Source: Parabacteroides distasonis (GTDB lineage: Bacteria; Bacteroidota; Bacteroidia; Bacteroidales; Tannerellaceae). Taken from it: a stretch of DNA of 64,000 bases. Where the stretch lies: contig SUXM01000002.1 in NCBI GenBank assembly GCA_015060925.1, positions 1-64,000 on the forward strand, in the 5' to 3' direction. Numbering within the stretch: the stretch's first letter is position 1; each line of letters opens with the position of its first letter. The position numbers and the translations under genes were made by a program. The notes under the pieces were generated by a model. The model was given only the letters and a program-made list of their open reading frames with translations. It was not told the DNA's origin and ran no database searches. Shown here in pieces: positions 1 to 64,000 of this stretch.

Positions 1-2483
1 GTTGTCAAACGGTTGTAGAAGTCCAATGTAGCTGTCAAACGGCTGTTCAAGAATGACAAGTCCAAACCAACGTCCCAAGTCTGAGTTTCTTCCCATGTCA
101 ACTTATCGTTAACCATACCACCCATACTTACAGTCCAAACACCGTTCGGAGTACCTGTACCACCAGATGTCTGAGTATATTTAGATCCAACAGACCAAGT
201 TCTGTAACCACTGTAACGGCCTACACCTGAAGCGTTACCGATCACACCGTAACTTGCACGAAGTTTACCGTTATCCAACCAGCTTTCTGTATCTTTCATG
301 AAGTCTTCAGCAGTGAATCTCCAACCACCACCTACTGACCAGAATACACCCCATTTGTCTTTTTTGAACTTAGAAGAACCATCGGCACGTACAGATGCAG
401 ATGCATAGTATTTGCTCTTATAGTCATAGTTCACACGACCCAAGTAAGATTCCATTACTTCAGTTTGTTCTCCAGCCCAAGGAGTGGCCAAACCGTTACC
501 TGCTGTATATTTACCTACGAAGTTATAAGGACTGATAAAGCCCGGCATGAATTCGTATGCAGTACCATAACGTACTTCATTCAAAGAAAACTTGTTAAAT
601 TCATGAAGAGCCATCGCATCGATGTTGTGATCTTTGATGGATTTGTTGTAACTCAACATCACCTGAGAGTTCAAGTTCTGATAGTTATAGCTATATTTTG
701 AGTAACCACCTTTATTTTTGTCACGACCTACCAATGACTGAGTGTAACGAGTACGGTCGATGATATTTTGGTCGAAGCCTAATGTTCCACGCAATTTAAA
801 ATCTTTCAAGAAAGAAATTTCAGCATATACACGGCTGGTCCAAGCATCCTTTTCATCCATACGTTTGTCGTTAGCCTGAGAATAGATGATATCGGTTGCA
901 CCGTAGTTCTGGTCTGTCGGGCCAAGAGGAGAATAAGTACCACCTGCCAAGAAATGATGCGGAGTACCGGTTACAGAGTTATAGATATAATTACCGTTTG
1001 CATCGTATGCATAAACAGGAACGATTGGAGAGTGACCGTTGATGAAACGCATCACGTTACCTTGGTTGGAACCTGCATCGGAACGACCCCATGTCAAAGC
1101 CATTGATTGAGTGCTTGTCTTAGCGTATGACATCTGCGCACCCATCTTTAACCATGAGAATACGTCTGCATCCACACTTGCACGACCGCTGTAACGGCTG
1201 AACTTAGAGTTTTCAATGAAAGAAGGATCTGACAAATAACCCAATGATGCGAAATATTTAACCTTTTCGCTACCACCGTTTACACTTACGTCATATTGTT
1301 GACGGAAACCGGTCTTCAATAGTTCATCAGCATAAGAATCTTCATAAAGAAGAATAGCATTCGGATTGATCTTACCATCTGTACCAACCAAATAAGCACC
1401 GGTCATGGTAGCACTTGGCTTCGCACCACCGTCCGGAGTATAGATAGCACCCGGCACATTGTAAGCCATGTAGTTACCCAAATTGTTACGACCGAAAGTT
1501 GTTTCACTACCGATGTAGTTAAACAAGTGCTGGCTGGCAAATTCAGCAGCCTGTTCATGAGAATAGTTCGGATTCTTCACATTGGTATAAAGATTACCAT
1601 TGGCATCAACACCCGGATTACCTGTACCATTCACACCGTAACGATAAGAGTTGTAAACAGATTTCCATGCATATTCATAGTAATCAGCTGCATTGTCGAT
1701 AGCGCCGAAGTTAAAGTTACCGATAGAGTTCCAACCCCAACGGCCGCTGAATGATACCTGAGCTGTACCCTGTTTACCTTTCTTGGTTGTTACCAATACA
1801 ACACCGTTCGCACCACGAGAACCGTAAAGAGCAGTAGAAGCAGCATCCTTCAAGACTGTGATGTTTTCGATATCTGAAGAGTTCAATGTTGACAATGGGT
1901 CAGCACCATCTGCGTATGTAACAGGAACACCATCGATTACGATCAACGCATTCGCAGCATCCGCATTAGTTGAACCGATACCACGTACACGGATACCACC
2001 GTCAAAACCCGGCTGACCGTCAACAGCAGAAACCTGCAAACCCGGAATAGCACCTTCCAACGCTTTTGTTGCAGAAGAGGTACTCTGAGTTGTTAAAATT
2101 TTGGAATCGATAGAAGAGATAGAACCTGTCAAGTCTTTTTTCTTCTGTGTACCGTAAGCTACGACTACAACTTCTTCCAATTGTTCTGAATCTTCAACCA
2201 TCGTTACATTAATAACCTTCTGGTTGCCTACCACTACCTCTATCGGTTTGAAACCGATGTAAGAGAATTCAAGAACAGCCTTAGCACCGCCTGGGATATC
2301 AGACAAAGTGTAAGTACCATCACCTAATGTCATTGTACCAACGGTCGTACCCTTAACAACAACATTCACTCCCGGTAGTTCGAAACCTGTGTTATCGACT
2401 ACCTTTCCCGAGATCGAAACTTGGGCAAATGCTGAGAATCCTACAAATAGGAAACATAGCATGAATAGAATTCGATTTCTCAT
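1..2483 (-). CDS. SusC/RagA-family TonB-dependent outer-membrane receptor (3' end outside window)
   Basis: The gene reads leftwards from ATG at 2483 and runs off the window edge, so about 827 codons of the N-terminal and middle part are visible. It begins with a signal peptide (MRNRILFMLCFLFVGFSAFAQ), followed by a carboxypeptidase-regulatory-like beta-sandwich (about residues 22-110, opening VSISGKVVD), then a TonB plug domain with the SusC-typical VVVVAYGTQKKKDLTGS and later LYGSRGANGVVLVTTKKG, then beta-barrel sequence. Family knowledge: SusC proteins form the outer-membrane channel that, with a SusD lipoprotein, imports glycans or peptides. The SusD partner would be expected just to the left, outside the window. 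The substrate cannot be told. No minus-strand promoter is visible between the start and the inverted repeat at 2562; expression probably depends on the invertible segment 2562-2793. Confidence 0.93.
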   Translation of the reverse strand, partial: MRNRILFMLCFLFVGFSAFAQVSISGKVVDNTGFELPGVNVVVKGTTVGTMTLGDGTYTLSDIPGGAKAVLEFSYIGFKPIEVVVGNQKVINVTMVEDSEQLEEVVVVAYGTQKKKDLTGSISSIDSKILTTQSTSSATKALEGAIPGLQVSAVDGQPGFDGGIRVRGIGSTNADAANALIVIDGVPVTYADGADPLSTLNSSDIENITVLKDAASTALYGSRGANGVVLVTTKKGKQGTAQVSFSGRWGWNSIGNFNFGAIDNAADYYEYAWKSVYNSYRYGVNGTGNPGVDANGNLYTNVKNPNYSHEQAAEFASQHLFNYIGSETTFGRNNLGNYMAYNVPGAIYTPDGGAKPSATMTGAYLVGTDGKINPNAILLYEDSYADELLKTGFRQQYDVSVNGGSEKVKYFASLGYLSDPSFIENSKFSRYSGRASVDADVFSWLKMGAQMSYAKTSTQSMALTWGRSDAGSNQGNVMRFINGHSPIVPVYAYDANGNYIYNSVTGTPHHFLAGGTYSPLGPTDQNYGATDIIYSQANDKRMDEKDAWTSRVYAEISFLKDFKLRGTLGFDQNIIDRTRYTQSLVGRDKNKGGYSKYSYNYQNLNSQVMLSYNKSIKDHNIDAMALHEFNKFSLNEVRYGTAYEFMPGFISPYNFVGKYTAGNGLATPWAGEQTEVMESYLGRVNYDYKSKYYASASVRADGSSKFKKDKWGVFWSVGGGWRFTAEDFMKDTESWLDNGKLRASYGVIGNASGVGRYSGYRTWSVGSKYTQTSGGTGTPNGVWTVSMGGMVNDKLTWEETQTWDVGLDLSFLNSRLTATLDFYNRLT

Positions 2484-2561
2484 AATCATTAAACTTTAAA
2501 TCACTAAATTATTTAGGTTAAACAATAAGCACCCTTAAAAATCAACATCTTAGAAACTAAA

Positions 2562-2793
2562 AGTTCTTGTAGAACTATGTTTTTAAGGGCATTGCTGATA
2601 AAAATGGGGTGAAAAGGGCATAATAGGGTTGTTTGTGGTGGATTTGTGTTGAACTACTATTTACTTATATTTAATATAAAAATAGATTAATTGTACTTTT
2701 TTTGTATCTGTATTGCTTTTTAAGAAAAAAGAATATATCTTTGTAACTGTAAATCTGTATCTTAATAAAAGCGTGCGTAGTCCTACAAGAACT
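2562..2793. promoter_or_regulatory. Probable invertible promoter segment between the SusC-like gene and the DUF6078 gene
   Basis: Two inverted repeats bound a segment of about 230 bp. The left copy is AGTTCTTGTAGAACTA (2562-2577); the right copy, 2778-2793, reads TAGTCCTACAAGAACT, whose reverse complement matches the left copy at 15 of 16 positions. Each copy is itself nearly palindromic, as recombinase sites often are. The segment holds one good Bacteroidetes promoter (2712-2743), facing right. Flipping would put its -7 box at about 2612-2619 facing the SusC-like gene, about 120 nt upstream of its ATG. Promoter inversion upstream of SusC/SusD genes is known in Bacteroides fragilis. The switch here is inferred; no invertase gene lies in the window. 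Confidence 0.7.
2712..2743 (+). promoter_or_regulatory. Bacteroidetes-type promoter inside the invertible segment, facing right
   Basis: ATTG (2712-2715), a 20-nt spacer and TATCTTTG (2736-2743) closely fit the Bacteroidetes TTTG-N19-21-TAnnTTTG promoter. Transcription would start near 2750 and run towards the DUF6078 gene at 2866. The transcript would pass through the right inverted repeat, which as RNA folds into a hairpin (GCGTAGT 2775-2781 with ACTACGC 2791-2797) followed by six T (2798-2803), so partial termination is possible. Confidence 0.65.
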
Positions 2794-2865
2794 ACGCTTT
2801 TTTCTATTACAAGATCTTCTATTTCTTTATATCTTGCATTTATCACATTATTAATATCTATCAAT

Positions 2866-3300
2866 ATGGAAAAAGATTTCAATTACCAGTCAGTACCTGG
2901 TGGTTTCGCCCATTGCTTTAACCACAAATGTATCAACTCAAAAATTTGCCTAAGAGCCTTAGCAGCAAAAGAATGTGAATCAGGAAAGTATTTCATCAAC
3001 ACCGTCAATCCGGCTTTTTACCCCGAAGAGGAAGACAGTTGCCCTTACCTCATAAAAAACGAGAAGGTTCGGATAGCCTGGGGAATCACCCATCTGTTCG
3101 ATTCTGTTCCTTATAAAAAAGCAAGTGAACTCAGAAGACGTTTAATCAGCCATTTCAACAAGTCGCACTATTACCGAATCTACCGTAAAGAACTCCCCCT
3201 TACCCCATCCGACCAACAGTATATAAACCTGCTTTTCAAACAGGAGGGAATCAAAGAAGCCCCCTCTTTTGATTCCTATTCCGAAACATACAATTGGTAA
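2866..3300 (+). CDS. DUF6078 family protein
   Basis: A 144-residue cytoplasmic protein starting MEKDFNYQSVPGGFAHCFN. The reading frame stays open upstream to 2713, but this start matches where I recall the family beginning, and the upstream part overlaps the promoter and inverted repeat. It has an N-terminal cysteine cluster (HCFNHKCINSKICLR and a later CPYL), suggestive of metal or disulphide binding, then a basic helical stretch (ASELRRRLISHFNKSHYYRIYRKELPLTP). DUF6078 proteins are short Bacteroidales proteins without a known function, as far as I recall. The only strong upstream promoter is the one inside the invertible segment, so the gene would be expressed when the SusC-like gene is not. 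Confidence 0.75.
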   Translation: MEKDFNYQSVPGGFAHCFNHKCINSKICLRALAAKECESGKYFINTVNPAFYPEEEDSCPYLIKNEKVRIAWGITHLFDSVPYKKASELRRRLISHFNKSHYYRIYRKELPLTPSDQQYINLLFKQEGIKEAPSFDSYSETYNW

Positions 3301-3319
3301 ACAATTACCGACACAGCAG

Positions 3320-3342
3320 AAAGTTTCAACCCATGAAACTTT
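3320..3342 (+). terminator. Hairpin after the DUF6078 gene
   Basis: AAAGTTTC (3320-3327) pairs with GAAACTTT (3335-3342) over a 7-nt loop, followed by TGTTTTC. A second small hairpin, GAAACT (3356-3361) with AGTTTC (3365-3370), follows directly. The T-tract is interrupted, so this is a moderate terminator call. Confidence 0.5.
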
Positions 3343-3450
3343 TGTTTTCTCACCAGAAACTACGAGTTTCATAGGAAGAAACTTTCAACCTATCCATATA
3401 TCCATGTTAAAAAACATACCACCAAGCATCTTTTTTATCCAAGATTTTAC

Positions 3451-3458
3451 TATATTTG
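3451..3458 (+). promoter_or_regulatory. Promoter -7 box for the 3502 gene
   Basis: TATATTTG at 3451-3458 fits TAnnTTTG and lies about 43 nt before the ATG at 3502. No good TTTG is seen at the expected upstream distance. Confidence 0.45.
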
Positions 3459-3501
3459 GAAAGTATACATAAAAATAGAAAACCATTCAATCCGTACGCA
3501 G

Positions 3502-4779
3502 ATGAAACAAAAACTAACATGGATTTTAAGTTGCTTTTTGTTTATCCACTGTTTCACGTTAGAGGGGCTGGCAAACAACAAAGTAACAAAACATTTGATT
3601 ATAACAGGAATAGTCAAAGACAAAAATACCCAAAAGGAATTGGGGAATGTCAACATCACGATCACCGGTGGCAATATCGGGACTGTCAGTAATACAGACG
3701 GAGAGTTCTCTTTGAAAATTCCCCATGAAGAGACGGGCAAAGGACTGACGGTTTCACACATTGGCTATTTCAACACCTATTTGACCCCGGAAGAAATTAA
3801 ACGGCAAGGGAATCAACTAACCATCTGGATGGCTCCCTCTTCCTTTATCTTAAGTGAAGCGATTATCTATGGAGGCAAACCACGTGACTTAGTTGAACGG
3901 GCTATCAGAAAGATCGCATCCAACTATTCCAAAACAGAAAATCTCTTTTCAGCTTTTTACCGGGAGACATTGCAAAAACGGAACCGTTATATCGGTATCT
4001 CTGAGGCGGTCATGAATGTATTCAAGACCAACTATGAGACAAGGACATTAAACAGAGACCGAGTACAGTTGTTAAAGGGACGCAAACTTATCAGCCAAAG
4101 GCCAAGCGACACGTTAGCCATCAAAGTGGAAGGAGGGCCTTCCCTATCCATCTATTTAGACATTGTAAAGAACGGAGAAGCTATTTTGGATTCTGAAAGT
4201 TTGGGTTTCTATGACTTCAACTTAGACCTTCCGGTAAGCATAGACAACCGAATGCAATATGTCATCACCTTCAAGCCTTGGGTAAAATTAGATTACGCGT
4301 TGTATTTCGGGAAACTATACATTGATCAAGAACGACTCTCTATCACCAGAGCAGAATTTGAGATGGATATGTCCGACCGTAACAAGGCTACCCTGACCAT
4401 CCTACAGAAAAAACCGGCCGGAGTCTATTTCAAACCAGTAGAACTCTCCTACCTGATTACCTACAAACAGCAGGGAGACAAAACCTACTTAAATTATATT
4501 GGTAATACCATTCGCTTCAAATGCGACTGGAAAAAGCGGCTGTTCTCTTCCACCTACACAGCCTACTCCGAGATGGTCATGATCGACCGGAAAGAACCTC
4601 CTTTCGAGATGATCAAATATAAGGATGCCTTCAAACAAAGAGAGGTATTTTATGATAAGGTAGATGAATATTGGGATGAGGATTTTTGGCAAGATTATAA
4701 TATCATCGAACCTACCGAATCCCTTGAAGCAGCCGTCAACAAACTACGGAAAAGAAACGAGAAAATAATAAACAATTAA
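3502..4779 (+). CDS. Secreted protein with carboxypeptidase-like regulatory domain
   Basis: A 425-residue exported protein. It has a signal peptide (MKQKLTWILSCFLFIHCFTLEGLA), then a carboxypeptidase-regulatory-like beta-sandwich at about residues 35-115 (ITGIVKDKNTQKELGNVNITI and later VSNTDGEFSLKIP), the same fold as at the start of SusC-like receptors. The remainder (about 130-425) resembles the soluble part of DUF5686-type Bacteroidetes proteins (for example AIRKIASNYSKTENLFSAFY), but it is far shorter than those and has no visible barrel. It is probably periplasmic or surface-bound. Its substrate and role are unknown. It stands alone, convergent with murF, with which it shares a terminator. 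Confidence 0.75.
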   Translation: MKQKLTWILSCFLFIHCFTLEGLANNKVTKHLIITGIVKDKNTQKELGNVNITITGGNIGTVSNTDGEFSLKIPHEETGKGLTVSHIGYFNTYLTPEEIKRQGNQLTIWMAPSSFILSEAIIYGGKPRDLVERAIRKIASNYSKTENLFSAFYRETLQKRNRYIGISEAVMNVFKTNYETRTLNRDRVQLLKGRKLISQRPSDTLAIKVEGGPSLSIYLDIVKNGEAILDSESLGFYDFNLDLPVSIDNRMQYVITFKPWVKLDYALYFGKLYIDQERLSITRAEFEMDMSDRNKATLTILQKKPAGVYFKPVELSYLITYKQQGDKTYLNYIGNTIRFKCDWKKRLFSSTYTAYSEMVMIDRKEPPFEMIKYKDAFKQREVFYDKVDEYWDEDFWQDYNIIEPTESLEAAVNKLRKRNEKIINN

Positions 4780-4781
4780 AA

Positions 4782-4809
4782 AAACGGCAGCACTTCCATG
4801 CTGCCGTTT
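4782..4809. terminator. Bidirectional terminator between the 3502 gene and murF
   Basis: An 11-bp perfect stem (4782-4792 with 4799-4809, core ACGGCAGCA/TGCTGCCGT) with a 6-nt loop, A-rich on the left and T-rich on the right, sits between two convergent genes. Confidence 0.85.
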
Positions 4810-4816
4810 CCCTTTA

Positions 4817-6100
4817 TTATAAATAAGGTATTGTCTTTTCTAACGCCATTCCATGTGAACCTTTGACCAATATCGTATATCCAGACAAAGGTTTTTCTTG
4901 AAGAAACAGGATCAACTCTTCCGTTGTAGCAAAGGTCATGAATCCCTCCCCTACTCTTTGAAAATGTTCACCACAAAGCAACACCTTATCAAACCTGCCG
5001 GCTCGGATACATTCCACCACTTCCGCATGCAATGCATCGCTTGTCACACCTAACTCCCTCATATCACCCAAGATAAGCGCCTTGGGAGCGACCTCCATCG
5101 CTTCAAAATTATCCAAAGCCACCTTCATGCTACTCGGATTGGCATTATAGGCATCGATAATCAGATTGTTGCTCATTGTTTTCTTAAATTGAGAGCGGTT
5201 GTTGGTCGGTTCATAAGCAGCTATAGCCCGACTGATACGTTCTGCCGGAATCTTAAAATAACGACCGATTGCCACTGCTGCCAATACATTATCCAAATTA
5301 TAACTACCTATCAGATGCGTATCTACCGTATGAGGTTTGCCCTGCTGTCTCCATTCAAAAGTCAAGAAAGGATTACACGAAATAACTACACCACGGGCAA
5401 AAGCGGAATCACTTGTTCCATAAGAGATTTGTTCTATTCCCTTTGCGATCTCCTTCAAATAAGGATTATCTTGATTGATAAAAATTTTCCCCTTGGTTTG
5501 ACGGATATAGTCGTATAACTCTCCTTTTGTCTTGATTACCCCTTCAAACGAACCGAAACCTTCTAAATGTGCCTTTCCGACATTGGTGATAAGTCCATAG
5601 TTGGGATGGGCAATATCCACCAACTCCTTAATATCCCCCGGATGACTGGCTCCCATTTCAATCACAGCCATCTCATGTTCATGTGTTAGGCGCAACAAGG
5701 TCAAAGGGACACCTATTTGATTATTCAGATTCCCCTCCGTATAAAGCAGGTTGAATTTTGTCTTCAGAACTGCAGCCAACAATTCTTTGGTTGTTGTTTT
5801 CCCATTCGTTCCTGTAATACCGATGACAGGACAACCGATTGTTTTCCGATGACGATGCGCCAACCGTTGTAATGTTTGCAATACATTTTCAACCAATATC
5901 GTACGTTCCCCGATATAATAATCCGGATTGTCGATTACTGCATACGAGCATCCGGCATCCAACGCCTTCTTTGCATATTGATTACCATCGAACTTCTCAC
6001 CTTTCAAGGCAAAGAAGATAGAACCACGCGGACAATTTCGACTGTCGGTGGTTACCTTTGGATTATGAATAAACAATTCATAGAGTTCAGGAATAGTCAT
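4817..6100 (-). CDS. murF: UDP-N-acetylmuramoyl-tripeptide--D-alanyl-D-alanine ligase
   Basis: A 427-residue Mur ligase that adds D-Ala-D-Ala to the UDP-MurNAc-tripeptide, the last cytoplasmic ligase step of peptidoglycan precursor synthesis. The N-terminal substrate domain (TTDSRNCPRGSIFFALKGEKFDG) is followed by the ATP-binding loop [11 protein letters not shown] at residues 94-104, the central-domain motif VIEMGASHPGDI, and the C-terminal domain with NRSQF and DAYNANPSSM, which are characteristic of MurF. The length is normal for the family. The gene lies about 30 kb from the dcw cluster that holds the other Mur ligases. It diverges from folP, and the two -7 boxes lie within 40 bp of each other. 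Confidence 0.96.
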   Translation of the reverse strand: MTIPELYELFIHNPKVTTDSRNCPRGSIFFALKGEKFDGNQYAKKALDAGCSYAVIDNPDYYIGERTILVENVLQTLQRLAHRHRKTIGCPVIGITGTNGKTTTKELLAAVLKTKFNLLYTEGNLNNQIGVPLTLLRLTHEHEMAVIEMGASHPGDIKELVDIAHPNYGLITNVGKAHLEGFGSFEGVIKTKGELYDYIRQTKGKIFINQDNPYLKEIAKGIEQISYGTSDSAFARGVVISCNPFLTFEWRQQGKPHTVDTHLIGSYNLDNVLAAVAIGRYFKIPAERISRAIAAYEPTNNRSQFKKTMSNNLIIDAYNANPSSMKVALDNFEAMEVAPKALILGDMRELGVTSDALHAEVVECIRAGRFDKVLLCGEHFQRVGEGFMTFATTEELILFLQEKPLSGYTILVKGSHGMALEKTIPYL

Positions 6101-6140
6101 AGTCTTTCTCTTTTATAAATTCTCTAAGAGTAATTTCACG

Positions 6141-6148
6141 CAAATGTA
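6141..6148 (-). promoter_or_regulatory. murF promoter -7 box
   Basis: On the minus strand this reads TACATTTG, fitting TAnnTTTG, 41 nt upstream of the murF ATG. Confidence 0.45.
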
Positions 6149-6169
6149 GTGATTTAATGTATTTACCTT

Positions 6170-6177
6170 TATCTTTG
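6170..6177 (+). promoter_or_regulatory. folP-cdaA promoter -7 box
   Basis: TATCTTTG, a perfect TAnnTTTG match, ends 17 nt before the folP ATG, which predicts a leader of only about 11 nt. The -33 element is weak. Confidence 0.55.
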
Positions 6178-6194
6178 CAATAAAGAAAAAAAGC

Positions 6195-7031
6195 ATGTAT
6201 CATACGCTAAACATAAAAGGGAATTTGATATCCCTTGAGAAACCGTTAGTAATGGGGATATTAAATATCACCCCGGATTCTTTTTTTGCAGATAGCCGGA
6301 AACAAACAGAAGCTGCCATCGAGGGACGCATACAGGCTATTCTATCAGAAGGGGGAGATATTATTGACTTAGGAGGTTATTCCACCCGTCCTAATGCGCC
6401 AGAGGTTTCACCAGAAGAAGAGATGAGCCGTCTTTCTTTAGCTCTAAAAATCTTGAGCAGCCATTATCCGGACGTACCTCTTTCCGTCGATACATTCCGG
6501 GCAGATATTGCCCGCCGTTGTGTCGAGGAGTACGGGGTAGCGATGATCAACGACATCTCCGGAGGCGAATTGGACACAACCATGTTTGAAACGGTAGCCC
6601 AATTACGCGTACCTTATATAATTATGCACATGAAAGGCACTCCACAAACTATGCAACAACAAACCGATTATACAGATTTGATGGAGGAGATTATGCTTTA
6701 TTTCGCTAATAAGATACGGCAACTTCACCTTTTAGGTGTCAACGATCTTATCATTGATCCCGGTTTTGGTTTTAGCAAAACACTGGAGCAAAATTATACC
6801 CTCATGAGACACATGTATGAGTTCAAAGACCTCAATCATCCGCTCATGGTTGGTATCTCACGTAAAAGCATGATTTATAAAACACTTGGTTGTACCCCGA
6901 ATGAAAGCCTCAATGGAACAACCGTTTTAAATACGTATGCCTTAATGAATGGGGCTAATCTGTTACGGGTACATGATGTCAAAGCTGCTGTAGAGGCGGT
7001 AAAATTGGTGAATCAACTATCCATTTCCTAA
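6195..7031 (+). CDS. folP: Dihydropteroate synthase
   Basis: A 278-residue TIM-barrel enzyme that condenses 6-hydroxymethyl-dihydropterin pyrophosphate with p-aminobenzoate in folate synthesis; it is the sulfonamide target. Visible signatures are GILNITPDSFF (residues 21-31), GGYSTRPNAP, SVDTFRADIARR, MINDISGGELD, the pterin-binding IDPGFGFSK and GISRKSM. Length and motif order are normal. The cdaA gene begins 23 nt after the stop and is probably co-transcribed. Confidence 0.97.
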   Translation: MYHTLNIKGNLISLEKPLVMGILNITPDSFFADSRKQTEAAIEGRIQAILSEGGDIIDLGGYSTRPNAPEVSPEEEMSRLSLALKILSSHYPDVPLSVDTFRADIARRCVEEYGVAMINDISGGELDTTMFETVAQLRVPYIIMHMKGTPQTMQQQTDYTDLMEEIMLYFANKIRQLHLLGVNDLIIDPGFGFSKTLEQNYTLMRHMYEFKDLNHPLMVGISRKSMIYKTLGCTPNESLNGTTVLNTYALMNGANLLRVHDVKAAVEAVKLVNQLSIS

Positions 7032-7054
7032 TATTATAATGAAAAGCAAAGATT

Positions 7055-7840
7055 ATGTGGATGAATTTTGGAATAAAAGACTTGATCGACATTTTATTGG
7101 TTGCATTCTTTCTATATCAAACCTATAAATTGATGAAAAAATCCGGGACAATGGCCATCTTTAGTGGAGTTGTCTCATTTGTCATTGTTTGGATTTTGGT
7201 ATCCCAAGTTTTAGAAATGCGTCTGATCGGAGCCATTTTTGATAAATTCATCAGTGTTGGCTTCTTGGTTTTGGTTATCCTGTTCCAAGATGAGATCCGT
7301 CGTTTCCTTGTCGCCTTGGGTTCACATAAAGGGTGGAAATTCATCGGAAAGATATTCTCTAAAAAAGATACGGACAAAGAAAACGAAGGCAAATTCATTG
7401 CCCCGGTCGTTTTAGCCTGCATGAATATGGCTAAAAAGAAAACCGGAGCACTAATTTGTATTCAGCAAGACATTGACCTGACGATTTTTGAACATACTGG
7501 AGAGATGTTTGTCGCAGATGTCAATGCTCGTTTGATTGAAAACATATTCTTCAAAAACAGTCCCTTGCATGATGGAGCCATGATTATCGCAGATAACCGT
7601 ATCAAAGCGGCTGCCTGTATCCTTCCGGTCGCCCAAAATGCCAACTTACCTAAAGAGATGGGGTTACGTCACCGCTCAGGATTAGGGATGTCCATCGAGA
7701 CTGATGCGTTAATCATTATAGTTTCCGAAGAACGAGGAAAAATATCAGTTGCACACAAAGGAAAAATAGAGGCCAACGTCACCGCTGAAGAGCTTCAACA
7801 AATCCTTTCAGGTGAAAGGGAAGTGAAGAATTATTGTTAA
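7055..7840 (+). CDS. cdaA: Diadenylate cyclase (c-di-AMP synthase), CdaA type
   Basis: A 261-residue membrane-bound enzyme that makes cyclic di-AMP from two ATP. Three hydrophobic segments (about residues 9-23, 34-53 and 62-78) are followed by the DAC (DisA_N) domain carrying both catalytic motifs, DGA at 173-175 (SPLHDGAMII) and RHR at 205-207 (GLRHRSGLG). The ATG at 7061 (MNFGIKD) is an alternative start. It lies directly behind folP, an arrangement I recall from other Bacteroidetes. In other bacteria c-di-AMP controls potassium and osmolyte balance and cell-wall integrity. No regulator or phosphodiesterase gene is visible nearby. Confidence 0.93.
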   Translation: MWMNFGIKDLIDILLVAFFLYQTYKLMKKSGTMAIFSGVVSFVIVWILVSQVLEMRLIGAIFDKFISVGFLVLVILFQDEIRRFLVALGSHKGWKFIGKIFSKKDTDKENEGKFIAPVVLACMNMAKKKTGALICIQQDIDLTIFEHTGEMFVADVNARLIENIFFKNSPLHDGAMIIADNRIKAAACILPVAQNANLPKEMGLRHRSGLGMSIETDALIIIVSEERGKISVAHKGKIEANVTAEELQQILSGEREVKNYC

Positions 7841-7883
7841 ATGTTCTGAAACGGAAGAGGGAGTGAATAAATCTTTCGCGGTT

Positions 7884-7918
7884 TTTGTAAACTCTATATA
7901 GCATTTTGCCTAAATTTG
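7884..7918 (+). promoter_or_regulatory. pta-ackA promoter
   Basis: TTTG (7884-7887) and TAAATTTG (7911-7918) are separated by 23 nt, slightly longer than the usual 19-21. The predicted leader to the pta ATG at 7975 is about 50 nt. Confidence 0.5.
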
Positions 7919-7974
7919 TAACCGATATAAATAAAATACAATTCTTTTTAACAACATAAAATAGATCTTTCGCT

Positions 7975-8991
7975 ATGGACTTAATGCAAGAGATTATTGC
8001 ACGCGCACAGGCAAACAAACAGCGCATCGTTCTTCCTGAAGGTACTGAAGAAAGAACATTGAGAGCAGCCGACCGTTTAGTGGCTGACGGTGTAGCAGAA
8101 GTTATCTTAATCGGTAATCCTGCAGAAATTAAATGTTTAGCTTCTCAATATGGATTGGAACATATTGAAGGTGCTATCCTTGTTGATCCTAAAGAACATG
8201 AAAAGAAGGCTGAATACGCAGACTTACTTTTCCAGTTGCGCCAGAAAAAAGGCATGACCCCGGAAAAGGCTGCTGTATTGGTTGAAGATCCATTGTATTT
8301 GGCTTGCTTAATGATTAAAGCTGGTGATGCTGACGGTGAAATCGCCGGTGCATTGAACACAACCGGTAATGTACTTCGTCCGGCTTTGCAGATTATCAAA
8401 ACGGCTCCGGGCATGAGTTGCGTATCAGGTGCATTCTTGATGTTCACAAAAACTCCTCAATATGGAAAAGAAGGTATCTTGGTATTTGCCGACTGTGCTG
8501 TAATGCCAAACCCTACTGCTCCAGAATTGGCAAGTATCGCTGTTGCAACAGCTGCTACTGCTCGTGATATTGTAGGCATGGAACCACGTGTTGCCATGTT
8601 AAGTTTCTCTACTAAAGGTAGTGCTTCTCACGAAATGGTAGATAAAGTAGTTGAAGCAACCCGTTTGGCTAAAGAAATGGCTCCTGAATTAAAGATTGAC
8701 GGTGAATTACAAGCTGATGCTGCATTGGTTGAAAAAGTAGCTTCATTGAAAGCTCCGGGCAGTGACGTAGCCGGCCAAGCAAATGTATTGGTATTCCCGA
8801 CATTGGAAGTTGGTAACATCGCTTACAAATTGGTTCAACGTTTAGGTGGTGCTGAAGCTGTAGGTCCTATCTTACAGGGTATGGCAGCTCCGGTAAATGA
8901 CTTGTCTCGTGGTTGTTCTGTGGATGATATTTACAAAATGGTTGCGATTGCATGTAACCAGTCAATTGGTTTGAAAGCTGCAAAGAAATAA
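7975..8991 (+). CDS. pta: Phosphate acetyltransferase
   Basis: A 338-residue short-form Pta converting acetyl-CoA and phosphate to acetyl-phosphate. It opens [33 protein letters not shown] and carries the conserved [22 protein letters not shown], and [24 protein letters not shown] regions. It lacks the long N-terminal regulatory region of enterobacterial Pta. The ackA gene begins 26 nt downstream, so the pair forms the acetate-producing, ATP-yielding branch of fermentation. Both genes use a narrow set of codons compared with their neighbours, consistent with strong expression. Confidence 0.97.
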
Positions 8992-9017
8992 TAACATTTA
9001 AATAATTCCACATAAAC

Positions 9018-10220
9018 ATGAAGGTTTTAGTATTAAACTGCGGTAGTAGTTCTATTAAATATAAATTATTCGATATGACATCCGGTGACGTGATGGCACA
9101 AGGTGGTATCGAAAAAATTGGTTTACCGGATGCTTTCTTGAAATTAACAGACAAAGAAGGTAAAAAAGTAATCTTGGAAAAAGAGATCCCGGGACACCAA
9201 GAAGGTATCGAATTCATCTTAAGTGTATTGACTGACGCTACTTATGGATGTATTCAAGACTATAAAGAAATTGACGCTGTAGGTCACCGTGTCGTACATG
9301 GTGGTGAAAAATTTGCTTCCAGTGTACTATTGACAAAAGAGGTATTGGACAAAGTGGTTGAATGTACTGATTTAGCACCTCTTCACAACCCTGCAAACCT
9401 AAAAGGTATCGAAGCTATGGAAGCCTTGATCCCTGGTATCCCTCAAGTAGGTGTATTTGATACAGCATTCCATCAAACAATGCCTGCTAAGGCATATATG
9501 TATGGTTTACCATACGACTTGTATGAAAAATATGGTGTACGCCGTTATGGTTTCCACGGAACAAGCCATCGTTATGTATCTAAACGTGCTTGTGAAATCT
9601 TGGGTGTACCATACGAAAACCAAAAGATTATTACTGCTCACGTAGGTAATGGAGGTTCTATCACTGCCGTAATGAATGGAAAGAGTGTTGATACAACTAT
9701 GGGATTGACACCTACAGAAGGTTTGTTGATGGGTACTCGTTGTGGCGACGTAGACGCTGGCGCTATACCTTTCATTATGGAAAAAGAAGGCTTGGATGCA
9801 GCCGGCCTTTCTAACCTATTCAATAAAAAGAGTGGTGTAGCCGGATTAGTAGGCGGTTCTTCTGATATGCGTGACTTGGAAGCTGCAGTAGCAGAAGGCA
9901 ACGAACGTGCTAAAATGACATTGGACGTGTATAACTACCGTATCAAGAAGTATATCGGTGCTTATGCTGCTGCCATGAATGGTTGTGACATCCTTGTTTG
10001 GACAGGAGGTGTTGGTGAAAACCAATGGACAACTCGCCGTGCCGTTTGCGAAGACATGGAATACATGGGCATGAAGATTGACGTTGAAAAGAACGAAGGT
10101 ATGCGTGGTGAAGAAATGGTTATCAGCACACCGGACAGTAAGGTGACAATCATTGTTGTTCCGACAGACGAAGAATACATGATTGCTTCTGACACAATGG
10201 ATATTTTAGGTAATAAATAA
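9018..10220 (+). CDS. ackA: Acetate kinase
   Basis: A 400-residue ASKHA-fold kinase that transfers phosphate from acetyl-phosphate to ADP. Signatures are the N-terminal VLNCGSSSIKYKLF, VGHRVVHGGEKF, VFDTAFHQTMP with its catalytic Asp, RRYGFHGTSHRYV, HVGNGGSITA and TGGVGENQW. Length is typical. It works with the pta gene immediately upstream to make ATP during anaerobic growth. A good terminator follows. Confidence 0.97.
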   Translation: MKVLVLNCGSSSIKYKLFDMTSGDVMAQGGIEKIGLPDAFLKLTDKEGKKVILEKEIPGHQEGIEFILSVLTDATYGCIQDYKEIDAVGHRVVHGGEKFASSVLLTKEVLDKVVECTDLAPLHNPANLKGIEAMEALIPGIPQVGVFDTAFHQTMPAKAYMYGLPYDLYEKYGVRRYGFHGTSHRYVSKRACEILGVPYENQKIITAHVGNGGSITAVMNGKSVDTTMGLTPTEGLLMGTRCGDVDAGAIPFIMEKEGLDAAGLSNLFNKKSGVAGLVGGSSDMRDLEAAVAEGNERAKMTLDVYNYRIKKYIGAYAAAMNGCDILVWTGGVGENQWTTRRAVCEDMEYMGMKIDVEKNEGMRGEEMVISTPDSKVTIIVVPTDEEYMIASDTMDILGNK

Positions 10221-10263
10221 TTTCTAATCCTCACAGCTTACAAAAACATTGGATTAGTGTTTG

Positions 10264-10295
10264 GCAGTCTCGACATCGGTTGGGACTGCTTTTTT
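10264..10295 (+). terminator. ackA terminator
   Basis: GCAGTCTC (10264-10271) pairs with GGGACTGC (10282-10289) with one G-T pair, followed by six T. A further dyad, CTAATCC/GGATTAG (10224-10230 with 10251-10257), lies between the stop codon and this hairpin. Confidence 0.8.
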
Positions 10296-11058
10296 ATGCC
10301 TCCACCTCAAATTGATCCAAAAACAGGTTTTCTCCATCCCAGACTATATAAGAAAAATGTTGCATCCAATCACCGGCGACCAAAATGCGTGATGAACGAG
10401 AAAGCATCAAGTCAAGCATGATATGTCGATGTCCAAAAATAAAGAAATTAATATTCGGATCTGTTTGCAAATAGTTCTTAGCAAACTGTACTAAATACTC
10501 TTCTGATTCCCCTTGGTAGACAGAACTTTCATGTTTCAATCCACTCTTACGGCTATTCAATGACCAACCCAAGGCAAAGCCAAAAGTCCACCGGGGATGA
10601 ATACCTGCATATAACCACTGACAAAACTTATTGCGGAAGAGGGAGCGAACTATACGAAAGAGTCTACTTCTATAATCCACCTCATCACCATGCCCCAAAA
10701 AGAAACGTTTACCCAATAATTCACCGATCCATACATCCCGATGGATAACTGCTCCAATCTCTTTTGTCAAGTAATCAAACATCCAAATATCATGATTCCC
10801 GATAAAGAGATGAATCTCTACTCCGGCATCAGACAACTCAGCCAGTTTACCTAAAAAACGGACAAAGCCTTTCGGAACTACATACTTATATTCATACCAA
10901 TAATCGAACATATCCCCCAAAAAGTAAACCGCCATCGCATCCTCCTTGATATGATCTAACCAACGCACCAATCTCTTTTCAATTACAAGCGGCTCCTTGT
11001 GAAAACGGGCGCCTAAATGAGCGTCCGAAGCAAAGTATATGTTCTTTCGAGAATTCAT
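10294..11058 (-). CDS. lpxH: UDP-2,3-diacylglucosamine diphosphatase
   Basis: A 254-residue calcineurin-like phosphoesterase that cleaves UDP-2,3-diacylglucosamine to lipid X in lipid A synthesis. The metal-binding motifs appear in order: SDAHLG (11-16), LGDMFDYWYEY (48-57), GNHD (87-90), LGHGDEVDY (121-129) and a late FGHRH. The substrate-specific HGDE and DYWYE context supports LpxH over a generic phosphoesterase. It overlaps the Fe-S factor gene by 4 nt and follows radC on the minus strand, so the three are probably one transcript. Confidence 0.9.
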   Translation of the reverse strand: MNSRKNIYFASDAHLGARFHKEPLVIEKRLVRWLDHIKEDAMAVYFLGDMFDYWYEYKYVVPKGFVRFLGKLAELSDAGVEIHLFIGNHDIWMFDYLTKEIGAVIHRDVWIGELLGKRFFLGHGDEVDYRSRLFRIVRSLFRNKFCQWLYAGIHPRWTFGFALGWSLNSRKSGLKHESSVYQGESEEYLVQFAKNYLQTDPNINFFIFGHRHIMLDLMLSRSSRILVAGDWMQHFSYIVWDGENLFLDQFEVEA

Positions 11059-11372
11059 AAAAATCCTAATTCCAACTTAGCCTCTTCCGACATCAGATCT
11101 TTATCCCATTCGGGTTCAAACACGAGATTAACCTCCACATTATTCACATCTTGGATTGATTCTACTTTCATACGTACATCTTCCAAAATAAAATCTGCAG
11201 CCGGACAATTAGGTGCGGTAAGTGTCATATCGATACGGACATTCTTCTCTTCATCAACCTCAATGTTATAGATTAAGCCAAGATCATATACATTTACAGG
11301 AATTTCCGGATCATAGACCGTCTTCAACATGGCAACGATAGCCTCTTCTGTTTGGAGAAATTCGTTCTTCAT
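11055..11372 (-). CDS. MIP18-family (DUF59/SufT-like) iron-sulfur cluster assembly factor
   Basis: A 105-residue protein from the start MKNEFLQTEEAIVAMLKTVYDPEIPVNVYDLG. The frame stays open to an ATG at 11420 overlapping the radC stop, but the extra 16 residues do not resemble the family, so the inner start is preferred. DPEIPVNVYDLGLIY and LTAPNCPAADFI with its conserved cysteine are diagnostic of the MIP18/PaaD-like fold, which helps mature Fe-S proteins. The C-terminus overlaps the lpxH start by 4 nt, suggesting translational coupling. The specific client proteins cannot be predicted. Confidence 0.85.
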   Translation of the reverse strand: MKNEFLQTEEAIVAMLKTVYDPEIPVNVYDLGLIYNIEVDEEKNVRIDMTLTAPNCPAADFILEDVRMKVESIQDVNNVEVNLVFEPEWDKDLMSEEAKLELGFL

Positions 11373-11416
11373 TTTCTTAAAATTTGGTTGCAAACATACT
11401 AAATAAATAAGAATCA

Positions 11417-12094
11417 TCAAAGCCTTCCTTCATCTGCATAGCTATAGTATATCCCATCGCACAATACAATATGGTCAAGCAGATAAATATCCATTAACTT
11501 TCCGGCTTCTTTCAACTGAGATGTCAACCGATCATCCTCACGACTCGGACGTATATTACCAGAAGGATGATTATGGCATAGTATCAATCCGGTAGCCAAC
11601 GCATTGATGGCCGCTTTCAATATTATACGCAGATCAGCAGAGGTCTCACTGATTCCACCTTGACTGATCTTTATTTTTTGAATGACTTGAGAAGAACGAT
11701 CAAGTAAGGCAACCCATAGTTCTTCATAAGGCAAATCACATAAATGAGGATAAAAAAGCTTATAAGCGTCTCCGCTTGTCCTAACCTCAGCACGTTTCCC
11801 AAGCAGGCAACAATTCCTACGTTTACCTAATTCAAGAGCCGCACAGATAATAATCGCTTTTACCGTTCCTATTCCTTTAAATTGCGAAAGGTCTTTTACT
11901 GAAAGTTTTCCTAAAGCCTTTAGGTTATTATCGACAGTAGAAAGAATACGTTGGGATAAGCTAACAGCTGTCTCATTGCTATTTCCCGAACCAATTAATA
12001 TTGCAAGCAACTCTGCGTCACTCAAAGCAGGAAGTCCTTTTAACAACATTTTTTCACGTGGGCGATCTTCCTCAGCCCATTCTTTTAATTTCAT
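11417..12094 (-). CDS. radC: RadC family JAB-domain protein
   Basis: A 225-residue protein with an N-terminal helix-hairpin-helix-like region (LPALSDAELLAILIGSG, LSQFKGIGTVKA) and a C-terminal JAB/MPN+ domain with the metalloprotease-like motif LCHNHPSGNIRPSREDD followed by YLLDHIVLCDG. RadC's historic link to DNA repair is not supported by later work in E. coli, and the enzymatic role is unresolved. It heads the radC-MIP18-lpxH run and lies downstream of the efp terminator. Confidence 0.92.
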   Translation of the reverse strand: MKLKEWAEEDRPREKMLLKGLPALSDAELLAILIGSGNSNETAVSLSQRILSTVDNNLKALGKLSVKDLSQFKGIGTVKAIIICAALELGKRRNCCLLGKRAEVRTSGDAYKLFYPHLCDLPYEELWVALLDRSSQVIQKIKISQGGISETSADLRIILKAAINALATGLILCHNHPSGNIRPSREDDRLTSQLKEAGKLMDIYLLDHIVLCDGIYYSYADEGRL

Positions 12095-12111
12095 AGTCGT
12101 CTCGGTTTTTA

Positions 12112-12163
12112 AATAAAAAAAATAAGAGCTGACTGTGGGAATCTATCCAAACACAATCAACTC
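12112..12163 (-). terminator. efp terminator
   Basis: On the minus strand GAGTTGA (12163-12157) pairs with TCAGCTC (12132-12126) with one G-T pair, followed by TTATTTTTTTT. It separates efp from radC. Confidence 0.65.
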
Positions 12164-12183
12164 TTTAGTTCTTCAATCAACTA

Positions 12184-12747
12184 TTAGCGGACACGTCCAA
12201 CATAAGAACCGTCCTGCGTATTGATTTCAATAATTTCACCTTCTTCAATAAACAAAGGCACACGAACTTCTGCTCCAGATTCTACTGTTGCAGGTTTCAA
12301 TGTGTTAGTAGCAGTATCACCTTTGATACCCGGTTCTGTATAAGTTACCTTCAATTGAACTTTTACAGGCATATCTGCGAACAATACAGTATCTGTTGAT
12401 GCATCAGAAACTACATCTACCACCTGACCTTCAATCATGAAGTCCACACCATTAATCAAGTTCTTGTCAATAATAACATCATCAAAAGTTTCCTGATTCA
12501 TGAAATGATAGTGTTCACCTTCTTGATAAGTGTACTGATACGGACGACGTTCTACACGTACATCTTCCAATTTTTCACCGATGTTGAAACGACGTTCAAT
12601 CTGACCACCTTTAACAACATCTTTCAAAGTTGTACGCATAATTGTGTTACCTTTTCCCGGTTTTACGTGAAGAAAGTCAACACAGAAATAAAGTTTTCCG
12701 TCCAAACGGATACAAGTTCCTTTCTTGATGTCCTGTGAATTAATCAT
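12184..12747 (-). CDS. efp: Elongation factor P
   Basis: A 187-residue three-domain protein that rescues ribosomes stalled at polyproline. The N-terminal KOW-like domain has HVKPGKGNTIMRTTLKD; Lys32 in PGKGN is at the position of the modified lysine or arginine at the loop tip. The C-terminal OB domains end with the typical EIIEINTQDGSYVGRVR. I see no linked modification gene, so any modification of Lys32 here is unknown. It is transcribed alone, from the promoter at 12801-12832. Confidence 0.97.
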   Translation of the reverse strand: MINSQDIKKGTCIRLDGKLYFCVDFLHVKPGKGNTIMRTTLKDVVKGGQIERRFNIGEKLEDVRVERRPYQYTYQEGEHYHFMNQETFDDVIIDKNLINGVDFMIEGQVVDVVSDASTDTVLFADMPVKVQLKVTYTEPGIKGDTATNTLKPATVESGAEVRVPLFIEEGEIIEINTQDGSYVGRVR

Positions 12748-12800
12748 ACTAATCTCTTTTATTATTTTATTCTGTTAATTGTCTCAACCAAATCCGGGTG

Positions 12801-12832
12801 CAAAAGTAGTGTTTTCTGTTTGAAGTAGCAAT
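12801..12832 (-). promoter_or_regulatory. efp promoter
   Basis: On the minus strand ATTG (12832-12829), a 20-nt spacer and TACTTTTG (12808-12801) fit the Bacteroidetes consensus. The predicted leader is about 45 nt. Confidence 0.65.
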
Positions 12833-12866
12833 AAACTTTTAGAATCTATCACTATAAATTTAACTA

Positions 12867-14213
12867 TCAAGCAAATGAAGCGGCAATAAACATATAAATA
12901 AGCATGCCTATAATGTCATTCGTGATGGTTATAAACGGTCCTGTCGCCAAAGCCGGATCAACCTTTAACCGGTTCAACGTCATCGGGACCAACGTTCCAA
13001 AGATACTTGCAAACATAACGACAGCAAACAAACTCAATGAAACCGAAGCTGTAATAGCCCGGTCTCCCAGCATAAAGAAATTATACACAAACACTACCAG
13101 ACTAATAATACTTGCATTAATCAAAGAAACGACAGATTCCTTTAATATTTGAGGGATAATATCTTCTTCTTTCAAACTATTATTTGCCAAACCTTGTACG
13201 ACAATAGCAGAAGATTGAATTCCCACATTTCCTCCGGTTCCTCCAATCAACGGAATAAACAATGCCATCTTTGGATTGACAGCAAAATTATGTTCAAAAT
13301 TACCTAAGATCCAAGAATTGCCAATTCCCCCTAACATACCGATCAATAGCCATGGCAAACGTGCCGCCGTCTGGGTGAACACATTATCAGATGTTTCCAC
13401 ATCCTGCGAGATACCGGATGCCAACTGATAATCACGCTCATGCTGTTCACGTACCTCATCCATGACATCGTCAATCGTAATACGTCCAATCAAACGCCCG
13501 ATGCTATCAATTACAGGAAGAGCTACAAGGTCATACTTTTCGATAGTCTCCGTTACCTCCTCTATACTATCACTATCACGGACAGAGATTGGATCTTTCT
13601 TCATCACGTGCTTTATTTTAGAGACAGACGGATTCGTAATTAATTTCTGAAGAGGGAGTACCCCACGAAGGCGCTCATCGTCATCTATTACATACACATA
13701 ATAGATTTCCGCCATATCTTCTGCTTGTTTACGCATTTCATCGATACACTTGGGCATACTCCAGTTCTCGTTTACTACGATCATTTCGGTACCCATCAAA
13801 CCACCGGCCGTATCTTCATCATACTTCAACAAATCAACAATATCACCGGCTTGCTCAACGTCTTCAATATGCGAAAGGATCTCTTCCTGTGTATCTTCAT
13901 CCAACTCACGCATCAAATCTACCGCGTCGTCGGTTTCCATATTGTCCACGAAGCGTTTTGCAATCACTTCGTTAGGAAGTTCCTTTAATAACTTATGACG
14001 ATCTTCCTCATCCAACTCCATCAAAACATCGGCCGCCTTCTCATCATCCATCAAAAGATAGAGATAGATAGCCTGTTCTAAATTCAATTCTTGATAGAGC
14101 TCAGCTATATCGGCAGGATAAAGTTCATCCAGAACTTTTTTAAGTTGCACATCATCCTTCTCTTCAATGATGTGTTCCAAATTATCAATATACTCTTTTG
14201 TCAACTCAATCAT
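12867..14213 (-). CDS. mgtE: Magnesium transporter MgtE
   Basis: A 448-residue Mg2+ channel with the full family architecture: an acidic N-domain of short helical repeats (about 20-130, e.g. LLKELPNEVIAKRFVDNMETDD), two CBS domains (about 135-255, with MKKDPISVRDSDSIEEV and IGRLIGRITIDDVMDEV), and five membrane segments at the C-terminus (about 280-448, beginning RLPWLLIGMLGGI, with IPLIGGTGGNVGIQSS). The N and CBS domains are known to gate the pore by sensing cytosolic Mg2+. The gene follows rsmA by 30 nt on the same strand and is probably co-transcribed. Confidence 0.95.
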   Translation of the reverse strand: MIELTKEYIDNLEHIIEEKDDVQLKKVLDELYPADIAELYQELNLEQAIYLYLLMDDEKAADVLMELDEEDRHKLLKELPNEVIAKRFVDNMETDDAVDLMRELDEDTQEEILSHIEDVEQAGDIVDLLKYDEDTAGGLMGTEMIVVNENWSMPKCIDEMRKQAEDMAEIYYVYVIDDDERLRGVLPLQKLITNPSVSKIKHVMKKDPISVRDSDSIEEVTETIEKYDLVALPVIDSIGRLIGRITIDDVMDEVREQHERDYQLASGISQDVETSDNVFTQTAARLPWLLIGMLGGIGNSWILGNFEHNFAVNPKMALFIPLIGGTGGNVGIQSSAIVVQGLANNSLKEEDIIPQILKESVVSLINASIISLVVFVYNFFMLGDRAITASVSLSLFAVVMFASIFGTLVPMTLNRLKVDPALATGPFITITNDIIGMLIYMFIAASFA

Positions 14214-14243
14214 TTTACTGCCTATTAAAAAGTAACAATTTGC

Positions 14244-15023
14244 TTATTTCAAATTCATTTCTGTGATCAAAGTCAATTCGATGAATTGCTCAACTGATAA
14301 TTGTTCCGGACGTTTGTCAAAAATAGGAAGTGAGAAATCCGGACAATCTTTACCCAATAACGGTTTCATTGAATTACGTAAAGTCTTACGGCGTTGATTG
14401 AAAGAGGTTTTCACTACCTGTTTAAACAGTTTCTCATCACAACCCAACTCTTTTCGTCCATTTCTGACCATCCGTATGACAGCACTCTTCACCTTTGGAG
14501 GCGGGTCAAAAACTTTTTCACTGACTGTAAATAAATATTCCACTTCATACCAAGCTTGCAACAAGACACTCAAAATACCGTAAGTCTTACTACCTGGGCC
14601 TGCCGCCAAACGTTCTGCCACCTCTTTTTGTATCATTCCGGAACAACAAGGGATCTGCTCCTTATAATCAAGCACCTTAAAAAAGATCTGGCTGGATATA
14701 TTATAGGGGTAATTACCTATTACACAAAATTGCCCAGGAAATACCCGACAAAGATCCAATCGTAAAAAATCTTCCGCTAAAATTCGTCCATCCAATGCAG
14801 GAAAGTTTTGTTCAAGGAAATCGACTGACTCCATATCCAACTCCACGACTGTCAAATCATGTCCCTTATCCAACAAGAATTGAGTAAGGACTCCCATACC
14901 AGGGCCAATCTCCAAAGCCGGTAAATGTTTATAATCGGACAATGTATCTGCAATTCGTTCAGCTATTTGCAAATCCTTTAAGAAATGTTGTCCTAATGCT
15001 TTCTTCGGTTTAACTAATCTCAT
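14244..15023 (-). CDS. rsmA: 16S rRNA (adenine1518/1519-N6)-dimethyltransferase
   Basis: A 259-residue KsgA methyltransferase from the start MRLVKPKKALGQHFLKD. The frame is open to 15110, but the extra 29 residues are unlike the family and cover the promoter. SAM-binding motif I is ALEIGPGMGVLT, the catalytic NYPYNISS is motif IV, and FDPPPKVKSAVIRM and FNQRRKTLRNS are typical. It dimethylates two adenines near the 3' end of 16S rRNA during small-subunit maturation. It is divergent from the flippase-like gene, and their -7 boxes lie within 24 bp of each other. Confidence 0.96.
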   Translation of the reverse strand: MRLVKPKKALGQHFLKDLQIAERIADTLSDYKHLPALEIGPGMGVLTQFLLDKGHDLTVVELDMESVDFLEQNFPALDGRILAEDFLRLDLCRVFPGQFCVIGNYPYNISSQIFFKVLDYKEQIPCCSGMIQKEVAERLAAGPGSKTYGILSVLLQAWYEVEYLFTVSEKVFDPPPKVKSAVIRMVRNGRKELGCDEKLFKQVVKTSFNQRRKTLRNSMKPLLGKDCPDFSLPIFDKRPEQLSVEQFIELTLITEMNLK

Positions 15024-15065
15024 CCACTTCTTCGGTGTAATGTGTTCGTATTTCAATATATTGTT

Positions 15066-15073
15066 TATCTTTG
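15066..15073 (+). promoter_or_regulatory. Promoter -7 box for the UPF0104 gene
   Basis: TATCTTTG at 15066-15073, 46 nt upstream of the ATG at 15120. It lies beside the oppositely facing rsmA -7 box. Confidence 0.5.
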
Positions 15074-15081
15074 CAGACGTA

Positions 15082-15089
15082 CAAAAATA
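15082..15089 (-). promoter_or_regulatory. rsmA-mgtE promoter -7 box
   Basis: On the minus strand this reads TATTTTTG. It lies 59 nt upstream of the rsmA start at 15023 and supports that start over the longer one. Confidence 0.45.
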
Positions 15090-15119
15090 CAACAAATAAT
15101 TAAATGTCATCTACGCATA

Positions 15120-16130
15120 ATGGATTTTAAAACAATTCTACGTACGTTTCTTAAAATAATACTGCCACTCGCATTTGGTTGTTTATTACTTTGGTATCTA
15201 TACAGTAAAATGGACCTCAACGAAATATGGGAGGTTATCCGGGGGGAAGTGCGTTATGAGGTTATCCTTTTCTCACTATTATTTGGCTTAGGAGCCAACA
15301 TTGTTCGTGGTTTGCGGTGGGGGTTATTAATCCGTTCATTAGGAGACAAAGTCAGAACCGGCAATGTTGTTTATGCCGTTTTAGGGAACTATGCCGTCAA
15401 CTTAGTTTTGCCCCGTGTCGGAGAGGTTTGGCGTTGTGGGATGATTACCAAGTATGATAAAATACCTTTTACTCGCCTGTTTGGAACCCTTTTAATAGAC
15501 CGTGTAAGCGATACTGTCATGGTCGGGTTCATCACCTGCTCCATTATCCTGTTTAACTTTGGATTTTTTCAAGACTTCTTTGCAAAAAACCCTTCCTTAT
15601 TAGAAGGATTTCAATCAATGTTTAACTCGATTTGGATTTACATCATAGGTGTGCTCTTTATAGCCGGCATTTGGTCTGTTTTCAAATATATGAGTAATTT
15701 TACACTGGTAAAGAAAGCCAAATCAATGCTACAAAACATTTGGGATGGGATGAAAAGTATTTGGTTAATGAAACAAAAAGGGCTCTTTCTCGTTCAAACA
15801 CTATTAATCTGGATTGGTTATTTCTTTTACTTCTACATAACCTTTTATGCATTTGAATTCACCAAAGAATTAGGTATTGTTGTTGGTCTGATTGCTTTTA
15901 CCATGAGTAGTATAGCCGTAGCCGTTCCCGTCCAAGGAGGGATTGGCCCTTGGCACTTTATGGTGATAGCGACATTGGTTTGTTTTGGAGTTAAAGAAAC
16001 AGAAGCGGCTGCATTCGCTTTGGTTGTACATACAGTACAAACAATATGGCTTGGATTAACAGGATTGGTAGGAGTAGTCGCTTTACCTATTATTAATCGG
16101 AAGAAACAGACAATAGACAATCCACAATAA
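15120..16130 (+). CDS. UPF0104 / lysylphosphatidylglycerol-synthase-like flippase membrane protein
   Basis: A 336-residue integral membrane protein starting MDFKTILRTFLKIILPLAFG, with about eight hydrophobic segments. The motif GLGANIVRGLRWGLLIRSLG, then NYAVNLVLPRVGEVWRCGMI, LLIDRVSDTVMVGF and PVQGGIGPWHFMV are the conserved signatures of the UPF0104/AglD-like family, related to the flippase domain of MprF. It has no aminoacyl-transferase domain. It probably moves a lipid or lipid-linked sugar across the membrane; the substrate is unknown. It appears monocistronic. Confidence 0.85.
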   Translation: MDFKTILRTFLKIILPLAFGCLLLWYLYSKMDLNEIWEVIRGEVRYEVILFSLLFGLGANIVRGLRWGLLIRSLGDKVRTGNVVYAVLGNYAVNLVLPRVGEVWRCGMITKYDKIPFTRLFGTLLIDRVSDTVMVGFITCSIILFNFGFFQDFFAKNPSLLEGFQSMFNSIWIYIIGVLFIAGIWSVFKYMSNFTLVKKAKSMLQNIWDGMKSIWLMKQKGLFLVQTLLIWIGYFFYFYITFYAFEFTKELGIVVGLIAFTMSSIAVAVPVQGGIGPWHFMVIATLVCFGVKETEAAAFALVVHTVQTIWLGLTGLVGVVALPIINRKKQTIDNPQ

Positions 16131-16215
16131 ACAAAAGTGATTGTCTGCTTGTCCTATCCAATAAAACACATTATTAATTTCAAATTGACAACAGTCAATT
16201 CAAAACTTTGTTTTT

Positions 16216-17670
16216 ATGTCAGCAGAAATCAAAAATCTTTCTCCGCAGCCTGTCTGGGGTTATTTCTATGACCTTACACAAATTCCTCGTCCAACCGGAC
16301 ATATGGAGGCTGTAACCCGTTTCATGGTTGCTTTTGGTAACGAATTGGGATTAGAAACCTTACAAGACGAAGTGGGAAACGTTTTGATTCGTAAACCGGC
16401 ATATCCGGGAATGGAAGACCACAAAACTGTTACCATGCAATCACATTTAGACATGGTTCCACAAAAAAACTCTTCAGTCAAACATGATTTCCTAACAGAT
16501 CCGATTGATGCTTACATTGACGGTGATTGGGTGACAGCTCATGATACGACATTAGGAGCTGACAATGGCATGGGAGCGGCATACGCCATGGCTGTTTTAG
16601 CCGACAAAAGCTTAAAACATGGGCCATTAGAAGCTCTGTTTACCATTGACGAAGAAGTTGGGATGGATGGAGCTGTTGGTTTAAAGTCCGGATTTTTAAA
16701 AGGGGAAATTCTCCTGAATTGTGATTCAGAAGAAGAGGGCGAACTTTTTGTTGGTTGCGCCGGAGGTGCAGACCTTAATATTTCTATGCAATTCAAAGAT
16801 GACACCTACATTCCGGAAGGAGACGTAGCTGTAAAAATTGCATTAACTGGATTAAAGGGAGGGCATTCCGGTGTCGATATCCATTTAGGACGGGCAAATG
16901 CCAACAAACTGATGTTCCGTTTCTTGAAAGAGGCTGTTCGTGACTATGGCGCTCGCCTTGCCTCTATCGAAGGAGGTTCACTCCGTAATGCGATTCCACG
17001 TGAAGCCTTTGCTGTCATCACCATACCGGGAGACAATGTTGAAGCTCTTTGGGAACTGGTTGCCGATTACCAAGAAATGTACCGAAACGAATATAAGAAC
17101 ATTGAAAACAATATCAACTTTACCGCAGAGATGATTGACCTGCCGGAAACGCTGATTCCGGAAGAGATACAAGATGATCTTATCAATGCAATAGAGGGCT
17201 GTCAAAATGGTGTCATCAGTATGTTGGCAGATTTCCCTGGAACTGTTGAGTCTTCTGCAAACTTGGCCATTGTAAGATCTTCCAAAGAACAAATAGCCAT
17301 TCAGATTTTGGTACGCAGCTCTTCGGAAAGCCGTAAAGAAGCCGTTTGTTCCAGTTTAGAAAGCATCTTCTCTTTGGCCGGAGCCAAAGTGGAATATGGA
17401 GGGGCATACGGAGGCTGGCAACCTAATATTGACTCTCCTATTTTAAAGATTATGCAACAAACATATTTGGATCTATACGGAAAGAAACCGGAGGCAAAAG
17501 TGATGCATGCAGGTCTTGAATGTGGAATCATCCAAGAAGCCTACCCCAATATGGACATGATATCAATCGGACCGGATTTGCAACATCCACACTCTCCGGA
17601 CGAACGAGTAAGCATACCATCCGTAGCACGTACTTGGGAGTTCATCGTTACAACGTTAGCACGCATTTAA
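16216..17670 (+). CDS. pepD: Aminoacyl-histidine dipeptidase (M20C)
   Basis: A 484-residue zinc dipeptidase of the PepD/M20C family that cleaves Xaa-His and other dipeptides in the cytoplasm. Zinc and catalytic motifs are QSHLDMVPQ, TTLGADNGMGAAYA, TIDEEVGMDGAVGL, LLNCDSEEEGELFVGCAGG, KGGHSGVDIHLGRANANK and a late HAGLECGI. No signal peptide is visible, so it acts on imported peptides. It is convergent with ahpF and shares its terminator. Confidence 0.95.
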   Translation: MSAEIKNLSPQPVWGYFYDLTQIPRPTGHMEAVTRFMVAFGNELGLETLQDEVGNVLIRKPAYPGMEDHKTVTMQSHLDMVPQKNSSVKHDFLTDPIDAYIDGDWVTAHDTTLGADNGMGAAYAMAVLADKSLKHGPLEALFTIDEEVGMDGAVGLKSGFLKGEILLNCDSEEEGELFVGCAGGADLNISMQFKDDTYIPEGDVAVKIALTGLKGGHSGVDIHLGRANANKLMFRFLKEAVRDYGARLASIEGGSLRNAIPREAFAVITIPGDNVEALWELVADYQEMYRNEYKNIENNINFTAEMIDLPETLIPEEIQDDLINAIEGCQNGVISMLADFPGTVESSANLAIVRSSKEQIAIQILVRSSSESRKEAVCSSLESIFSLAGAKVEYGGAYGGWQPNIDSPILKIMQQTYLDLYGKKPEAKVMHAGLECGIIQEAYPNMDMISIGPDLQHPHSPDERVSIPSVARTWEFIVTTLARI

Positions 17671-17677
17671 TCATAAA

Positions 17678-17716
17678 AAAGAGAGAAAAGATGCTGCAAA
17701 AATCTTTTCTCTCTTT
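17678..17716. terminator. Bidirectional terminator between pepD and ahpF
   Basis: A 15-bp perfect stem (17678-17692 with 17702-17716; arms begin AAAGAGAG and end CTCTCTTT) with a 9-nt loop, A-rich before and T-rich after. Confidence 0.9.
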
Positions 17717-17732
17717 TTCTTTACAAGATCAA

Positions 17733-19286
17733 CTAAGACACCCTCCCTTTTATCCGATCATCAAATGCAGAAAGAGCAGCTTTAGCACCCTCACCCATCG
17801 CAATGATGATTTGTTTATAAGGGACTGTTGAAACATCACCGGCAGCATAGATACCGGGAACTGTCGTACGACAATGGGAATCGATTTCAATCTCCCCGAT
17901 ACGATTTGTATTTACAATCTTACTAAACGCACTACTATTAGCAGCCAAACCGATCTGCACAAAGATTCCATCCAAATCAATGAGCCGTTTTTCTTGCGTC
18001 AAACGATCTTGCACATAAAGGCCGGTTACCTTTCCCCCATCACCTATTACCTCTAAAGATTGTGTATGAAGGAATATTTCCACATTGGGCAAACTTCTTA
18101 CCTTTTCTTGTAAAACTTGGTCGGCTTTCAACTCTTCCATGAACTCTAAGACAGTAACCTTGGAACAGATCCCGGCCAAATCAATAGCCGCCTCAATACC
18201 CGAATTACCTCCTCCTACTACAGCTACATGCTTTCCTTTATAAAAAGGACCATCACAATGCGGACAGAAAGCAACTCCCCTTCCGATATATTCCGCTTCA
18301 CCCGGGATATTCAACTTTCGCCAACTGGCACCGGTTGCCACAATGACAGCAGGAGCAGCCAAACGTTCTCCGTTTGTTGTTTCAAGGACTTTCATCCCTT
18401 TTTCCAAAGTAACCCTCTCAATACGCCGATGTTCAAAAACGTCAATCGGATAATGACGTATGTGTGCATACAAGTCATTGGCTAACTGTGCTCCGGTTGT
18501 TTGAGGGACAGAGATCATATTCTCTATACCAACAGTTTCTTTAACCTGTCCGCCTACACGTTCCGCCACCATTCCTACATTCAAACCTTTTCGAGCCGAA
18601 TAGATGGCAGCAGAAGCTCCGGCTGGGCCTCCGCCAACCACAATCACATCATATTCCTTTACAAAGGAATCAACCACTTCATCCTGAGAGCCATATTTTT
18701 CCTCCAGTTTTGACAAAAGTTCCCCCAAATCACCACGTCCCACATGAATCAATTTTCCATCAGCGAAAACAGCCGGAACCGCTTGTACCTTCATTATTTC
18801 CGCCTCCTCTTGGTTGATCGCTCCATCTACGGTTTCATGTATGATTTGTGGATTCAAGACTGCCATAACATTCAATGCTTGTACAACATCCGGGCAATTA
18901 GTACAGGTCAGTGAAACATACGTTGTCAGTTCTATCGGACCTTTCAACGCACAAATACGAGCACATAAACTCTTATCAGGGATATTTTTCCCTTTACTAT
19001 CACTATTCAATATCGCCAACAACAAGGAGGTAAACTCATGTCCATTTGGGACAGCTCGAAAAGAGATACCGGTAGGTTGTTCATCCTTGAATAGAGCCAA
19101 TCGCAGTCCTTCTCCTTCTGAAATCCGGCAGGTGATATGGCTTGAACAGGAAGCCACATCCTCCATCAGTTCAATTATTTCTTCCCGGCTTTCATGATTT
19201 GATGCTACTACGACATCCAATAAGTAATATGAATCCAGTTCCGCAAAAATAGCCGACAACTGTTTTTTCATTTCAACATCCAACAT
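17733..19286 (-). CDS. ahpF: Alkyl hydroperoxide reductase subunit F
   Basis: A 517-residue flavoprotein that passes electrons from NADH to AhpC. The N-terminal tandem thioredoxin-fold domain has a CTNC redox pair at 128-131. The thioredoxin-reductase-like part has the FAD loop VVGGGPAGASAA (217-228), the CPHC disulphide (341-344), the NADH-binding VVGGGNSGIEAA, and the C-terminal IYAAGDVSTVPYKQ. It begins 34 nt after the end of ahpC on the same strand. Confidence 0.96.
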   Translation of the reverse strand: MLDVEMKKQLSAIFAELDSYYLLDVVVASNHESREEIIELMEDVASCSSHITCRISEGEGLRLALFKDEQPTGISFRAVPNGHEFTSLLLAILNSDSKGKNIPDKSLCARICALKGPIELTTYVSLTCTNCPDVVQALNVMAVLNPQIIHETVDGAINQEEAEIMKVQAVPAVFADGKLIHVGRGDLGELLSKLEEKYGSQDEVVDSFVKEYDVIVVGGGPAGASAAIYSARKGLNVGMVAERVGGQVKETVGIENMISVPQTTGAQLANDLYAHIRHYPIDVFEHRRIERVTLEKGMKVLETTNGERLAAPAVIVATGASWRKLNIPGEAEYIGRGVAFCPHCDGPFYKGKHVAVVGGGNSGIEAAIDLAGICSKVTVLEFMEELKADQVLQEKVRSLPNVEIFLHTQSLEVIGDGGKVTGLYVQDRLTQEKRLIDLDGIFVQIGLAANSSAFSKIVNTNRIGEIEIDSHCRTTVPGIYAAGDVSTVPYKQIIIAMGEGAKAALSAFDDRIKGRVS

Positions 19287-19320
19287 ACTCTTTCCTCCCT
19301 TGATAAACGACCCTGCTTAT

Positions 19321-19887
19321 TTAAATTTTTCCAATCAAATCAATACTCGGCTTCAAAGTACTATCCCCTTTCTTCCACTTTGCCGGACATACTTCATTCG
19401 GATGAGAGGCAATAAACTGGGCTGCTTCCACTTTGCGAAGCAATTCATCCGCATTACGACCGATACCATTGTCCTGAATTTCAGCCAACTTAATTTTCCC
19501 TTCCGGGTTTACGACAAACGTACCACGATAAGCCATACCCTCCTCTTCGATCATTACACCAAAAGCACGACTTAATGTTCCCGTAGGATCTGCCAACATC
19601 GGATATTTGATTTTACGAATCGATTCTGAAGCATCATGCCATGCTTTATGCACAAAATGTGAATCCGTACTTACAGAATATACTTCTACACCCATCTCTT
19701 GGAACTTACCATATTTCTCAGCCATATCCACCAATTCTGTCGGACATACAAAAGTAAAATCAGCCGGATAAAAGAAGAAGATCGCCCATTTTCCTTTCAA
19801 GTCTTCATGGGTAACCGTCTTGAAAACACCATTCTGAAATGCTTGAACTTTAAACTCCGGAATTTGTGAATTGATAATTGTTGTCAT
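19321..19887 (-). CDS. ahpC: Alkyl hydroperoxide reductase subunit C (peroxiredoxin)
   Basis: A 188-residue typical 2-Cys peroxiredoxin that reduces H2O2 and organic peroxides. The peroxidatic cysteine is Cys48 in FFFYPADFTFVCPTEL and the resolving cysteine is Cys167 in NEVCPAKW. It is followed by ahpF, its reductase. A strong -7 box lies upstream (19934-19941), with a dyad further upstream that could bind an OxyR-type regulator; Bacteroides ahpCF is known to be OxyR-controlled. Confidence 0.97.
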   Translation of the reverse strand: MTTIINSQIPEFKVQAFQNGVFKTVTHEDLKGKWAIFFFYPADFTFVCPTELVDMAEKYGKFQEMGVEVYSVSTDSHFVHKAWHDASESIRKIKYPMLADPTGTLSRAFGVMIEEEGMAYRGTFVVNPEGKIKLAEIQDNGIGRNADELLRKVEAAQFIASHPNEVCPAKWKKGDSTLKPSIDLIGKI

Positions 19888-19933
19888 ACCTTTTACTATT
19901 TAAATGATTTATACTATTTTCTTGTTTGTAGAA

Positions 19934-19977
19934 CAAATATAAATTGTAAAAGGTTGATTGAAAGAGTTTTTCCAATC
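19934..19977 (-). promoter_or_regulatory. ahpCF promoter with upstream dyad
   Basis: On the minus strand the -7 box is TATATTTG (19941-19934), 46 nt before the ahpC ATG. A dyad, GATTG (19956-19960), 12-nt spacer, CAATC (19973-19977), covers the -33 region. That position and symmetry suit an activator such as OxyR, but the site is not an obvious OxyR consensus. Confidence 0.4.
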
Positions 19978-20027
19978 GATAATTTTTATACACCAATAGA
20001 TAAAAACAAAGAATGGTTAGCAAACAA

Positions 20028-20750
20028 TTAAAAAACAAAGCCCCACTTACGAAAGATCGCCTTTGCATGATCCAACCGATCTTTAGATAATGGTTCAACT
20101 CCTTTTAATGGATAATCAATTCCCAATGCCTCATACTTATGTACACCCATTGTATGATAAGGGAGTAATTCGATCTTTTGAATGGTTTTATAGGAACTAA
20201 GGTATTGTGCCATTCGTTCCAAGGAGACATCCTCATCTGTCAATCCGGGAACTAAGACGTGTCGAATCCACGTAGGGATTTGGCGATGTTCTAATTCTTC
20301 TAAAAAAGCGAAGGTATTTTTTTGCTCTACACCGGTTAATCGGGTATGCAAAGAGGAGTCAATGGTCTTGATGTCTAATAAAACTAAATCAACATAATCC
20401 AACACTTCCAAAGCCCTATCCGAACAGATATAACCGGAAGTATCCAATGCCGTATGGAGGGCATTCTCTTTACAAAGGCGGAAAAAATCCTTTAAAAAAA
20501 GTGGTTGTAAAAGCGGTTCACCTCCTGTAACCGTCACACCTCCTTTAGCAATAAAATTCTTATAGCGTAAAACCTCCGTAAGCAATGCCTCCGGCTCCAA
20601 CAAATAAGGTGTTTCACGATTCACCTCCCACGTATCCGGGTTATGACAATATTGACAACGGAGCGGGCAGCCTTGCATGAAGACTACAAAACGAATTCCG
20701 GGACCATCAACGGTCCCGAAACTCTCTAAAGAATGTATCTTTCCAACCAA
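20028..20750 (-). CDS. pflA: Pyruvate formate-lyase activating enzyme
   Basis: A 240-residue radical-SAM enzyme that installs the glycyl radical on PflB. The [4Fe-4S] cysteines are Cys28, Cys32 and Cys35 in GCPLRCQYCHNPDTW, followed by GGVTVTGGEPLLQ and LLDIKTID. It starts 4 nt after pflB on the same strand, so the two are an operon. The enzyme is oxygen-sensitive, and the genes immediately downstream encode the peroxide-reducing AhpC/AhpF. Confidence 0.96.
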   Translation of the reverse strand: MVGKIHSLESFGTVDGPGIRFVVFMQGCPLRCQYCHNPDTWEVNRETPYLLEPEALLTEVLRYKNFIAKGGVTVTGGEPLLQPLFLKDFFRLCKENALHTALDTSGYICSDRALEVLDYVDLVLLDIKTIDSSLHTRLTGVEQKNTFAFLEELEHRQIPTWIRHVLVPGLTDEDVSLERMAQYLSSYKTIQKIELLPYHTMGVHKYEALGIDYPLKGVEPLSKDRLDHAKAIFRKWGFVF

Positions 20751-20754
20751 TGGA

Positions 20755-22995
20755 TTATAAAGATTGATTGATTGTACGAGAAATCACATCCAACTGCTGT
20801 TCACGTGTCAACTTCACGAAGTTCACAGCGTAACCTGATACACGAATTGTCAACTGCGGATATTTTTCCGGATGTTCCATTGCATCTACCAACAATTCTT
20901 TATCGAAGACATTCACATTCAAATGCTGGCCACCATCCGGAGTGAAATAACCATCCAATAGGCTAACCAAGTTGTTGATTTGAATATCACGTTCTTTTCC
21001 TAATGTAGCAGGAGAAACAGCAAATGTATATGAAATACCATCATGTGCATGCTGGAACGGAAGTTTTGCCACAGAAGCCAAAGCAGCAACAGCACCTTTT
21101 TGATCACGGCCGTTCATCGGATTCGCACCCGGTGCAAACGGAGTTCCGGCAGGACGACCATCCGGTGTTGCCCCGGTCTTCTTTCCATACACCACATTAG
21201 AGGTAATCGTTAAGATAGATTGTGTTGGCGTTGCTTTACGATAAGTCTGATGCTGACGCAAATATTCCATGAACTTTTCTGTAATATCTACAGCAATGCT
21301 ATCTGTACGTTCATCGTTATTTCCAAAAGGAACATATTCGCCTTCACGTTCAAAGTCTACCGCCAAACCACGTTCGTCACGGATTACTCTGACCTTCGTA
21401 TCACGGATAGCCGCCAACGAATCGGCCACGATTGACAATCCGGCAATACCGGTTGCACGGATACGTTCCACATCTCCGTCATGAAGTCCCATCTCAAAAG
21501 CTTCGTATGCATATTTATCATGCATGTAGTGGATTATCTTCAACGCATTGATATACACCTTCGCCAACCAACGCATCATCTGTTCATATTTTTCCATGAC
21601 TTCGTCATAATCCAAATACTCACTGGTGATTGGTTCAAAACGCGGTGTTACTTGTATACCAGATTTTTCATCTCGTCCACCATTGATTGCATAAAGCAAA
21701 CATTTTGCCAAGTTAGCACGTGCACCGAAGTATTGCATCTGTTTACCAATCTTCATCGGAGAGACACAACAAGCAATACCGTAATCATCCCCATAGTCCG
21801 GACGCATCAAATCGTCATTTTCATACTGGATAGCTGATGTATCGATCGAAACCTTCGCACAGAACTTCTTCCAGTTTTCCGGGGCATTGTTAAACCAAAG
21901 AACGGTCAAGTTAGGTTCCGGAGCCGGGCCTAAATTATATAAAGTATGCAAATAACGGTAAGAGGTCTTTGTCACCAAAGAACGGCCATCCACCCCTTGG
22001 CCTCCCAATGATTCAGTCACCCAAACCGGATCACCTGAGAATAAATCATTGTATTCCGGTGTACGCAAGAAACGGACAATACGCAATTTAATGATAAATT
22101 GATCGATCAACTCCTGTGCCTCTTCCTCTGTTAATATTCCGGCTTCAATATCTTTTTCAATGTAAATATCCAAGAAAGTAGAGGTACGACCTAATGACAT
22201 GGCTGCTCCGTCTTGGTCTTTTACAGCAGCCAAATAGGCCAAATACAAGAACTGGACAGCTTCACGGGCATCTTTTGCCGGACGAGTCACATCAAAGCCA
22301 TACGCTGCACACATTTTCTCAAATGATTTTAACGCTTTGATCTGATCCGTCACCTCTTCACGGTTACGGATAATCTCTTCAGTCAATTCCTGAATATCCA
22401 ACCGTTTTTGGAAACGTTTCTTCTCCTCAATCAAAATCTGTGTTCCATACAAAGGCACACGACGATAGTCACCAATGATACGGCCACGACCATAGGCATC
22501 CGGCAAACCGGTGATAATAGCTGAACGGCGAGCCGCCAACATCTCATCAGTATAAGCTGAGAACACACCTTCGTTATGAGTCTTTCTATATTTTGTAAAG
22601 ATTTCTTTGGTCATCGGATCCAAATGATAACCATACGCCTCCAAACTGTTTTCCACCATACGGATACCTCCCTTCGGGAAGATACCACGTTTCAATGGAG
22701 CATCAGTTTGCAAACCGACAATCACTTCGTTTTCCTTGTCAATATAACCCGGACCGTATGTATCAATACTCTGAGGAAGTTTTGTTTCAGCGTCGTAAAC
22801 CCCTTTTTCTCTTTCTACTTTAAACATCTCGGTCAACTTATCCCATACCTTCTTTGTCTTTTCAGAAGAAGATACAAGGAACGTATCGTCACCATCGTAA
22901 GGTTTGTAATTGTGTTGGATAAAATCCCTTACGTTAATCTCTTTTTTCCATGTTTCCCCTTTAAACTGCGCCCAGTTCTCGTTTTCAAATCTCAT
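20755..22995 (-). CDS. pflB: Formate C-acetyltransferase (pyruvate formate-lyase)
   Basis: A 746-residue glycyl-radical enzyme that splits pyruvate with CoA into acetyl-CoA and formate. The catalytic Cys-Cys pair is in GIACCVSPM (near residue 410), and the radical glycine is Gly721 in [10 protein letters not shown] close to the C-terminus. [22 protein letters not shown] and [10 protein letters not shown] are typical of PFL rather than diol dehydratases. Its product acetyl-CoA feeds pta-ackA at 8-10 kb. A TACCTTTG -7 box lies at 23038-23031. Confidence 0.97.
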
Positions 22996-23030
22996 AAGCT
23001 ATCTAAATCTATAATTACGGTTTAGCGATA

Positions 23031-23038
23031 CAAAGGTA
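23031..23038 (-). promoter_or_regulatory. pflBA promoter -7 box
   Basis: On the minus strand this reads TACCTTTG, 35 nt upstream of the pflB ATG. No clear -33 TTTG is seen. Confidence 0.5.
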
Positions 23039-23128
23039 CAGCTTTTCCATATATAGTAAAAGCTCTTTTCAGAAGAAATATAAAAATACCTATCTATAGG
23101 TAGATAAAAGGATTCTATCTACACAAAT

Positions 23129-23158
23129 AAAGGGGCTATCCATAAAGACAACCCCTTT
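23129..23158 (-). terminator. Probable terminator of the surface-protein gene
   Basis: AAAGGGG and CCCCTTT form a 7-bp stem (23129-23135 with 23152-23158). On the minus strand it is followed by ATTTG, so the T-tract is poor. Two more hairpins lie between it and the gene: CCTGC/GCAGG (23167-23171 with 23195-23199, with inner pairs) and AGCGTGTG/CACACGCT (23271-23278 with 23289-23296). Confidence 0.5.
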
Positions 23159-23345
23159 GTTTTGTGCCTGCAATCGCCCTTCACAGGGGGATCGGCAGGA
23201 TAGAACTTTAATTTTATACTTTATATTATTAATTAATGATTACCTGTTCGCCTTTCTCAGGGTACTTAGAAGCGTGTGAAGTAACCTCCACACGCTCCCG
23301 CGTAATCTTTACATTTAGAATTTTATTTGATTATAAATGTTTTAC

Positions 23346-26300
23346 TTATTTCACGATAGCTTTAACAGCAGCTTCACCTTCAACCTTAACAACTACAACA
23401 CCTGCAGGAACAGCGATAGTAGCGTTGTCAGAAGCGATGATTGTGTTAGCTACAGTCTGACCTAAGATGTTAGCGATAACCACTTTCTTACCAGCAGCAC
23501 CGGCGATTGTTACGTTACCGTTACCAGCGATTACCTGAACACCTGCAGCAGAGATTTCTTCATTTGCAGTTGCTTCATCTTCAGTTGGAGCAAAGTAGAA
23601 GATACCTGATTGACCAATTAATTCTACAATAGCACCTAATTCATTTTCATGATTATCAATTGCATTTTCTTCGATAACTACAGGAACACCGTTATGAACT
23701 TTAACCCAAGAACCTTCGAATGATGCAACATTATCACATACTGATTCTAACAAGAAACCTTCGCTTCTACCATCTTCAAGTTCAGGTTCATCTTCAAGTT
23801 TACGGAATGACCAAGTATGAACTGTATTAACATTACCATTAAGAACATGTGTATCAACATAATCAGATGTTAACATATCAGGATCAAGAACTTTCTTTTC
23901 ACCAGAATTATTCTTAATAGTCATGATATCTTCAAATTCAACATCAGAGTTCAATACATACAAGTATTCTACATCACCTACAACCTGGTGGATAGCTTTA
24001 ACGAAACCAAGACGAGTATAAGCATTGAATTTATAAAGATCTGCATTTGCCATCATGTTAGAAGATAATCCTACTGAATCCTTCAAGTTAACCAAGAACC
24101 AACCATAAGTATAACCATTGTAAGCATCTACGTGAGTTTCATCTGCAGCTTCAGCAGCTTCAATTGAACTCCAGTAACCGTGAGTCTTTGTCTTACAGAT
24201 TGCACCATCAGCAACTGAGTCAACACGTACACCTAACAAGTAACGTTGCATATATTCATAGTCATAAACTACTTCATCAACATAGAATGCAGCACGAGCT
24301 TCACGATCGTTAACTGATTTGTTTTCAATTCCTAAGTAAGCAAAGTCAGGATTGATATCTTGGATTGCACTTACATTTGATGCATCACGAAGGTCTTCGA
24401 ATAAATATTCGTTCTGACCATTGAAAATCTTAATATTACCATTCAAATCAACTGCATAATCTTCATCGATATCAATATATTGATTTACCTGAATACCAGC
24501 GAAGAAGAATGCACTAGCTACGTCATTTGGTTCATCTTCTAAGTTCTGTGTACGGATTGTACCCATGTTTGCACCTGATTCAACTTCAGCTTTTGTCCAA
24601 CCATTTTCAAGTGCCAAATCATCACTTTCTGGATTATTGATGTTTACTAATACATAAGCATCTTCTGTTGTATCATTTACAAATTGGTCAGCTTTCAAAT
24701 AGAAGTAAGCTGGATGTGCATCAATACCATCAATTTCAGATTCTGGAAGAGCTCTGTAATAATAACGACCATCATCTTCCTTAACTAATGCTACATAAAT
24801 ACGATCATTGTCAATTAAGTTCTGATCTTTAACTTTGATTACGTATGCCTTTCTTTCTAAACCTGGTAAACCTGCAGCAGCATAACCGAAGCTATTTGTA
24901 ATAACACCGCTATTATCCGGAAGAACAGCTTCACCAATTTCAAAAATAGTTTCACCATCTTCAACAACTTCAAGATCTTCACCTTCAACATGTTCAATGA
25001 ACAAATCACCATTCAAGAAATTATTCAACTGAATTTTGAAGTTATTTTCTAAACCATTATTCAAGAAATCTTCAGGTAACCATAAGTAACCATGATGTTC
25101 ATCTTCTAAAGCAGCTTCATCTTCTACAGCTGTAAATGCCATATGATCTTTATACCAGAATTTATTACCATCTTGTACACTAGCATTGAACCAACCATTA
25201 GATGCATTGAATCCATTATCATAAACACCTTCTGTACGATCAATAAACATCAAATCACCATCAGCACAAGTGTACAACTGACCTTCAAATACCATATCGC
25301 TATATTCACGGTTAGTGATTCTCACATACTTGTTAGCAGCAGAGTTATCAGCATGATCACAACCAAGTTGTTCAACAACCCACATAGTAGCTGGCATATC
25401 ATTGTAATCCTGATTACGAGCTTCTGTATCATACATAAGATGTGTTCCCATGTTATGAACAATACTCATACCTTCTCCACGATTCATTGACCAATTTGTA
25501 CCAAGACCATTTCCTGCAACATTGATGAAATAAAGACCGCTAGGAACTGTTGTACGTGTCAAATATGCAAACGGACGTTCAATTGAAGAGATAAGATCAA
25601 ATTCTCCTAAACCATCTTTAGCTACAGTGAACACTTCACCCAAACCATTGATTTCAGCTTTACCTAATGATACAGTCTTTGAACCATTATAATTATAATC
25701 ATTAACTAAAGTATTTGCTTTAGAGAATTGAGCAATAACAAATGATTGAGTACATTTTGAAGCAGCCCAAGGTGTTCCATCTTCCCATTCCTTATCACTT
25801 TGAACAGCAGCATTCAACGGTTCAATCAACAAACTATCGTTTGTAGGGAAATAAGTAGCACGGAATACATAGCGAGCTTTCATATAGTCGTTATCTGATT
25901 CACGAGGTGTTCTTACGTTAAATTTAACTGCCGGAGAAGCAGATGGCTTCTTAGCTTCTTCTTCGTAACGTACTGTATCCACTAACAAATAATCTTCTGT
26001 ACCTGTTACATTAAAAGAAAGATAATAGCTATGTTTATTAATACTATAGTTAACTTCACCTTCTGTAAATGACATACCATCAGTATTTAAAGTATTAAGT
26101 ACCTCAAGTGTTTTTTTCATGTCAGACCAGAAAAGAAAATCTACAGCTGTGAATTCATTTTCTACAAATACATCATCACCAATCAATTCTTCACTTAAAG
26201 TAAATTTGAAAGATGAATCATTTTCTTTATCATCAGCATCCATACGTGTGTTGAATTGTTCTGCTGTCATGTGGAATGGCATAGCAACAACCGGACGTAA

Positions 26301-27134
26301 TTGTAATGCTTCATCAGCAATATTTTCCAAACGAGATCCAGCGTCTGCAGAAGAGATAACCTTTGCTTGAACTAATTTACCAGCAGTCTTTCTATATTGG
26401 AAACCATCCTCAGACAATTTAACTCTCAAGTCATCATCATTAGCAGCCTCATCACCAAATGCCAAATACATCACTTGATCACTTTCTTGATTGTGCAAAT
26501 ATGAATAAACACGTTCAAAATCAAAGAAATCATTAGCAACTTGGTTTACAGTATACCATGACCATTCAGCAACGCCATCACGCAATTCAGAAATCACTTC
26601 GTTATCAAGAACAGAATGATCGAAAGACAATGTATAACCAGTTTCTTTGTTTACATAAGTAAAGTAACCACCACTCACACCATCAGGTTTGCTATACTTA
26701 ATAGTCCACAAAGAAGCATTCAATTTTGCGCCATAGTTATCAATTGTTCTAGCTTTAGGAACAGCACGCAAATAAATCTTACCTGTTTCGTAATCACGTT
26801 CTTGAATCAAAACATAAGCACCACGACCTTTAGCGCCTTGTTGCAATTCATCATCGATTGCCAATTCTAACTGATACAATTTAGTATCATCAACGAAATT
26901 GATAAACTTATCAAATGAGCTACCATTCATCAATGTACCTTCACCTAAATCTGCATCAAAATTCTTCATAGGTACAAAGGTAGAAGTTGATGCGTCAAAA
27001 ACTTCCTCTGAACCATTCAAAGTACCATAAGTACGATAAGCACCCTGCGGAAAACTAGAAGTCTGCCAGTTTTGAGCTGAAACAGAACCTGCCATCAACG
27101 CAAGTGCCAAAAGTGTAGAAAACTTTTTGTTCAT
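23346..27134 (-). CDS. Giant secreted surface protein with DUF6383-like C-terminal domain
   Basis: A 1262-residue acidic protein from the start MNKKFSTLLALALMAGSVSAQ, a clear signal peptide; the frame opens 14 codons earlier but those residues spoil the signal sequence. The long middle is rich in Asp, Glu, Asn and aromatic residues, with repeated local patterns such as YFYLKADQF and SFVIAQFSK, and I find no enzyme motif. The last 70 residues (from about GVQVIAGNGNVTIAG, through KKVVIANILGQTVAN, to the end VKVEGEAAVKAIVK) resemble DUF6383 of Parabacteroides and a T9SS sorting domain. It is likely a surface-layer or large surface glycoprotein; D-S/T sites for Bacteroidetes O-glycosylation are plentiful. 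The start faces an invertible promoter. Confidence 0.8.
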   Translation of the reverse strand: MNKKFSTLLALALMAGSVSAQNWQTSSFPQGAYRTYGTLNGSEEVFDASTSTFVPMKNFDADLGEGTLMNGSSFDKFINFVDDTKLYQLELAIDDELQQGAKGRGAYVLIQERDYETGKIYLRAVPKARTIDNYGAKLNASLWTIKYSKPDGVSGGYFTYVNKETGYTLSFDHSVLDNEVISELRDGVAEWSWYTVNQVANDFFDFERVYSYLHNQESDQVMYLAFGDEAANDDDLRVKLSEDGFQYRKTAGKLVQAKVISSADAGSRLENIADEALQLRPVVAMPFHMTAEQFNTRMDADDKENDSSFKFTLSEELIGDDVFVENEFTAVDFLFWSDMKKTLEVLNTLNTDGMSFTEGEVNYSINKHSYYLSFNVTGTEDYLLVDTVRYEEEAKKPSASPAVKFNVRTPRESDNDYMKARYVFRATYFPTNDSLLIEPLNAAVQSDKEWEDGTPWAASKCTQSFVIAQFSKANTLVNDYNYNGSKTVSLGKAEINGLGEVFTVAKDGLGEFDLISSIERPFAYLTRTTVPSGLYFINVAGNGLGTNWSMNRGEGMSIVHNMGTHLMYDTEARNQDYNDMPATMWVVEQLGCDHADNSAANKYVRITNREYSDMVFEGQLYTCADGDLMFIDRTEGVYDNGFNASNGWFNASVQDGNKFWYKDHMAFTAVEDEAALEDEHHGYLWLPEDFLNNGLENNFKIQLNNFLNGDLFIEHVEGEDLEVVEDGETIFEIGEAVLPDNSGVITNSFGYAAAGLPGLERKAYVIKVKDQNLIDNDRIYVALVKEDDGRYYYRALPESEIDGIDAHPAYFYLKADQFVNDTTEDAYVLVNINNPESDDLALENGWTKAEVESGANMGTIRTQNLEDEPNDVASAFFFAGIQVNQYIDIDEDYAVDLNGNIKIFNGQNEYLFEDLRDASNVSAIQDINPDFAYLGIENKSVNDREARAAFYVDEVVYDYEYMQRYLLGVRVDSVADGAICKTKTHGYWSSIEAAEAADETHVDAYNGYTYGWFLVNLKDSVGLSSNMMANADLYKFNAYTRLGFVKAIHQVVGDVEYLYVLNSDVEFEDIMTIKNNSGEKKVLDPDMLTSDYVDTHVLNGNVNTVHTWSFRKLEDEPELEDGRSEGFLLESVCDNVASFEGSWVKVHNGVPVVIEENAIDNHENELGAIVELIGQSGIFYFAPTEDEATANEEISAAGVQVIAGNGNVTIAGAAGKKVVIANILGQTVANTIIASDNATIAVPAGVVVVKVEGEAAVKAIVK

Positions 27135-27226
27135 AATATAAAAAAAATTAATTAATAAATAGTATATAATTCTCACGTATATTCAGTCAATCACTGTCTT
27201 TCAACGTATTAACTTAATTTTGGTAT

Positions 27227-27262
27227 AATGACCAGAAATAACGAACGGTTTTTTTGGTCATT
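27227..27262 (+). repeat. Left inverted repeat of the surface-protein switch
   Basis: 36 bp: arm AATGACCA (27227-27234), core ACGAACGG (27241-27248), seven T, then arm TGGTCATT (27255-27262). The arms are exact reverse complements of each other. Confidence 0.85.
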
Positions 27263-27369
27263 TTTTTTGAGTAAAAATGCTTCGTACAACAAAAGGGGTA
27301 TTTTCGTCCTAAAATCGTTATCCGATTGATAAGAAAGGGAATAGAAAAGAAAAATATTTATGAAAAATA

Positions 27370-27400
27370 ATTGTAGGAATAAAAACTATATGTATTTTTG
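27370..27400 (+). promoter_or_regulatory. Promoter inside the surface-protein switch, facing away from the gene
   Basis: ATTG (27370-27373), a 19-nt spacer and TATTTTTG (27393-27400). Transcription would start near 27406, just inside the right repeat. In this orientation it leads into non-coding DNA and would stop at the terminator at 27736-27775. Confidence 0.7.
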
Positions 27401-27409
27401 CAGAGTGAA

Positions 27410-27445
27410 AATGGCCAAAAAAACCGTTCGTTTTTTTTGGTCATT
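27410..27445 (-). repeat. Right inverted repeat of the surface-protein switch
   Basis: 36 bp, the reverse complement of the left repeat with three mismatches. Arm AATGGCCA (27410-27417), seven A, core CCGTTCGT (27424-27431), arm TGGTCATT (27438-27445). Confidence 0.85.
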
Positions 27446-27576
27446 TTTATTTTCGTAGATTTCTCATCATCAGACAATTAGCATTTTCAGCAGGTTTCTT
27501 TAGAGGGTAAAAAGAGGGTTTTCGCCTTAAAAGGTCAATTTTACTTAAAGTACTGGGGTTAAAGGTTTTAAAGTAT

Positions 27577-27600
27577 TTAAGGAGCTTAAGGAGTTTAAGG
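27577..27600. repeat. Short tandem repeat TTAAGGAG
   Basis: TTAAGGAGC, TTAAGGAGT and a partial TTAAGG follow each other directly. It lies in non-coding DNA with no assigned role. Confidence 0.5.
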
Positions 27601-27735
27601 TAAAAAAGTAAAAAACGGGCTTTTTCTCCTCAAATGACGTTTTTCGGCTTCCCAAAGTGTTTCTTTTTCTTAAAAAGTAGCTCTATATTTATTAAGGTAT
27701 AAGGAATGTTTTTTGCTTCAGGGGATAAAAAAAGT

Positions 27736-27775
27736 CCTTGGGCAAGGAATAAAAATTCCATACCCAAGGTTTTTT
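27736..27775. terminator. Bidirectional terminator downstream of rprY
   Basis: CCTTGGG (27736-27742) pairs with CCCAAGG (27763-27769), with an inner stem GGAAT/ATTCC, and is flanked by A7 on the left and T6 on the right. It would stop rprY transcription on the minus strand and any OFF-orientation transcript from the promoter switch on the plus strand. Confidence 0.85.
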
Positions 27776-27798
27776 ATTACATAGGTATCTGCCTCAAA

Positions 27799-27813
27799 TT
27801 ACATCGGATGTAA
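27799..27813. repeat. Palindrome TTACATCGGATGTAA with half-sites
   Basis: Seven-base arms around a single G. The same 15-mer is found at 52858-52872. Nearby are two copies of ATTACCTCCGA (starting at 27820 and 27840) and a half-site GATGTAAT. Both palindromes lie just beyond the 3' end of a minus-strand gene (rprY, birA). Confidence 0.55.
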
Positions 27814-27875
27814 ATTCGATTACCTCCGACCCATTTCAGATTACCTCCGATGTAATCCGGAAAAAGGAAGCCCTA

Positions 27876-28607
27876 TTACAACACCTGGATTCCCTCTTCA
27901 CGAGCGGTATCTTCGTTAGAAGGGGTTATCAGTTTGTAACCTTTCCCGTGGATATTGATGATTTCAATTCCCGGATCGTCTTTCAACAGTTTACGTAACT
28001 TCGTAATGTACACATCCATGCTGCGTGCATTGAAATAGTTATCATCCACCCAAATGGTCTTCAACGCATAGTTACGTTCCAAAATCTCATTGGCATGCGC
28101 ACAAAGCAGACTTAATAATTCACACTCTTTGGTTGTCAACTTCGTTACCTTGCTGTCAATCGCCAATGTCTGTTTCTGAGTGTCAAACAAGAAGTTTCCT
28201 AACTTATAGAAAGGAATATCTTTCATTTTCTTTCCTTTTACACGGCGAAGGATAGCTTCGATACGAAGCAACAGCTCTTCCATGCTGAAAGGTTTTGTCA
28301 AATAGTCATCCGCACCGATCTTGAATCCTTCCAAAATATCTTCCTTCATCGTCTTTGCAGTAAGGAAGATGATTGGAATATCAGGGTTGATGGAACGGAT
28401 TTCCTGTGCCAACGTAAAACCATCTTTCTTCGGCATCATCACGTCCAACACACAAAGGTCGTACTTTCCTTTGGTGAACCCTTTATAACCGGCTTCTCCG
28501 TCAGAGAAAAGATCAGCCACATAACCCTTTGCCTGTAAGTATTCTCTTAACAGCATACCTAAGTTCTCATCGTCTTCACAAAAGAAGATTTTTAGTTTTT
28601 CTTCCAT
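27876..28607 (-). CDS. rprY: Response regulator RprY
   Basis: A 243-residue OmpR/PhoB-type regulator. The receiver domain has the acidic pocket CEDDEN (10-15), the phosphoacceptor Asp55 in LCVLDVMMP, and the conserved Thr and Lys in FLTAK and TKPFS. The C-terminal winged helix (about 130-235) has LTTKECELLSLLCAHANEILER and ARSMDVYITKLRKLLK. It lies 2 nt after rprX, the cognate kinase. B. fragilis RprXY is a membrane-linked two-component system; its inducing signal is not evident from this sequence. Confidence 0.92.
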   Translation of the reverse strand: MEEKLKIFFCEDDENLGMLLREYLQAKGYVADLFSDGEAGYKGFTKGKYDLCVLDVMMPKKDGFTLAQEIRSINPDIPIIFLTAKTMKEDILEGFKIGADDYLTKPFSMEELLLRIEAILRRVKGKKMKDIPFYKLGNFLFDTQKQTLAIDSKVTKLTTKECELLSLLCAHANEILERNYALKTIWVDDNYFNARSMDVYITKLRKLLKDDPGIEIINIHGKGYKLITPSNEDTAREEGIQVL

Positions 28608-28609
28608 AA

Positions 28610-30160
28610 CTAACTTTTTATAAGAGGTAAAGTAATAATAAATTTTGTTCCTATATTGCCGGGACCATTCTCGGCACGAATCGAGCCTTTATGGTCTTCC
28701 ACGATTTTCCTAACGTAAGCCAAACCTAACCCGAACCCTTTCACGTCATGCACATTGCCTGTCGGCACACGGAAGAAACGGTCGAAGATCTTCTTCAAAT
28801 ACTCTTTTTTGATTCCTATACCGTTGTCTTCAATAGAGACCAACAACTTTCCATTCTCATTCCAAGTGCGACACATCAATGTCAGAGGAGTTTCCATCCG
28901 CCGATACTTGACAGCATTGTCCAACAGGTTAAACAAAACATTCGTGATATGCATCTCATCGACATAAATCGTTGACTCTTCTGCTTGCAGGTCAATATCT
29001 ATAGAGCCGTTATACTTTTCTACTTTCAACGTAAAAGTATTGGCCACCGTAGCCAAAAGATCATTGGCATCCACCTCCTTCAACTTAAGCGCAGCCTTCT
29101 GACGTTCAAAGAGCGACATCTGCAAAACCTTCTCAACCAAGAAACTCAACCGTTTGGTTTCATCATTGATCACTCCGGAAATATGCTTAAAGACATCCGG
29201 GCTTTTCGTTATATCCGAATCCTTCAACATCTGAGCCGCAAGTGAAATCGTTGAGACCGGTGTCTTTAACTCATGCGTCATATTGTTAATGAAATCATTC
29301 TTCATCTCTGATAGCCGCTTCTGTCGGAATACGATATAGATGGTAAAGATGAACGTCACCAACAATATCAACGAGAAGATGATTGACGGCACGATAAAGG
29401 TCACAGAACTCGAGATATAATCCCCCTTTGTAGGAAAATAAACCTTCAAGAAATTTTGTTTTGAAGGAGGATCATTGGGAAATAAAACCTGCGTGATGAC
29501 ATCCGTCACTGGAGGTATCTCCCCACTCTGATATACCACCTTTCCATCTTTATTTATAACAGAAAAGATAAAAGGCAGGTTCAAACCATTGTTAATAAAT
29601 TCTGATTTTAAGTAATTATTCAGCTTTTTAAAGTCAACCCTCTCCTCAATAGGTCTTAGGTTAGCCGTATGCAAGATACTTAAGATAACCTCATTGACCA
29701 ATCCACTTTGGTAATGATAACGATGCTTCAAAGTCTGTTGCAAATCTTTGGACGTACTCACAATACTGTTCGCCTTTTTTTGGCTAAGTGATGACATCGG
29801 TTCGATTTTACGAGTCCGGATGTCACTATGGAATTCGATTTGCTCCACAGTGCCATCGGACTTCGTAAACTGCATCTTGTATTTCTTTTCAGAAATAATC
29901 TCATTTCCTAAACCAGATTGCCCACTCTGATATAGAAAATTATTTGCTTCATCACGACTTAAATCCTCTTCCAAAAAACGACGGGTCTCATCTAATTCCA
30001 AATTTTTGGAAACCTGATGCATCGACCGTTTGACTGTCTCGTTAAACTGTTCACTACTTTTCTTAAGAATAATACTCACATACTGAACCTGTAAAAAGAG
30101 CAATCCGGCAAATGCAAAAGCCATCACCACCGCAAGTAACCATATCGTTGACTTTTTCAT
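28610..30160 (-). CDS. rprX: Sensor histidine kinase RprX
   Basis: A 516-residue membrane kinase. Transmembrane segments lie at about residues 7-28 and 256-280 and enclose a periplasmic sensor region. The phosphoacceptor His is in FINNMTHELKTPVSTISLAAQ. The ATPase domain shows the N box NVLFNLLDNAVKYR, G1 EDNGIGI, F box FDRFFRV and G2 GFGLGLAYVRKI. It forms a two-gene operon with rprY. The sensed signal is unknown. Confidence 0.92.
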   Translation of the reverse strand: MKKSTIWLLAVVMAFAFAGLLFLQVQYVSIILKKSSEQFNETVKRSMHQVSKNLELDETRRFLEEDLSRDEANNFLYQSGQSGLGNEIISEKKYKMQFTKSDGTVEQIEFHSDIRTRKIEPMSSLSQKKANSIVSTSKDLQQTLKHRYHYQSGLVNEVILSILHTANLRPIEERVDFKKLNNYLKSEFINNGLNLPFIFSVINKDGKVVYQSGEIPPVTDVITQVLFPNDPPSKQNFLKVYFPTKGDYISSSVTFIVPSIIFSLILLVTFIFTIYIVFRQKRLSEMKNDFINNMTHELKTPVSTISLAAQMLKDSDITKSPDVFKHISGVINDETKRLSFLVEKVLQMSLFERQKAALKLKEVDANDLLATVANTFTLKVEKYNGSIDIDLQAEESTIYVDEMHITNVLFNLLDNAVKYRRMETPLTLMCRTWNENGKLLVSIEDNGIGIKKEYLKKIFDRFFRVPTGNVHDVKGFGLGLAYVRKIVEDHKGSIRAENGPGNIGTKFIITLPLIKS

Positions 30161-30473
30161 ATCAATAAATATCTCTTTTTCTTCATGACAAATAACGTAT
30201 GTTTTGACTTAATATTTACACAAAATATGTAAAAAATAAAGGTTTTAATTGTTAAAAATGCATTATACACATACTACCAAAATGCCATTATCCAACTGAT
30301 ATAAAAGCAGTTAATGCAAATAAAAACGTCAAATAACCTTACAAAGCGTATTCTTAATCAAAAGAAACAAATAAAAAACACAAAGTGTTTAGTATTCTAT
30401 TCAATTTCTTATACCGAAAGCAAGGAGTTTGAATTATATCTTTTATCTTTGTCACTTGTAATAGTTATAAGGA
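30161..30473. other. Intergenic region between rprX and glsA
   Basis: A+T-rich divergent region of 313 bp. The glsA -7 box lies at 30444-30451. I see no clean TAnnTTTG box for rprX on the minus strand and no credible gene. Confidence 0.5.
30444..30451 (+). promoter_or_regulatory. glsAB promoter -7 box
   Basis: TATCTTTG, 22 nt before the glsA ATG. The nearest upstream TTTG (30428-30431) is too close (12 nt), so the -33 element is unclear. Confidence 0.5.
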
Positions 30474-31298
30474 ATGGTACAAGAGGGTATAACACAGATA
30501 GATATCAAACAAATACTACAACAAAAAGCCCCTTCGGCGGCACAGAAACTCCCTGCATTTGTGGTGAACTATCTGATTCGAACCATTCACCAAGAGGAAC
30601 TAAATGAGATCTTGCGTCGTTACCACGATAAAGAAGGAGTAGCCTTTATGCAACAGCTTATCAGCTATTTCGATTTGCATTTGGATTTGGTGAATGAGAG
30701 CAATATCCCAACAGAGGGACGATACATTTTTGCATCCAACCATCCGTTAGGAGGTTTGGATGGTATTTGTCTGTCTGCAATCATCGGAAACCATTTTAAT
30801 GGAAACATCCGTTATTTGGTAAACGATCTACTCCTTTACATACCCAATCTGAAAAACATCTTTGTTCCAATCAATAAACATGGGGCACAAGGGAAAAAGA
30901 ATGCCCTACTGATTGAAGAGGCTTATGCTTCGGACAATCAAATCATAACTTTCCCTGCCGGTCTTTGTTCACGTAGGCAAGAGGGAAAAATTATGGATTT
31001 GGAATGGAAAAAGTCTTTTATCCAAAAGGCCATCGAACACCAACGGGATATTATTCCGGTTTACTTTGACGGAAACAATTCCAATTTCTTTTATAACTTA
31101 GCAAATATTCGAAAAGCGTTAGAGATAAAAATGAATTATGAAATGATTTTTCTGCCTGATGAAATGTTCAAAAGCAAGCATAAGACATTCCATATTCATT
31201 TTGGAAAGCCGATTCCTTGGCAAACATTCACCAGAGAACGCAAACCGGCTGAATGGGCTAAGTGGATTAAGGACATAGTGTATAATTTAAAGAAATAA
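30474..31298 (+). CDS. glsA: Glycine-lipid O-acyltransferase (PlsC-like)
   Basis: A 274-residue lysophospholipid-acyltransferase-fold protein. The acyltransferase block I motif reads ASNHPLGGLDG, with His and Asp five residues apart rather than the usual four, followed by FVPINKHG and the block III-like FPAGLCSRRQEGKI. Family knowledge: in Bacteroides thetaiotaomicron GlsA adds the second, ester-linked fatty acid to N-acyl-glycine to give glycine lipids, which matter for stress tolerance and colonisation. The adjacent glsB encodes the N-acyltransferase. The gene pair, order and domain types fit. A general PlsC is a less likely alternative. Confidence 0.82.
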   Translation: MVQEGITQIDIKQILQQKAPSAAQKLPAFVVNYLIRTIHQEELNEILRRYHDKEGVAFMQQLISYFDLHLDLVNESNIPTEGRYIFASNHPLGGLDGICLSAIIGNHFNGNIRYLVNDLLLYIPNLKNIFVPINKHGAQGKKNALLIEEAYASDNQIITFPAGLCSRRQEGKIMDLEWKKSFIQKAIEHQRDIIPVYFDGNNSNFFYNLANIRKALEIKMNYEMIFLPDEMFKSKHKTFHIHFGKPIPWQTFTRERKPAEWAKWIKDIVYNLKK

Positions 31299-31308
31299 CC
31301 ATCATTAT

Positions 31309-32277
31309 ATGCAAGAGATCATCAAACCTGTCGACCGGGCATTTCTTAGAGCGGAGCTGACAAAAGAGAAATTGTTACGGAAGACCAATAAATCTAATAA
31401 TGAAATCTATGTCGTCACAGCTCATGACGCACCACATGTGATGCAAGAAATCGGGAGGCTTCGGGAAATAGCGTTCCGAAACAATGGAGGGGGTACCGGT
31501 TTTCCGGTGGACATTGACGAATTTGACACCATGGAAAACGCTTATCGCCAACTGATTGTTTGGTGTCCGGAGAATGAAGAAATTTTAGGAGGATATAGAT
31601 TCCTTTGTGGTTCAGATGTCCAATTAGACAAAAACGGCAAACCGATTTTAGCGACCTCGCATCTATTCAATTACTCCGATACATTTATTCAAAACTATCT
31701 GCCTCACACAGTCGAATTAGGCAGATCTTTTGTCTCTTTGGAATATCAGGCCACCCGATGCGGGAACACGAAAGGATTATTCGTATTGGACAATCTGTGG
31801 GATGGTTTAGGAGCCCTTTCCGTCATAGACCCAAGTTTACAGTATTATTTCGGAAAAGTGACGATGTATAACACATACAATACTGAAGCTCGTAACCTCA
31901 TCTTGTATTTCCTGAACATGCATTTCCCGGATTTGGAGAAATTGGTCTTTCCTATTGTTCCTCTGAAAACGGATATTGACGAAAAGAGTATGCAAAAGAT
32001 ATTCCAATATGACAATTTCAAGGAGAATTACAAAGTATTAAACCAGGAAGTAAGAAAATTAGGGATCAATGTACCTCCTTTGGTTAATGCTTATATGAGC
32101 TTATCCCCCAAAATGCGTGTCTTCGGTACTGCTGTCAATCATGAATTTGGAGAGGTAGAGGAAACCGGTATTTTAATTGCCATCAATGAGATATTGGAAG
32201 AGAAAAAGAAACGACACATTGAGACCTATCTTAAGGATGAGGGTCAAAGCATTGAACTGATAAAGAACAACGGTTAA
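31309..32277 (+). CDS. glsB: Glycine N-acyltransferase (GNAT/hemolysin-like)
   Basis: A 322-residue protein of the OlsB/hemolysin-like GNAT family (REIAFRNNGGGTGFPVDIDEFD, ILGGYRFLCGSD, VELGRSFVSLEYQ), starting 10 nt after glsA. In B. thetaiotaomicron GlsB transfers a 3-hydroxy fatty acid to glycine, the first step of glycine-lipid synthesis. The C-terminal IKNNG and the stop codon lie inside a 34-bp perfect palindrome shared with the convergent DUF3109 gene. Confidence 0.83.
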   Translation: MQEIIKPVDRAFLRAELTKEKLLRKTNKSNNEIYVVTAHDAPHVMQEIGRLREIAFRNNGGGTGFPVDIDEFDTMENAYRQLIVWCPENEEILGGYRFLCGSDVQLDKNGKPILATSHLFNYSDTFIQNYLPHTVELGRSFVSLEYQATRCGNTKGLFVLDNLWDGLGALSVIDPSLQYYFGKVTMYNTYNTEARNLILYFLNMHFPDLEKLVFPIVPLKTDIDEKSMQKIFQYDNFKENYKVLNQEVRKLGINVPPLVNAYMSLSPKMRVFGTAVNHEFGEVEETGILIAINEILEEKKKRHIETYLKDEGQSIELIKNNG

Positions 32278-32299
32278 TGGATATCCATTAACCGTTGTT
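32266..32299. terminator. 34-bp perfect palindromic terminator containing both stop codons
   Basis: Two perfect 17-bp arms (32266-32282 and 32283-32299) meet with no spacer; the outer ends are AACAACGG and CCGTTGTT. CTGTTTTT follows on the plus strand. The glsB stop (32275-32277) and the DUF3109 stop (32290-32288) lie symmetrically inside, so both proteins end Asn-Asn-Gly. Confidence 0.85.
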
Positions 32300-32869
32300 C
32301 TGTTTTTCCCATTCCATAGCAACCTCTTCCAATGCTTCATACCATTCTTGTCCGAATTTACGGATCAAAGGTTCTTTGAGAAATTTATAGACCGGAACAT
32401 TTTCCTTTTTACCTAATAAGACGGCCGCCTTACAAACATTCCAACGATGATAATTGACCGCTTTATAAGGGCCGTAATCCCCAACCCTAATCGGATAAAG
32501 ATGACATGAGACCGGCTTATAAAAATCTGTTTTACCAGCACGATAAGCCTTTTCGATGGCACAATAACAAGAACCTTTCTCATCATAGCAGGTAAAAACG
32601 CAATCTTTACCATTCACAATGGAGGTAACCAAATCTCCCTCTTCATCGACATAAACAACTCCTTGTTTATCAATTACAGCGCGTGCTTCCGGAGACAGAT
32701 CCTCCCAAATAATCGGGAGTACCTCTTCTAATCGAGCCACTTCATCCTGTTCTACAGGGGCACCGGCATCTCCTTCAATACAACATTCTCCTTTACAAGC
32801 AGCTAAATCACATAAAAATTTCTCTTGAAGCACATCAAGAGAAACAACAACATCATCTATTTGTATCAT
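32288..32869 (-). CDS. DUF3109 family cysteine-rich protein
   Basis: A 193-residue cytoplasmic protein with a conserved cysteine set: FLCDLAACKGECCIEGDAGAPV near the N-terminus, then CVFTCYDEKGSCYCAIEKAYR and KPVSCHLYPIRV, with NVCKAA later. This pattern matches DUF3109 (YkgJ/zinc-iron cluster-like) proteins, thought to bind Fe-S or zinc; the function is unknown. It lies alone between convergent glsB and the gpmI terminator. Confidence 0.82.
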   Translation of the reverse strand: MIQIDDVVVSLDVLQEKFLCDLAACKGECCIEGDAGAPVEQDEVARLEEVLPIIWEDLSPEARAVIDKQGVVYVDEEGDLVTSIVNGKDCVFTCYDEKGSCYCAIEKAYRAGKTDFYKPVSCHLYPIRVGDYGPYKAVNYHRWNVCKAAVLLGKKENVPVYKFLKEPLIRKFGQEWYEALEEVAMEWEKQNNG

Positions 32870-32930
32870 ATTTTACATCCTTTCTGGTTTCGAACAAGAG
32901 TAATATACTGGGGTATAATCTAAATTGTAT

Positions 32931-32970
32931 AAAAAAAACGGATTAGAAGATATTCAACGCTTCTAATCCG
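32931..32970 (-). terminator. gpmI terminator
   Basis: CGGATTAGAAG (32939-32949) pairs with CTTCTAATCCG (32960-32970), an 11-bp stem with a 10-nt loop. On the minus strand it is followed by eight T. Confidence 0.9.
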
Positions 32971-32988
32971 TCACTATAAAAAGATATA

Positions 32989-34506
32989 TTACTTAATCAA
33001 ATCTTTACCTGTCATCTCTGCAGGTTGTTCCATACCTAAAATATGAAGGATAGACGGAGCCACATCAGCCAATACACCATTCTCCACTTTCGCATCCTTG
33101 TTTTCTGTCACATATACAAATGGAACCGGATTCAAAGAGTGAGCGGTATTAGGTGTACCATCTTCATTCAACGCATGGTCAGCATTACCATGGTCAGCAA
33201 TAATGATTACTTCATAACCGTTAGACTTAGCAGCCTCAACCGTATCTTTCACACAGTTGTCAATAGCTGTAACTGCTTTTTCAATAGCTCCATAAATACC
33301 AGTATGACCAACCATGTCACCATTTGCATAATTCACAACAATGAAGTCATATTTCTGAGTTTGGATAGCTTCCACCAATTTATCTTTCACTTCATAGGCA
33401 CTCATTTCCGGTTTCAAATCGTATGTCGCCACTTTAGGGGAAGGAACCAAAATACGCTCTTCCGCGTCATACGGGGTTTCACGACCTCCATTGAAGAAGA
33501 AAGTTACATGCGCATACTTCTCTGTTTCTGCTATATGAAGTTGTGTTTTACCATTAGCTGCCAAATACTCTCCTAAGGTATTCTGTACATTTTCTTTGTC
33601 AAACAAAATATGAACACCGGTAAAAGAGGCATCGTATGGAGTCATACAATAGTACTGCAAACCCGGGATTGTATGCATACCCTGCTCAGGCATATCTTGC
33701 TGAGTCAAAACAATAGTCAACTCTTTTGCACGGTCATTTCGATAGTTAAAGAAGATTACGACATCTCCTTCTTTAATTGTACCATCAACTGTCGCATTAT
33801 TAATCGGTTTGATAAACTCATCAGTGATACCTTCATCGTATGATTCTTGCATAGCCTGAACCATATCATTAGCTTGTTTACCTTTTCCTTCTATCAACAA
33901 ATCGTATGCTTCTTTTACACGTTCCCAACGTTTATCACGATCCATCGCATAAAAACGTCCCACAATAGAGGCTATTCTTCCCGCAGATTGTTCACAGTGA
34001 GCAGTCAATTGTTCTATGAATCCTTTACCACTCTTTGGATCAGTATCACGACCATCCATAAAACAGTGAATAAAGGTACGTTCACCAATTCCATATTCTT
34101 TTGCGATATCACAAAGTTTAAACAAATGATCAAAAGAGCTATGTACTCCCCCATTTGAAGTCAAGCCCATAAAATGGATGTTTTTCCCATTTTCTTTGGC
34201 ATAAGAGAAAGCAGAAACAACTTCGGGATTCTGCATAATACTATTATCAGCACATGCACGATTGATTTTTACCAAATCTTGATAAACAATACGGCCGGCT
34301 CCAATATTCAAGTGTCCTACTTCAGAATTACCCATCTGCCCATCTGGCAACCCTACATTTTCACCACTCGCTTGCAATTGAGAATGAGGGTAATTTGCCA
34401 ACAAACTATCCCAGTAAGGAGTAGGCGTATTAAAGATTACATCGTCTTTACCCTGATCGCCGATACCCCAGCCATCAAGAATCATTAAAAGGGCTTTCTT
34501 ACTCAT
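32989..34506 (-). CDS. gpmI: 2,3-bisphosphoglycerate-independent phosphoglycerate mutase
   Basis: A 505-residue glycolytic enzyme that interconverts 3- and 2-phosphoglycerate using two Mn2+. The N-terminal metal motif is [10 protein letters not shown], the nucleophilic Ser61 is in [11 protein letters not shown], the phosphotransferase insert has [14 protein letters not shown], and the C-terminal metal ligands are in [12 protein letters not shown] and IIADHGNAD. The length is normal. It has its own promoter (TATCTTTG at 34560-34553, minus strand) and terminator. Confidence 0.97.
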
Positions 34507-34552
34507 GTTTATTTCATTTATTATATGGTTTATACTTACTTTATTTTAAGCG

Positions 34553-34560
34553 CAAAGATA
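34553..34560 (-). promoter_or_regulatory. gpmI promoter -7 box
   Basis: On the minus strand this reads TATCTTTG, 46 nt upstream of the gpmI ATG. It is divergent from the 34613 gene. Confidence 0.5.
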
Positions 34561-34595
34561 ATAAATCCAATCATATATTGTTTCCTACAAAATAT

Positions 34596-34603
34596 TACTT
34601 TTG
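34596..34603 (+). promoter_or_regulatory. Promoter -7 box for the YgjP-like gene
   Basis: TACTTTTG ends only 9 nt before the ATG at 34613, so transcription would begin within about 1-5 nt of the start codon. It overlaps a possible TTG start at 34601, which is therefore less likely. Confidence 0.5.
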
Positions 34604-34612
34604 TCTAAGAAT

Positions 34613-35311
34613 ATGGAAAAGATTATACAAGACAAAGAGTTAGGGACAATCCTTCTTCGTACTACGGCTCGTGCAAGACATTATACCTTAAAAATCTCAA
34701 AAGGAAAGATTATTGCAACTATGCCTATAGGAGGAGATATGAATCGTTTGTGGGATTTTATCCAAAAGAACAAAGGGAAAATACAAGCAGCTTTAATAAA
34801 ACATCCTGCTCGTCCTCTTATTACAGATCAGACACAATTAAAAACGGCAACCTTTTGTACTCATATTTTTCGTTCTGACAGATCTGATTTTTATATGAGA
34901 TTAGAGAATGAAATTCTACATATAGCCTGCCCAATGCATACTGATTTTACAGAAGAAAGTGTACAATCCATTTTAAAAGGATTTATAGAGAAAGCACTTA
35001 GACATGAAGCAAAACGTTTATTGCCTGTCCGTTTACAGATGTTAGCACAAAAATATGGTTTTAGTTATAACAATCTTAAAATCCAAAACAGTAAAGGGCA
35101 CTGGGGAAGCTGTACAGTCAAACGTAACATTAACATATCTCTTTCCATCATGTTATTACCCTGGCATTTGATTGACTATGTACTTCTACATGAATTATGC
35201 CATACAGTTGAAATGAACCATAGCAAACGTTTTTGGGAACTGATGGACCAAGTTACAGATCAAAAAGCGACAGAACAAAAAAAAGAGTTGAGAAACTACC
35301 AAATGTTATAA
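34613..35311 (+). CDS. YgjP-type (DUF45) M48-like metallopeptidase
   Basis: A 232-residue protein from MEKIIQDKELGTILLRTTARARHYTLKI. Its zinc motif is VLLHELCHTVEMNHSKRFWELM: HExxH, with the third ligand in NHSKxFW, typical of YgjP/DUF45 (SprT-like) proteins. KIQNSKGHWGSCTVKRNINIS upstream is also conserved in the family. It is cytoplasmic. The peptidase activity is inferred from the motif; no substrate is known. The last codons form the left arm of the terminator shared with cstA. Confidence 0.85.
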   Translation: MEKIIQDKELGTILLRTTARARHYTLKISKGKIIATMPIGGDMNRLWDFIQKNKGKIQAALIKHPARPLITDQTQLKTATFCTHIFRSDRSDFYMRLENEILHIACPMHTDFTEESVQSILKGFIEKALRHEAKRLLPVRLQMLAQKYGFSYNNLKIQNSKGHWGSCTVKRNINISLSIMLLPWHLIDYVLLHELCHTVEMNHSKRFWELMDQVTDQKATEQKKELRNYQML

Positions 35312-35338
35312 ACATATATAAGGTGTTTCTCAACTCTT
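35283..35338. terminator. Bidirectional terminator between the YgjP-like gene and cstA
   Basis: A 14-bp perfect stem (35283-35296 with 35325-35338; core GAGTTGAGAAAC/GTTTCTCAACTC) with a 28-nt loop. It has eight A on its left and a T-rich right side. The left arm lies inside the coding end of the YgjP-like gene. Confidence 0.75.
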
Positions 35339-35361
35339 CTATTTCTTTTTATAAACTCAGA

Positions 35362-36777
35362 TCAAATATTCACCTGCTTTCTCTTCCACAACAAAAAAAC
35401 AATCAAAGTAAAAGCCGTAATTGATACTCCTATAATTTGTGAGACTGTCATATCCAACCCAAAACCTTCAGGAGCAACAAAGATATAGGTAGAACATACA
35501 GCTGTCATAAACAAAGCCGGAATCAAAGTAATAAAATAACACTTCCTTACACTAACCAAATAAACAGTCAAAGCCCACAATGTAAACACTGCAAGTGTTT
35601 GATTACACCAAGCAAAATAACGCCAAATCATATCAAAACCTTCTTGGTCTTTTAGGCTATAAAGCAATAATGCTATTGCTGCAACAAAAAGAGGCACGCT
35701 AATCATCAATCGTTTTAAAATCGTACGCTGTTCTAAATGCAAAAAATCAGCAATAATTAAGCGTGCAGAACGAAAAGCGGTATCACCTGAAGTAATAGGA
35801 GCAGCAATAACCCCTAACATAGCTAACACCGCCCCAGCAGTTCCCAGCCATTCCTTTGTTATACTATCAACTACTACAGCTGCATTACTTTCTCCCATTC
35901 CATTTTCTTGAAAGAAATAAGTAGCTGCTGCAGCCCAAATCAAAGCAACAATTCCCTCTGTAATCATTGATCCATAAAAGATTGGACGAGCATATTTTTC
36001 ATTTTTCAGACAACGAGCCATTAACGGACTTTGTGTCGCATGAAAACCGGAGATAGCTCCACATGCTATACTTACAAACATAATCGGGAAAATTGGCAGT
36101 TTATTTGGATGAGTATTTGATAATCCATCTGTTATTTCCGGCAAAGCAGGGAAATGAACAAACAACATAATCAAAATACCAATAGCCATAAACAATAGAG
36201 CAATAGCAAATAATGGATAAACCTTCCCTATTATCTTATCTACAGGTAACAGAGTGGCTAAACCATAATACAAAAAGACGACTATGATCCAAAAAGTGAC
36301 ATCTAAATGTTCTGGAGTTAAACTTGCCAACAAACCTGCCGGACCTGCAACAAAGACAGCTCCAACTAAAGTCATCAATATTACCGTAAAGATTCGCATA
36401 AACTGTTTAAAGTTTACGCCTAAATAACGTCCTACTATCTCAGGCAAACTTTCCCCATTTTGGCGTAGAGATAACATGGCTGCCAAATAGTCATGAACTG
36501 CTCCTACAAAAATACTACCTATTACTATCCACAAAAAAGAAGCTGTACCAAATTTTGCTCCCATAATAGCACCAAATATTGGCCCTAAACCAGCTATATT
36601 CAGGAATTGAATCATGAATACTTTCCAAGAAGGCATCGGTATATAATCCACTCCATCTTGATTTGTATAAGCCGGTGTTGTTCGTTGAACTTCAACTCCA
36701 AACACCCGTTCTATAAATTTTCCATAAACGAAATATCCTAAAACCAGTGCTACAAGGCAACAAACAAATGAAATCAT
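35362..36777 (-). CDS. CstA-family carbon starvation / pyruvate or peptide transporter
   Basis: A 471-residue membrane protein with about 13 hydrophobic segments. It starts with FVCCLVALVLGYFVYGKFIERVFG and carries the CstA signatures IAGLGPIFGAIMGAKFG, GAVHDYLAAMLSLRQNGESLPEI, SGFHATQSPLMARCL and APITSGDTAFRSARLIIAD. It is a short CstA-like form, without the extra C-terminal region of the E. coli protein (about 700 residues). CstA proteins import pyruvate or peptides during starvation. It follows yqeY by 18 nt at the tail of the dcw gene run. Confidence 0.88.
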   Translation of the reverse strand: MISFVCCLVALVLGYFVYGKFIERVFGVEVQRTTPAYTNQDGVDYIPMPSWKVFMIQFLNIAGLGPIFGAIMGAKFGTASFLWIVIGSIFVGAVHDYLAAMLSLRQNGESLPEIVGRYLGVNFKQFMRIFTVILMTLVGAVFVAGPAGLLASLTPEHLDVTFWIIVVFLYYGLATLLPVDKIIGKVYPLFAIALLFMAIGILIMLFVHFPALPEITDGLSNTHPNKLPIFPIMFVSIACGAISGFHATQSPLMARCLKNEKYARPIFYGSMITEGIVALIWAAAATYFFQENGMGESNAAVVVDSITKEWLGTAGAVLAMLGVIAAPITSGDTAFRSARLIIADFLHLEQRTILKRLMISVPLFVAAIALLLYSLKDQEGFDMIWRYFAWCNQTLAVFTLWALTVYLVSVRKCYFITLIPALFMTAVCSTYIFVAPEGFGLDMTVSQIIGVSITAFTLIVFLLWKRKQVNI

Positions 36778-36795
36778 AGTATCTTTCTATATTTC

Positions 36796-37248
36796 CTATT
36801 CGCTTAATAATCTTTTTACCGCTTCAGAGATAGCACGTCCTTCCGCTTTTCCGGCTAAAGCCTTGGATGCAATACCCATCACTTTACCCATATCCTTAGG
36901 ACTTGTTGCTCCTACCTGTGCTATAATTACTTTTAACTCTACCTCCAATTCTTCTATAGACATCTGTTTTGGTAAATATTTTTCAATAACAACAACTTGT
37001 GCCAATTCGGCATCAGCCAAATCCTGTCGACCTTGTTGTTGATAAATCATAGCAGAATCTTTACCCTGTTTGACCAATTTCTGCATAATCTTTAAAGCAT
37101 CAGTATCAGTCAATGTATCATTTGCCCCTGGAGCTGTTTTAGCTTCCAAAAAGAATTTCTTTACATTTCTCAACGTTTCCAATGCGACTTTATCTTTCGC
37201 TTTCATTGCGTTTTTTATGTCTTCGCTGACTTTTTCAAATAAATCCAT
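36796..37248 (-). CDS. yqeY: GatB/YqeY domain protein
   Basis: A 150-residue all-helical protein (MDLFEKVSEDIKNAMKAKDKVALETLRNVKKFF) that matches YqeY, which shares the tail domain of the GatB amidotransferase subunit. Motifs include MIYQQQGRQDLADAELAQVVVIEKYLPKQMS and SPKDMGKVMGIASKALAGKAEG. The function of free-standing YqeY is unsettled; tRNA-related activity is suspected. It lies 15 nt after ftsZ. Confidence 0.9.
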   Translation of the reverse strand: MDLFEKVSEDIKNAMKAKDKVALETLRNVKKFFLEAKTAPGANDTLTDTDALKIMQKLVKQGKDSAMIYQQQGRQDLADAELAQVVVIEKYLPKQMSIEELEVELKVIIAQVGATSPKDMGKVMGIASKALAGKAEGRAISEAVKRLLSE

Positions 37249-37263
37249 ATCTCATTATATTTA

Positions 37264-38601
37264 TTAGAAACTTATTACTGTTCCACCTTTCGGTTTCTGT
37301 CCATGATTAACAACAGAGTTACTTACTATCTTTTGAGTAGCAGAGGCTAAATCATTTGAACCTTTTCTGATTTGTTGAATGTCTTTCACATTTCGTTTAT
37401 ATGCAGGTCTCTCTTCCAAAAATGCTATCAAGTTATCATCGTCCAATTCTTCTGTTGTAAGAACCACAATTTCTACTTGTGGAAGAGCATCCATATAATC
37501 ACCATAATATCTCAACATCAGTTCATCCTCTTCTTCCCTTTTCTTCTTTTCTGCTGCCGCTTTTTCTGCTGCCGCCCGAATCTCTTCATCCGTATTAAGA
37601 ACCTGTTGTTCTGTTTTTGTCAAGATATCTTCCAATCCAAATCCTGTCACCAAGATTGTGATTTTAATCTTATGTCCTAAACTATCATCATATCCATGCC
37701 CCCATTTCACTTCATACTCTGTTTTAAACTGCTTCATGAAATTATGGATATAATCCATTTCACTGATTCTAAGTTCATCTTCATGGCTATAGTAGATAAC
37801 GAAAGCAACTCGTTGCGCATTGAATATATTATTTACATCATTTACCAACGTATTTTCCAATGCTTCATTTATCGCTTGATGTAAACGTCCATCACCTTCA
37901 CCAAACCCAATACTAATCAAGGCGACACCACTATTACGCATAGTTGTATCCACATCTGCAAAATCGACATTCTGTTCAAGATTGGTAGTTACAATCTCAG
38001 CAATACTCTTTGCCGCAATAGTCAACGTTTCATCTGCTTTCCTATTTGCCTGCGGAATAGGCATATCTGCAAAGTTTCTAAGACGCTCATTATTTATTAC
38101 AAGTAAAGAGTCTACATTTTGTGCCATGTTACGAACGCCCCTAAGAGCTTTTACTATCTTCGGACGGCCTTCAAAGACAAACGGAATTGTAACAATACCT
38201 ACAGTCAAAATTCCCATCTCTTTAGAAATCTTTGCAACAACAGGAGCTGCACCAGTACCTGTTCCTCCCCCCATTCCTGCAGTGACAAAAGCCATACGGG
38301 TTCCGTCATCCAACATTTTACGAATATCGTTCTCACTTTCAACCGCAGCTTTTTTTCCCACTTCCGGAACATTTCCAGAGCCTAATCCATGAGTTGTATT
38401 CTGTCCGATTAAAAGTTTGTCCGGAACTTCTGATTTCTGTAGAGCTTGGTTATCTGTATTACACAAAACAAAAGAGACATCACGAATACCTTCACGATAC
38501 ATATTGCTAACAGCATTTCCTCCTCCTCCACCGACACCGATTACTTTAATAATCGTCTGAGGAGCTTTTGCCATATCAAAATCATATATTTTATCTTCCA
38601 T
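37264..38601 (-). CDS. ftsZ: Cell division protein FtsZ
   Basis: A 445-residue tubulin-like GTPase that forms the division ring. The nucleotide motif GMGGGTGTGAAPVVA is at about 109-123, preceded by IGVGGGGGNAVSNM and CNTDNQAL, and followed by the T7-loop region NVDFADVDTTM. After the globular core comes a charged segment (about 345-365, AAEKAAAEKKKREEEDE). The usual conserved C-terminal tail (DIPxFLR-like) is not obvious; YKRNVKDIQQIR may substitute. It follows ftsA by 32 nt. Confidence 0.97.
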   Translation of the reverse strand: MEDKIYDFDMAKAPQTIIKVIGVGGGGGNAVSNMYREGIRDVSFVLCNTDNQALQKSEVPDKLLIGQNTTHGLGSGNVPEVGKKAAVESENDIRKMLDDGTRMAFVTAGMGGGTGTGAAPVVAKISKEMGILTVGIVTIPFVFEGRPKIVKALRGVRNMAQNVDSLLVINNERLRNFADMPIPQANRKADETLTIAAKSIAEIVTTNLEQNVDFADVDTTMRNSGVALISIGFGEGDGRLHQAINEALENTLVNDVNNIFNAQRVAFVIYYSHEDELRISEMDYIHNFMKQFKTEYEVKWGHGYDDSLGHKIKITILVTGFGLEDILTKTEQQVLNTDEEIRAAAEKAAAEKKKREEEDELMLRYYGDYMDALPQVEIVVLTTEELDDDNLIAFLEERPAYKRNVKDIQQIRKGSNDLASATQKIVSNSVVNHGQKPKGGTVISF

Positions 38602-38633
38602 CTTTATCTAATGTTTAATTATTCTTAGATTAA

Positions 38634-40037
38634 TCAAGCCTCTTCATCCAAGATTTCACCTAATTTCCCAGATACGTTATCAAAGAATCTACCAAAAAAT
38701 CCACCACTTCTTTCTTTAGTATTATTTCCTCCCTTAGAATTCTCCCCTCCACGAATTGGATTTTTCACTTCAGACTCAGTTTTCTTAACCTCAATATTTT
38801 CTACAACAACTGGTTCTTGTTCTACAACAGGAGCTTCTGCAGAAATAGGTTTAGATTCTTTTATAGTCACTACCGGTTCAGGAATAACTGCACAGTTTTC
38901 AATCCCTTTCAATAACAATGCTGTAGCAGTTGTATATTCTGGATTATTTGCAATCATTTCTCCCTCTTTTATGAAATCTTTTCTAACAGAAGCATATCGA
39001 ACTTCCATTTTGAAACGGTCCACAAGTGCTTCTCGTAAATTCTTTAAGGTTGATCCATTTCCTGCAATCACAAGTTTAAAGCCTGTATCATTTGCCACAC
39101 CAACCTCTTCCAAACGAGCGTAAATATTTTCAATGATTTCGCGACTACGAGCTTCTACAACATTATTAACATCAGAAGACTTCACGCTTGCATGTCTTCC
39201 ATCCGCTAAATCTACAGGGATTGGCCGAGGTTCTTTTTCTTTTTCCCAAATAGCATTGCCTTCAGTTCGTTTAATCCGTTCAGCCTCTTTTTCTGATAGA
39301 TTATCAAGAGTCATTAAATCCTTTGTTATCAAATGGCTTCCCAAAGGAATCACATACAAACCGAGTAATTTACCTCCCTTAAACATTGTAACAGAAGTTA
39401 CACCTGCTCCAAAATCAATCAATGCACTTCCATTTTCTTTTTCAATATCTGTTAAAATCAAATCTGCCAAAGCCAAAGGAGAAACAATAACACCAGCTAC
39501 TTCCGTCTTTATATGTTCCACCATATTTTTCGTAACTGAATCTCGAAGTGCAGGACGACCTACAATCAATTTATAGCGCGCCTCGATACGAGAGCATGAC
39601 AATCCTATCGGATTCGCTTCTAACTGGTTATCCAAATAATATACAGGAGAAGCAATATCTAACACATTCAACAACTCCGGTGTATATTGACGGCATTCTT
39701 GATCAATCTCTTGCAACGTTTTTTCTGTCACCACTCCATTCCCTAATAATTTAGAAACAGAATGATCAATTGTTCGAAGAGACTGCCCTCCTACACCCAT
39801 ATAAATTTTTGAGATACGTGTTCCTCCCAATTTATTTTCTAACTTCCGTACAAGTCCTACAATCTTATAAGCGGTATCTTTTATATTATACACACATCCT
39901 CTCCGAATACATGTATCCACCTTTTCTACTTCATAAGCAATTATAGAAAGTTCTCCGGAAGGATTTTTCGTTCCCACCATGCCGACCATGTGAGATGTGC
40001 CAAGATCAATGGCTACTATAAAGTCTGTGTATGCCAT
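38634..40037 (-). CDS. ftsA: Cell division protein FtsA
   Basis: A 467-residue actin-like protein that tethers FtsZ to the membrane. It starts MAYTDFIVAIDLGTSHMVGMVG, 4 nt after the ftsQ stop; an upstream ATG at 40061 would overlap ftsQ and adds residues unlike the family. SALIDFGAGVTSVTMFKGGKL and KLVIAGNGSTLKNL are the actin-fold phosphate and adenosine loops. A proline- and glutamate-rich linker (about 385-430) precedes the C-terminal GGFFGRFFDNVSGKLGEIL, an amphipathic helix suited to membrane binding. Confidence 0.96.
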   Translation of the reverse strand: MAYTDFIVAIDLGTSHMVGMVGTKNPSGELSIIAYEVEKVDTCIRRGCVYNIKDTAYKIVGLVRKLENKLGGTRISKIYMGVGGQSLRTIDHSVSKLLGNGVVTEKTLQEIDQECRQYTPELLNVLDIASPVYYLDNQLEANPIGLSCSRIEARYKLIVGRPALRDSVTKNMVEHIKTEVAGVIVSPLALADLILTDIEKENGSALIDFGAGVTSVTMFKGGKLLGLYVIPLGSHLITKDLMTLDNLSEKEAERIKRTEGNAIWEKEKEPRPIPVDLADGRHASVKSSDVNNVVEARSREIIENIYARLEEVGVANDTGFKLVIAGNGSTLKNLREALVDRFKMEVRYASVRKDFIKEGEMIANNPEYTTATALLLKGIENCAVIPEPVVTIKESKPISAEAPVVEQEPVVVENIEVKKTESEVKNPIRGGENSKGGNNTKERSGGFFGRFFDNVSGKLGEILDEEA

Positions 40038-40041
40038 ATTC

Positions 40042-40773
40042 TTATTTTTTAGTACAAACAATCTGGTTTTTATATTTTAAATTTATTATACTGTATTTCT
40101 CCCAACCCACTTTAGGAATCGCCTTTTCGTAAAAGAGTTTGAGATTTTCCAGTTTCTTTTCAAAATCAGCCAATGTTCCCAATACAATCCGATGGTTACC
40201 TACCCGAGGTATCAATTCTATTTCATTATCAGGATGAACATATATTTGTTCTATTTGACTATTCCAAAAATCATTTTCTTGTAAGAAAAGAGCAAACTTA
40301 TATAGCTCACCTATCGCTAACTCTTTCTCCACAAATCCACTTACAACCGGTACATGAGCTACATATCGATGGCTAACTGGCATGGTTGTCCCTAAATTAT
40401 CCACATAATAATTTCCTTTAGAGCCAAGAATGCGCAATATAGGGATTTTTTGTTCAACTTCCAATTTAACCAAGCCGGATGGAGTTTTATAAACTTCAAC
40501 CTCAGCAATCATCTCATTCTTTAAAAGCTCGTTTTCTATCAGATCAGTATTGACCTCATCAATAGGCTTATTTATCGGATTTAAACCTGCCCTTTGAAGT
40601 ATAAACTTCAGGTCGTTTTCACTGACAAAGTGTTTGTCTAAACTATCTAAAACGACAATCTCAAGATCATGACAATCCTTTCCTCCACGGCTTTCCCGAA
40701 AGAAATATGAGACAAACACTATGTAACAGAACAACAATGTCGCTACAATTATGGATATAACACGGACAACCAT
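40042..40773 (-). CDS. ftsQ: Cell division protein FtsQ
   Basis: A 243-residue bitopic protein: N-terminal membrane helix (about residues 3-25, VRVISIIVATLLFCYIVFVSYFF), then a POTRA-like domain (DKHFVSENDLKFILQRAGLNP) and a beta domain. FtsQ links early and late divisome proteins. It abuts murC directly (stop of murC at 40774) and precedes ftsA. Confidence 0.92.
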   Translation of the reverse strand: MVVRVISIIVATLLFCYIVFVSYFFRESRGGKDCHDLEIVVLDSLDKHFVSENDLKFILQRAGLNPINKPIDEVNTDLIENELLKNEMIAEVEVYKTPSGLVKLEVEQKIPILRILGSKGNYYVDNLGTTMPVSHRYVAHVPVVSGFVEKELAIGELYKFALFLQENDFWNSQIEQIYVHPDNEIELIPRVGNHRIVLGTLADFEKKLENLKLFYEKAIPKVGWEKYSIINLKYKNQIVCTKK

Positions 40774-42186
40774 CTATTCTTTTTTATCCAAAATTTGTTT
40801 TACAGGATTAATAAGTAACTCTATATTACCTGCACCCACCATTAATACCACTTCAAAACGATCCAGTTCCTTTGCTATCAAATCCAACAAATCATCTTTC
40901 TGAATCATCCTTTTTTCACCAATAGTTACAGCATCAAAAATAATCTTTGAGGTAACCCCTGGAATCGGCTCTTCACGTGCAGGATAGATGTCCAACAATA
41001 TTAATTCATCCAAAAGAGAAAGACTTGCTGCAAATTCAGAAGCAAAATCACGTGTCCGTGAATACAAATGAGGTTGAAAGATGCCAGTAACTTTACGACC
41101 GGCATATAACTCTTTCACTGAAAGGATACTTGCTTCCAACTCTGCCGGATGATGTGCATAGTCATCAATCAATACAACTTGCTCTTTCTTCAAATGAAAA
41201 TCAAAGCGACGACGTGGACCGGCAAAGCTAATCATACCTTTCTTTATCTCTTCTGGAGTAACACCATTCAGCCATGCAACAGCAATCGCAGCCACACCGT
41301 TTTCTATATTAACCTTAACCGGCACACCCAACTGGATATTCTCTATACGGACATCCGGTCCTACAAAGTCAAAAACAATCTCACCATTTCCTATACGCAC
41401 ATTCTCTGCATAAAAATCGACATCACAAATATCCATATCTGTGTCCAAATTTCGTGCTCCTGAATAGGTGAAAAATTTCACACCAGACTGTAAACGAGGT
41501 GTCACATGGATACCTTTTTTCATAATTAAACATCCATCCGGACGAATCAACGAAGTGAAATGTTCAAAACTTTCCCGATAAGCTTCTGGTGTCCCATAGA
41601 TATCCAAATGATCTGGATCTGCTGAAGTTATAACTGCCATATAAGGAGATAACCAATGAAAAGAGCGATCAAACTCATCAGCTTCTATCACTGTTAAATC
41701 ACTTTTTGACGACAACATCAAATTACTGTCATAATTTTTCAAAATTCCCCCCAAAAAGGCATTACAATCCACCTGCGACTGTTTTAGCAAATGAGCAACC
41801 ATAGAAGAAGTTGTTGTCTTGCCATGCGTTCCGGCAATGCAAAGACCACGGCTACAATTCGTGATTTCACCTAAAACCTTCGCTCGTTTCATCACCTCAA
41901 AGCCATTCGCACGGAAATAACAAAGTTCCGTATGGGAATCTGGGACAGCCGGTGTATAAACAACCAAAGTTTCCTTTGGATTCTTACACCCTTCCGGTAT
42001 CAAATCAATATGATCCTCATAATGGATTTCCGCTCCTTCCTCGTTTAACTGTTCCGTCAGCTTAGAAGGAGTTTTGTCATAACCGGCCACCTTTTTACCA
42101 TTCGCAAGAAAATAGCGAATCAAGGCGCTCATACCTATCCCACCGGCTCCAACAAAATAGACTGATTTTATAGTATTTATATCCAT
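40774..42186 (-). CDS. murC: UDP-N-acetylmuramate--L-alanine ligase
   Basis: A 470-residue Mur ligase starting MDINTIKSVYFVGAGGIGMSALIRYFL; the frame extends 10 codons upstream, but the dinucleotide-fold motif favours this start. The ATP loop is IAGTHGKTTTSSM, the central domain has EADEFDRSFHWLSP, and DDYAHHPAELEASI and FQPHLYSRTRDF are MurC-specific. It adds L-Ala to UDP-MurNAc. It lies between murG and ftsQ, 36 nt after the murG stop. Confidence 0.97.
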   Translation of the reverse strand: MDINTIKSVYFVGAGGIGMSALIRYFLANGKKVAGYDKTPSKLTEQLNEEGAEIHYEDHIDLIPEGCKNPKETLVVYTPAVPDSHTELCYFRANGFEVMKRAKVLGEITNCSRGLCIAGTHGKTTTSSMVAHLLKQSQVDCNAFLGGILKNYDSNLMLSSKSDLTVIEADEFDRSFHWLSPYMAVITSADPDHLDIYGTPEAYRESFEHFTSLIRPDGCLIMKKGIHVTPRLQSGVKFFTYSGARNLDTDMDICDVDFYAENVRIGNGEIVFDFVGPDVRIENIQLGVPVKVNIENGVAAIAVAWLNGVTPEEIKKGMISFAGPRRRFDFHLKKEQVVLIDDYAHHPAELEASILSVKELYAGRKVTGIFQPHLYSRTRDFASEFAASLSLLDELILLDIYPAREEPIPGVTSKIIFDAVTIGEKRMIQKDDLLDLIAKELDRFEVVLMVGAGNIELLINPVKQILDKKE

Positions 42187-42222
42187 GATATCCCGTTGTT
42201 GTATTCTGTCTTGCAAAGATAA

Positions 42223-43329
42223 TTATTTTATAATCTTGATCATCTCATCCACAATACGTTCTGCGCTCTGGTGCTGAGCTAACATCGCTATATTTTTACT
42301 TAAAGAGTTTAAACGTTCTTCGTCATATATAAGCTCCAAAGCCTTTGAAACTAATTCTTTTTCCGCCTCTTTATCTATCACCATAACTGCAGCATTTTTA
42401 TCCACCAAGGCCTGTGCATTTTTAGTTTGATGATCTTCTGCCACATTTGGGGACGGCACTAATATTACCGGTTTTCCTAACAAACAAAGTTCGGAAATCG
42501 AACTTGCTCCAGCACGAGAGATAATCAAGTCTGCAGCCGCATAGGCATAATCCATACGGGTAATAAAGTCGGAACACCAGATAGGCATGCCCCGATAAGC
42601 TTTCAAATGCTTCAATGCCTCCTGTTGATAATATCTTCCTGTCTGCCAAATAACCTGTACATCTGCATCTGATGCAAATAATTTGTCTAAACCGTTCTGA
42701 ATACTACGATTGATTGTCCGAGCGCCCAAGCTTCCTCCTACGACCAAAACTGTTTTTTTATTAGGAGACAACCCCAAAAAGCGCAAAGCCTCTTCACGTT
42801 TATCTAAAGCCTCTTCCAAATCTTGACGTACCGGATTTCCTGTTACAACAATACGATCTGCAGGAAAGAACTTATCCATTCCATCATAAGCAACGCAGAT
42901 TTTATCAGCCTTCTTTGCTAGCAATTTATTCGTAACGCCGGCATAAGAGTTTTGTTCCTGTATCAAGGTTGGAATCCCTAAAGATGCGGCCATCCACAAC
43001 GTAGGTCCACTGGCATAACCACCGACACCCACAGCTATATCCGGTCGAAACTCCCGGATTGTCTTCCTTGCTAATCGCAAACTTTTAAATAAACGTCCTA
43101 TTACTCGGACATTATTTAATAAATGCGTCCGGTCAAAGCCGCTCACTGGCAAACCGACAATAGAATAACCGGCCGCCGGAACCTTTTCCATCTCCATTCG
43201 GTCTTCAGCTCCTACAAATAATATTTCAGCATTAGGAAAACGCTTCTTAAATGTATTAGCGATTGATATAGCAGGAAAAATATGCCCTCCTGTTCCACCT
43301 CCACTTATTATAATCCGGTATTGTTTCAT
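42223..43329 (-). CDS. murG: UDP-N-acetylglucosamine--undecaprenyl-pyrophosphoryl-muramoyl-pentapeptide transferase
   Basis: A 368-residue GT28 glycosyltransferase making lipid II from lipid I at the inner membrane face. It shows the N-terminal GGGTGGHIFPAISIA loop, GVGGYASGPT, LIQEQNSYAGVTNKLLAKKAD, VVGGSLGARTINRS and the donor-site SRAGASSISELCLLGKP. It overlaps ftsW by 4 nt. Confidence 0.97.
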   Translation of the reverse strand: MKQYRIIISGGGTGGHIFPAISIANTFKKRFPNAEILFVGAEDRMEMEKVPAAGYSIVGLPVSGFDRTHLLNNVRVIGRLFKSLRLARKTIREFRPDIAVGVGGYASGPTLWMAASLGIPTLIQEQNSYAGVTNKLLAKKADKICVAYDGMDKFFPADRIVVTGNPVRQDLEEALDKREEALRFLGLSPNKKTVLVVGGSLGARTINRSIQNGLDKLFASDADVQVIWQTGRYYQQEALKHLKAYRGMPIWCSDFITRMDYAYAAADLIISRAGASSISELCLLGKPVILVPSPNVAEDHQTKNAQALVDKNAAVMVIDKEAEKELVSKALELIYDEERLNSLSKNIAMLAQHQSAERIVDEMIKIIK

Positions 43330-44696
43330 ATTTTAGCTTCTGTTGTAATTTCCTCTTTTAAATTATTGACAACCTCCAAAGGATTTTCTCTTACATCATC
43401 CAAAACCCTTTCAGCCATGCCTATTTCCTCCTTAACTTCTGCCGATATTTTTTCTGACGGATGCCCATCCATATCCGGTTCGATGCTCATCGGATTTTCC
43501 GACACTGCCAATGTTTCCAACATCTCTTCATCATTACCCATATTTGCGCCAAAGCGACTGACACTAAGAATAATGCCAATGTAAGCACAAGATATAACCG
43601 TAGAGGTACCTCCACGACTAACCAAAGGCAAAGGCTGCCCCGTAACAGGAATCAAATCAACAGCAACAGCCATATTCGTCAGAGCTTGAGCTACCAACAA
43701 CAGGCCACATCCCATAACCAAAAACTTAGGGAAAAGCTTGTCACATTTACGCGCAATCACCCCCACCCTGACAAGCAATACAATATAAAGAAATAGTACA
43801 AAAGCACCTCCCAAAATCCCCATCTCTTCAATAATGATTGCATAAATAAAGTCCGAATAAGCTTGAGGCAAAAAATCACGCTGTTGCCCATAGCCGGGGA
43901 ATTTTCCCAATACGCCTCCACGAGCAATTGCTATCTTTGCATGGACAACTTGGTAATTATCATCCTCTATATTAACAGCCTTTCCCGGCTCGAACGTAAC
44001 TGGAGAAGTAGAATCAAAGAAACGTTCAATACGTCCTTTCCAAGTATGTGCTCGATCCGGCAAGTAATCCATGGCTCCTGCCGGTACAAAATAGAGCAAT
44101 ACAACCATTAAAGAAACAGCCGCAAACATTATTCCCCAAAATTTGAATAACCGGGCAAAAGATATTTGTCCCAAAAACATCATCATCTGGACAATCAAAA
44201 AAAGCAAAAGAGCCGTAGATCCGTTGTTGGTAAAAATCAAAGCACATATAATTCCGGCACCAATCAAAATATACTTGAACATCTGCTTTTCAGTAAACAT
44301 ATTCTGTTTACTTAAAATAAATGCAGTATATCCGATAACAGCAAGCTTCGCTATCTCAGAAGGTTGGAAACGAATCCCCAAAATCTCCAACCAACGTGGT
44401 TCCCCATTCACTACTACTCCAAAATAGGGAGTTATGGCCAATAAGATTGCAGATATAGGGAGAAAAACAGTCAATAATGCATAGTACTTACAAGGGATAT
44501 GATGCAAAAACAAAACAAGGACAAAACCTCCCAATAAAAAACTTGCATGACGAACAATCGGAGTCCAATGAGTTGCACTCTTATAAGCAAGCGTACTGGT
44601 TGCACTAAATACTTCCACAGCCGAAATCAGACAGAGGAACATGAATACAATCCATATCACCCGGTCTCCTTTAAATAGTTTACTCGCCAGATTCAT
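43326..44696 (-). CDS. ftsW: Septal peptidoglycan polymerase FtsW
   Basis: A 456-residue SEDS-family membrane protein with about ten membrane segments over residues 13-385. GEPRWLEILGIRFQPSEIAKLA, SDFIYAIIIEEMGILG and TGQPLPLVSRGGTS are the family's catalytic-region signatures. A cytoplasmic tail of about 70 residues (EEMLETLAVSENPMSIEPD onwards) is acidic and longer than in E. coli. It polymerises lipid II with its partner FtsI, encoded upstream in the same cluster. Confidence 0.95.
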   Translation of the reverse strand: MNLASKLFKGDRVIWIVFMFLCLISAVEVFSATSTLAYKSATHWTPIVRHASFLLGGFVLVLFLHHIPCKYYALLTVFLPISAILLAITPYFGVVVNGEPRWLEILGIRFQPSEIAKLAVIGYTAFILSKQNMFTEKQMFKYILIGAGIICALIFTNNGSTALLLFLIVQMMMFLGQISFARLFKFWGIMFAAVSLMVVLLYFVPAGAMDYLPDRAHTWKGRIERFFDSTSPVTFEPGKAVNIEDDNYQVVHAKIAIARGGVLGKFPGYGQQRDFLPQAYSDFIYAIIIEEMGILGGAFVLFLYIVLLVRVGVIARKCDKLFPKFLVMGCGLLLVAQALTNMAVAVDLIPVTGQPLPLVSRGGTSTVISCAYIGIILSVSRFGANMGNDEEMLETLAVSENPMSIEPDMDGHPSEKISAEVKEEIGMAERVLDDVRENPLEVVNNLKEEITTEAKI

Positions 44697-44707
44697 GCTT
44701 TATTCAA

Positions 44708-46042
44708 TTATAAATTTCGTACACAAGCCTTAAACTGTTCCCCTCTATCCTCATAACTTTTGAAAAGGTCAAAACTTGCACAACAAGGAGAAAGCAAAAC
44801 TGTATCCCCTTTCTTTGCCAATTTATAAGCCTTGGCCACACATTCCTCCATTGAACGAGCATCTTCAATTACAGGCACTTTCCCATCAAAAAATGCATGC
44901 AACTTCGTATTATCAACCCCTAAAAAAATCAAAGAATGTACCTTTTCTTTCACGAGTTCTTCTATCTCTGAATAGTCATTCCCTTTATCTGTTCCTCCTA
45001 ATATCAAAACCAAAGGAGTCACCATACTCTGTAAAGCATACCAACAAGAATTCACATTGGTTGCTTTTGAATCGTTGATATAATCAACCCCTCGTACACG
45101 GGCTACCTTTTCCAAACGATGTTCGACACCTGTAAAATCCATCAAAGAAGCCCTAATCTTTTCATCACGAATATCAACCAACTTCGCAGCTATACTAGAA
45201 GCCAATGAATTATATAGATTATGTTTTCCTGACAACGCTAATAAATCATCTTCCATTGTAAATATTCCGTTTGAAGTTTCTATTCTTATTTCTTTATCTT
45301 TAACGTAACCTTTTAGACCATCTTCAAATGTCTCTGCAAAAGGATAGAGAGTTGCCTGTGGACAACGTTTAGCAATCTCACGGGCAATGATAGGATCATC
45401 ATTCCAATAGATAAAAGCATCTTCTGCTGTCTGATTCTGAATAATACGAAATTTTGCATCTACATAATTTTGCATTTTATAATCATAACGATCCATGTGA
45501 TCCGGCGTAATATTCAATAGTATTGCAACATCAGCTTTAAAATCATACATATTATCTAACTGGAAACTGCTTAACTCTATAACATAAACAGCATGAGGGT
45601 CTTCCGCAACTTGCAAAGCAAGGCTATTTCCTACATTGCCCGCCAAGCCTACATCTACACCTGCTTGCTTAAGTATATGATAAGTCAACATCGTTGTTGT
45701 TGTCTTCCCATTACTTCCGGTAATACAGATCATTTTTGAATTTGTAAATCGACCTGCAAATTCTATTTCCGAAATAATAGAAATACCCTTTTCCTTTATC
45801 TTTTTTATAATAGGAGCTTTATCGGGAATTCCCGGACTCTTAATGATTTCGTCTGCATTCAATATATCTGTTTCTGTATGTCGTTGCTCTTCCCAACAAA
45901 TACCATGGGAATCCAACAGCTCCTTATATACAGGTTTGATAGACGAAAAATCAGATACAAACACATCAAACCCTTTCGCTTTAGCCAACACTGCAGCTCC
46001 AGCTCCACTTTCTCCAGCGCCTAAAATAACAATCCTTTTCAT
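44708..46042 (-). CDS. murD: UDP-N-acetylmuramoylalanine--D-glutamate ligase
   Basis: A 444-residue Mur ligase from MKRIVILGAGESGAGAAVLAKAKGFDV; the frame opens 25 codons earlier, overlapping mraY, but that part is unlike MurD. The ATP loop is ITGSNGKTTTTML, the central domain has VIELSSFQLDNM and NITPDHMDRYDYK, and the C-terminal domain has GVEHRLEKVARVRGVDYINDSKATN and LSPCCASFDLFKSYEDRGEQF. It adds D-Glu. It lies 18 nt after mraY. Confidence 0.97.
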   Translation of the reverse strand: MKRIVILGAGESGAGAAVLAKAKGFDVFVSDFSSIKPVYKELLDSHGICWEEQRHTETDILNADEIIKSPGIPDKAPIIKKIKEKGISIISEIEFAGRFTNSKMICITGSNGKTTTTMLTYHILKQAGVDVGLAGNVGNSLALQVAEDPHAVYVIELSSFQLDNMYDFKADVAILLNITPDHMDRYDYKMQNYVDAKFRIIQNQTAEDAFIYWNDDPIIAREIAKRCPQATLYPFAETFEDGLKGYVKDKEIRIETSNGIFTMEDDLLALSGKHNLYNSLASSIAAKLVDIRDEKIRASLMDFTGVEHRLEKVARVRGVDYINDSKATNVNSCWYALQSMVTPLVLILGGTDKGNDYSEIEELVKEKVHSLIFLGVDNTKLHAFFDGKVPVIEDARSMEECVAKAYKLAKKGDTVLLSPCCASFDLFKSYEDRGEQFKACVRNL

Positions 46043-46059
46043 CTCTGAATCTATCTTTT

Positions 46060-47319
46060 TTATCGCATCTTTAGCGTAACAATCGTTATGACCGCTAAAA
46101 TAATACCTATTAACCAAAAACGAACTACAATCTTTGATTCGGGAACAACGTTATAAGGTTTCTGAATCAATGCTTGAATACCAGCCTTCCCTTGCTTTTG
46201 GAAATGATGGTGAAGAGGAGCCATTTTAAAGATCCGCCTCCCTTCTCCATATTTCTTTTTTGTATATTTAAAATAAAACGTCTGCATAAGGACAGATAAA
46301 TTTTCTACCAAGAAAATTCCACATAGGATAGGTATCAATAATTCTTTACGAATAATAATAGCAAAAACAGCAATAATTCCTCCCAAAGTCAAACTTCCGG
46401 TATCACCCATAAAGACCTGGGCAGGGAAAGCATTATACCATAAAAAGCCTATTGTTGCTCCAATAAAAGCCGAAGCAAAAACCACCAATTCTTCCGCTCC
46501 TGGAATAAACATTATATTTAAAAAAGAGGCGAACTCAAAATGGGAAGACATATAAGCCAAAATACCTAAAGCAACCCCTATAATAGCCGAGCTTCCAGCA
46601 GCCAACCCATCCAATCCATCTGTTAAATTCGCTCCATTGGAAACTGCTGTTACCACAAAGATTACCATTAAAACAAATACAATCCAAGCTAATTCTTCCT
46701 TATACTCGCCAGCCCAACTAACCAGTTGTGCATAATCAAAGTTGTTATTCTTTACAAACGGGATAGTAGTCTTTGTCGATTTCTGCTCAATGGTTTGGTA
46801 ACGAACCTCTTCTATAACATCCCCATGTCGAACTTCCATATTTTCTTTAATCACCACATCTGGACTCATAAAAAGAACCAAACCTACGATCAAACCTAAA
46901 CCGATTTGTCCAACAATCTTAAACTTTCCATGCATCCCCTCCTTATTCTTACGAAACACTTTTATATAATCATCCGCAAAGCCCAACACTCCTAACCATA
47001 TAGTTGTAACCAACATCAGAAGGACATAAATGTTCGTCAATTTTGCACAAAGCAAAGTAGGAATTAGAATCGCTATGATAATAATTATACCACCCATGGT
47101 GGGGGTTCCTTTCTTACTCATCTGTCCTTCCAATCCTAAATCACGAATTGTTTCACCAATCTGCAACAACTGTAATTTATCAATGATGCGACGCCCTATT
47201 GCTGTAGATATAAACAAAGAAAGGATCAAAGCCAATCCCGAACGGAATGAAACATATTTAAACATCCCAGCTCCAGGTATATCTATCTGGTCCAAATAAT
47301 TAAACAAATAATACAACAT
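46060..47319 (-). CDS. mraY: Phospho-N-acetylmuramoyl-pentapeptide-transferase
   Basis: A 419-residue membrane enzyme that makes lipid I from UDP-MurNAc-pentapeptide and undecaprenyl phosphate. [54 protein letters not shown] and [11 protein letters not shown] carry the catalytic Asp and His residues. Compared with E. coli MraY (360 residues) there is an extra loop of about 60 residues ([21 protein letters not shown] onwards), which I recall from other Bacteroidetes. Confidence 0.97.
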
Positions 47320-47349
47320 AAATAAATCCTTTTCGTTGACTTCCTTTCA

Positions 47350-48819
47350 TCAACATTTAAATATATCCCTTAATATCTCCCTATCATCAAAATGATGTTT
47401 TATCCCTTTTATCTCTTGATAGTCCTCATGCCCTTTTCCTGCAACCAAAATCACATCTCCTTTCTGAGCTAACATTGTCGCAGTTTTAATAGCTTGTTTA
47501 CGATCTGTAATACAAATTGTATGCTCCATATCTGTAGGATTCAAACCTGCCACCATATCTCTAATGATATCATCAGGTTCTTCAAATCGAGGATTATCTG
47601 AGGTTAAAATCAATTGGTCACTTAATTTTGATGCCTCTTTTGCCATAATAGATCGTTTCCCTTTATCACGATTTCCTCCACATCCAACAACAGTTATTAC
47701 TCGTCCATTACCACCTAACACTTCATGAATACTATTCAACACATTAACCAATGCATCCGGAGTATGAGCATAATCAACGATTGCCGTATAACCCAGTGGA
47801 GATTGGATGGTTTGAAAACGTCCGGAAACAGATTGTAAATTACTTAAAACCAACAAGACTTCTTCAGGATCCTTTCCTAAAGCGACCGCAGTCCCATACA
47901 CCGCCAATAGATTATAAGCATTAAAACGTCCGACAAAACGTGTCATTATTTCGCGCCCATTGATTAGCATTTCAGTTCCTTCAAAATGGGATTCCAAAAT
48001 CTTACCTTTAAAATCAGCCAATGAACGTAAAGAATAGGTCAATCTTTTAGCCGACGTATTTTGCAACATTACCAAACCAGACTTGTCATCCATATTTGTA
48101 AGAGCAAAAGCAGAAGAGGGTAATTGGTCAAAGAACGTTTTTTTGGCTTTCAGATAATTATCAACAGTCTTATGGTAATCCAAATGGTCACGAGTCAAAT
48201 TGGTAAAAATGCCCCCATCAAATGACAAACCGCTGATACGTTTCTGATCCACAGAATGCGAGCTTACCTCCATAAATGCATATTCACAACCGGCCTCAAC
48301 CATTTGGGAAATTAGAGAATGAAGTGTTATTGGATCCGGTGTTGTATGATCAGTTGGGATAGCCTTGCCATCAATATAATTACAAACAGTAGATAATAAC
48401 CCCACTTTATGCCCCATTTTCCGAAACATCTCATATAAAAGAGTCGCAATAGTTGTCTTTCCATTAGTACCTGTCACACCTACTAAAACAATATTACCGG
48501 AAGGATTTTCATACCAATTAGACAATAACAACCCTAACGTCTCCGCAGAATCTTTCACTCGGATATAAGTCGGAATCTGTCCAGTACCATCTACTTCCTT
48601 ATCTGATAAAGGGATCTCTTCACAAACAATAACAGTAGCACCTTTCTCTATTGCACTTTGTATATAAGTATGTCCATCAACAGATACTCCACGTACTGCA
48701 ACAAACAAATGATTTCTCTCTATTTTTCGAGAATCTGATTGAATACTGGAAACTTCCACATCTGTACTTCCAGTAATTTCAAGTATATCTATTCCATGAA
48801 TAAGTTGTCTTAGTTCCAT
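47350..48819 (-). CDS. murE: UDP-N-acetylmuramoyl-tripeptide synthetase, meso-diaminopimelate type
   Basis: A 489-residue Mur ligase. The ATP loop is [14 protein letters not shown], followed by [16 protein letters not shown] and [12 protein letters not shown]. The DNPR motif in [14 protein letters not shown] marks specificity for meso-DAP rather than lysine, as expected for a Gram-negative wall. It starts 5 nt after ftsI. Confidence 0.97.
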
Positions 48820-48824
48820 AATTC

Positions 48825-51026
48825 TTATTTCAATGTTAATGAAACAGTTTGTCCTTTTAATACACGCGTTCCCGGTGATACAGACTGTGAAGCTACACGT
48901 CCCACTCCATGCAAAGAGGTTCGTAAGCCTGCACTTTCCAAAAGATAAACAGCATCTTTACCCCCCATACCCACAACATTCGGGACAAGCCCATCACGCA
49001 TAAGCCTATCTTTCAAGACTATCTTCTGTAAACTATCATCTATCGCTGATGTAATCCAACGAGAACTTACCTCTTCAGAGTCAAAAGAAATATCCAATTC
49101 TGTTAAAACCTCGTCTAAAGCCTCTTTATCTCCAGCTTTTACTCTCGGTATCTTAACGGCCATTGAATCCACCTCCATTTGTTGAATATCCGAAAGCATG
49201 TGATTAGCATAAACTTTTTCTGCTATAGCTTTCACTACACCCCCAGACATCGTCCCCCCAGAAGGATAACCGTTACGAGGCTGACGAATCACCACTATAC
49301 AAGAATACTTAGGTGCATCTGCCGGGAAATATCCACAAAAAGCAACCTGGTGCCCTGCTTTTTTATAAACACCACCAGAAGCAATCTGTGCCGTACCCGT
49401 CTTTCCTGCAATACGAACCACATCTGAATGAACTGCACTTCCTGTTCCTTTTTCAACTACACCTAACAACATTTCTTTTATCATTGCCAAAGTCTGTTCA
49501 GAACAGATAGACTCCCGTACAACTTCGGTCGAAAAACTTTTTACCGTCTTTCCATTCTGCATAATCTCTTTGGTAAAAAGTGGACGAACCATTTTTCCAT
49601 TGTTTGCAATCGCATTATAAAAAGCCAAAGTATAAATAGGCGGGATCTGGGTTTCATAACCAAAAGACATCCAAGGCAAAGTGGTTTTCGACCAAGGAAG
49701 AATTGAATCATTCGGTCTACGAATCTTAGCACGACCGGCACCCGGTATCTCCAACCGGAGATCTTCCATCAACCCCAAACGTTCAAGTCCATCCCAATAT
49801 TTCTGTGGGTTCTTCTCATATCCCTTCAAAATAGTCTTGGCTACCCCAATATTAGAAGAATACCAAATCGACTGGGCTACCGAGATACGCTTATATCCAC
49901 CTTTATGTGCATTATGATCTGTCATCCTTGCCTTCTTATACATATAGACTCCATTCCCCGTATCTACAGTATCATCTGGAAGACAAACGCCATCCTCCAA
50001 TGCGACCATAATAGAGGCTGTTTTAAATGTGGAACCAGGTTCTGTCGCATCCGCCACCGCATGATTCATATCTTCTCCATAGACACCTTCACCGATCCGC
50101 CCCATGTTTGTTATCGCCTTTACTTCACCCGTTGCAACCTCCATCACTACCGCAGTTCCGGATGCAGCATCAATCTTCTTCAACATATCACGTAAAGATT
50201 TCTCTGTAATATCTTGAATACTAATATCTATCGTTGTACGGATATCCATACCTTCTGTGGGTTCAACCTCTACCACATTCGTCCATCCACCTCCCAAACG
50301 GCGGATTGACTTCAACCCTGCCACACCATGAAGCAAAGTATCATATTGGAGCTCCAATCCATTCTTCCCTTTTGTTAAGCCGGTCTTAGGATCTATATCC
50401 CGGAACGTATCACCTATTGTTCGCGAAGCTAAAGTTCCAAAAGGTTTCTCACGTTCCACCATTTCCCTCGTATAGAAACCACTCTTAAAAACACCTAAAC
50501 GCAAGAAAGGATATTTCTTTATCTCTTTTAAATCCGAATAAGACACCCTTCCTTTATATATAGGGAACTGCCGACTTTTCTTTTTGGCATTCAAACCACC
50601 CAACAAATAACTTTTATATCCTGCAGGAGAACGATCCTTAAATTTTCTTGAAAGATAAAAAGCCAACGAATCTATCCCATTCCGCTTACTATGCAGAAGC
50701 GTATCTTTACTATTCCACTTCTTTGAGCTTTGGGTAAAACAATCAGCCCTAAAGTCAATATATAAATAGTAACGAGGCACACTTGTTGCCATTAGCTTTC
50801 CATCCGAAGAATAGATATTCCCACGACTTGGATAAATCAAACGATCCGGCCTTTTCTGGCTCTCTGCCACTTTCAACCAAGATTCTTTTTCCACAAAAGC
50901 AGTATTACAAGCACGCACCAATATAGCTACGGCTACCATTCCCAGTAACAATACAAGAAAAAAGTAACAAAACACGATCCGGTTACTTTTTGGCGCAGTT
51001 TCTTTTGGCTCTATTTGCTCACTCAT
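48825..51026 (-). CDS. ftsI: Septal transpeptidase FtsI (class B PBP) with C-terminal PASTA domain
   Basis: A 733-residue class B penicillin-binding protein from [21 protein letters not shown]; a longer frame overlaps ftsL. One membrane helix lies at about residues 17-38. The PBP dimer domain is followed by the transpeptidase with SxxK in [11 protein letters not shown], SxN in WYSSNIG and KTG in IAGKTGTAQ. The last 60 residues ([35 protein letters not shown]) form a single PASTA domain, absent from E. coli FtsI. It pairs with FtsW to build septal wall. Confidence 0.95.
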
Positions 51027-51027
51027 T

Positions 51028-51369
51028 TTATTTATATAATTCAAAAGGAGGATTTTTAGCAACCTCCAATTCTATTCCTTGTTCTTCGATTAATGACTCT
51101 ATCTGCGACTGGCGACTATTCCCTGTCAATTCAGAAGAAATGGACAACGCTTCAAAACGCACATCCCGCAATTGTTGCTGCAAACGATCTATTTCACGCA
51201 ACTTCTGCATACAAGTATAACGGTTCCCTATAAAAAAGAATACCAATATGACAAAAAGCACCACGAAACGAGTGTGCTTTATGATAAAATCTTCTTTCAA
51301 GATACCGCCACCCAAGACATACAAGACCGAGAAGCGATTCTCTTTCTTTTTTTTATGTTTACTATCCAT
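51028..51369 (-). CDS. FtsL-like cell division protein
   Basis: A 113-residue bitopic protein from MDSKHKKKKENRFSVLYVLGGG. A basic cytoplasmic N-terminus is followed by one membrane helix (about 35-52, FVVLFVILVFFFIGN) and a periplasmic coiled coil (KLREIDRLQQQLRDVRFEAL). The size, topology and position between rsmH and ftsI match FtsL, although the family is poorly conserved in sequence. The stop lies directly before the ftsI start. Confidence 0.8.
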   Translation of the reverse strand: MDSKHKKKKENRFSVLYVLGGGILKEDFIIKHTRFVVLFVILVFFFIGNRYTCMQKLREIDRLQQQLRDVRFEALSISSELTGNSRQSQIESLIEEQGIELEVAKNPPFELYK

Positions 51370-51376
51370 ATACCTT

Positions 51377-52294
51377 TTACAACTTTTCTGCAATCCGTAA
51401 CTTCGCACTTCTCGAACGCGGGTTTTGCTCTATTTCTTTATCTGTAGGCACAATCACCTTATTATTCACTAAACGGAACGGTGACTTTACGTTTCCATAA
51501 AAATCCTGTTCCATCTTCCCCTCAAAGTTCCCTGTTTTTAAGAAATTCTTAACCAAGCGATCCTCCAATGAATGATAAGTAATAACCACCAAACGACCTT
51601 CCGGCTTCAGCACTTGCAATGTTTGTTGTAACATTTCCTTCAAAGCACGCATTTCATCATTAACCTCAATTCGAAGCGCCTGGAAAGCTTGCGCCATAAA
51701 CTTCTTTTCCTTATCCTTAGCTACAAAAGGTTTTATCACCTCAAGAAAATCGGCAATCGTCTCAATTCTCTTATTTTCACGGGAACGAACCAATGTCGCA
51801 GCCAATTTCCGAGCAACCTTCAACTCCCCATACAGATAAAACAGGTCAGCCAACTGTTCCTCGGTATAAGTATTCAGCACATCAGCCGCAGTCCGTCCTG
51901 CCCGCGTATTCATCCTCATATCCAACAAACCATCAAAACGGAAAGAAAAACCACGCTCTTTATCATCAAAGTGGTGAGAAGAGACCCCCAAATCCGCCAA
52001 CAGCCCATCTATTTCCCCTTCCACGCGATGGTAACGCATAAAATTATACAAATAACGAAAATTGCTTCGGACAAATACAAAACGAGAATCGGCAGGGATA
52101 TTGTTTTCCGCGTCCGCATCTTGATCAAAACCAAAAAGCCTTCCATCCTCACTCAAACGGCCCAAAATCTCCCGCGAATGCCCTCCTCCACCAAAAGTCA
52201 CATCAACATAATTTCCGGAAGCTTGAATATTCAACCCATCCAAACTTTCATTAAGCATAACCGGCACATGATAACAACCCGCATTTTCTTCCAT
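51377..52294 (-). CDS. rsmH: 16S rRNA (cytosine1402-N4)-methyltransferase
   Basis: A 305-residue MraW/RsmH methyltransferase. YVDVTFGGGGHSREIL is the SAM-binding motif, with LLADLGVSSHHFDDKERGFSFRFDGLLDMRMN, FQALRIEVNDE and VVITYHSLEDRLVKNF as further signatures. It is the first gene of the dcw cluster here; mraZ, its usual upstream neighbour, is absent. Confidence 0.96.
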   Translation of the reverse strand: MEENAGCYHVPVMLNESLDGLNIQASGNYVDVTFGGGGHSREILGRLSEDGRLFGFDQDADAENNIPADSRFVFVRSNFRYLYNFMRYHRVEGEIDGLLADLGVSSHHFDDKERGFSFRFDGLLDMRMNTRAGRTAADVLNTYTEEQLADLFYLYGELKVARKLAATLVRSRENKRIETIADFLEVIKPFVAKDKEKKFMAQAFQALRIEVNDEMRALKEMLQQTLQVLKPEGRLVVITYHSLEDRLVKNFLKTGNFEGKMEQDFYGNVKSPFRLVNNKVIVPTDKEIEQNPRSRSAKLRIAEKL

Positions 52295-52561
52295 CCTTTT
52301 CGCCTCTCAATGATTAAACTTTTCCTTAAAACAAAGACACATAGTTAACTGATTAACATATATATCCCTATCAGAATGTAAAAGTACACATTTCCTTTTC
52401 TACAGACCAAGAAATATAAGAGAAAAGTAATAAAAAGTTTTCAACAGCTTCATTCACCAGACCTTCCCTCATATTTGGCTGGTTTTCTTATTATTTTAAC
52501 CTTTCTATCTTTTTAAAGAAAAATAAAATAAGACATGCTTGCCTAATCAGATTATTTAGAT

Positions 52562-52730
52562 TTACTTTGTCACATCAAAACAGGAAGATAGTTCTTTCGT
52601 ATACAATTTAAGCTTAAAAATAAGGAGAAGCCATTCTCCAACTATTGAAATATTTATGTTTTCTAACCAAAACGATAACTATGATGGGTCGGCGAGAGTT
52701 ATAGAATTAATCTATCTCTCGCCTTTTCTT
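52562..52730 (+). ncRNA. Candidate small RNA
   Basis: TTACTTTG (52562-52569) is one base off a -7 box. It is followed by a small hairpin GGAGAA/TTCTCC (52624-52629 with 52634-52639) and a strong one, GGCGAGAG/CTCTCGCC (52691-52698 with 52716-52723, extended inside by ATAGA/TCTAT), ending in TTTTCTTCTTTT. The transcript would be about 150 nt. The flanking genes are both on the minus strand, so this terminator serves neither of them. Confidence 0.4.
52691..52730 (+). terminator. Strong plus-strand terminator with no upstream gene
   Basis: 8-bp G+C-rich stem GGCGAGAG/CTCTCGCC with an inner 5-bp stem, followed by TTTTCTT. No plus-strand gene precedes it within several kilobases. Confidence 0.6.
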
Positions 52731-52778
52731 CTTTTAGGAAGTTTCAAAATAGATGAAACAACACCAAAAAAGACTCGG

Positions 52779-52828
52779 CAAAAAACAAAAATCGGATGCC
52801 TATAGACTTTCAACCCCATAAGCATCCG
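52779..52828 (-). terminator. birA terminator
   Basis: CGGATGC (52793-52799) pairs with GCATCCG (52822-52828). On the minus strand ATTTTTGTTTTTTG follows. Confidence 0.65.
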
Positions 52829-52857
52829 TCAAAAAACTTCTCAGCATGTAATTTTAC

Positions 52858-52872
52858 TTACATCGGATGTAA
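52858..52872. repeat. Second copy of the TTACATCGGATGTAA palindrome
   Basis: Identical 15-mer to that at 27799-27813, placed 18 nt beyond the end of birA. A degenerate half-site, TTACATC, lies inside the end of birA. Confidence 0.55.
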
Positions 52873-52889
52873 TCGAAAATAAGTCCGAA

Positions 52890-53648
52890 CTAATCTCCAC
52901 TTACATCAAATGCCACCTCTTTAAAAGCGTAACGCCTTAACTCTCCGGTTCTCAACTGCAAGATTAAATGTCCTGTTGGTTCGATAGAATAAACAACAGC
53001 TTCAAAAGTTCCATTCCTATCAGTATATCCATAATAACCATCCCCATGGAATAAGGCTTCCACATAAGCCGTCCGAATCTCATCTATCCGTTCTTGCAAC
53101 AGCAATGTATAATAATCAAAGAAGACATGCAGGAAATCCTCCAACAGTTCATCCCTTTTATATTTTTTGCCTGTTATCTGGAAAAGTGATACCGGATTAG
53201 GCGCATCGCTATGAAATTTCTCTTGATTCACATTCAGGCCAACACCGATTACCGAACGCGACATCCACTCTCCCATCAAATCATTTTCAATCAATATCCC
53301 GCAAATCTTTTGTTCATTCCAATAAATATCATTCGGCCATTTTACCCGAACCTCTTTTATATATCTCTCCAACACCTTCTTTACGCTTAATGATACGATT
53401 TGGGAAATCAGGAATTGCTGGTTAGCCGGGAGGAAATCAGGATACACAAGCAAACTAAATAGTAAGTTTTTCCCCTCTTCAGACTCCCAAAAATTTCCAG
53501 CCTGCCCTCTTCCGGCTGTTTGGAAATCTGTATATACCACACTGCCCTCCGGCAAGGATTTATCTTCCAATAAACTCCACAAATACCGGTTGGTCGAATC
53601 AATCTCTTTTAGTTCAAAAAACAAAGGTTTTTCAATCTCATCACTCAT
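52890..53648 (-). CDS. birA: Biotin--[acetyl-CoA-carboxylase] ligase
   Basis: A 252-residue biotin-protein ligase without the N-terminal helix-turn-helix repressor domain of E. coli BirA. The biotinyl-AMP site is GRGQAGNFWESEEGKNLLFSLL, with VRVKWPNDIYWNEQKICGILIEN and VIGVGLNVNQ following, and a short C-terminal SH3-like cap. It attaches biotin to carrier proteins of acyl-CoA carboxylases. It overlaps the YjbR-like gene by 8 nt. Confidence 0.95.
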   Translation of the reverse strand: MSDEIEKPLFFELKEIDSTNRYLWSLLEDKSLPEGSVVYTDFQTAGRGQAGNFWESEEGKNLLFSLLVYPDFLPANQQFLISQIVSLSVKKVLERYIKEVRVKWPNDIYWNEQKICGILIENDLMGEWMSRSVIGVGLNVNQEKFHSDAPNPVSLFQITGKKYKRDELLEDFLHVFFDYYTLLLQERIDEIRTAYVEALFHGDGYYGYTDRNGTFEAVVYSIEPTGHLILQLRTGELRRYAFKEVAFDVSGD

Positions 53649-54018
53649 TTTTATACATCTCCCTTATTTTCTTCGGTAATTTAGCGATCACCTCATGATA
53701 GGAATGAAGAATCCACCTCCTAATCTCCTCATCCGACATATCACGTTCCAAATAGATTGTATTCCAATACTTCTTATTAAAATGGAATGCTCCCTCCACT
53801 GCCGAATAACGGTCACGCAGTTCTTCCGTATAATCTGTGCTACATTTCAATGAGACATGTGGCTCGTCTGCATCTAAAGGCAAAAGCAAAAACATCTTAC
53901 CTTCTATTTTAAAAACCAAAGAGACCTCATCAAATGGGAAACATTCTGTGGCATTCCTTAATGACAAGCAATATTCACGTACCTCTTCTATATTCATACT
54001 CTTTTCCTCTTCACTCAT
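53641..54018 (-). CDS. MmcQ/YjbR family protein
   Basis: A 125-residue protein with the YjbR fold signatures MNIEEVREYCLSLRNATECFPFDEVSLVFKI, FLLLPLDADEPHVSLKC and HFNKKYWNTIYL. The first ATG touches the yraN stop directly (TGA then ATG); MNIEEVR seven codons in is an alternative. YjbR proteins have a CyaY-like DNA-binding fold of unknown role. It is probably co-transcribed with yraN and birA. Confidence 0.85.
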   Translation of the reverse strand: MSEEEKSMNIEEVREYCLSLRNATECFPFDEVSLVFKIEGKMFLLLPLDADEPHVSLKCSTDYTEELRDRYSAVEGAFHFNKKYWNTIYLERDMSDEEIRRWILHSYHEVIAKLPKKIREMYKNE

Positions 54019-54384
54019 TCAATGGCAAGGCGCATAAAACGCATCCTCTATATGTTCAATTTGAAACACACCGGCCTCTTTAACTATGGATATTATATCA
54101 AAACGGATAGGCAACCGGATATTAAAATAACGGATATAAGCATCAGCAGCGGCAACAATCCTTCGGATTTTCGCCCGGTTCACCGCCTCTACCGGCTCCT
54201 GCAAATAGTTTTCAGAACGGGTCTTTACCTCCACGACCACCAATTCTTCCTCTTTGATAGCCACAATATCCAATTCATAATGATGCCAATGCCAGTTGGT
54301 ATGCCTAATTTGATAGCCTTTTTTCTCCAAATAGGCACGGGCTGCCAATTCTCCATTCCTTCCGGTTTCATATCGCTCTGCCAT
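54019..54384 (-). CDS. YraN family (UPF0102) endonuclease-like protein
   Basis: A 121-residue protein with a restriction-endonuclease-like fold: GRNGELAARAYLEKKGYQIRHTNWHWHHYELDIVAIKEEELVVVEVKTRS gives the E-x-D-(x)n-ExK pattern of the UPF0102/YraN family. A role in DNA processing is suspected from the fold only. It is first in the yraN-yjbR-birA run; TATATTTG at 54435-54428 on the minus strand is its likely -7 box. Confidence 0.87.
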   Translation of the reverse strand: MAERYETGRNGELAARAYLEKKGYQIRHTNWHWHHYELDIVAIKEEELVVVEVKTRSENYLQEPVEAVNRAKIRRIVAAADAYIRYFNIRLPIRFDIISIVKEAGVFQIEHIEDAFYAPCH

Positions 54385-54427
54385 AACTTTAGCTATAAAC
54401 AGTTATTTCTCACCCATGTAATGCCTA

Positions 54428-54435
54428 CAAATATA
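54428..54435 (-). promoter_or_regulatory. yraN promoter -7 box
   Basis: On the minus strand this reads TATATTTG, 43 nt before the yraN ATG. Confidence 0.45.
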
Positions 54436-54467
54436 AAATTTTTCTTTTTTATTTGCATTATCCCTCT

Positions 54468-54475
54468 TACATTTG
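54468..54475 (+). promoter_or_regulatory. Promoter -7 box for the small gene and tadA
   Basis: TACATTTG ends 7 nt before the ATG at 54483, implying a leaderless or nearly leaderless message. A weaker alternative, TTTATTTG, lies about 20 nt upstream. Confidence 0.45.
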
Positions 54476-54482
54476 CATAATC

Positions 54483-54710
54483 ATGAAGCAGGAACGGAAA
54501 TACTCATCCTCGTGTCCCGAACACCCTCGTGTCCACAAGGTTACTTTTATGCTCAACGACGAAGAGCATAAAACTATCAAACGCTATCTTGCCAAATACA
54601 AAATAGCCAACAAATCTCGTTGGTATAGAGAAACTATTCTATCCCATATACTTAAAACTCTTGAAGAGGATTATCCCACACTCTTTAAAGAAACTGAAAT
54701 GAGAAGATGA
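54483..54710 (+). CDS. Small basic protein upstream of tadA, possibly ribbon-helix-helix-like
   Basis: A 75-residue, basic protein (MKQERKYSSSCPEHPRVHKVTFMLNDEEHKTI...). KVTFMLNDEEHKTIKRYLAKYKI looks like a beta strand followed by helices, as in ribbon-helix-helix proteins, and SRWYRETILSHILKTLEED continues as a helix. I do not recognise a named family. Its stop overlaps the tadA start (ATGA at 54707-54710), so translation is probably coupled. A longer frame from 54453 would include the promoter and is unlikely. Confidence 0.7.
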   Translation: MKQERKYSSSCPEHPRVHKVTFMLNDEEHKTIKRYLAKYKIANKSRWYRETILSHILKTLEEDYPTLFKETEMRR

Positions 54711-55150
54711 TTGAACCTTTTAATGACGAATATTTCATGAAACAAGCGCTGTCAGAAGCGCGTATCGCTGCACAGGAGGGAGAAGTACCTGTCGGAGCAG
54801 TAATCGTGTGTAACAACCAAATCATTGCTCGTGCACACAATCAGACCGAACGTCTTAACGATCCTACAGCGCATGCTGAAATGTTGGCCATAACTGCTGC
54901 CACAGGCGTATTAGGAGCTAAATATTTAACAGGATGCAGTTTATACGTAACAGTAGAGCCTTGTATCATGTGTGCAGGAGCCATTGGCTGGTCACAACTA
55001 AGCAAAATTGTTTATGGAGCATCTGATATAAAAAGAGGTTTCCAAGAATATGCGCCTAAAGCTCTACACCCTAAAGCGATTGTAAAAAGAGGTATATTAG
55101 AAGATGAATGTGCAGAAGAGATGAGAAGGTTTTTCAAAGAAAAGAGGTAA
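54707..55150 (+). CDS. tadA: tRNA-specific adenosine deaminase
   Basis: A 147-residue zinc deaminase that makes inosine at the wobble position of tRNA-Arg(ACG). The zinc motifs are TAHAEMLAI and VEPCIMCAGAIGWSQLSKIVYGASD. The length and the C-terminal helix with EEMRRFFKEKR fit TadA rather than a free-base deaminase. Its last codons form one arm of a hairpin that also covers the stop of the convergent DUF4834 gene. Confidence 0.95.
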   Translation: MIEPFNDEYFMKQALSEARIAAQEGEVPVGAVIVCNNQIIARAHNQTERLNDPTAHAEMLAITAATGVLGAKYLTGCSLYVTVEPCIMCAGAIGWSQLSKIVYGASDIKRGFQEYAPKALHPKAIVKRGILEDECAEEMRRFFKEKR

Positions 55151-55164
55151 TCACTTTACCTCTT
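55142..55164. terminator. Hairpin across two abutting convergent stop codons
   Basis: AAGAGGTAA (55142-55150) pairs with TTACCTCTT (55156-55164) over a 5-nt loop. The tadA stop (55148-55150) and the DUF4834 stop (55153-55151) are adjacent. There is no strong T-tract, so terminator function is uncertain. Confidence 0.5.
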
Positions 55165-55423
55165 CATAATCCACATATTCCCCCTCATCTTTAGAAAAGA
55201 TTTTTTTGCGGGATGAAGAAGTATACGATTTATTAGACGAATGAGCGTTACCTTTCTGATTAGAAGAGTTTGTATTCGTTTGACGTCGTTGCTGTCCGCT
55301 CTTCTTATAATTATTACTTCCAAAAAACACTCTTTTTAATGTACGCAACACAGAAAATCCCATTAACGCAAGCAACAGGACAAAAAAGAAGAACATGACA
55401 AACAAAAACTTAAACATATTCAA
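55151..55423 (-). CDS. DUF4834 family small membrane protein
   Basis: A 90-residue protein with one N-terminal membrane helix (FKFLFVMFFFFVLLLALMGFSVL) and a polar, Ser/Asn/Lys-rich tail ending FSKDEGEYVDYEEVK. The layout and acidic tyrosine-containing end match the Bacteroidetes DUF4834 family, which has no known function. Met at 55417 is an alternative start. It is convergent with tadA with no gap. Confidence 0.75.
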   Translation of the reverse strand: MNMFKFLFVMFFFFVLLLALMGFSVLRTLKRVFFGSNNYKKSGQQRRQTNTNSSNQKGNAHSSNKSYTSSSRKKIFSKDEGEYVDYEEVK

Positions 55424-55469
55424 TGATTTATATTCATTTATAAAACAACATCAGGAGAGAAGACCGAGT

Positions 55470-56174
55470 TTATCTTCCCCTGTTAAAAAAAGACAAGGCT
55501 ATATAAAGAATTATCGTTCCGGCTATACCTAAAACACCAAAAAGAACAACGAACAAGACAGCCCCTCCTACCAGTATATAACGCAACTCATTTCCTTTCC
55601 ACTTCAATGATTTAACTTTCAAGGAAAACATAGGAATCTCAGATACCAATAACCAGGAAAGCAAAATAGCTGCAACGACTATTCCTACAACAAAACCTAT
55701 ACTGTCTTGAGGGATTGAAGTCTGGAAAGTATACCCTATAGAAGCCCAAAATAGAGCATGAGCAGGAACTGGCATTCCTATAAACGAAGTTGTCTGTCTC
55801 TCATCTATATTAAATTTAGCCAAACGCAAAGCGGAAAACACAGGTATAACCAAAGCGAAGAAAGGGATGTAGTCTACGACACTACCCAATGAGGATATAG
55901 TCATACAAGCTTGTTCCAACAGACGATAAACAATCATCCCCGGAGCAACGCCAAAACTAACCATATCAGAAAGAGAGTCCAACTCTTTACCCATAGGAGA
56001 GTAAGCTTGTAAAGAGCGAGCCGCAAAACCATCTCCAAAATCAAAAACAGAGGCTATAATAATCCATAAAGCCGCCATAGACAACTGGCAGTCCAAAGCC
56101 ATAATTGTTGCAATACATCCCGATAAAAGACTACAGCAAGTTACCAGATTCGGAATATTCTTTTTTACACTCAT
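55470..56174 (-). CDS. pssA: CDP-diacylglycerol--serine O-phosphatidyltransferase
   Basis: A 234-residue membrane enzyme with the CDP-alcohol phosphatidyltransferase motif DFGDGFAARSLQAYSPMGKELDSLSD and about seven hydrophobic segments. It makes phosphatidylserine, which the upstream psd product decarboxylates to phosphatidylethanolamine. The start codon shares a base with the psd stop (TAATG), so the two are translationally coupled. Confidence 0.95.
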   Translation of the reverse strand: MSVKKNIPNLVTCCSLLSGCIATIMALDCQLSMAALWIIIASVFDFGDGFAARSLQAYSPMGKELDSLSDMVSFGVAPGMIVYRLLEQACMTISSLGSVVDYIPFFALVIPVFSALRLAKFNIDERQTTSFIGMPVPAHALFWASIGYTFQTSIPQDSIGFVVGIVVAAILLSWLLVSEIPMFSLKVKSLKWKGNELRYILVGGAVLFVVLFGVLGIAGTIILYIALSFFNRGR

Positions 56175-56845
56175 TATTTCTTATTATTTCCTAAACGGGC
56201 AATCGGTGTCTGATTTCCTGTCACTTTCTGATCCATCTCCACCAACACTTCTGTTCCTACAGGTAAATATACATCTACACGAGAGCCAAACTTAATAAAA
56301 CCCATCTGTTCATCCACGTGACATTTTTCACCAACCTTGGCGTATGTCACTATACGTCGTGCCATTGCACCTGCTATCTGGCGAGCTAAAACATCAACCC
56401 CATTACGCGTAGTAATCACAACAGCCGAACGCTCATTTTCCGTACTGCTCTTTGGCAGATATGCAGCCATAAAACGACCACGTTGATGAGAGACATGTTT
56501 AACTGTGCCATTTACCGGAAACCAATTGGCATGGACATTGAACACAGACATGAATATTGATATTTGCAAACAGTCTTTATGTAAAATTTCATTCTCTCTT
56601 ACCTCTTCTATAGCCACAATCGTTCCATCTGCAGGCGCAATAACTAAACCTTCAGAATCATAAGGGAAACGCCGAGATGGGCTACGAAAAAAATTCAAAA
56701 CCAACAAGAAAAAAACAGAAGTCACGCCTGCTGTCAAATAAAATACCCAACCGGTTCCGATTGTGTGATATAAGGTCAAATCCACAATAAAACATATCGT
56801 GAATAACATTAACAACAGTCCTGTTCCCTCTTTATGTACCTTCAT
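56174..56845 (-). CDS. psd: Phosphatidylserine decarboxylase
   Basis: A 223-residue short-form proenzyme with two N-terminal hydrophobic segments (about 8-50). It self-cleaves at the Gly-Ser of MGFIKFGSRVDVY (Ser near residue 189) to form the pyruvoyl group. VIAPADGTIVAIEEV and SVFNVHANWFPVNGTVKHVSHQRG are typical of the archaeal/Bacteroidetes-type enzyme. It is followed by pssA. Confidence 0.94.
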   Translation of the reverse strand: MKVHKEGTGLLLMLFTICFIVDLTLYHTIGTGWVFYLTAGVTSVFFLLVLNFFRSPSRRFPYDSEGLVIAPADGTIVAIEEVRENEILHKDCLQISIFMSVFNVHANWFPVNGTVKHVSHQRGRFMAAYLPKSSTENERSAVVITTRNGVDVLARQIAGAMARRIVTYAKVGEKCHVDEQMGFIKFGSRVDVYLPVGTEVLVEMDQKVTGNQTPIARLGNNKK

Positions 56846-56884
56846 TCTTTAACCTTGAATCGTCTATAAACTTGTAATTATCTG

Positions 56885-56914
56885 CAAAAATATTCATTTT
56901 TACCAAATATCAAA
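56885..56914 (-). promoter_or_regulatory. psd-pssA promoter
   Basis: On the minus strand TTTG (56914-56911), an 18-nt spacer and TATTTTTG (56892-56885) lie 39 nt upstream of the psd ATG, just beyond the end of the helicase gene. Confidence 0.55.
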
Positions 56915-56920
56915 AGAATA

Positions 56921-59900
56921 TTACCCTTTGACTGCCTCTATTTTATTTAATTCAACATACCAAAGGTAACCTTCTACCTGTTTATAGCCCATTTGACGTA
57001 TTAAACTCAAGTAATTTTTGACTTGACAATGATGCTTTGGACTTAACTGTTCTCCAAACTTATAATCAACCACTATCACTTTTTCATTCGTGATCATCAC
57101 TCGGTCAGGACGCTTTGACAACCCTTTCCCTACAAGGATATCAACCTCATTTAAAACACGAGTTGTTCCGTCGTACCAAACTGCTACTTCTGGCATATTT
57201 ATCAACTCTTCCAAGCGATTAATTAACGTCACAGACTCATCTTTGTCAATCACTCCTACTTGCCAATATCGTCCTACTGCCTCAGAAATATCTGCTGAAG
57301 TTCGAACACCACTCAACACTTCATGCATCAAAGATCCATATTTGCGGCGTGTATCATCAAAGAAATAACCTTTTCCACGTAAGCGCAACTGTAAACGTTC
57401 ATCCGGAGAAATAGAGTTTAATTGTTCCATCTCTAATTCTTGAATATTTTGAACCTCTTTTTTTATTACTGGTTTCCACCAATCTCCTAATTCAAAAACA
57501 CCAGTTGAGCTATCAAAAAAAGAAGGTAACGTAATTAAATCATCCTCTTGCATATTACTCTGGGCTGTACATAATCCGACCCAAAGAGCATCAGCTAAAG
57601 AAGAGATCTTTTCAGGAAGCCCTGTACCTTCTTTGATTTTATTCGGACGCGGAGCAAAAACTATTAACTCCTCTTTTGAACGAGTAAAAGCTACATATAA
57701 AGTGTTCAGATTATCTATAAATACCTGCAAACGTTCTTTGAAATAATCTGCTGCAAAAATTGTTTTACTTAACGACTGATTATAACGAACAGGAACTAAA
57801 TGCAAACGGTTAAAAGGAGCTTCTTTGGGATGACACCAAAGAATCACTTGCTTTGTAGGTTTATGATCGATTTCCCAATCTCCAAAAGGGATTAACACAG
57901 CTTTAAATCCCAAACCTTTCGACTTATGAATCGTTAATATACGGATTGCATTTTGTCCATCGGGAGTCGCAATAGTTTTTCGACAACCTGTTTCATCCCA
58001 CCACTTCAAAAAATGAATTAAGTCTGCACTTTCTTTTTGTACAAACTCTGATACCATATCAAAAAAAGCCTGTAAAAATATCTGTTCATTTTCTGGAAAA
58101 TCCATAGAGAAAAAACGAAACAGTCCTTCTATGATTTCATATAACGATTGACGAGAAAGAGAATCTAAATTCAAAAAAAGCTCTTCTGAATAAATAGTTT
58201 GAGGTTCTTTTCCAAATGTTCCTTTTAAAACAGAATAAGCCTGCAACATAACCTGCCTATTAGTTCGATTCTCTGGATGCTTTAAATAACGTAACACTGA
58301 AACCAAAAAACGGACAGATAATGCTCCACTGACAAAAAGTGCTTCATCTGAAATAATATCATAGCTATATCGATTTGTCGGATTATTCGCTTTATAAGCC
58401 AACAAATAATCAGCAATCATAGCTCCCTCTCTGTTTGTTCGAACAAGAATCGCAATATCTTTCAGCAGATACCCATTATCCAGTAATTCCTCCAAGACTT
58501 TAGGTATTCTTTCTAATACACACTCTTTCCAACTTTTTTCTTCTTCACCTAAAAGAAATTCTAACCTTACATGCCCCTCCTTTTGCAAAAACGGAGGAGC
58601 AACCCTTTGAGTACATTGTTTATAGGCTGTTATGAATTTTTCCAGAAAAGTATCCTGTTGTTTCTCAGACAAACAAGATACAGATAAAGCTTCTTTATAT
58701 ACTTTTTGAAGAATGATTGGCAAAATTGTAAACAACGAATTATTAAATGTGACAATATGTCGGGAACTTCGCCAATTTTCTTTTAAAGTTTTTTCTTGAA
58801 ATTGTTCAATCGAAAAATCAGAGTGAATCTGTTCATCCAATAAGTTCCAATCTGAATTCCTAAAACGATAAATACTCTGCTTAACATCCCCTACTATCAG
58901 ATTCGTCCGGCCACAAGCTAAACTTTCATCTATCAATGGACGAAAATTATCCCATTGCATACCACTAGTATCCTGAAATTCATCAATCATATAATGATCT
59001 ATATGCGTCCCCGTTTTTTCATATATAAAAGGAGTATCGCTTCCTGCAATGACTTTATTCAAAAGTTCTGTAGTATCAGCAATCAACATGATGTTTTTAT
59101 CCTCTCGATAAGTCATAATTTGACGAGCGACATCAGCTAATATTCCTAACGTATAGTAATAACGAACAATCTCACGAGCACTATAATAGGCTTTCAAATC
59201 ACTAAAAAGAGAAATGGCTCCACATACACAATCATTTAATCCATCCGATACTGCAGATGTAATCATCTGTTGCAAACTTTCAGAGGTTGATTTAGTATAG
59301 TAATTTTCAATTTTATCCACTAAACCAATAAAAGTAGAAGTTGGTTCCTTCATGTCTCCATGTGCCCACTTTTCAAAGAGACAAAGAGGAGAACGGCTTC
59401 CCCCTTTAAAGTCAGTTGGACTAACTCCATACTTTTTCATAATAGCTAATCCCTTTTCACCCAAACTTTGAACTTCTCTTTCTACAGAACGGATAATTTT
59501 ATATAAATCTTCTTTATAAGATTCTAAGACATCTTTATCTTTTATATCTTCACTAACCTTTTCACTATAGATCTTATAACTTTCCTTAAAAAGTTCACGA
59601 CTTAAAACTACGATATCTTTACGTAAATTCCATTCTTCTCCGTTTTCAATTTTATCTTCAGCGAAACGTAGAAGCCAACCTAACATATCTTTATTCTCTG
59701 GTTTTTCAAGATCAAAAAGTAAATTATCTATAGCTGTCATCAAAACCAAGTCTTGATCCATCTCAATACCATACCCTCCTTGTAAACCTATTTCACGAGT
59801 AAAAGCACGCATAGTCTGTTGGAAAAAACGATCAATCGTACTAATATTAAAGGCTGAATAATCGTGTAAAATTTCTTTTAAAATTTTAGTAGCTTGGTTT

Positions 59901-60148
59901 CGGACTTGCAGTTCTGTTAATGAGTAGGTCTTTTTTAATTGATCAATATAATCAGATTGTTTTCCTGAAGATAAATTATATAACTCATCAATAACACGTT
60001 TCTTCATTTCTTCTGTAGCTTTATTCGTGAAAGTTACAGCAAGAATACGACGAAAAGCTCCTGGAGTTGTAAATAATAATATTAAAAATTCTCCCGTTAA
60101 ACGATGTGTTTTCCCAGCTCCAGCAGAAGCTCTATATATCGTCAGCAT
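56921..60148 (-). CDS. UvrD/RecB-family helicase-nuclease (AddA-like)
   Basis: A 1075-residue superfamily 1A helicase. Walker A is RASAGAGKTHRL at about residues 6-17, with motif Ia LAVTFTNKATEEMKKRV. Walker B is HYMIDEFQDTSGMQW, motif III is LIVGDVKQSIYRFRNSD, and the C-terminal motifs are IRILTIHKSKGLGFKAVLIPF and LNTLYVAFTRSKEELIVF. The last 150 residues hold a RecB-type nuclease motif (RVMITNEKVIVVDYKFG). The architecture is that of RecB/AddA, the end-processing enzyme of double-strand break repair. The expected AddB-like partner is not adjacent. Confidence 0.88.
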   Translation of the reverse strand: MLTIYRASAGAGKTHRLTGEFLILLFTTPGAFRRILAVTFTNKATEEMKKRVIDELYNLSSGKQSDYIDQLKKTYSLTELQVRNQATKILKEILHDYSAFNISTIDRFFQQTMRAFTREIGLQGGYGIEMDQDLVLMTAIDNLLFDLEKPENKDMLGWLLRFAEDKIENGEEWNLRKDIVVLSRELFKESYKIYSEKVSEDIKDKDVLESYKEDLYKIIRSVEREVQSLGEKGLAIMKKYGVSPTDFKGGSRSPLCLFEKWAHGDMKEPTSTFIGLVDKIENYYTKSTSESLQQMITSAVSDGLNDCVCGAISLFSDLKAYYSAREIVRYYYTLGILADVARQIMTYREDKNIMLIADTTELLNKVIAGSDTPFIYEKTGTHIDHYMIDEFQDTSGMQWDNFRPLIDESLACGRTNLIVGDVKQSIYRFRNSDWNLLDEQIHSDFSIEQFQEKTLKENWRSSRHIVTFNNSLFTILPIILQKVYKEALSVSCLSEKQQDTFLEKFITAYKQCTQRVAPPFLQKEGHVRLEFLLGEEEKSWKECVLERIPKVLEELLDNGYLLKDIAILVRTNREGAMIADYLLAYKANNPTNRYSYDIISDEALFVSGALSVRFLVSVLRYLKHPENRTNRQVMLQAYSVLKGTFGKEPQTIYSEELFLNLDSLSRQSLYEIIEGLFRFFSMDFPENEQIFLQAFFDMVSEFVQKESADLIHFLKWWDETGCRKTIATPDGQNAIRILTIHKSKGLGFKAVLIPFGDWEIDHKPTKQVILWCHPKEAPFNRLHLVPVRYNQSLSKTIFAADYFKERLQVFIDNLNTLYVAFTRSKEELIVFAPRPNKIKEGTGLPEKISSLADALWVGLCTAQSNMQEDDLITLPSFFDSSTGVFELGDWWKPVIKKEVQNIQELEMEQLNSISPDERLQLRLRGKGYFFDDTRRKYGSLMHEVLSGVRTSADISEAVGRYWQVGVIDKDESVTLINRLEELINMPEVAVWYDGTTRVLNEVDILVGKGLSKRPDRVMITNEKVIVVDYKFGEQLSPKHHCQVKNYLSLIRQMGYKQVEGYLWYVELNKIEAVKG

Positions 60149-60155
60149 AAACTAA

Positions 60156-60500
60156 TCAAACAATTCGACTTTTTATATATCCCTCTTTTTGTAATAAATC
60201 TAACACTTTAGTTCGCCAGTCCCCTTGAATAAGAATTTCCCCGTCTTTAGTAGAACCTCCAACTCCACATTTTACCTTTAACTTCTTACCTAAAGTCTCC
60301 AAATCAACATTTTTTCCACAAAAACCTGTAATCAAAGTCACAGCCTTTCCTCCCCGGTTTCGCTTATCCAATGATATTCTCAACAATTGTTTTTCTTTAG
60401 GAAGTGTTTCTATCTCTTCCTCTTCACCTGTATCATATTGAAAATTCGGATTCGTTGAATACAATATACCCAGACGGTCTTTCCAATCATTATTTTTCAT
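60156..60500 (-). CDS. SUI1/YciH-type translation initiation factor-like protein
   Basis: A 114-residue protein with a flexible acidic N-terminus and a C-terminal SUI1 domain (about 40-110): LLRISLDKRNRGGKAVTLITGF and LKVKCGVGGSTKDGEILIQGDWR are the eIF1/YciH signatures. The bacterial role is not settled. It overlaps ispF by 11 nt and precedes the helicase gene by 7 nt, suggesting one transcript. Confidence 0.9.
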   Translation of the reverse strand: MKNNDWKDRLGILYSTNPNFQYDTGEEEEIETLPKEKQLLRISLDKRNRGGKAVTLITGFCGKNVDLETLGKKLKVKCGVGGSTKDGEILIQGDWRTKVLDLLQKEGYIKSRIV

Positions 60501-60978
60501 CCTGTTTTTGAATTAAAACTGTTGCATAAGCAGCTATTCCCTCTTGGCGTCCAGTAAAACCTAACTTTTCGGTTGTAGTTGCTTTTATAGAGATATCCTC
60601 TTCATCTACTTGAAGAACAGTTGCTATCACACGCTTCATTTCTGGTATATGTGGATTTAATTTTGGACGTTCAGCTACAACAGTTGCATCAATATTACTT
60701 AACGAATAGCCAGAATTTCGAAGCAACAACATCGTTTCACGTAAAAGTATTTTACTATCAATTCCCTTATATTCACCAGAAGTATCAGGAAAATGATAAC
60801 CTATATCGCGCATATTAGCTGCACCTAACAAGGCATCACAAATCGAATGTATCAAAACATCTGCATCGCTATGCCCTTGGAGCCCCATTGAATACTCTAT
60901 CTTAATTCCTCCTAACCATAATTCCCTATTAGGGACAAGTGCATGCACATCATATCCAAATCCGACTCTTATCTTCAT
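60490..60978 (-). CDS. ispF: 2-C-methyl-D-erythritol 2,4-cyclodiphosphate synthase
   Basis: A 162-residue MEP-pathway enzyme of isoprenoid synthesis. The zinc and substrate motifs are GFGYDVHALVPNRELWLGG (with Asp and His) and GHSDADVLIHSICDALLGAANMRDIG, and the C-terminal SIKATTTEKLGFTGRQEGIAAYA is diagnostic. It follows porV by 6 nt. Confidence 0.97.
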   Translation of the reverse strand: MKIRVGFGYDVHALVPNRELWLGGIKIEYSMGLQGHSDADVLIHSICDALLGAANMRDIGYHFPDTSGEYKGIDSKILLRETMLLLRNSGYSLSNIDATVVAERPKLNPHIPEMKRVIATVLQVDEEDISIKATTTEKLGFTGRQEGIAAYATVLIQKQDEK

Positions 60979-60984
60979 ATTTTA

Positions 60985-62148
60985 TTATCTAAAAAGATTT
61001 TTAATACCGTCCATATCAAAAGACAATGAAAAACGGAGCGTCTGATCCAATGGATTTTGTTGAACTGTACTAATCAAATAAGCGGCATCCAATTGGAATA
61101 CACTCATACGGAAACCTGCACCCACTGAAAAATATTTACGGTTACCAACACTCTCATTTTCATAGAAATAACCTCCACGTACAAAAAATTGTTGATTATA
61201 ACTATATTCCGCACCTACTGAAACCATGATTTCCTTTAATAAACCATTAGGCGAATCAGTAAAAGACTTAAATATACCGGTAATACTTGACCAAGATTTA
61301 TAATCATCTACTCTTTGCTGATAGTCATCATCACTCTCACCTTCTTCCTTCATTGGAGCATACGGTACCAAATATTTATTAAGATCCAAATAAAAACCTA
61401 TCTGATTATACTCATCTATTGGGTACAGCAAACCTGTGCCCAATGACATCTTTGCCGGAAGATAACTATTCGTTTCTCCACCATCATAAGATATTTTACT
61501 CCCAATATTAGAAAGATTAAAACCGAAACTCCATAAAGCTTCTGCGCTTCCCATTACCACATATTTTTCCAAATATCCAGAAATATCTGCAGCAAAAGCT
61601 GTACCTGCATATTTTTCTTCACTGGCATCAGTACCCATATCAGAACGGATATAACGTAAAGCAACTCCCATTGAAAAAGCATTCGACAATTTTCTACTAT
61701 AACTTACATCCACTGCCATTTCATACGGATTTGTATAATAAGGAATATCACCTAAGTTCTCCCACATACCGACTTCTCCTAATGAGAAATAACGCAAGGA
61801 AGCTCCGATTGCCTGCAAGTCACTACTACCTATCTTATAATATCCAGACATATTTACTAAGGCCACATCATTAACCAATTTACGTAACCAAGGAGTATAA
61901 GACAAACTAACTCCACCTTTACTATACATAAAAGGATATTTAGCAGCATTCCAATATTGGGAACTAATATCTGGCAAAGTTGAAACACCTAAATCCCCCA
62001 TACCACCACCACGGGCATCAGGAGCAATATTCAATGAAGGCACAGCCATTTGAAGCAAAGAATACTCTTCTTGCCCCCAAACCATAGTTATCGTAGCAAA
62101 AAAACTTAGGAACAATGTAAGCGTACAAATTCTGAGATTTCTTATCAT
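60985..62148 (-). CDS. porV: Type IX secretion outer-membrane protein PorV (LptO)
   Basis: A 387-residue outer-membrane beta-barrel with signal peptide (MIRNLRICTLTLFLSFFATITMVWG) and the PorV opening QMAVPSLNIAPDARGGGMGDLGVSTLPDISSQYWNAAKYPF, followed by alternating barrel strands and a C-terminal aromatic (LFR). PorV carries T9SS cargo from the Sov translocon to the PorU sortase. The gene lies directly downstream of porU, the arrangement also known from Porphyromonas gingivalis. ispF follows after 6 nt. Confidence 0.93.
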   Translation of the reverse strand: MIRNLRICTLTLFLSFFATITMVWGQEEYSLLQMAVPSLNIAPDARGGGMGDLGVSTLPDISSQYWNAAKYPFMYSKGGVSLSYTPWLRKLVNDVALVNMSGYYKIGSSDLQAIGASLRYFSLGEVGMWENLGDIPYYTNPYEMAVDVSYSRKLSNAFSMGVALRYIRSDMGTDASEEKYAGTAFAADISGYLEKYVVMGSAEALWSFGFNLSNIGSKISYDGGETNSYLPAKMSLGTGLLYPIDEYNQIGFYLDLNKYLVPYAPMKEEGESDDDYQQRVDDYKSWSSITGIFKSFTDSPNGLLKEIMVSVGAEYSYNQQFFVRGGYFYENESVGNRKYFSVGAGFRMSVFQLDAAYLISTVQQNPLDQTLRFSLSFDMDGIKNLFR

Positions 62149-62230
62149 ATATACTTTATCTTATATCAACTTATATCTTATAAATGAATAAACTAAATAT
62201 TATAATGTTTATTGTATAATAAGACTTCTT

Positions 62231-64000
62231 TTACTCCTTACCCAATACAATAAATTTATGAGCTTTAGTAGCCTCCTTAGAATGATCTGTTCGGATAGCA
62301 GCCCTATAAATGTAAACACCCGGACGAACACGTGCACCGTTTCCTATCGTCAAATCCCATGAAACAGTATAGTTATTAAACAAATCAGACGTACCACTTT
62401 CTTCATGTTTCCATAACCTCCGTCCTGATAAATCATAAACCATAACACCAACTTCCATACGACTTTCCGGACGATTATGGGAAATATGGAATGTAACCTT
62501 TTCCTTTGCCGGACTTGGTGTTGCCACAACATCGAATATGTAAGGTTGCAACCCTTCTACAACCTCAAATGCAAATCGATAAACTGTTGAATTATTTTGA
62601 ATATCCCAAACCCAAAATTCTGCCGTATGCATCCCCTGAGATAACTGAGGAATAGAGAATCGAACAATACCTGTACCCTCTTCACCAGACAGTAATTCAT
62701 AATAACTATTTAAGTTATATCCTAAAAGAGGAGAGTCATCAATAATTAACATCATATCATGCCCGATACTACTTCCTGTGATATTAACACCACTTTTATC
62801 CCACAATTTAGCGACAAAATAGGGAGTAGTATTTACTTGACCACCATCTATAAAAGTTGTATCATTTAAATAAATAGCACGTATTTCTGGACCAATTGTA
62901 TCTTTTTCTGCAGAAACAAAAGTCCCTCCAACTATAAAATTTTCAAAATTTCCATGAGCTTCAACTTCTCTTTCAGCATCTACTGCATATAAGTTCATTT
63001 TCCCCTGCAAACCTGAATAAGAGATATCCTTAGGAACAGTAAATGTAAAACTAAACTTTCCATTTCGAACAGAATCATTTCCTATAAATAAAGTATTCGG
63101 ATAATCTGTATATGTAAAAGGTTCTACCCCCGTATTATTATTATCTAAACAGGTAACCATTACTTTACTATCTTTTATAACAGGATTAATCACTCCTGTA
63201 AAATCAGACGCTATAGTTCCTAATGTATTAACAATTTGCCCCTCTACAGTAATCCTCTCCAATGCTTTAAATACAATAGGATCTCCTTTTACAGATAGTC
63301 CATTCACAGAGGAAATTTCTACTTTATATTCTGGATATGCTAACTTCAAAGCAGGATCACCTATCAAACAAAATCCCAATTTAACCTGATTTGCAGAAGC
63401 GCTATAACTATCAACCATCGCACGTTTCATTGCCTTTATGGCATCTCCTAATGTTTGCCTCTTCCCCCCCTTCTTTGCGAACAAATTATGAAGCAAATAA
63501 CTGTCTATATAGGCATTATAAGGTCTCCATGCCACACGGACAGTAGTAAACAATGCTATACCACCACTCCTTGCATTCAAAAAGACCTCTTCACCAGCAG
63601 AAGTCGCAATATCATCAAACCGAGTAAAATCACATGTAGATGTAACCCAAACAGGCAAACGAGTATAAGAAGCTTGAGTTATATCAGTCATTGCAACAAT
63701 CTGTTCATCACTCAAAGAGGTAGTATTTCCATGTCCTGTATAATTCAATAACAACAACCCATCTTTGAACAGCTTCTGAAGATTTGTTCGTACATCGGGG
63801 AAATCTCCTTGGCCTCCACTTTGTTCCTTTTTGTAAGCATCAAAATAGAGTTTATGAAATAAAAACTCAGGATGATTTGCGGCTAAATGATCAGCTAAGG
63901 TATCAGCCTCTAACATGTGAGCCTGTGTATAACTATCTGAGTTACTTCCATCATCAGCTAAAAAACAGATATTGTTTTTCCATGCACCAACCTCACGATT
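62231..64000 (-). CDS. porU: Type IX secretion sortase PorU (C25 peptidase), 5' end outside window
   Basis: The frame is open to the right edge, giving 589 C-terminal residues; the N-terminal half is missing. The visible part begins NREVGAWKNNICFLADDGSNSDSYTQAHM, which is inside the gingipain-like caspase-fold domain. The catalytic His is in LLNYTGHGNTTSLSDEQ and the catalytic Cys in VWVTSTCDFTRFDD. Beta-sandwich domains follow, ending in a sorting-domain-like region (VVATPSPAKEKVTFHISHN, VYDLSGRRLWKHEESG, RPGVYIYRAAIRTD). PorU removes the C-terminal signal of T9SS cargo and attaches the cargo to A-LPS. It precedes porV. Confidence 0.94.
   Translation of the reverse strand, partial: NREVGAWKNNICFLADDGSNSDSYTQAHMLEADTLADHLAANHPEFLFHKLYFDAYKKEQSGGQGDFPDVRTNLQKLFKDGLLLLNYTGHGNTTSLSDEQIVAMTDITQASYTRLPVWVTSTCDFTRFDDIATSAGEEVFLNARSGGIALFTTVRVAWRPYNAYIDSYLLHNLFAKKGGKRQTLGDAIKAMKRAMVDSYSASANQVKLGFCLIGDPALKLAYPEYKVEISSVNGLSVKGDPIVFKALERITVEGQIVNTLGTIASDFTGVINPVIKDSKVMVTCLDNNNTGVEPFTYTDYPNTLFIGNDSVRNGKFSFTFTVPKDISYSGLQGKMNLYAVDAEREVEAHGNFENFIVGGTFVSAEKDTIGPEIRAIYLNDTTFIDGGQVNTTPYFVAKLWDKSGVNITGSSIGHDMMLIIDDSPLLGYNLNSYYELLSGEEGTGIVRFSIPQLSQGMHTAEFWVWDIQNNSTVYRFAFEVVEGLQPYIFDVVATPSPAKEKVTFHISHNRPESRMEVGVMVYDLSGRRLWKHEESGTSDLFNNYTVSWDLTIGNGARVRPGVYIYRAAIRTDHSKEATKAHKFIVLGKE

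Follow-up and report, generated by a model that had tools for sequence, protein, structure and literature searches.

Fletcher et al. (2007, PNAS) reportedly described a phase-variable family of surface glycoproteins from the symbiont Parabacteroides distasonis, as gathered from the title of that paper and from citations of it. In Bacteroides fragilis, invertible promoters are placed under one global invertase in the available text of three papers (PMC5903667, PMC12632263, PMC8375218); the first of these portrays a single unlinked master recombinase serving many scattered invertible regions, and the third quotes the Mpi repeat as ARACGTTCGTN. Inversion sites have also been detected in P. distasonis, according to the accessible portion of PMC5903667. 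For the phase-variable S-layer proteins of Bacteroides thetaiotaomicron, the part of PMC12118408 at hand gives the repeat consensus CCGTTACCTABVRAGTAAC and an adjoining site-specific integrase. Here, we describe a Parabacteroides locus (the assembly is catalogued as P. distasonis) within a 64,000-nucleotide stretch of DNA (the window), in which positions 27227-27445 constitute, with a probability of roughly 90%, a complete Mpi-type invertible promoter seen in the OFF orientation. As such, it is a further member of a class that is already known, and judging from its sequence it probably switches in living cells.

The candidate switch consists of two 36-bp inverted repeats, one proximal to the gene (27227-27262) and one distal (27410-27445), that match at 33 of 36 positions after reverse complementation and enclose an invertible segment of 147 bp (27263-27409). 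The score of 33 is the best 36-bp inverted match at this spacing in the intergenic region; 100 dinucleotide shuffles averaged 22.4 and never exceeded 26. Each repeat is nearly palindromic on its own and follows a 17 bp + 2 bp + 17 bp layout, with 8-bp mirror-image ends (AATGACCA / TGGTCATT; the inner end of the right copy reads AATGGCCA), A- or T-rich stretches, and a CG-TT-CG center. The central dinucleotide, read on the plus strand, is AA in the proximal site (27244-27245) and TT in the distal site (27427-27428); both are putative crossover points on the basis of the position-wise concordance and half-site markers presented below. A single Bacteroides-type promoter, ATTG (27370-27373)-N19-TATTTTTG (27393-27400), lies within the segment on the plus strand and is directed away from the gene, and the stretch from the switch to the start codon (ATG 27134) contains no gene-facing TAnnTTTG. 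Near-identical promoters face their genes in the paralogues on contigs C24 and C26, the latter of which lacks the site. An away-facing TAATTTTG is present at 27215-27222, outside the invertible segment. The sequence-only reading had proposed the 33-of-36 repeats, their mirror-image arms, the lone promoter facing away from the gene, and the missing gene-facing box, and all of these features were borne out upon direct inspection.

The gene presumed to be under control (23346-27134, minus strand) encodes a 1262-aa protein with a C-terminal DUF6383 domain (PF19910, 102.3 bits). Its likely start is ATG 27134, opening MNKKFSTLLALALMAGSVSA; the listed open reading frame start, GTG 27176, lies upstream. 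By eye, the N terminus (MNKKFSTL...) resembles a signal peptide, and the protein is probably located at the surface. The type IX secretion system (T9SS) sorting domain TIGR04183 was matched below threshold (E 0.021, 14.8 bits vs a cut-off of 23) at the same C-terminal end as DUF6383, and export by this route is a guess. Upstream and on the same strand are a response regulator and a histidine kinase (27876-30160), with a terminator-like hairpin (27736-27769, minus strand) standing between them and the switch. The fold of 27725-27785 on the minus strand reaches -23.7 kcal/mol (z -6.2) and is followed by a T run; a terminator pattern scan missed this hairpin. Searching viral contigs with the neighboring response regulator returned one contig and no lead. 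Downstream of the DUF6383 gene, also on the same strand, a pyruvate formate-lyase-like gene and a radical-SAM gene, the latter probably its activating enzyme, occupy 20028-22995.

Further copies of the site occur in the source genome, as the earlier reading had suggested looking for. Using the pattern TGRCCA-N7-CGTTCG-N7-TGGYCA with up to three mismatches, we located the site at six places with 0-1 mismatches on one strand: the window (contig C5) and five others, on C21, C24, C40, C15, and C26. Of 23 rows retrieved, five were taken as chance matches, all with three mismatches (C8, C9, and C26:29949); the backward control gave three rows. The most informative copy is that on C24. The outer flanks of the C5 and C24 switches are collinear (94.5% identity over 164 bp and 85.9% over 78), whereas the segments between the sites align as reverse complements (blastn 91.8% over 219 bp; 169 of 181 aligned positions), which implies that the C24 promoter faces its gene, encoding a 1401-aa DUF6383 protein. 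When the C5 segment was inverted in silico around both central dinucleotides, identity to C24 rose from 232/331 (70.1%) to 309/347 (89.0%). Half-site markers behave as expected if exchange occurs at the site center, in that TGGCCA/TGGCTA accompanies the segment's promoter end while CGTTATTTC remains beside the gene. One genome thus presents both orientations, OFF at C5 and ON at C24, albeit at two paralogous loci, and inversion of the window segment is strongly supported by way of this paralogue. The earlier proposal that the gene is phase-variable and was OFF in the sequenced cell is likewise supported, with the ON-orientation C24 paralogue standing in for an inverted junction and the OFF assignment read from promoter orientation alone.

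Among the other copies, the C21 switch is OFF and precedes another DUF6383 gene that is truncated at the contig end. For C26, C15, and C40, flank homology places the promoter at the gene-distal end, and the genes themselves fall off the contig. Three of the six site places are at contig ends. The contigs C15, C26, and C40 of this assembly (G000) start or stop inside or beside a switch, as expected of repeats or mixed orientations in assembly. A different DUF6383 gene on C26 (34459-37275; L079:1460-4276) is faced by a near-identical promoter, with no site scoring above 10/18 upstream; by sequence, it appears to be related to the switched genes but fixed ON. In the closest relative (G029), the switch is likewise OFF.

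A candidate recombinase is encoded on a different contig from the switch. The only PF00239 match in the source genome (2.54 Mb, 88% complete, 41 contigs) is a 212-aa protein on C8 that scores 306.5 bits (cut-off 272) against NCBIfam NF009949, "master DNA invertase Mpi family serine-type recombinase," so that the proposed search for an Mpi-type serine recombinase was successful. The protein comprises a resolvase catalytic domain and, near the C terminus, a helix-turn-helix region that weakly matches Pfam models. Residues R7, S9, R72, and R75 are invariant across 14 aligned sequences, and the best solved match is the DNA-invertase 4m6f (E 6.4e-16), with invertases and resolvases as relatives. 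The earlier reading had likened the repeat core to the Mpi site; ARACGTTCGTN is matched exactly in the C24 copy (AAACGTTCGTT), and the window copy (AACCGTTCGTT) agrees with it at nine of its ten defined bases, this being a B. fragilis consensus for which no tolerance is given.

Homologues of the recombinase were retrieved from 38 of the 59 genomes searched, the source genome included. The two same-genus genomes that lack a homologue (G006 and G034) also lack the site; many others have an Mpi-like gene yet no site of the searched pattern. Among the 11 genomes analyzed for switches, only the source genome and G029 have exactly one homologue, while G019 has 3, G022 has 6, and G023 has 5. Among the top 80 matches, out of at least 565, the closest (85%) comes from a water-buffalo caecum metagenome-assembled genome, and the close relatives bearing names are Parabacteroides, including P. 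bouchesdurhonensis; these relatives assign the source organism to that genus. Mpi-like genes with 58-61% identity also appear in records labeled Treponema, Alphaproteobacteria, and Lactococcus (L106, L110, and L119), reflecting either wide transfer or binning errors.

To place the crossover, we compared paired sites across 11 Parabacteroides genomes, a non-random set that includes the source genome, masking the two central bases while seeking each partner site and scoring a switch if the partner reached at least 13/18. Seventeen genomes had a site match; six were left out (G002, G003, G004, G009, G028, and G035), for which one locus each shows paired AT/AT sites (L066, L067, and L069) or no partner (L068, L070, and L072). 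Seven matches were excluded by eye (G021:C3:1288449, G013:C1:1641875, G012:C2:823914 and 826551, G023:C48:28254, and G022:C8:2252906 and 2518778). From a first set of 76 loci, nine were dropped for partners scoring below 13, namely five concordant loci at scores of 11-12 (L203, L206, L207, L208, and L210) and four without a partner (L191, TA; L204, TT; L218, AT; L219, AT). From a second set of 50, L247, at a contig end, lacked a partner and was dropped. Together with L297 and L299, this yielded 118 switches (67 + 49 + 2). Control stretches 500-850 bp away reached a score of 13 once among the 50 loci and never exceeded 12 in the 76, meaning that the threshold is not perfectly clean.

The central dinucleotides agree in inverted register in 118 of 118 scored switches, which would place the crossover at the site center. 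When partners were shuffled within genomes over 20,000 rounds, concordance averaged 53.9 of 116 and never exceeded 74, although such shuffles ignore locus kinship. In a position-wise test on 62 in-register pairs (5 of 67 fell out of register and were excluded), the two central positions were the only variable ones with full concordance (observed 1.00 vs 0.59 and 0.82 expected). A weaker excess was seen at +2.5 (0.94 vs 0.73 expected) and +6.5 (0.77 vs 0.62 expected), and position +1.5 agreed in 87% of pairs, under the 90% expected. This comparative pattern points to the central dinucleotide as the crossover point and fits a serine recombinase, short of proof given that related loci are not independent.

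Several dinucleotide classes coexist. The first 116 switches divide into AA/TT (52), AT (37), TA (15), AC/GT (11), and GA/TC (1), such that 52 have palindromic centers; the source genome has two classes, TT and AT. The sole scored switch with a TC/GA center, concordant at both sites, is at G022:C7:874963-875157 (L267). Flank-homologous locus pairs from G019, G022, and G023 share a class in 36 of 37 cases (0.39 by chance; the exception is L175 GT / L248 TT), with the caveat that these pairs overlap and mix orthologues with paralogues. Class looks stable between related loci. Different classes may mark different recombinases; the source genome combines two classes with a single homologue but is 88% complete. 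At G023:C11:119566-119948 (L239), three sites stand in a row, two in one sense and one in the opposite, possibly forming a compound switch capable of three or more arrangements. Natural dinucleotide classes among Mpi sites are not described in the titles and abstracts of the literature searched, in which subscription papers are thinly covered.

In serine recombinases, the central dinucleotide gives a site its polarity. A palindromic center should lack polarity, and inversion must then be favored in some other way. We tentatively entertain, at somewhat less than even odds, that the dinucleotide is a natural address: under one master invertase, only sites sharing the same two bases could be joined, so that switches would be kept to themselves or to their class, and classes would be retained over species. 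If so, the palindromic AT and TA classes would need another guard against promoter deletion, such as a topological filter. As possible deletion scars, loci without a partner were counted in 3 of 46 palindromic-centered loci and 1 of 30 others, for which we claim no enrichment.

We also examined which genes the switches front and in which state they were captured. Genes of the window type were defined by the N-terminus MN[KR][KR][FI]ST[LF], to which the C24 gene of the source genome was added by hand on the basis of DUF6383, a domain checked in that genome only. By this definition, 78 of the 118 switches front such a gene, with 73 OFF and 5 ON (C24 of the source genome, G012 L230, G013 L299, G021 L222, and G022 L277); an earlier, narrower motif, run on a locus set that differed slightly, found 63 OFF and 2 ON. 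The bias toward OFF has a binomial P of 1.5e-16, a value inflated by locus relatedness, and culture or assembly may also favor one orientation. Mutual exclusion, with one such gene ON per genome, was considered and is not supported: the five ON switches lie in five genomes, but the chance of finding no double is 0.19. A promoter box sits near one segment end in 110 of 118 switches and is absent there in eight. Site-less members with a gene-ward promoter box within ~140 bp include that on C26 of the source genome and L287, L288, L291-L295, L298, and L300. For L284-L286, L289, and L290, gene-ward boxes occur only at 217-624 bp, and L286 has one weak, partnerless site with a score of 13. The remaining 40 of 118 switches have no such N-terminal motif alongside and may control other genes; L262, for example, adjoins a protein starting MMGEEELIRQCMRGVNAARKELYDTYAKQM.

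In the mechanism that we favor, the small Mpi-family serine recombinase encoded on C8 would bind both 36-bp sites, cut at the central 2 bp (TT/AA), and rejoin the segment in reverse orientation. The promoter at 27370-27400 would drive the DUF6383 gene in one state; in the orientation as sequenced, it would point into the intergenic region, where the terminator-like hairpin would probably stop transcripts. The sites, the promoter, its opposite orientation in a paralogue, and the presence of the recombinase are read directly from sequence, and from them we infer that the C8 recombinase is the actor, that the segment still flips, and that orientation governs expression. Because the genome is 88% complete and divided into 41 contigs, a second recombinase could be missing. 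Also weighing against this mechanism, C24 is a paralogue and not the same locus, G029 is OFF as well, and many same-genus genomes with an Mpi-like gene have no site of the searched pattern. A tyrosine recombinase of the Tsr type might work the switch in place of the Mpi-like enzyme: such recombinases drive other B. fragilis switches, including Tsr19 and the large capsule (available text of PMC3090145) and, by the title of a paper cited in the accessible part of PMC12632263, outer surface proteins. A 301-aa open reading frame on C21 was, moreover, named XerC/D-like by eye. Exchange by tyrosine recombinases involves a 6-8 bp overlap that must agree between sites. Among variable positions, full agreement here is confined to the central 2 bp, with position +1.5 already below expectation, and the window site fits the Mpi consensus at nine of ten bases; we regard a tyrosine recombinase as very unlikely.

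The switch could alternatively be degenerate, its repeats persisting while the copy is locked OFF and the gene is silent. The predominance of OFF (73 of 78 comparable switches in the genomes examined), the OFF state in G029, and the three differences among the 36 repeat positions speak for this reading. Those differences fall outside the center, however, and the central dinucleotides are concordant; the promoter and the 1262-codon reading frame are intact; and the sister switch on C24 of the same genome is ON, making a locked copy unlikely. Hardly credible is the reading of the repeats as mere hairpins or protein-binding palindromes, acting as terminator or operator with no inversion, while the gene may use another promoter. 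The near-palindromic character of each repeat would suit it, as would a sigma-70-like match (TTGACT-18-TATACT, 10/12, 27190-27161, minus strand) that faces the gene from between it and the switch. Yet such matches occur at the chance rate in this kilobase (4 found vs 3.3 expected, in a scan that does not model Bacteroides promoters), and C5 and C24 carry opposite orientations of the segment within flanks that remain collinear.

An Mpi-type invertible promoter at this locus adds a probably phase-variable surface protein, backed by similar genes that are mostly silent, in a little-studied Parabacteroides. Phages and the host are what surface proteins of this kind likely encounter. Beyond the locus, purely comparative evidence from the 118 switches indicates which two bases serve an Mpi-type invertase for crossover, and natural sites with different, often palindromic, centers coexist in one genome. 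Engineers exploit the two-base rule through orthogonal serine-integrase sites, as the title of PMC10661055 indicates. It now becomes testable whether bacteria rely on the same rule to keep their switches apart from one another, and what favors inversion over deletion where the center has no polarity.

Compared with described systems, the switch most closely resembles the Mpi promoters of B. fragilis, with which it shares the NF009949 recombinase family, a core close to ARACGTTCGTN, a TAnnTTTG-box promoter inside the repeats, and an unlinked recombinase. The Parabacteroides switches differ in their TGACCA/TGGTCA site ends, in centers that read TT in some cases and AT, TA, GT, or TC in others, and in controlling single DUF6383 genes, whereas the B. 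fragilis examples include seven polysaccharide loci, as far as the available sources report. The glycoprotein family of Fletcher et al. offers a lead within the same genus, as phase-variable surface proteins likened to ours by title and citation and not by sequence. Hin/Gin-type invertases, which use a two-base crossover, belong to the same enzyme family by sequence, as the 4m6f match indicates, but many Parabacteroides sites have palindromic centers. Hin uses a Fis-bound enhancer, according to the accessible portion of PMC3798978. The S-layer switches of B. thetaiotaomicron, to the extent that the source details them, similarly place surface-protein genes after invertible promoters, using a different repeat sequence.
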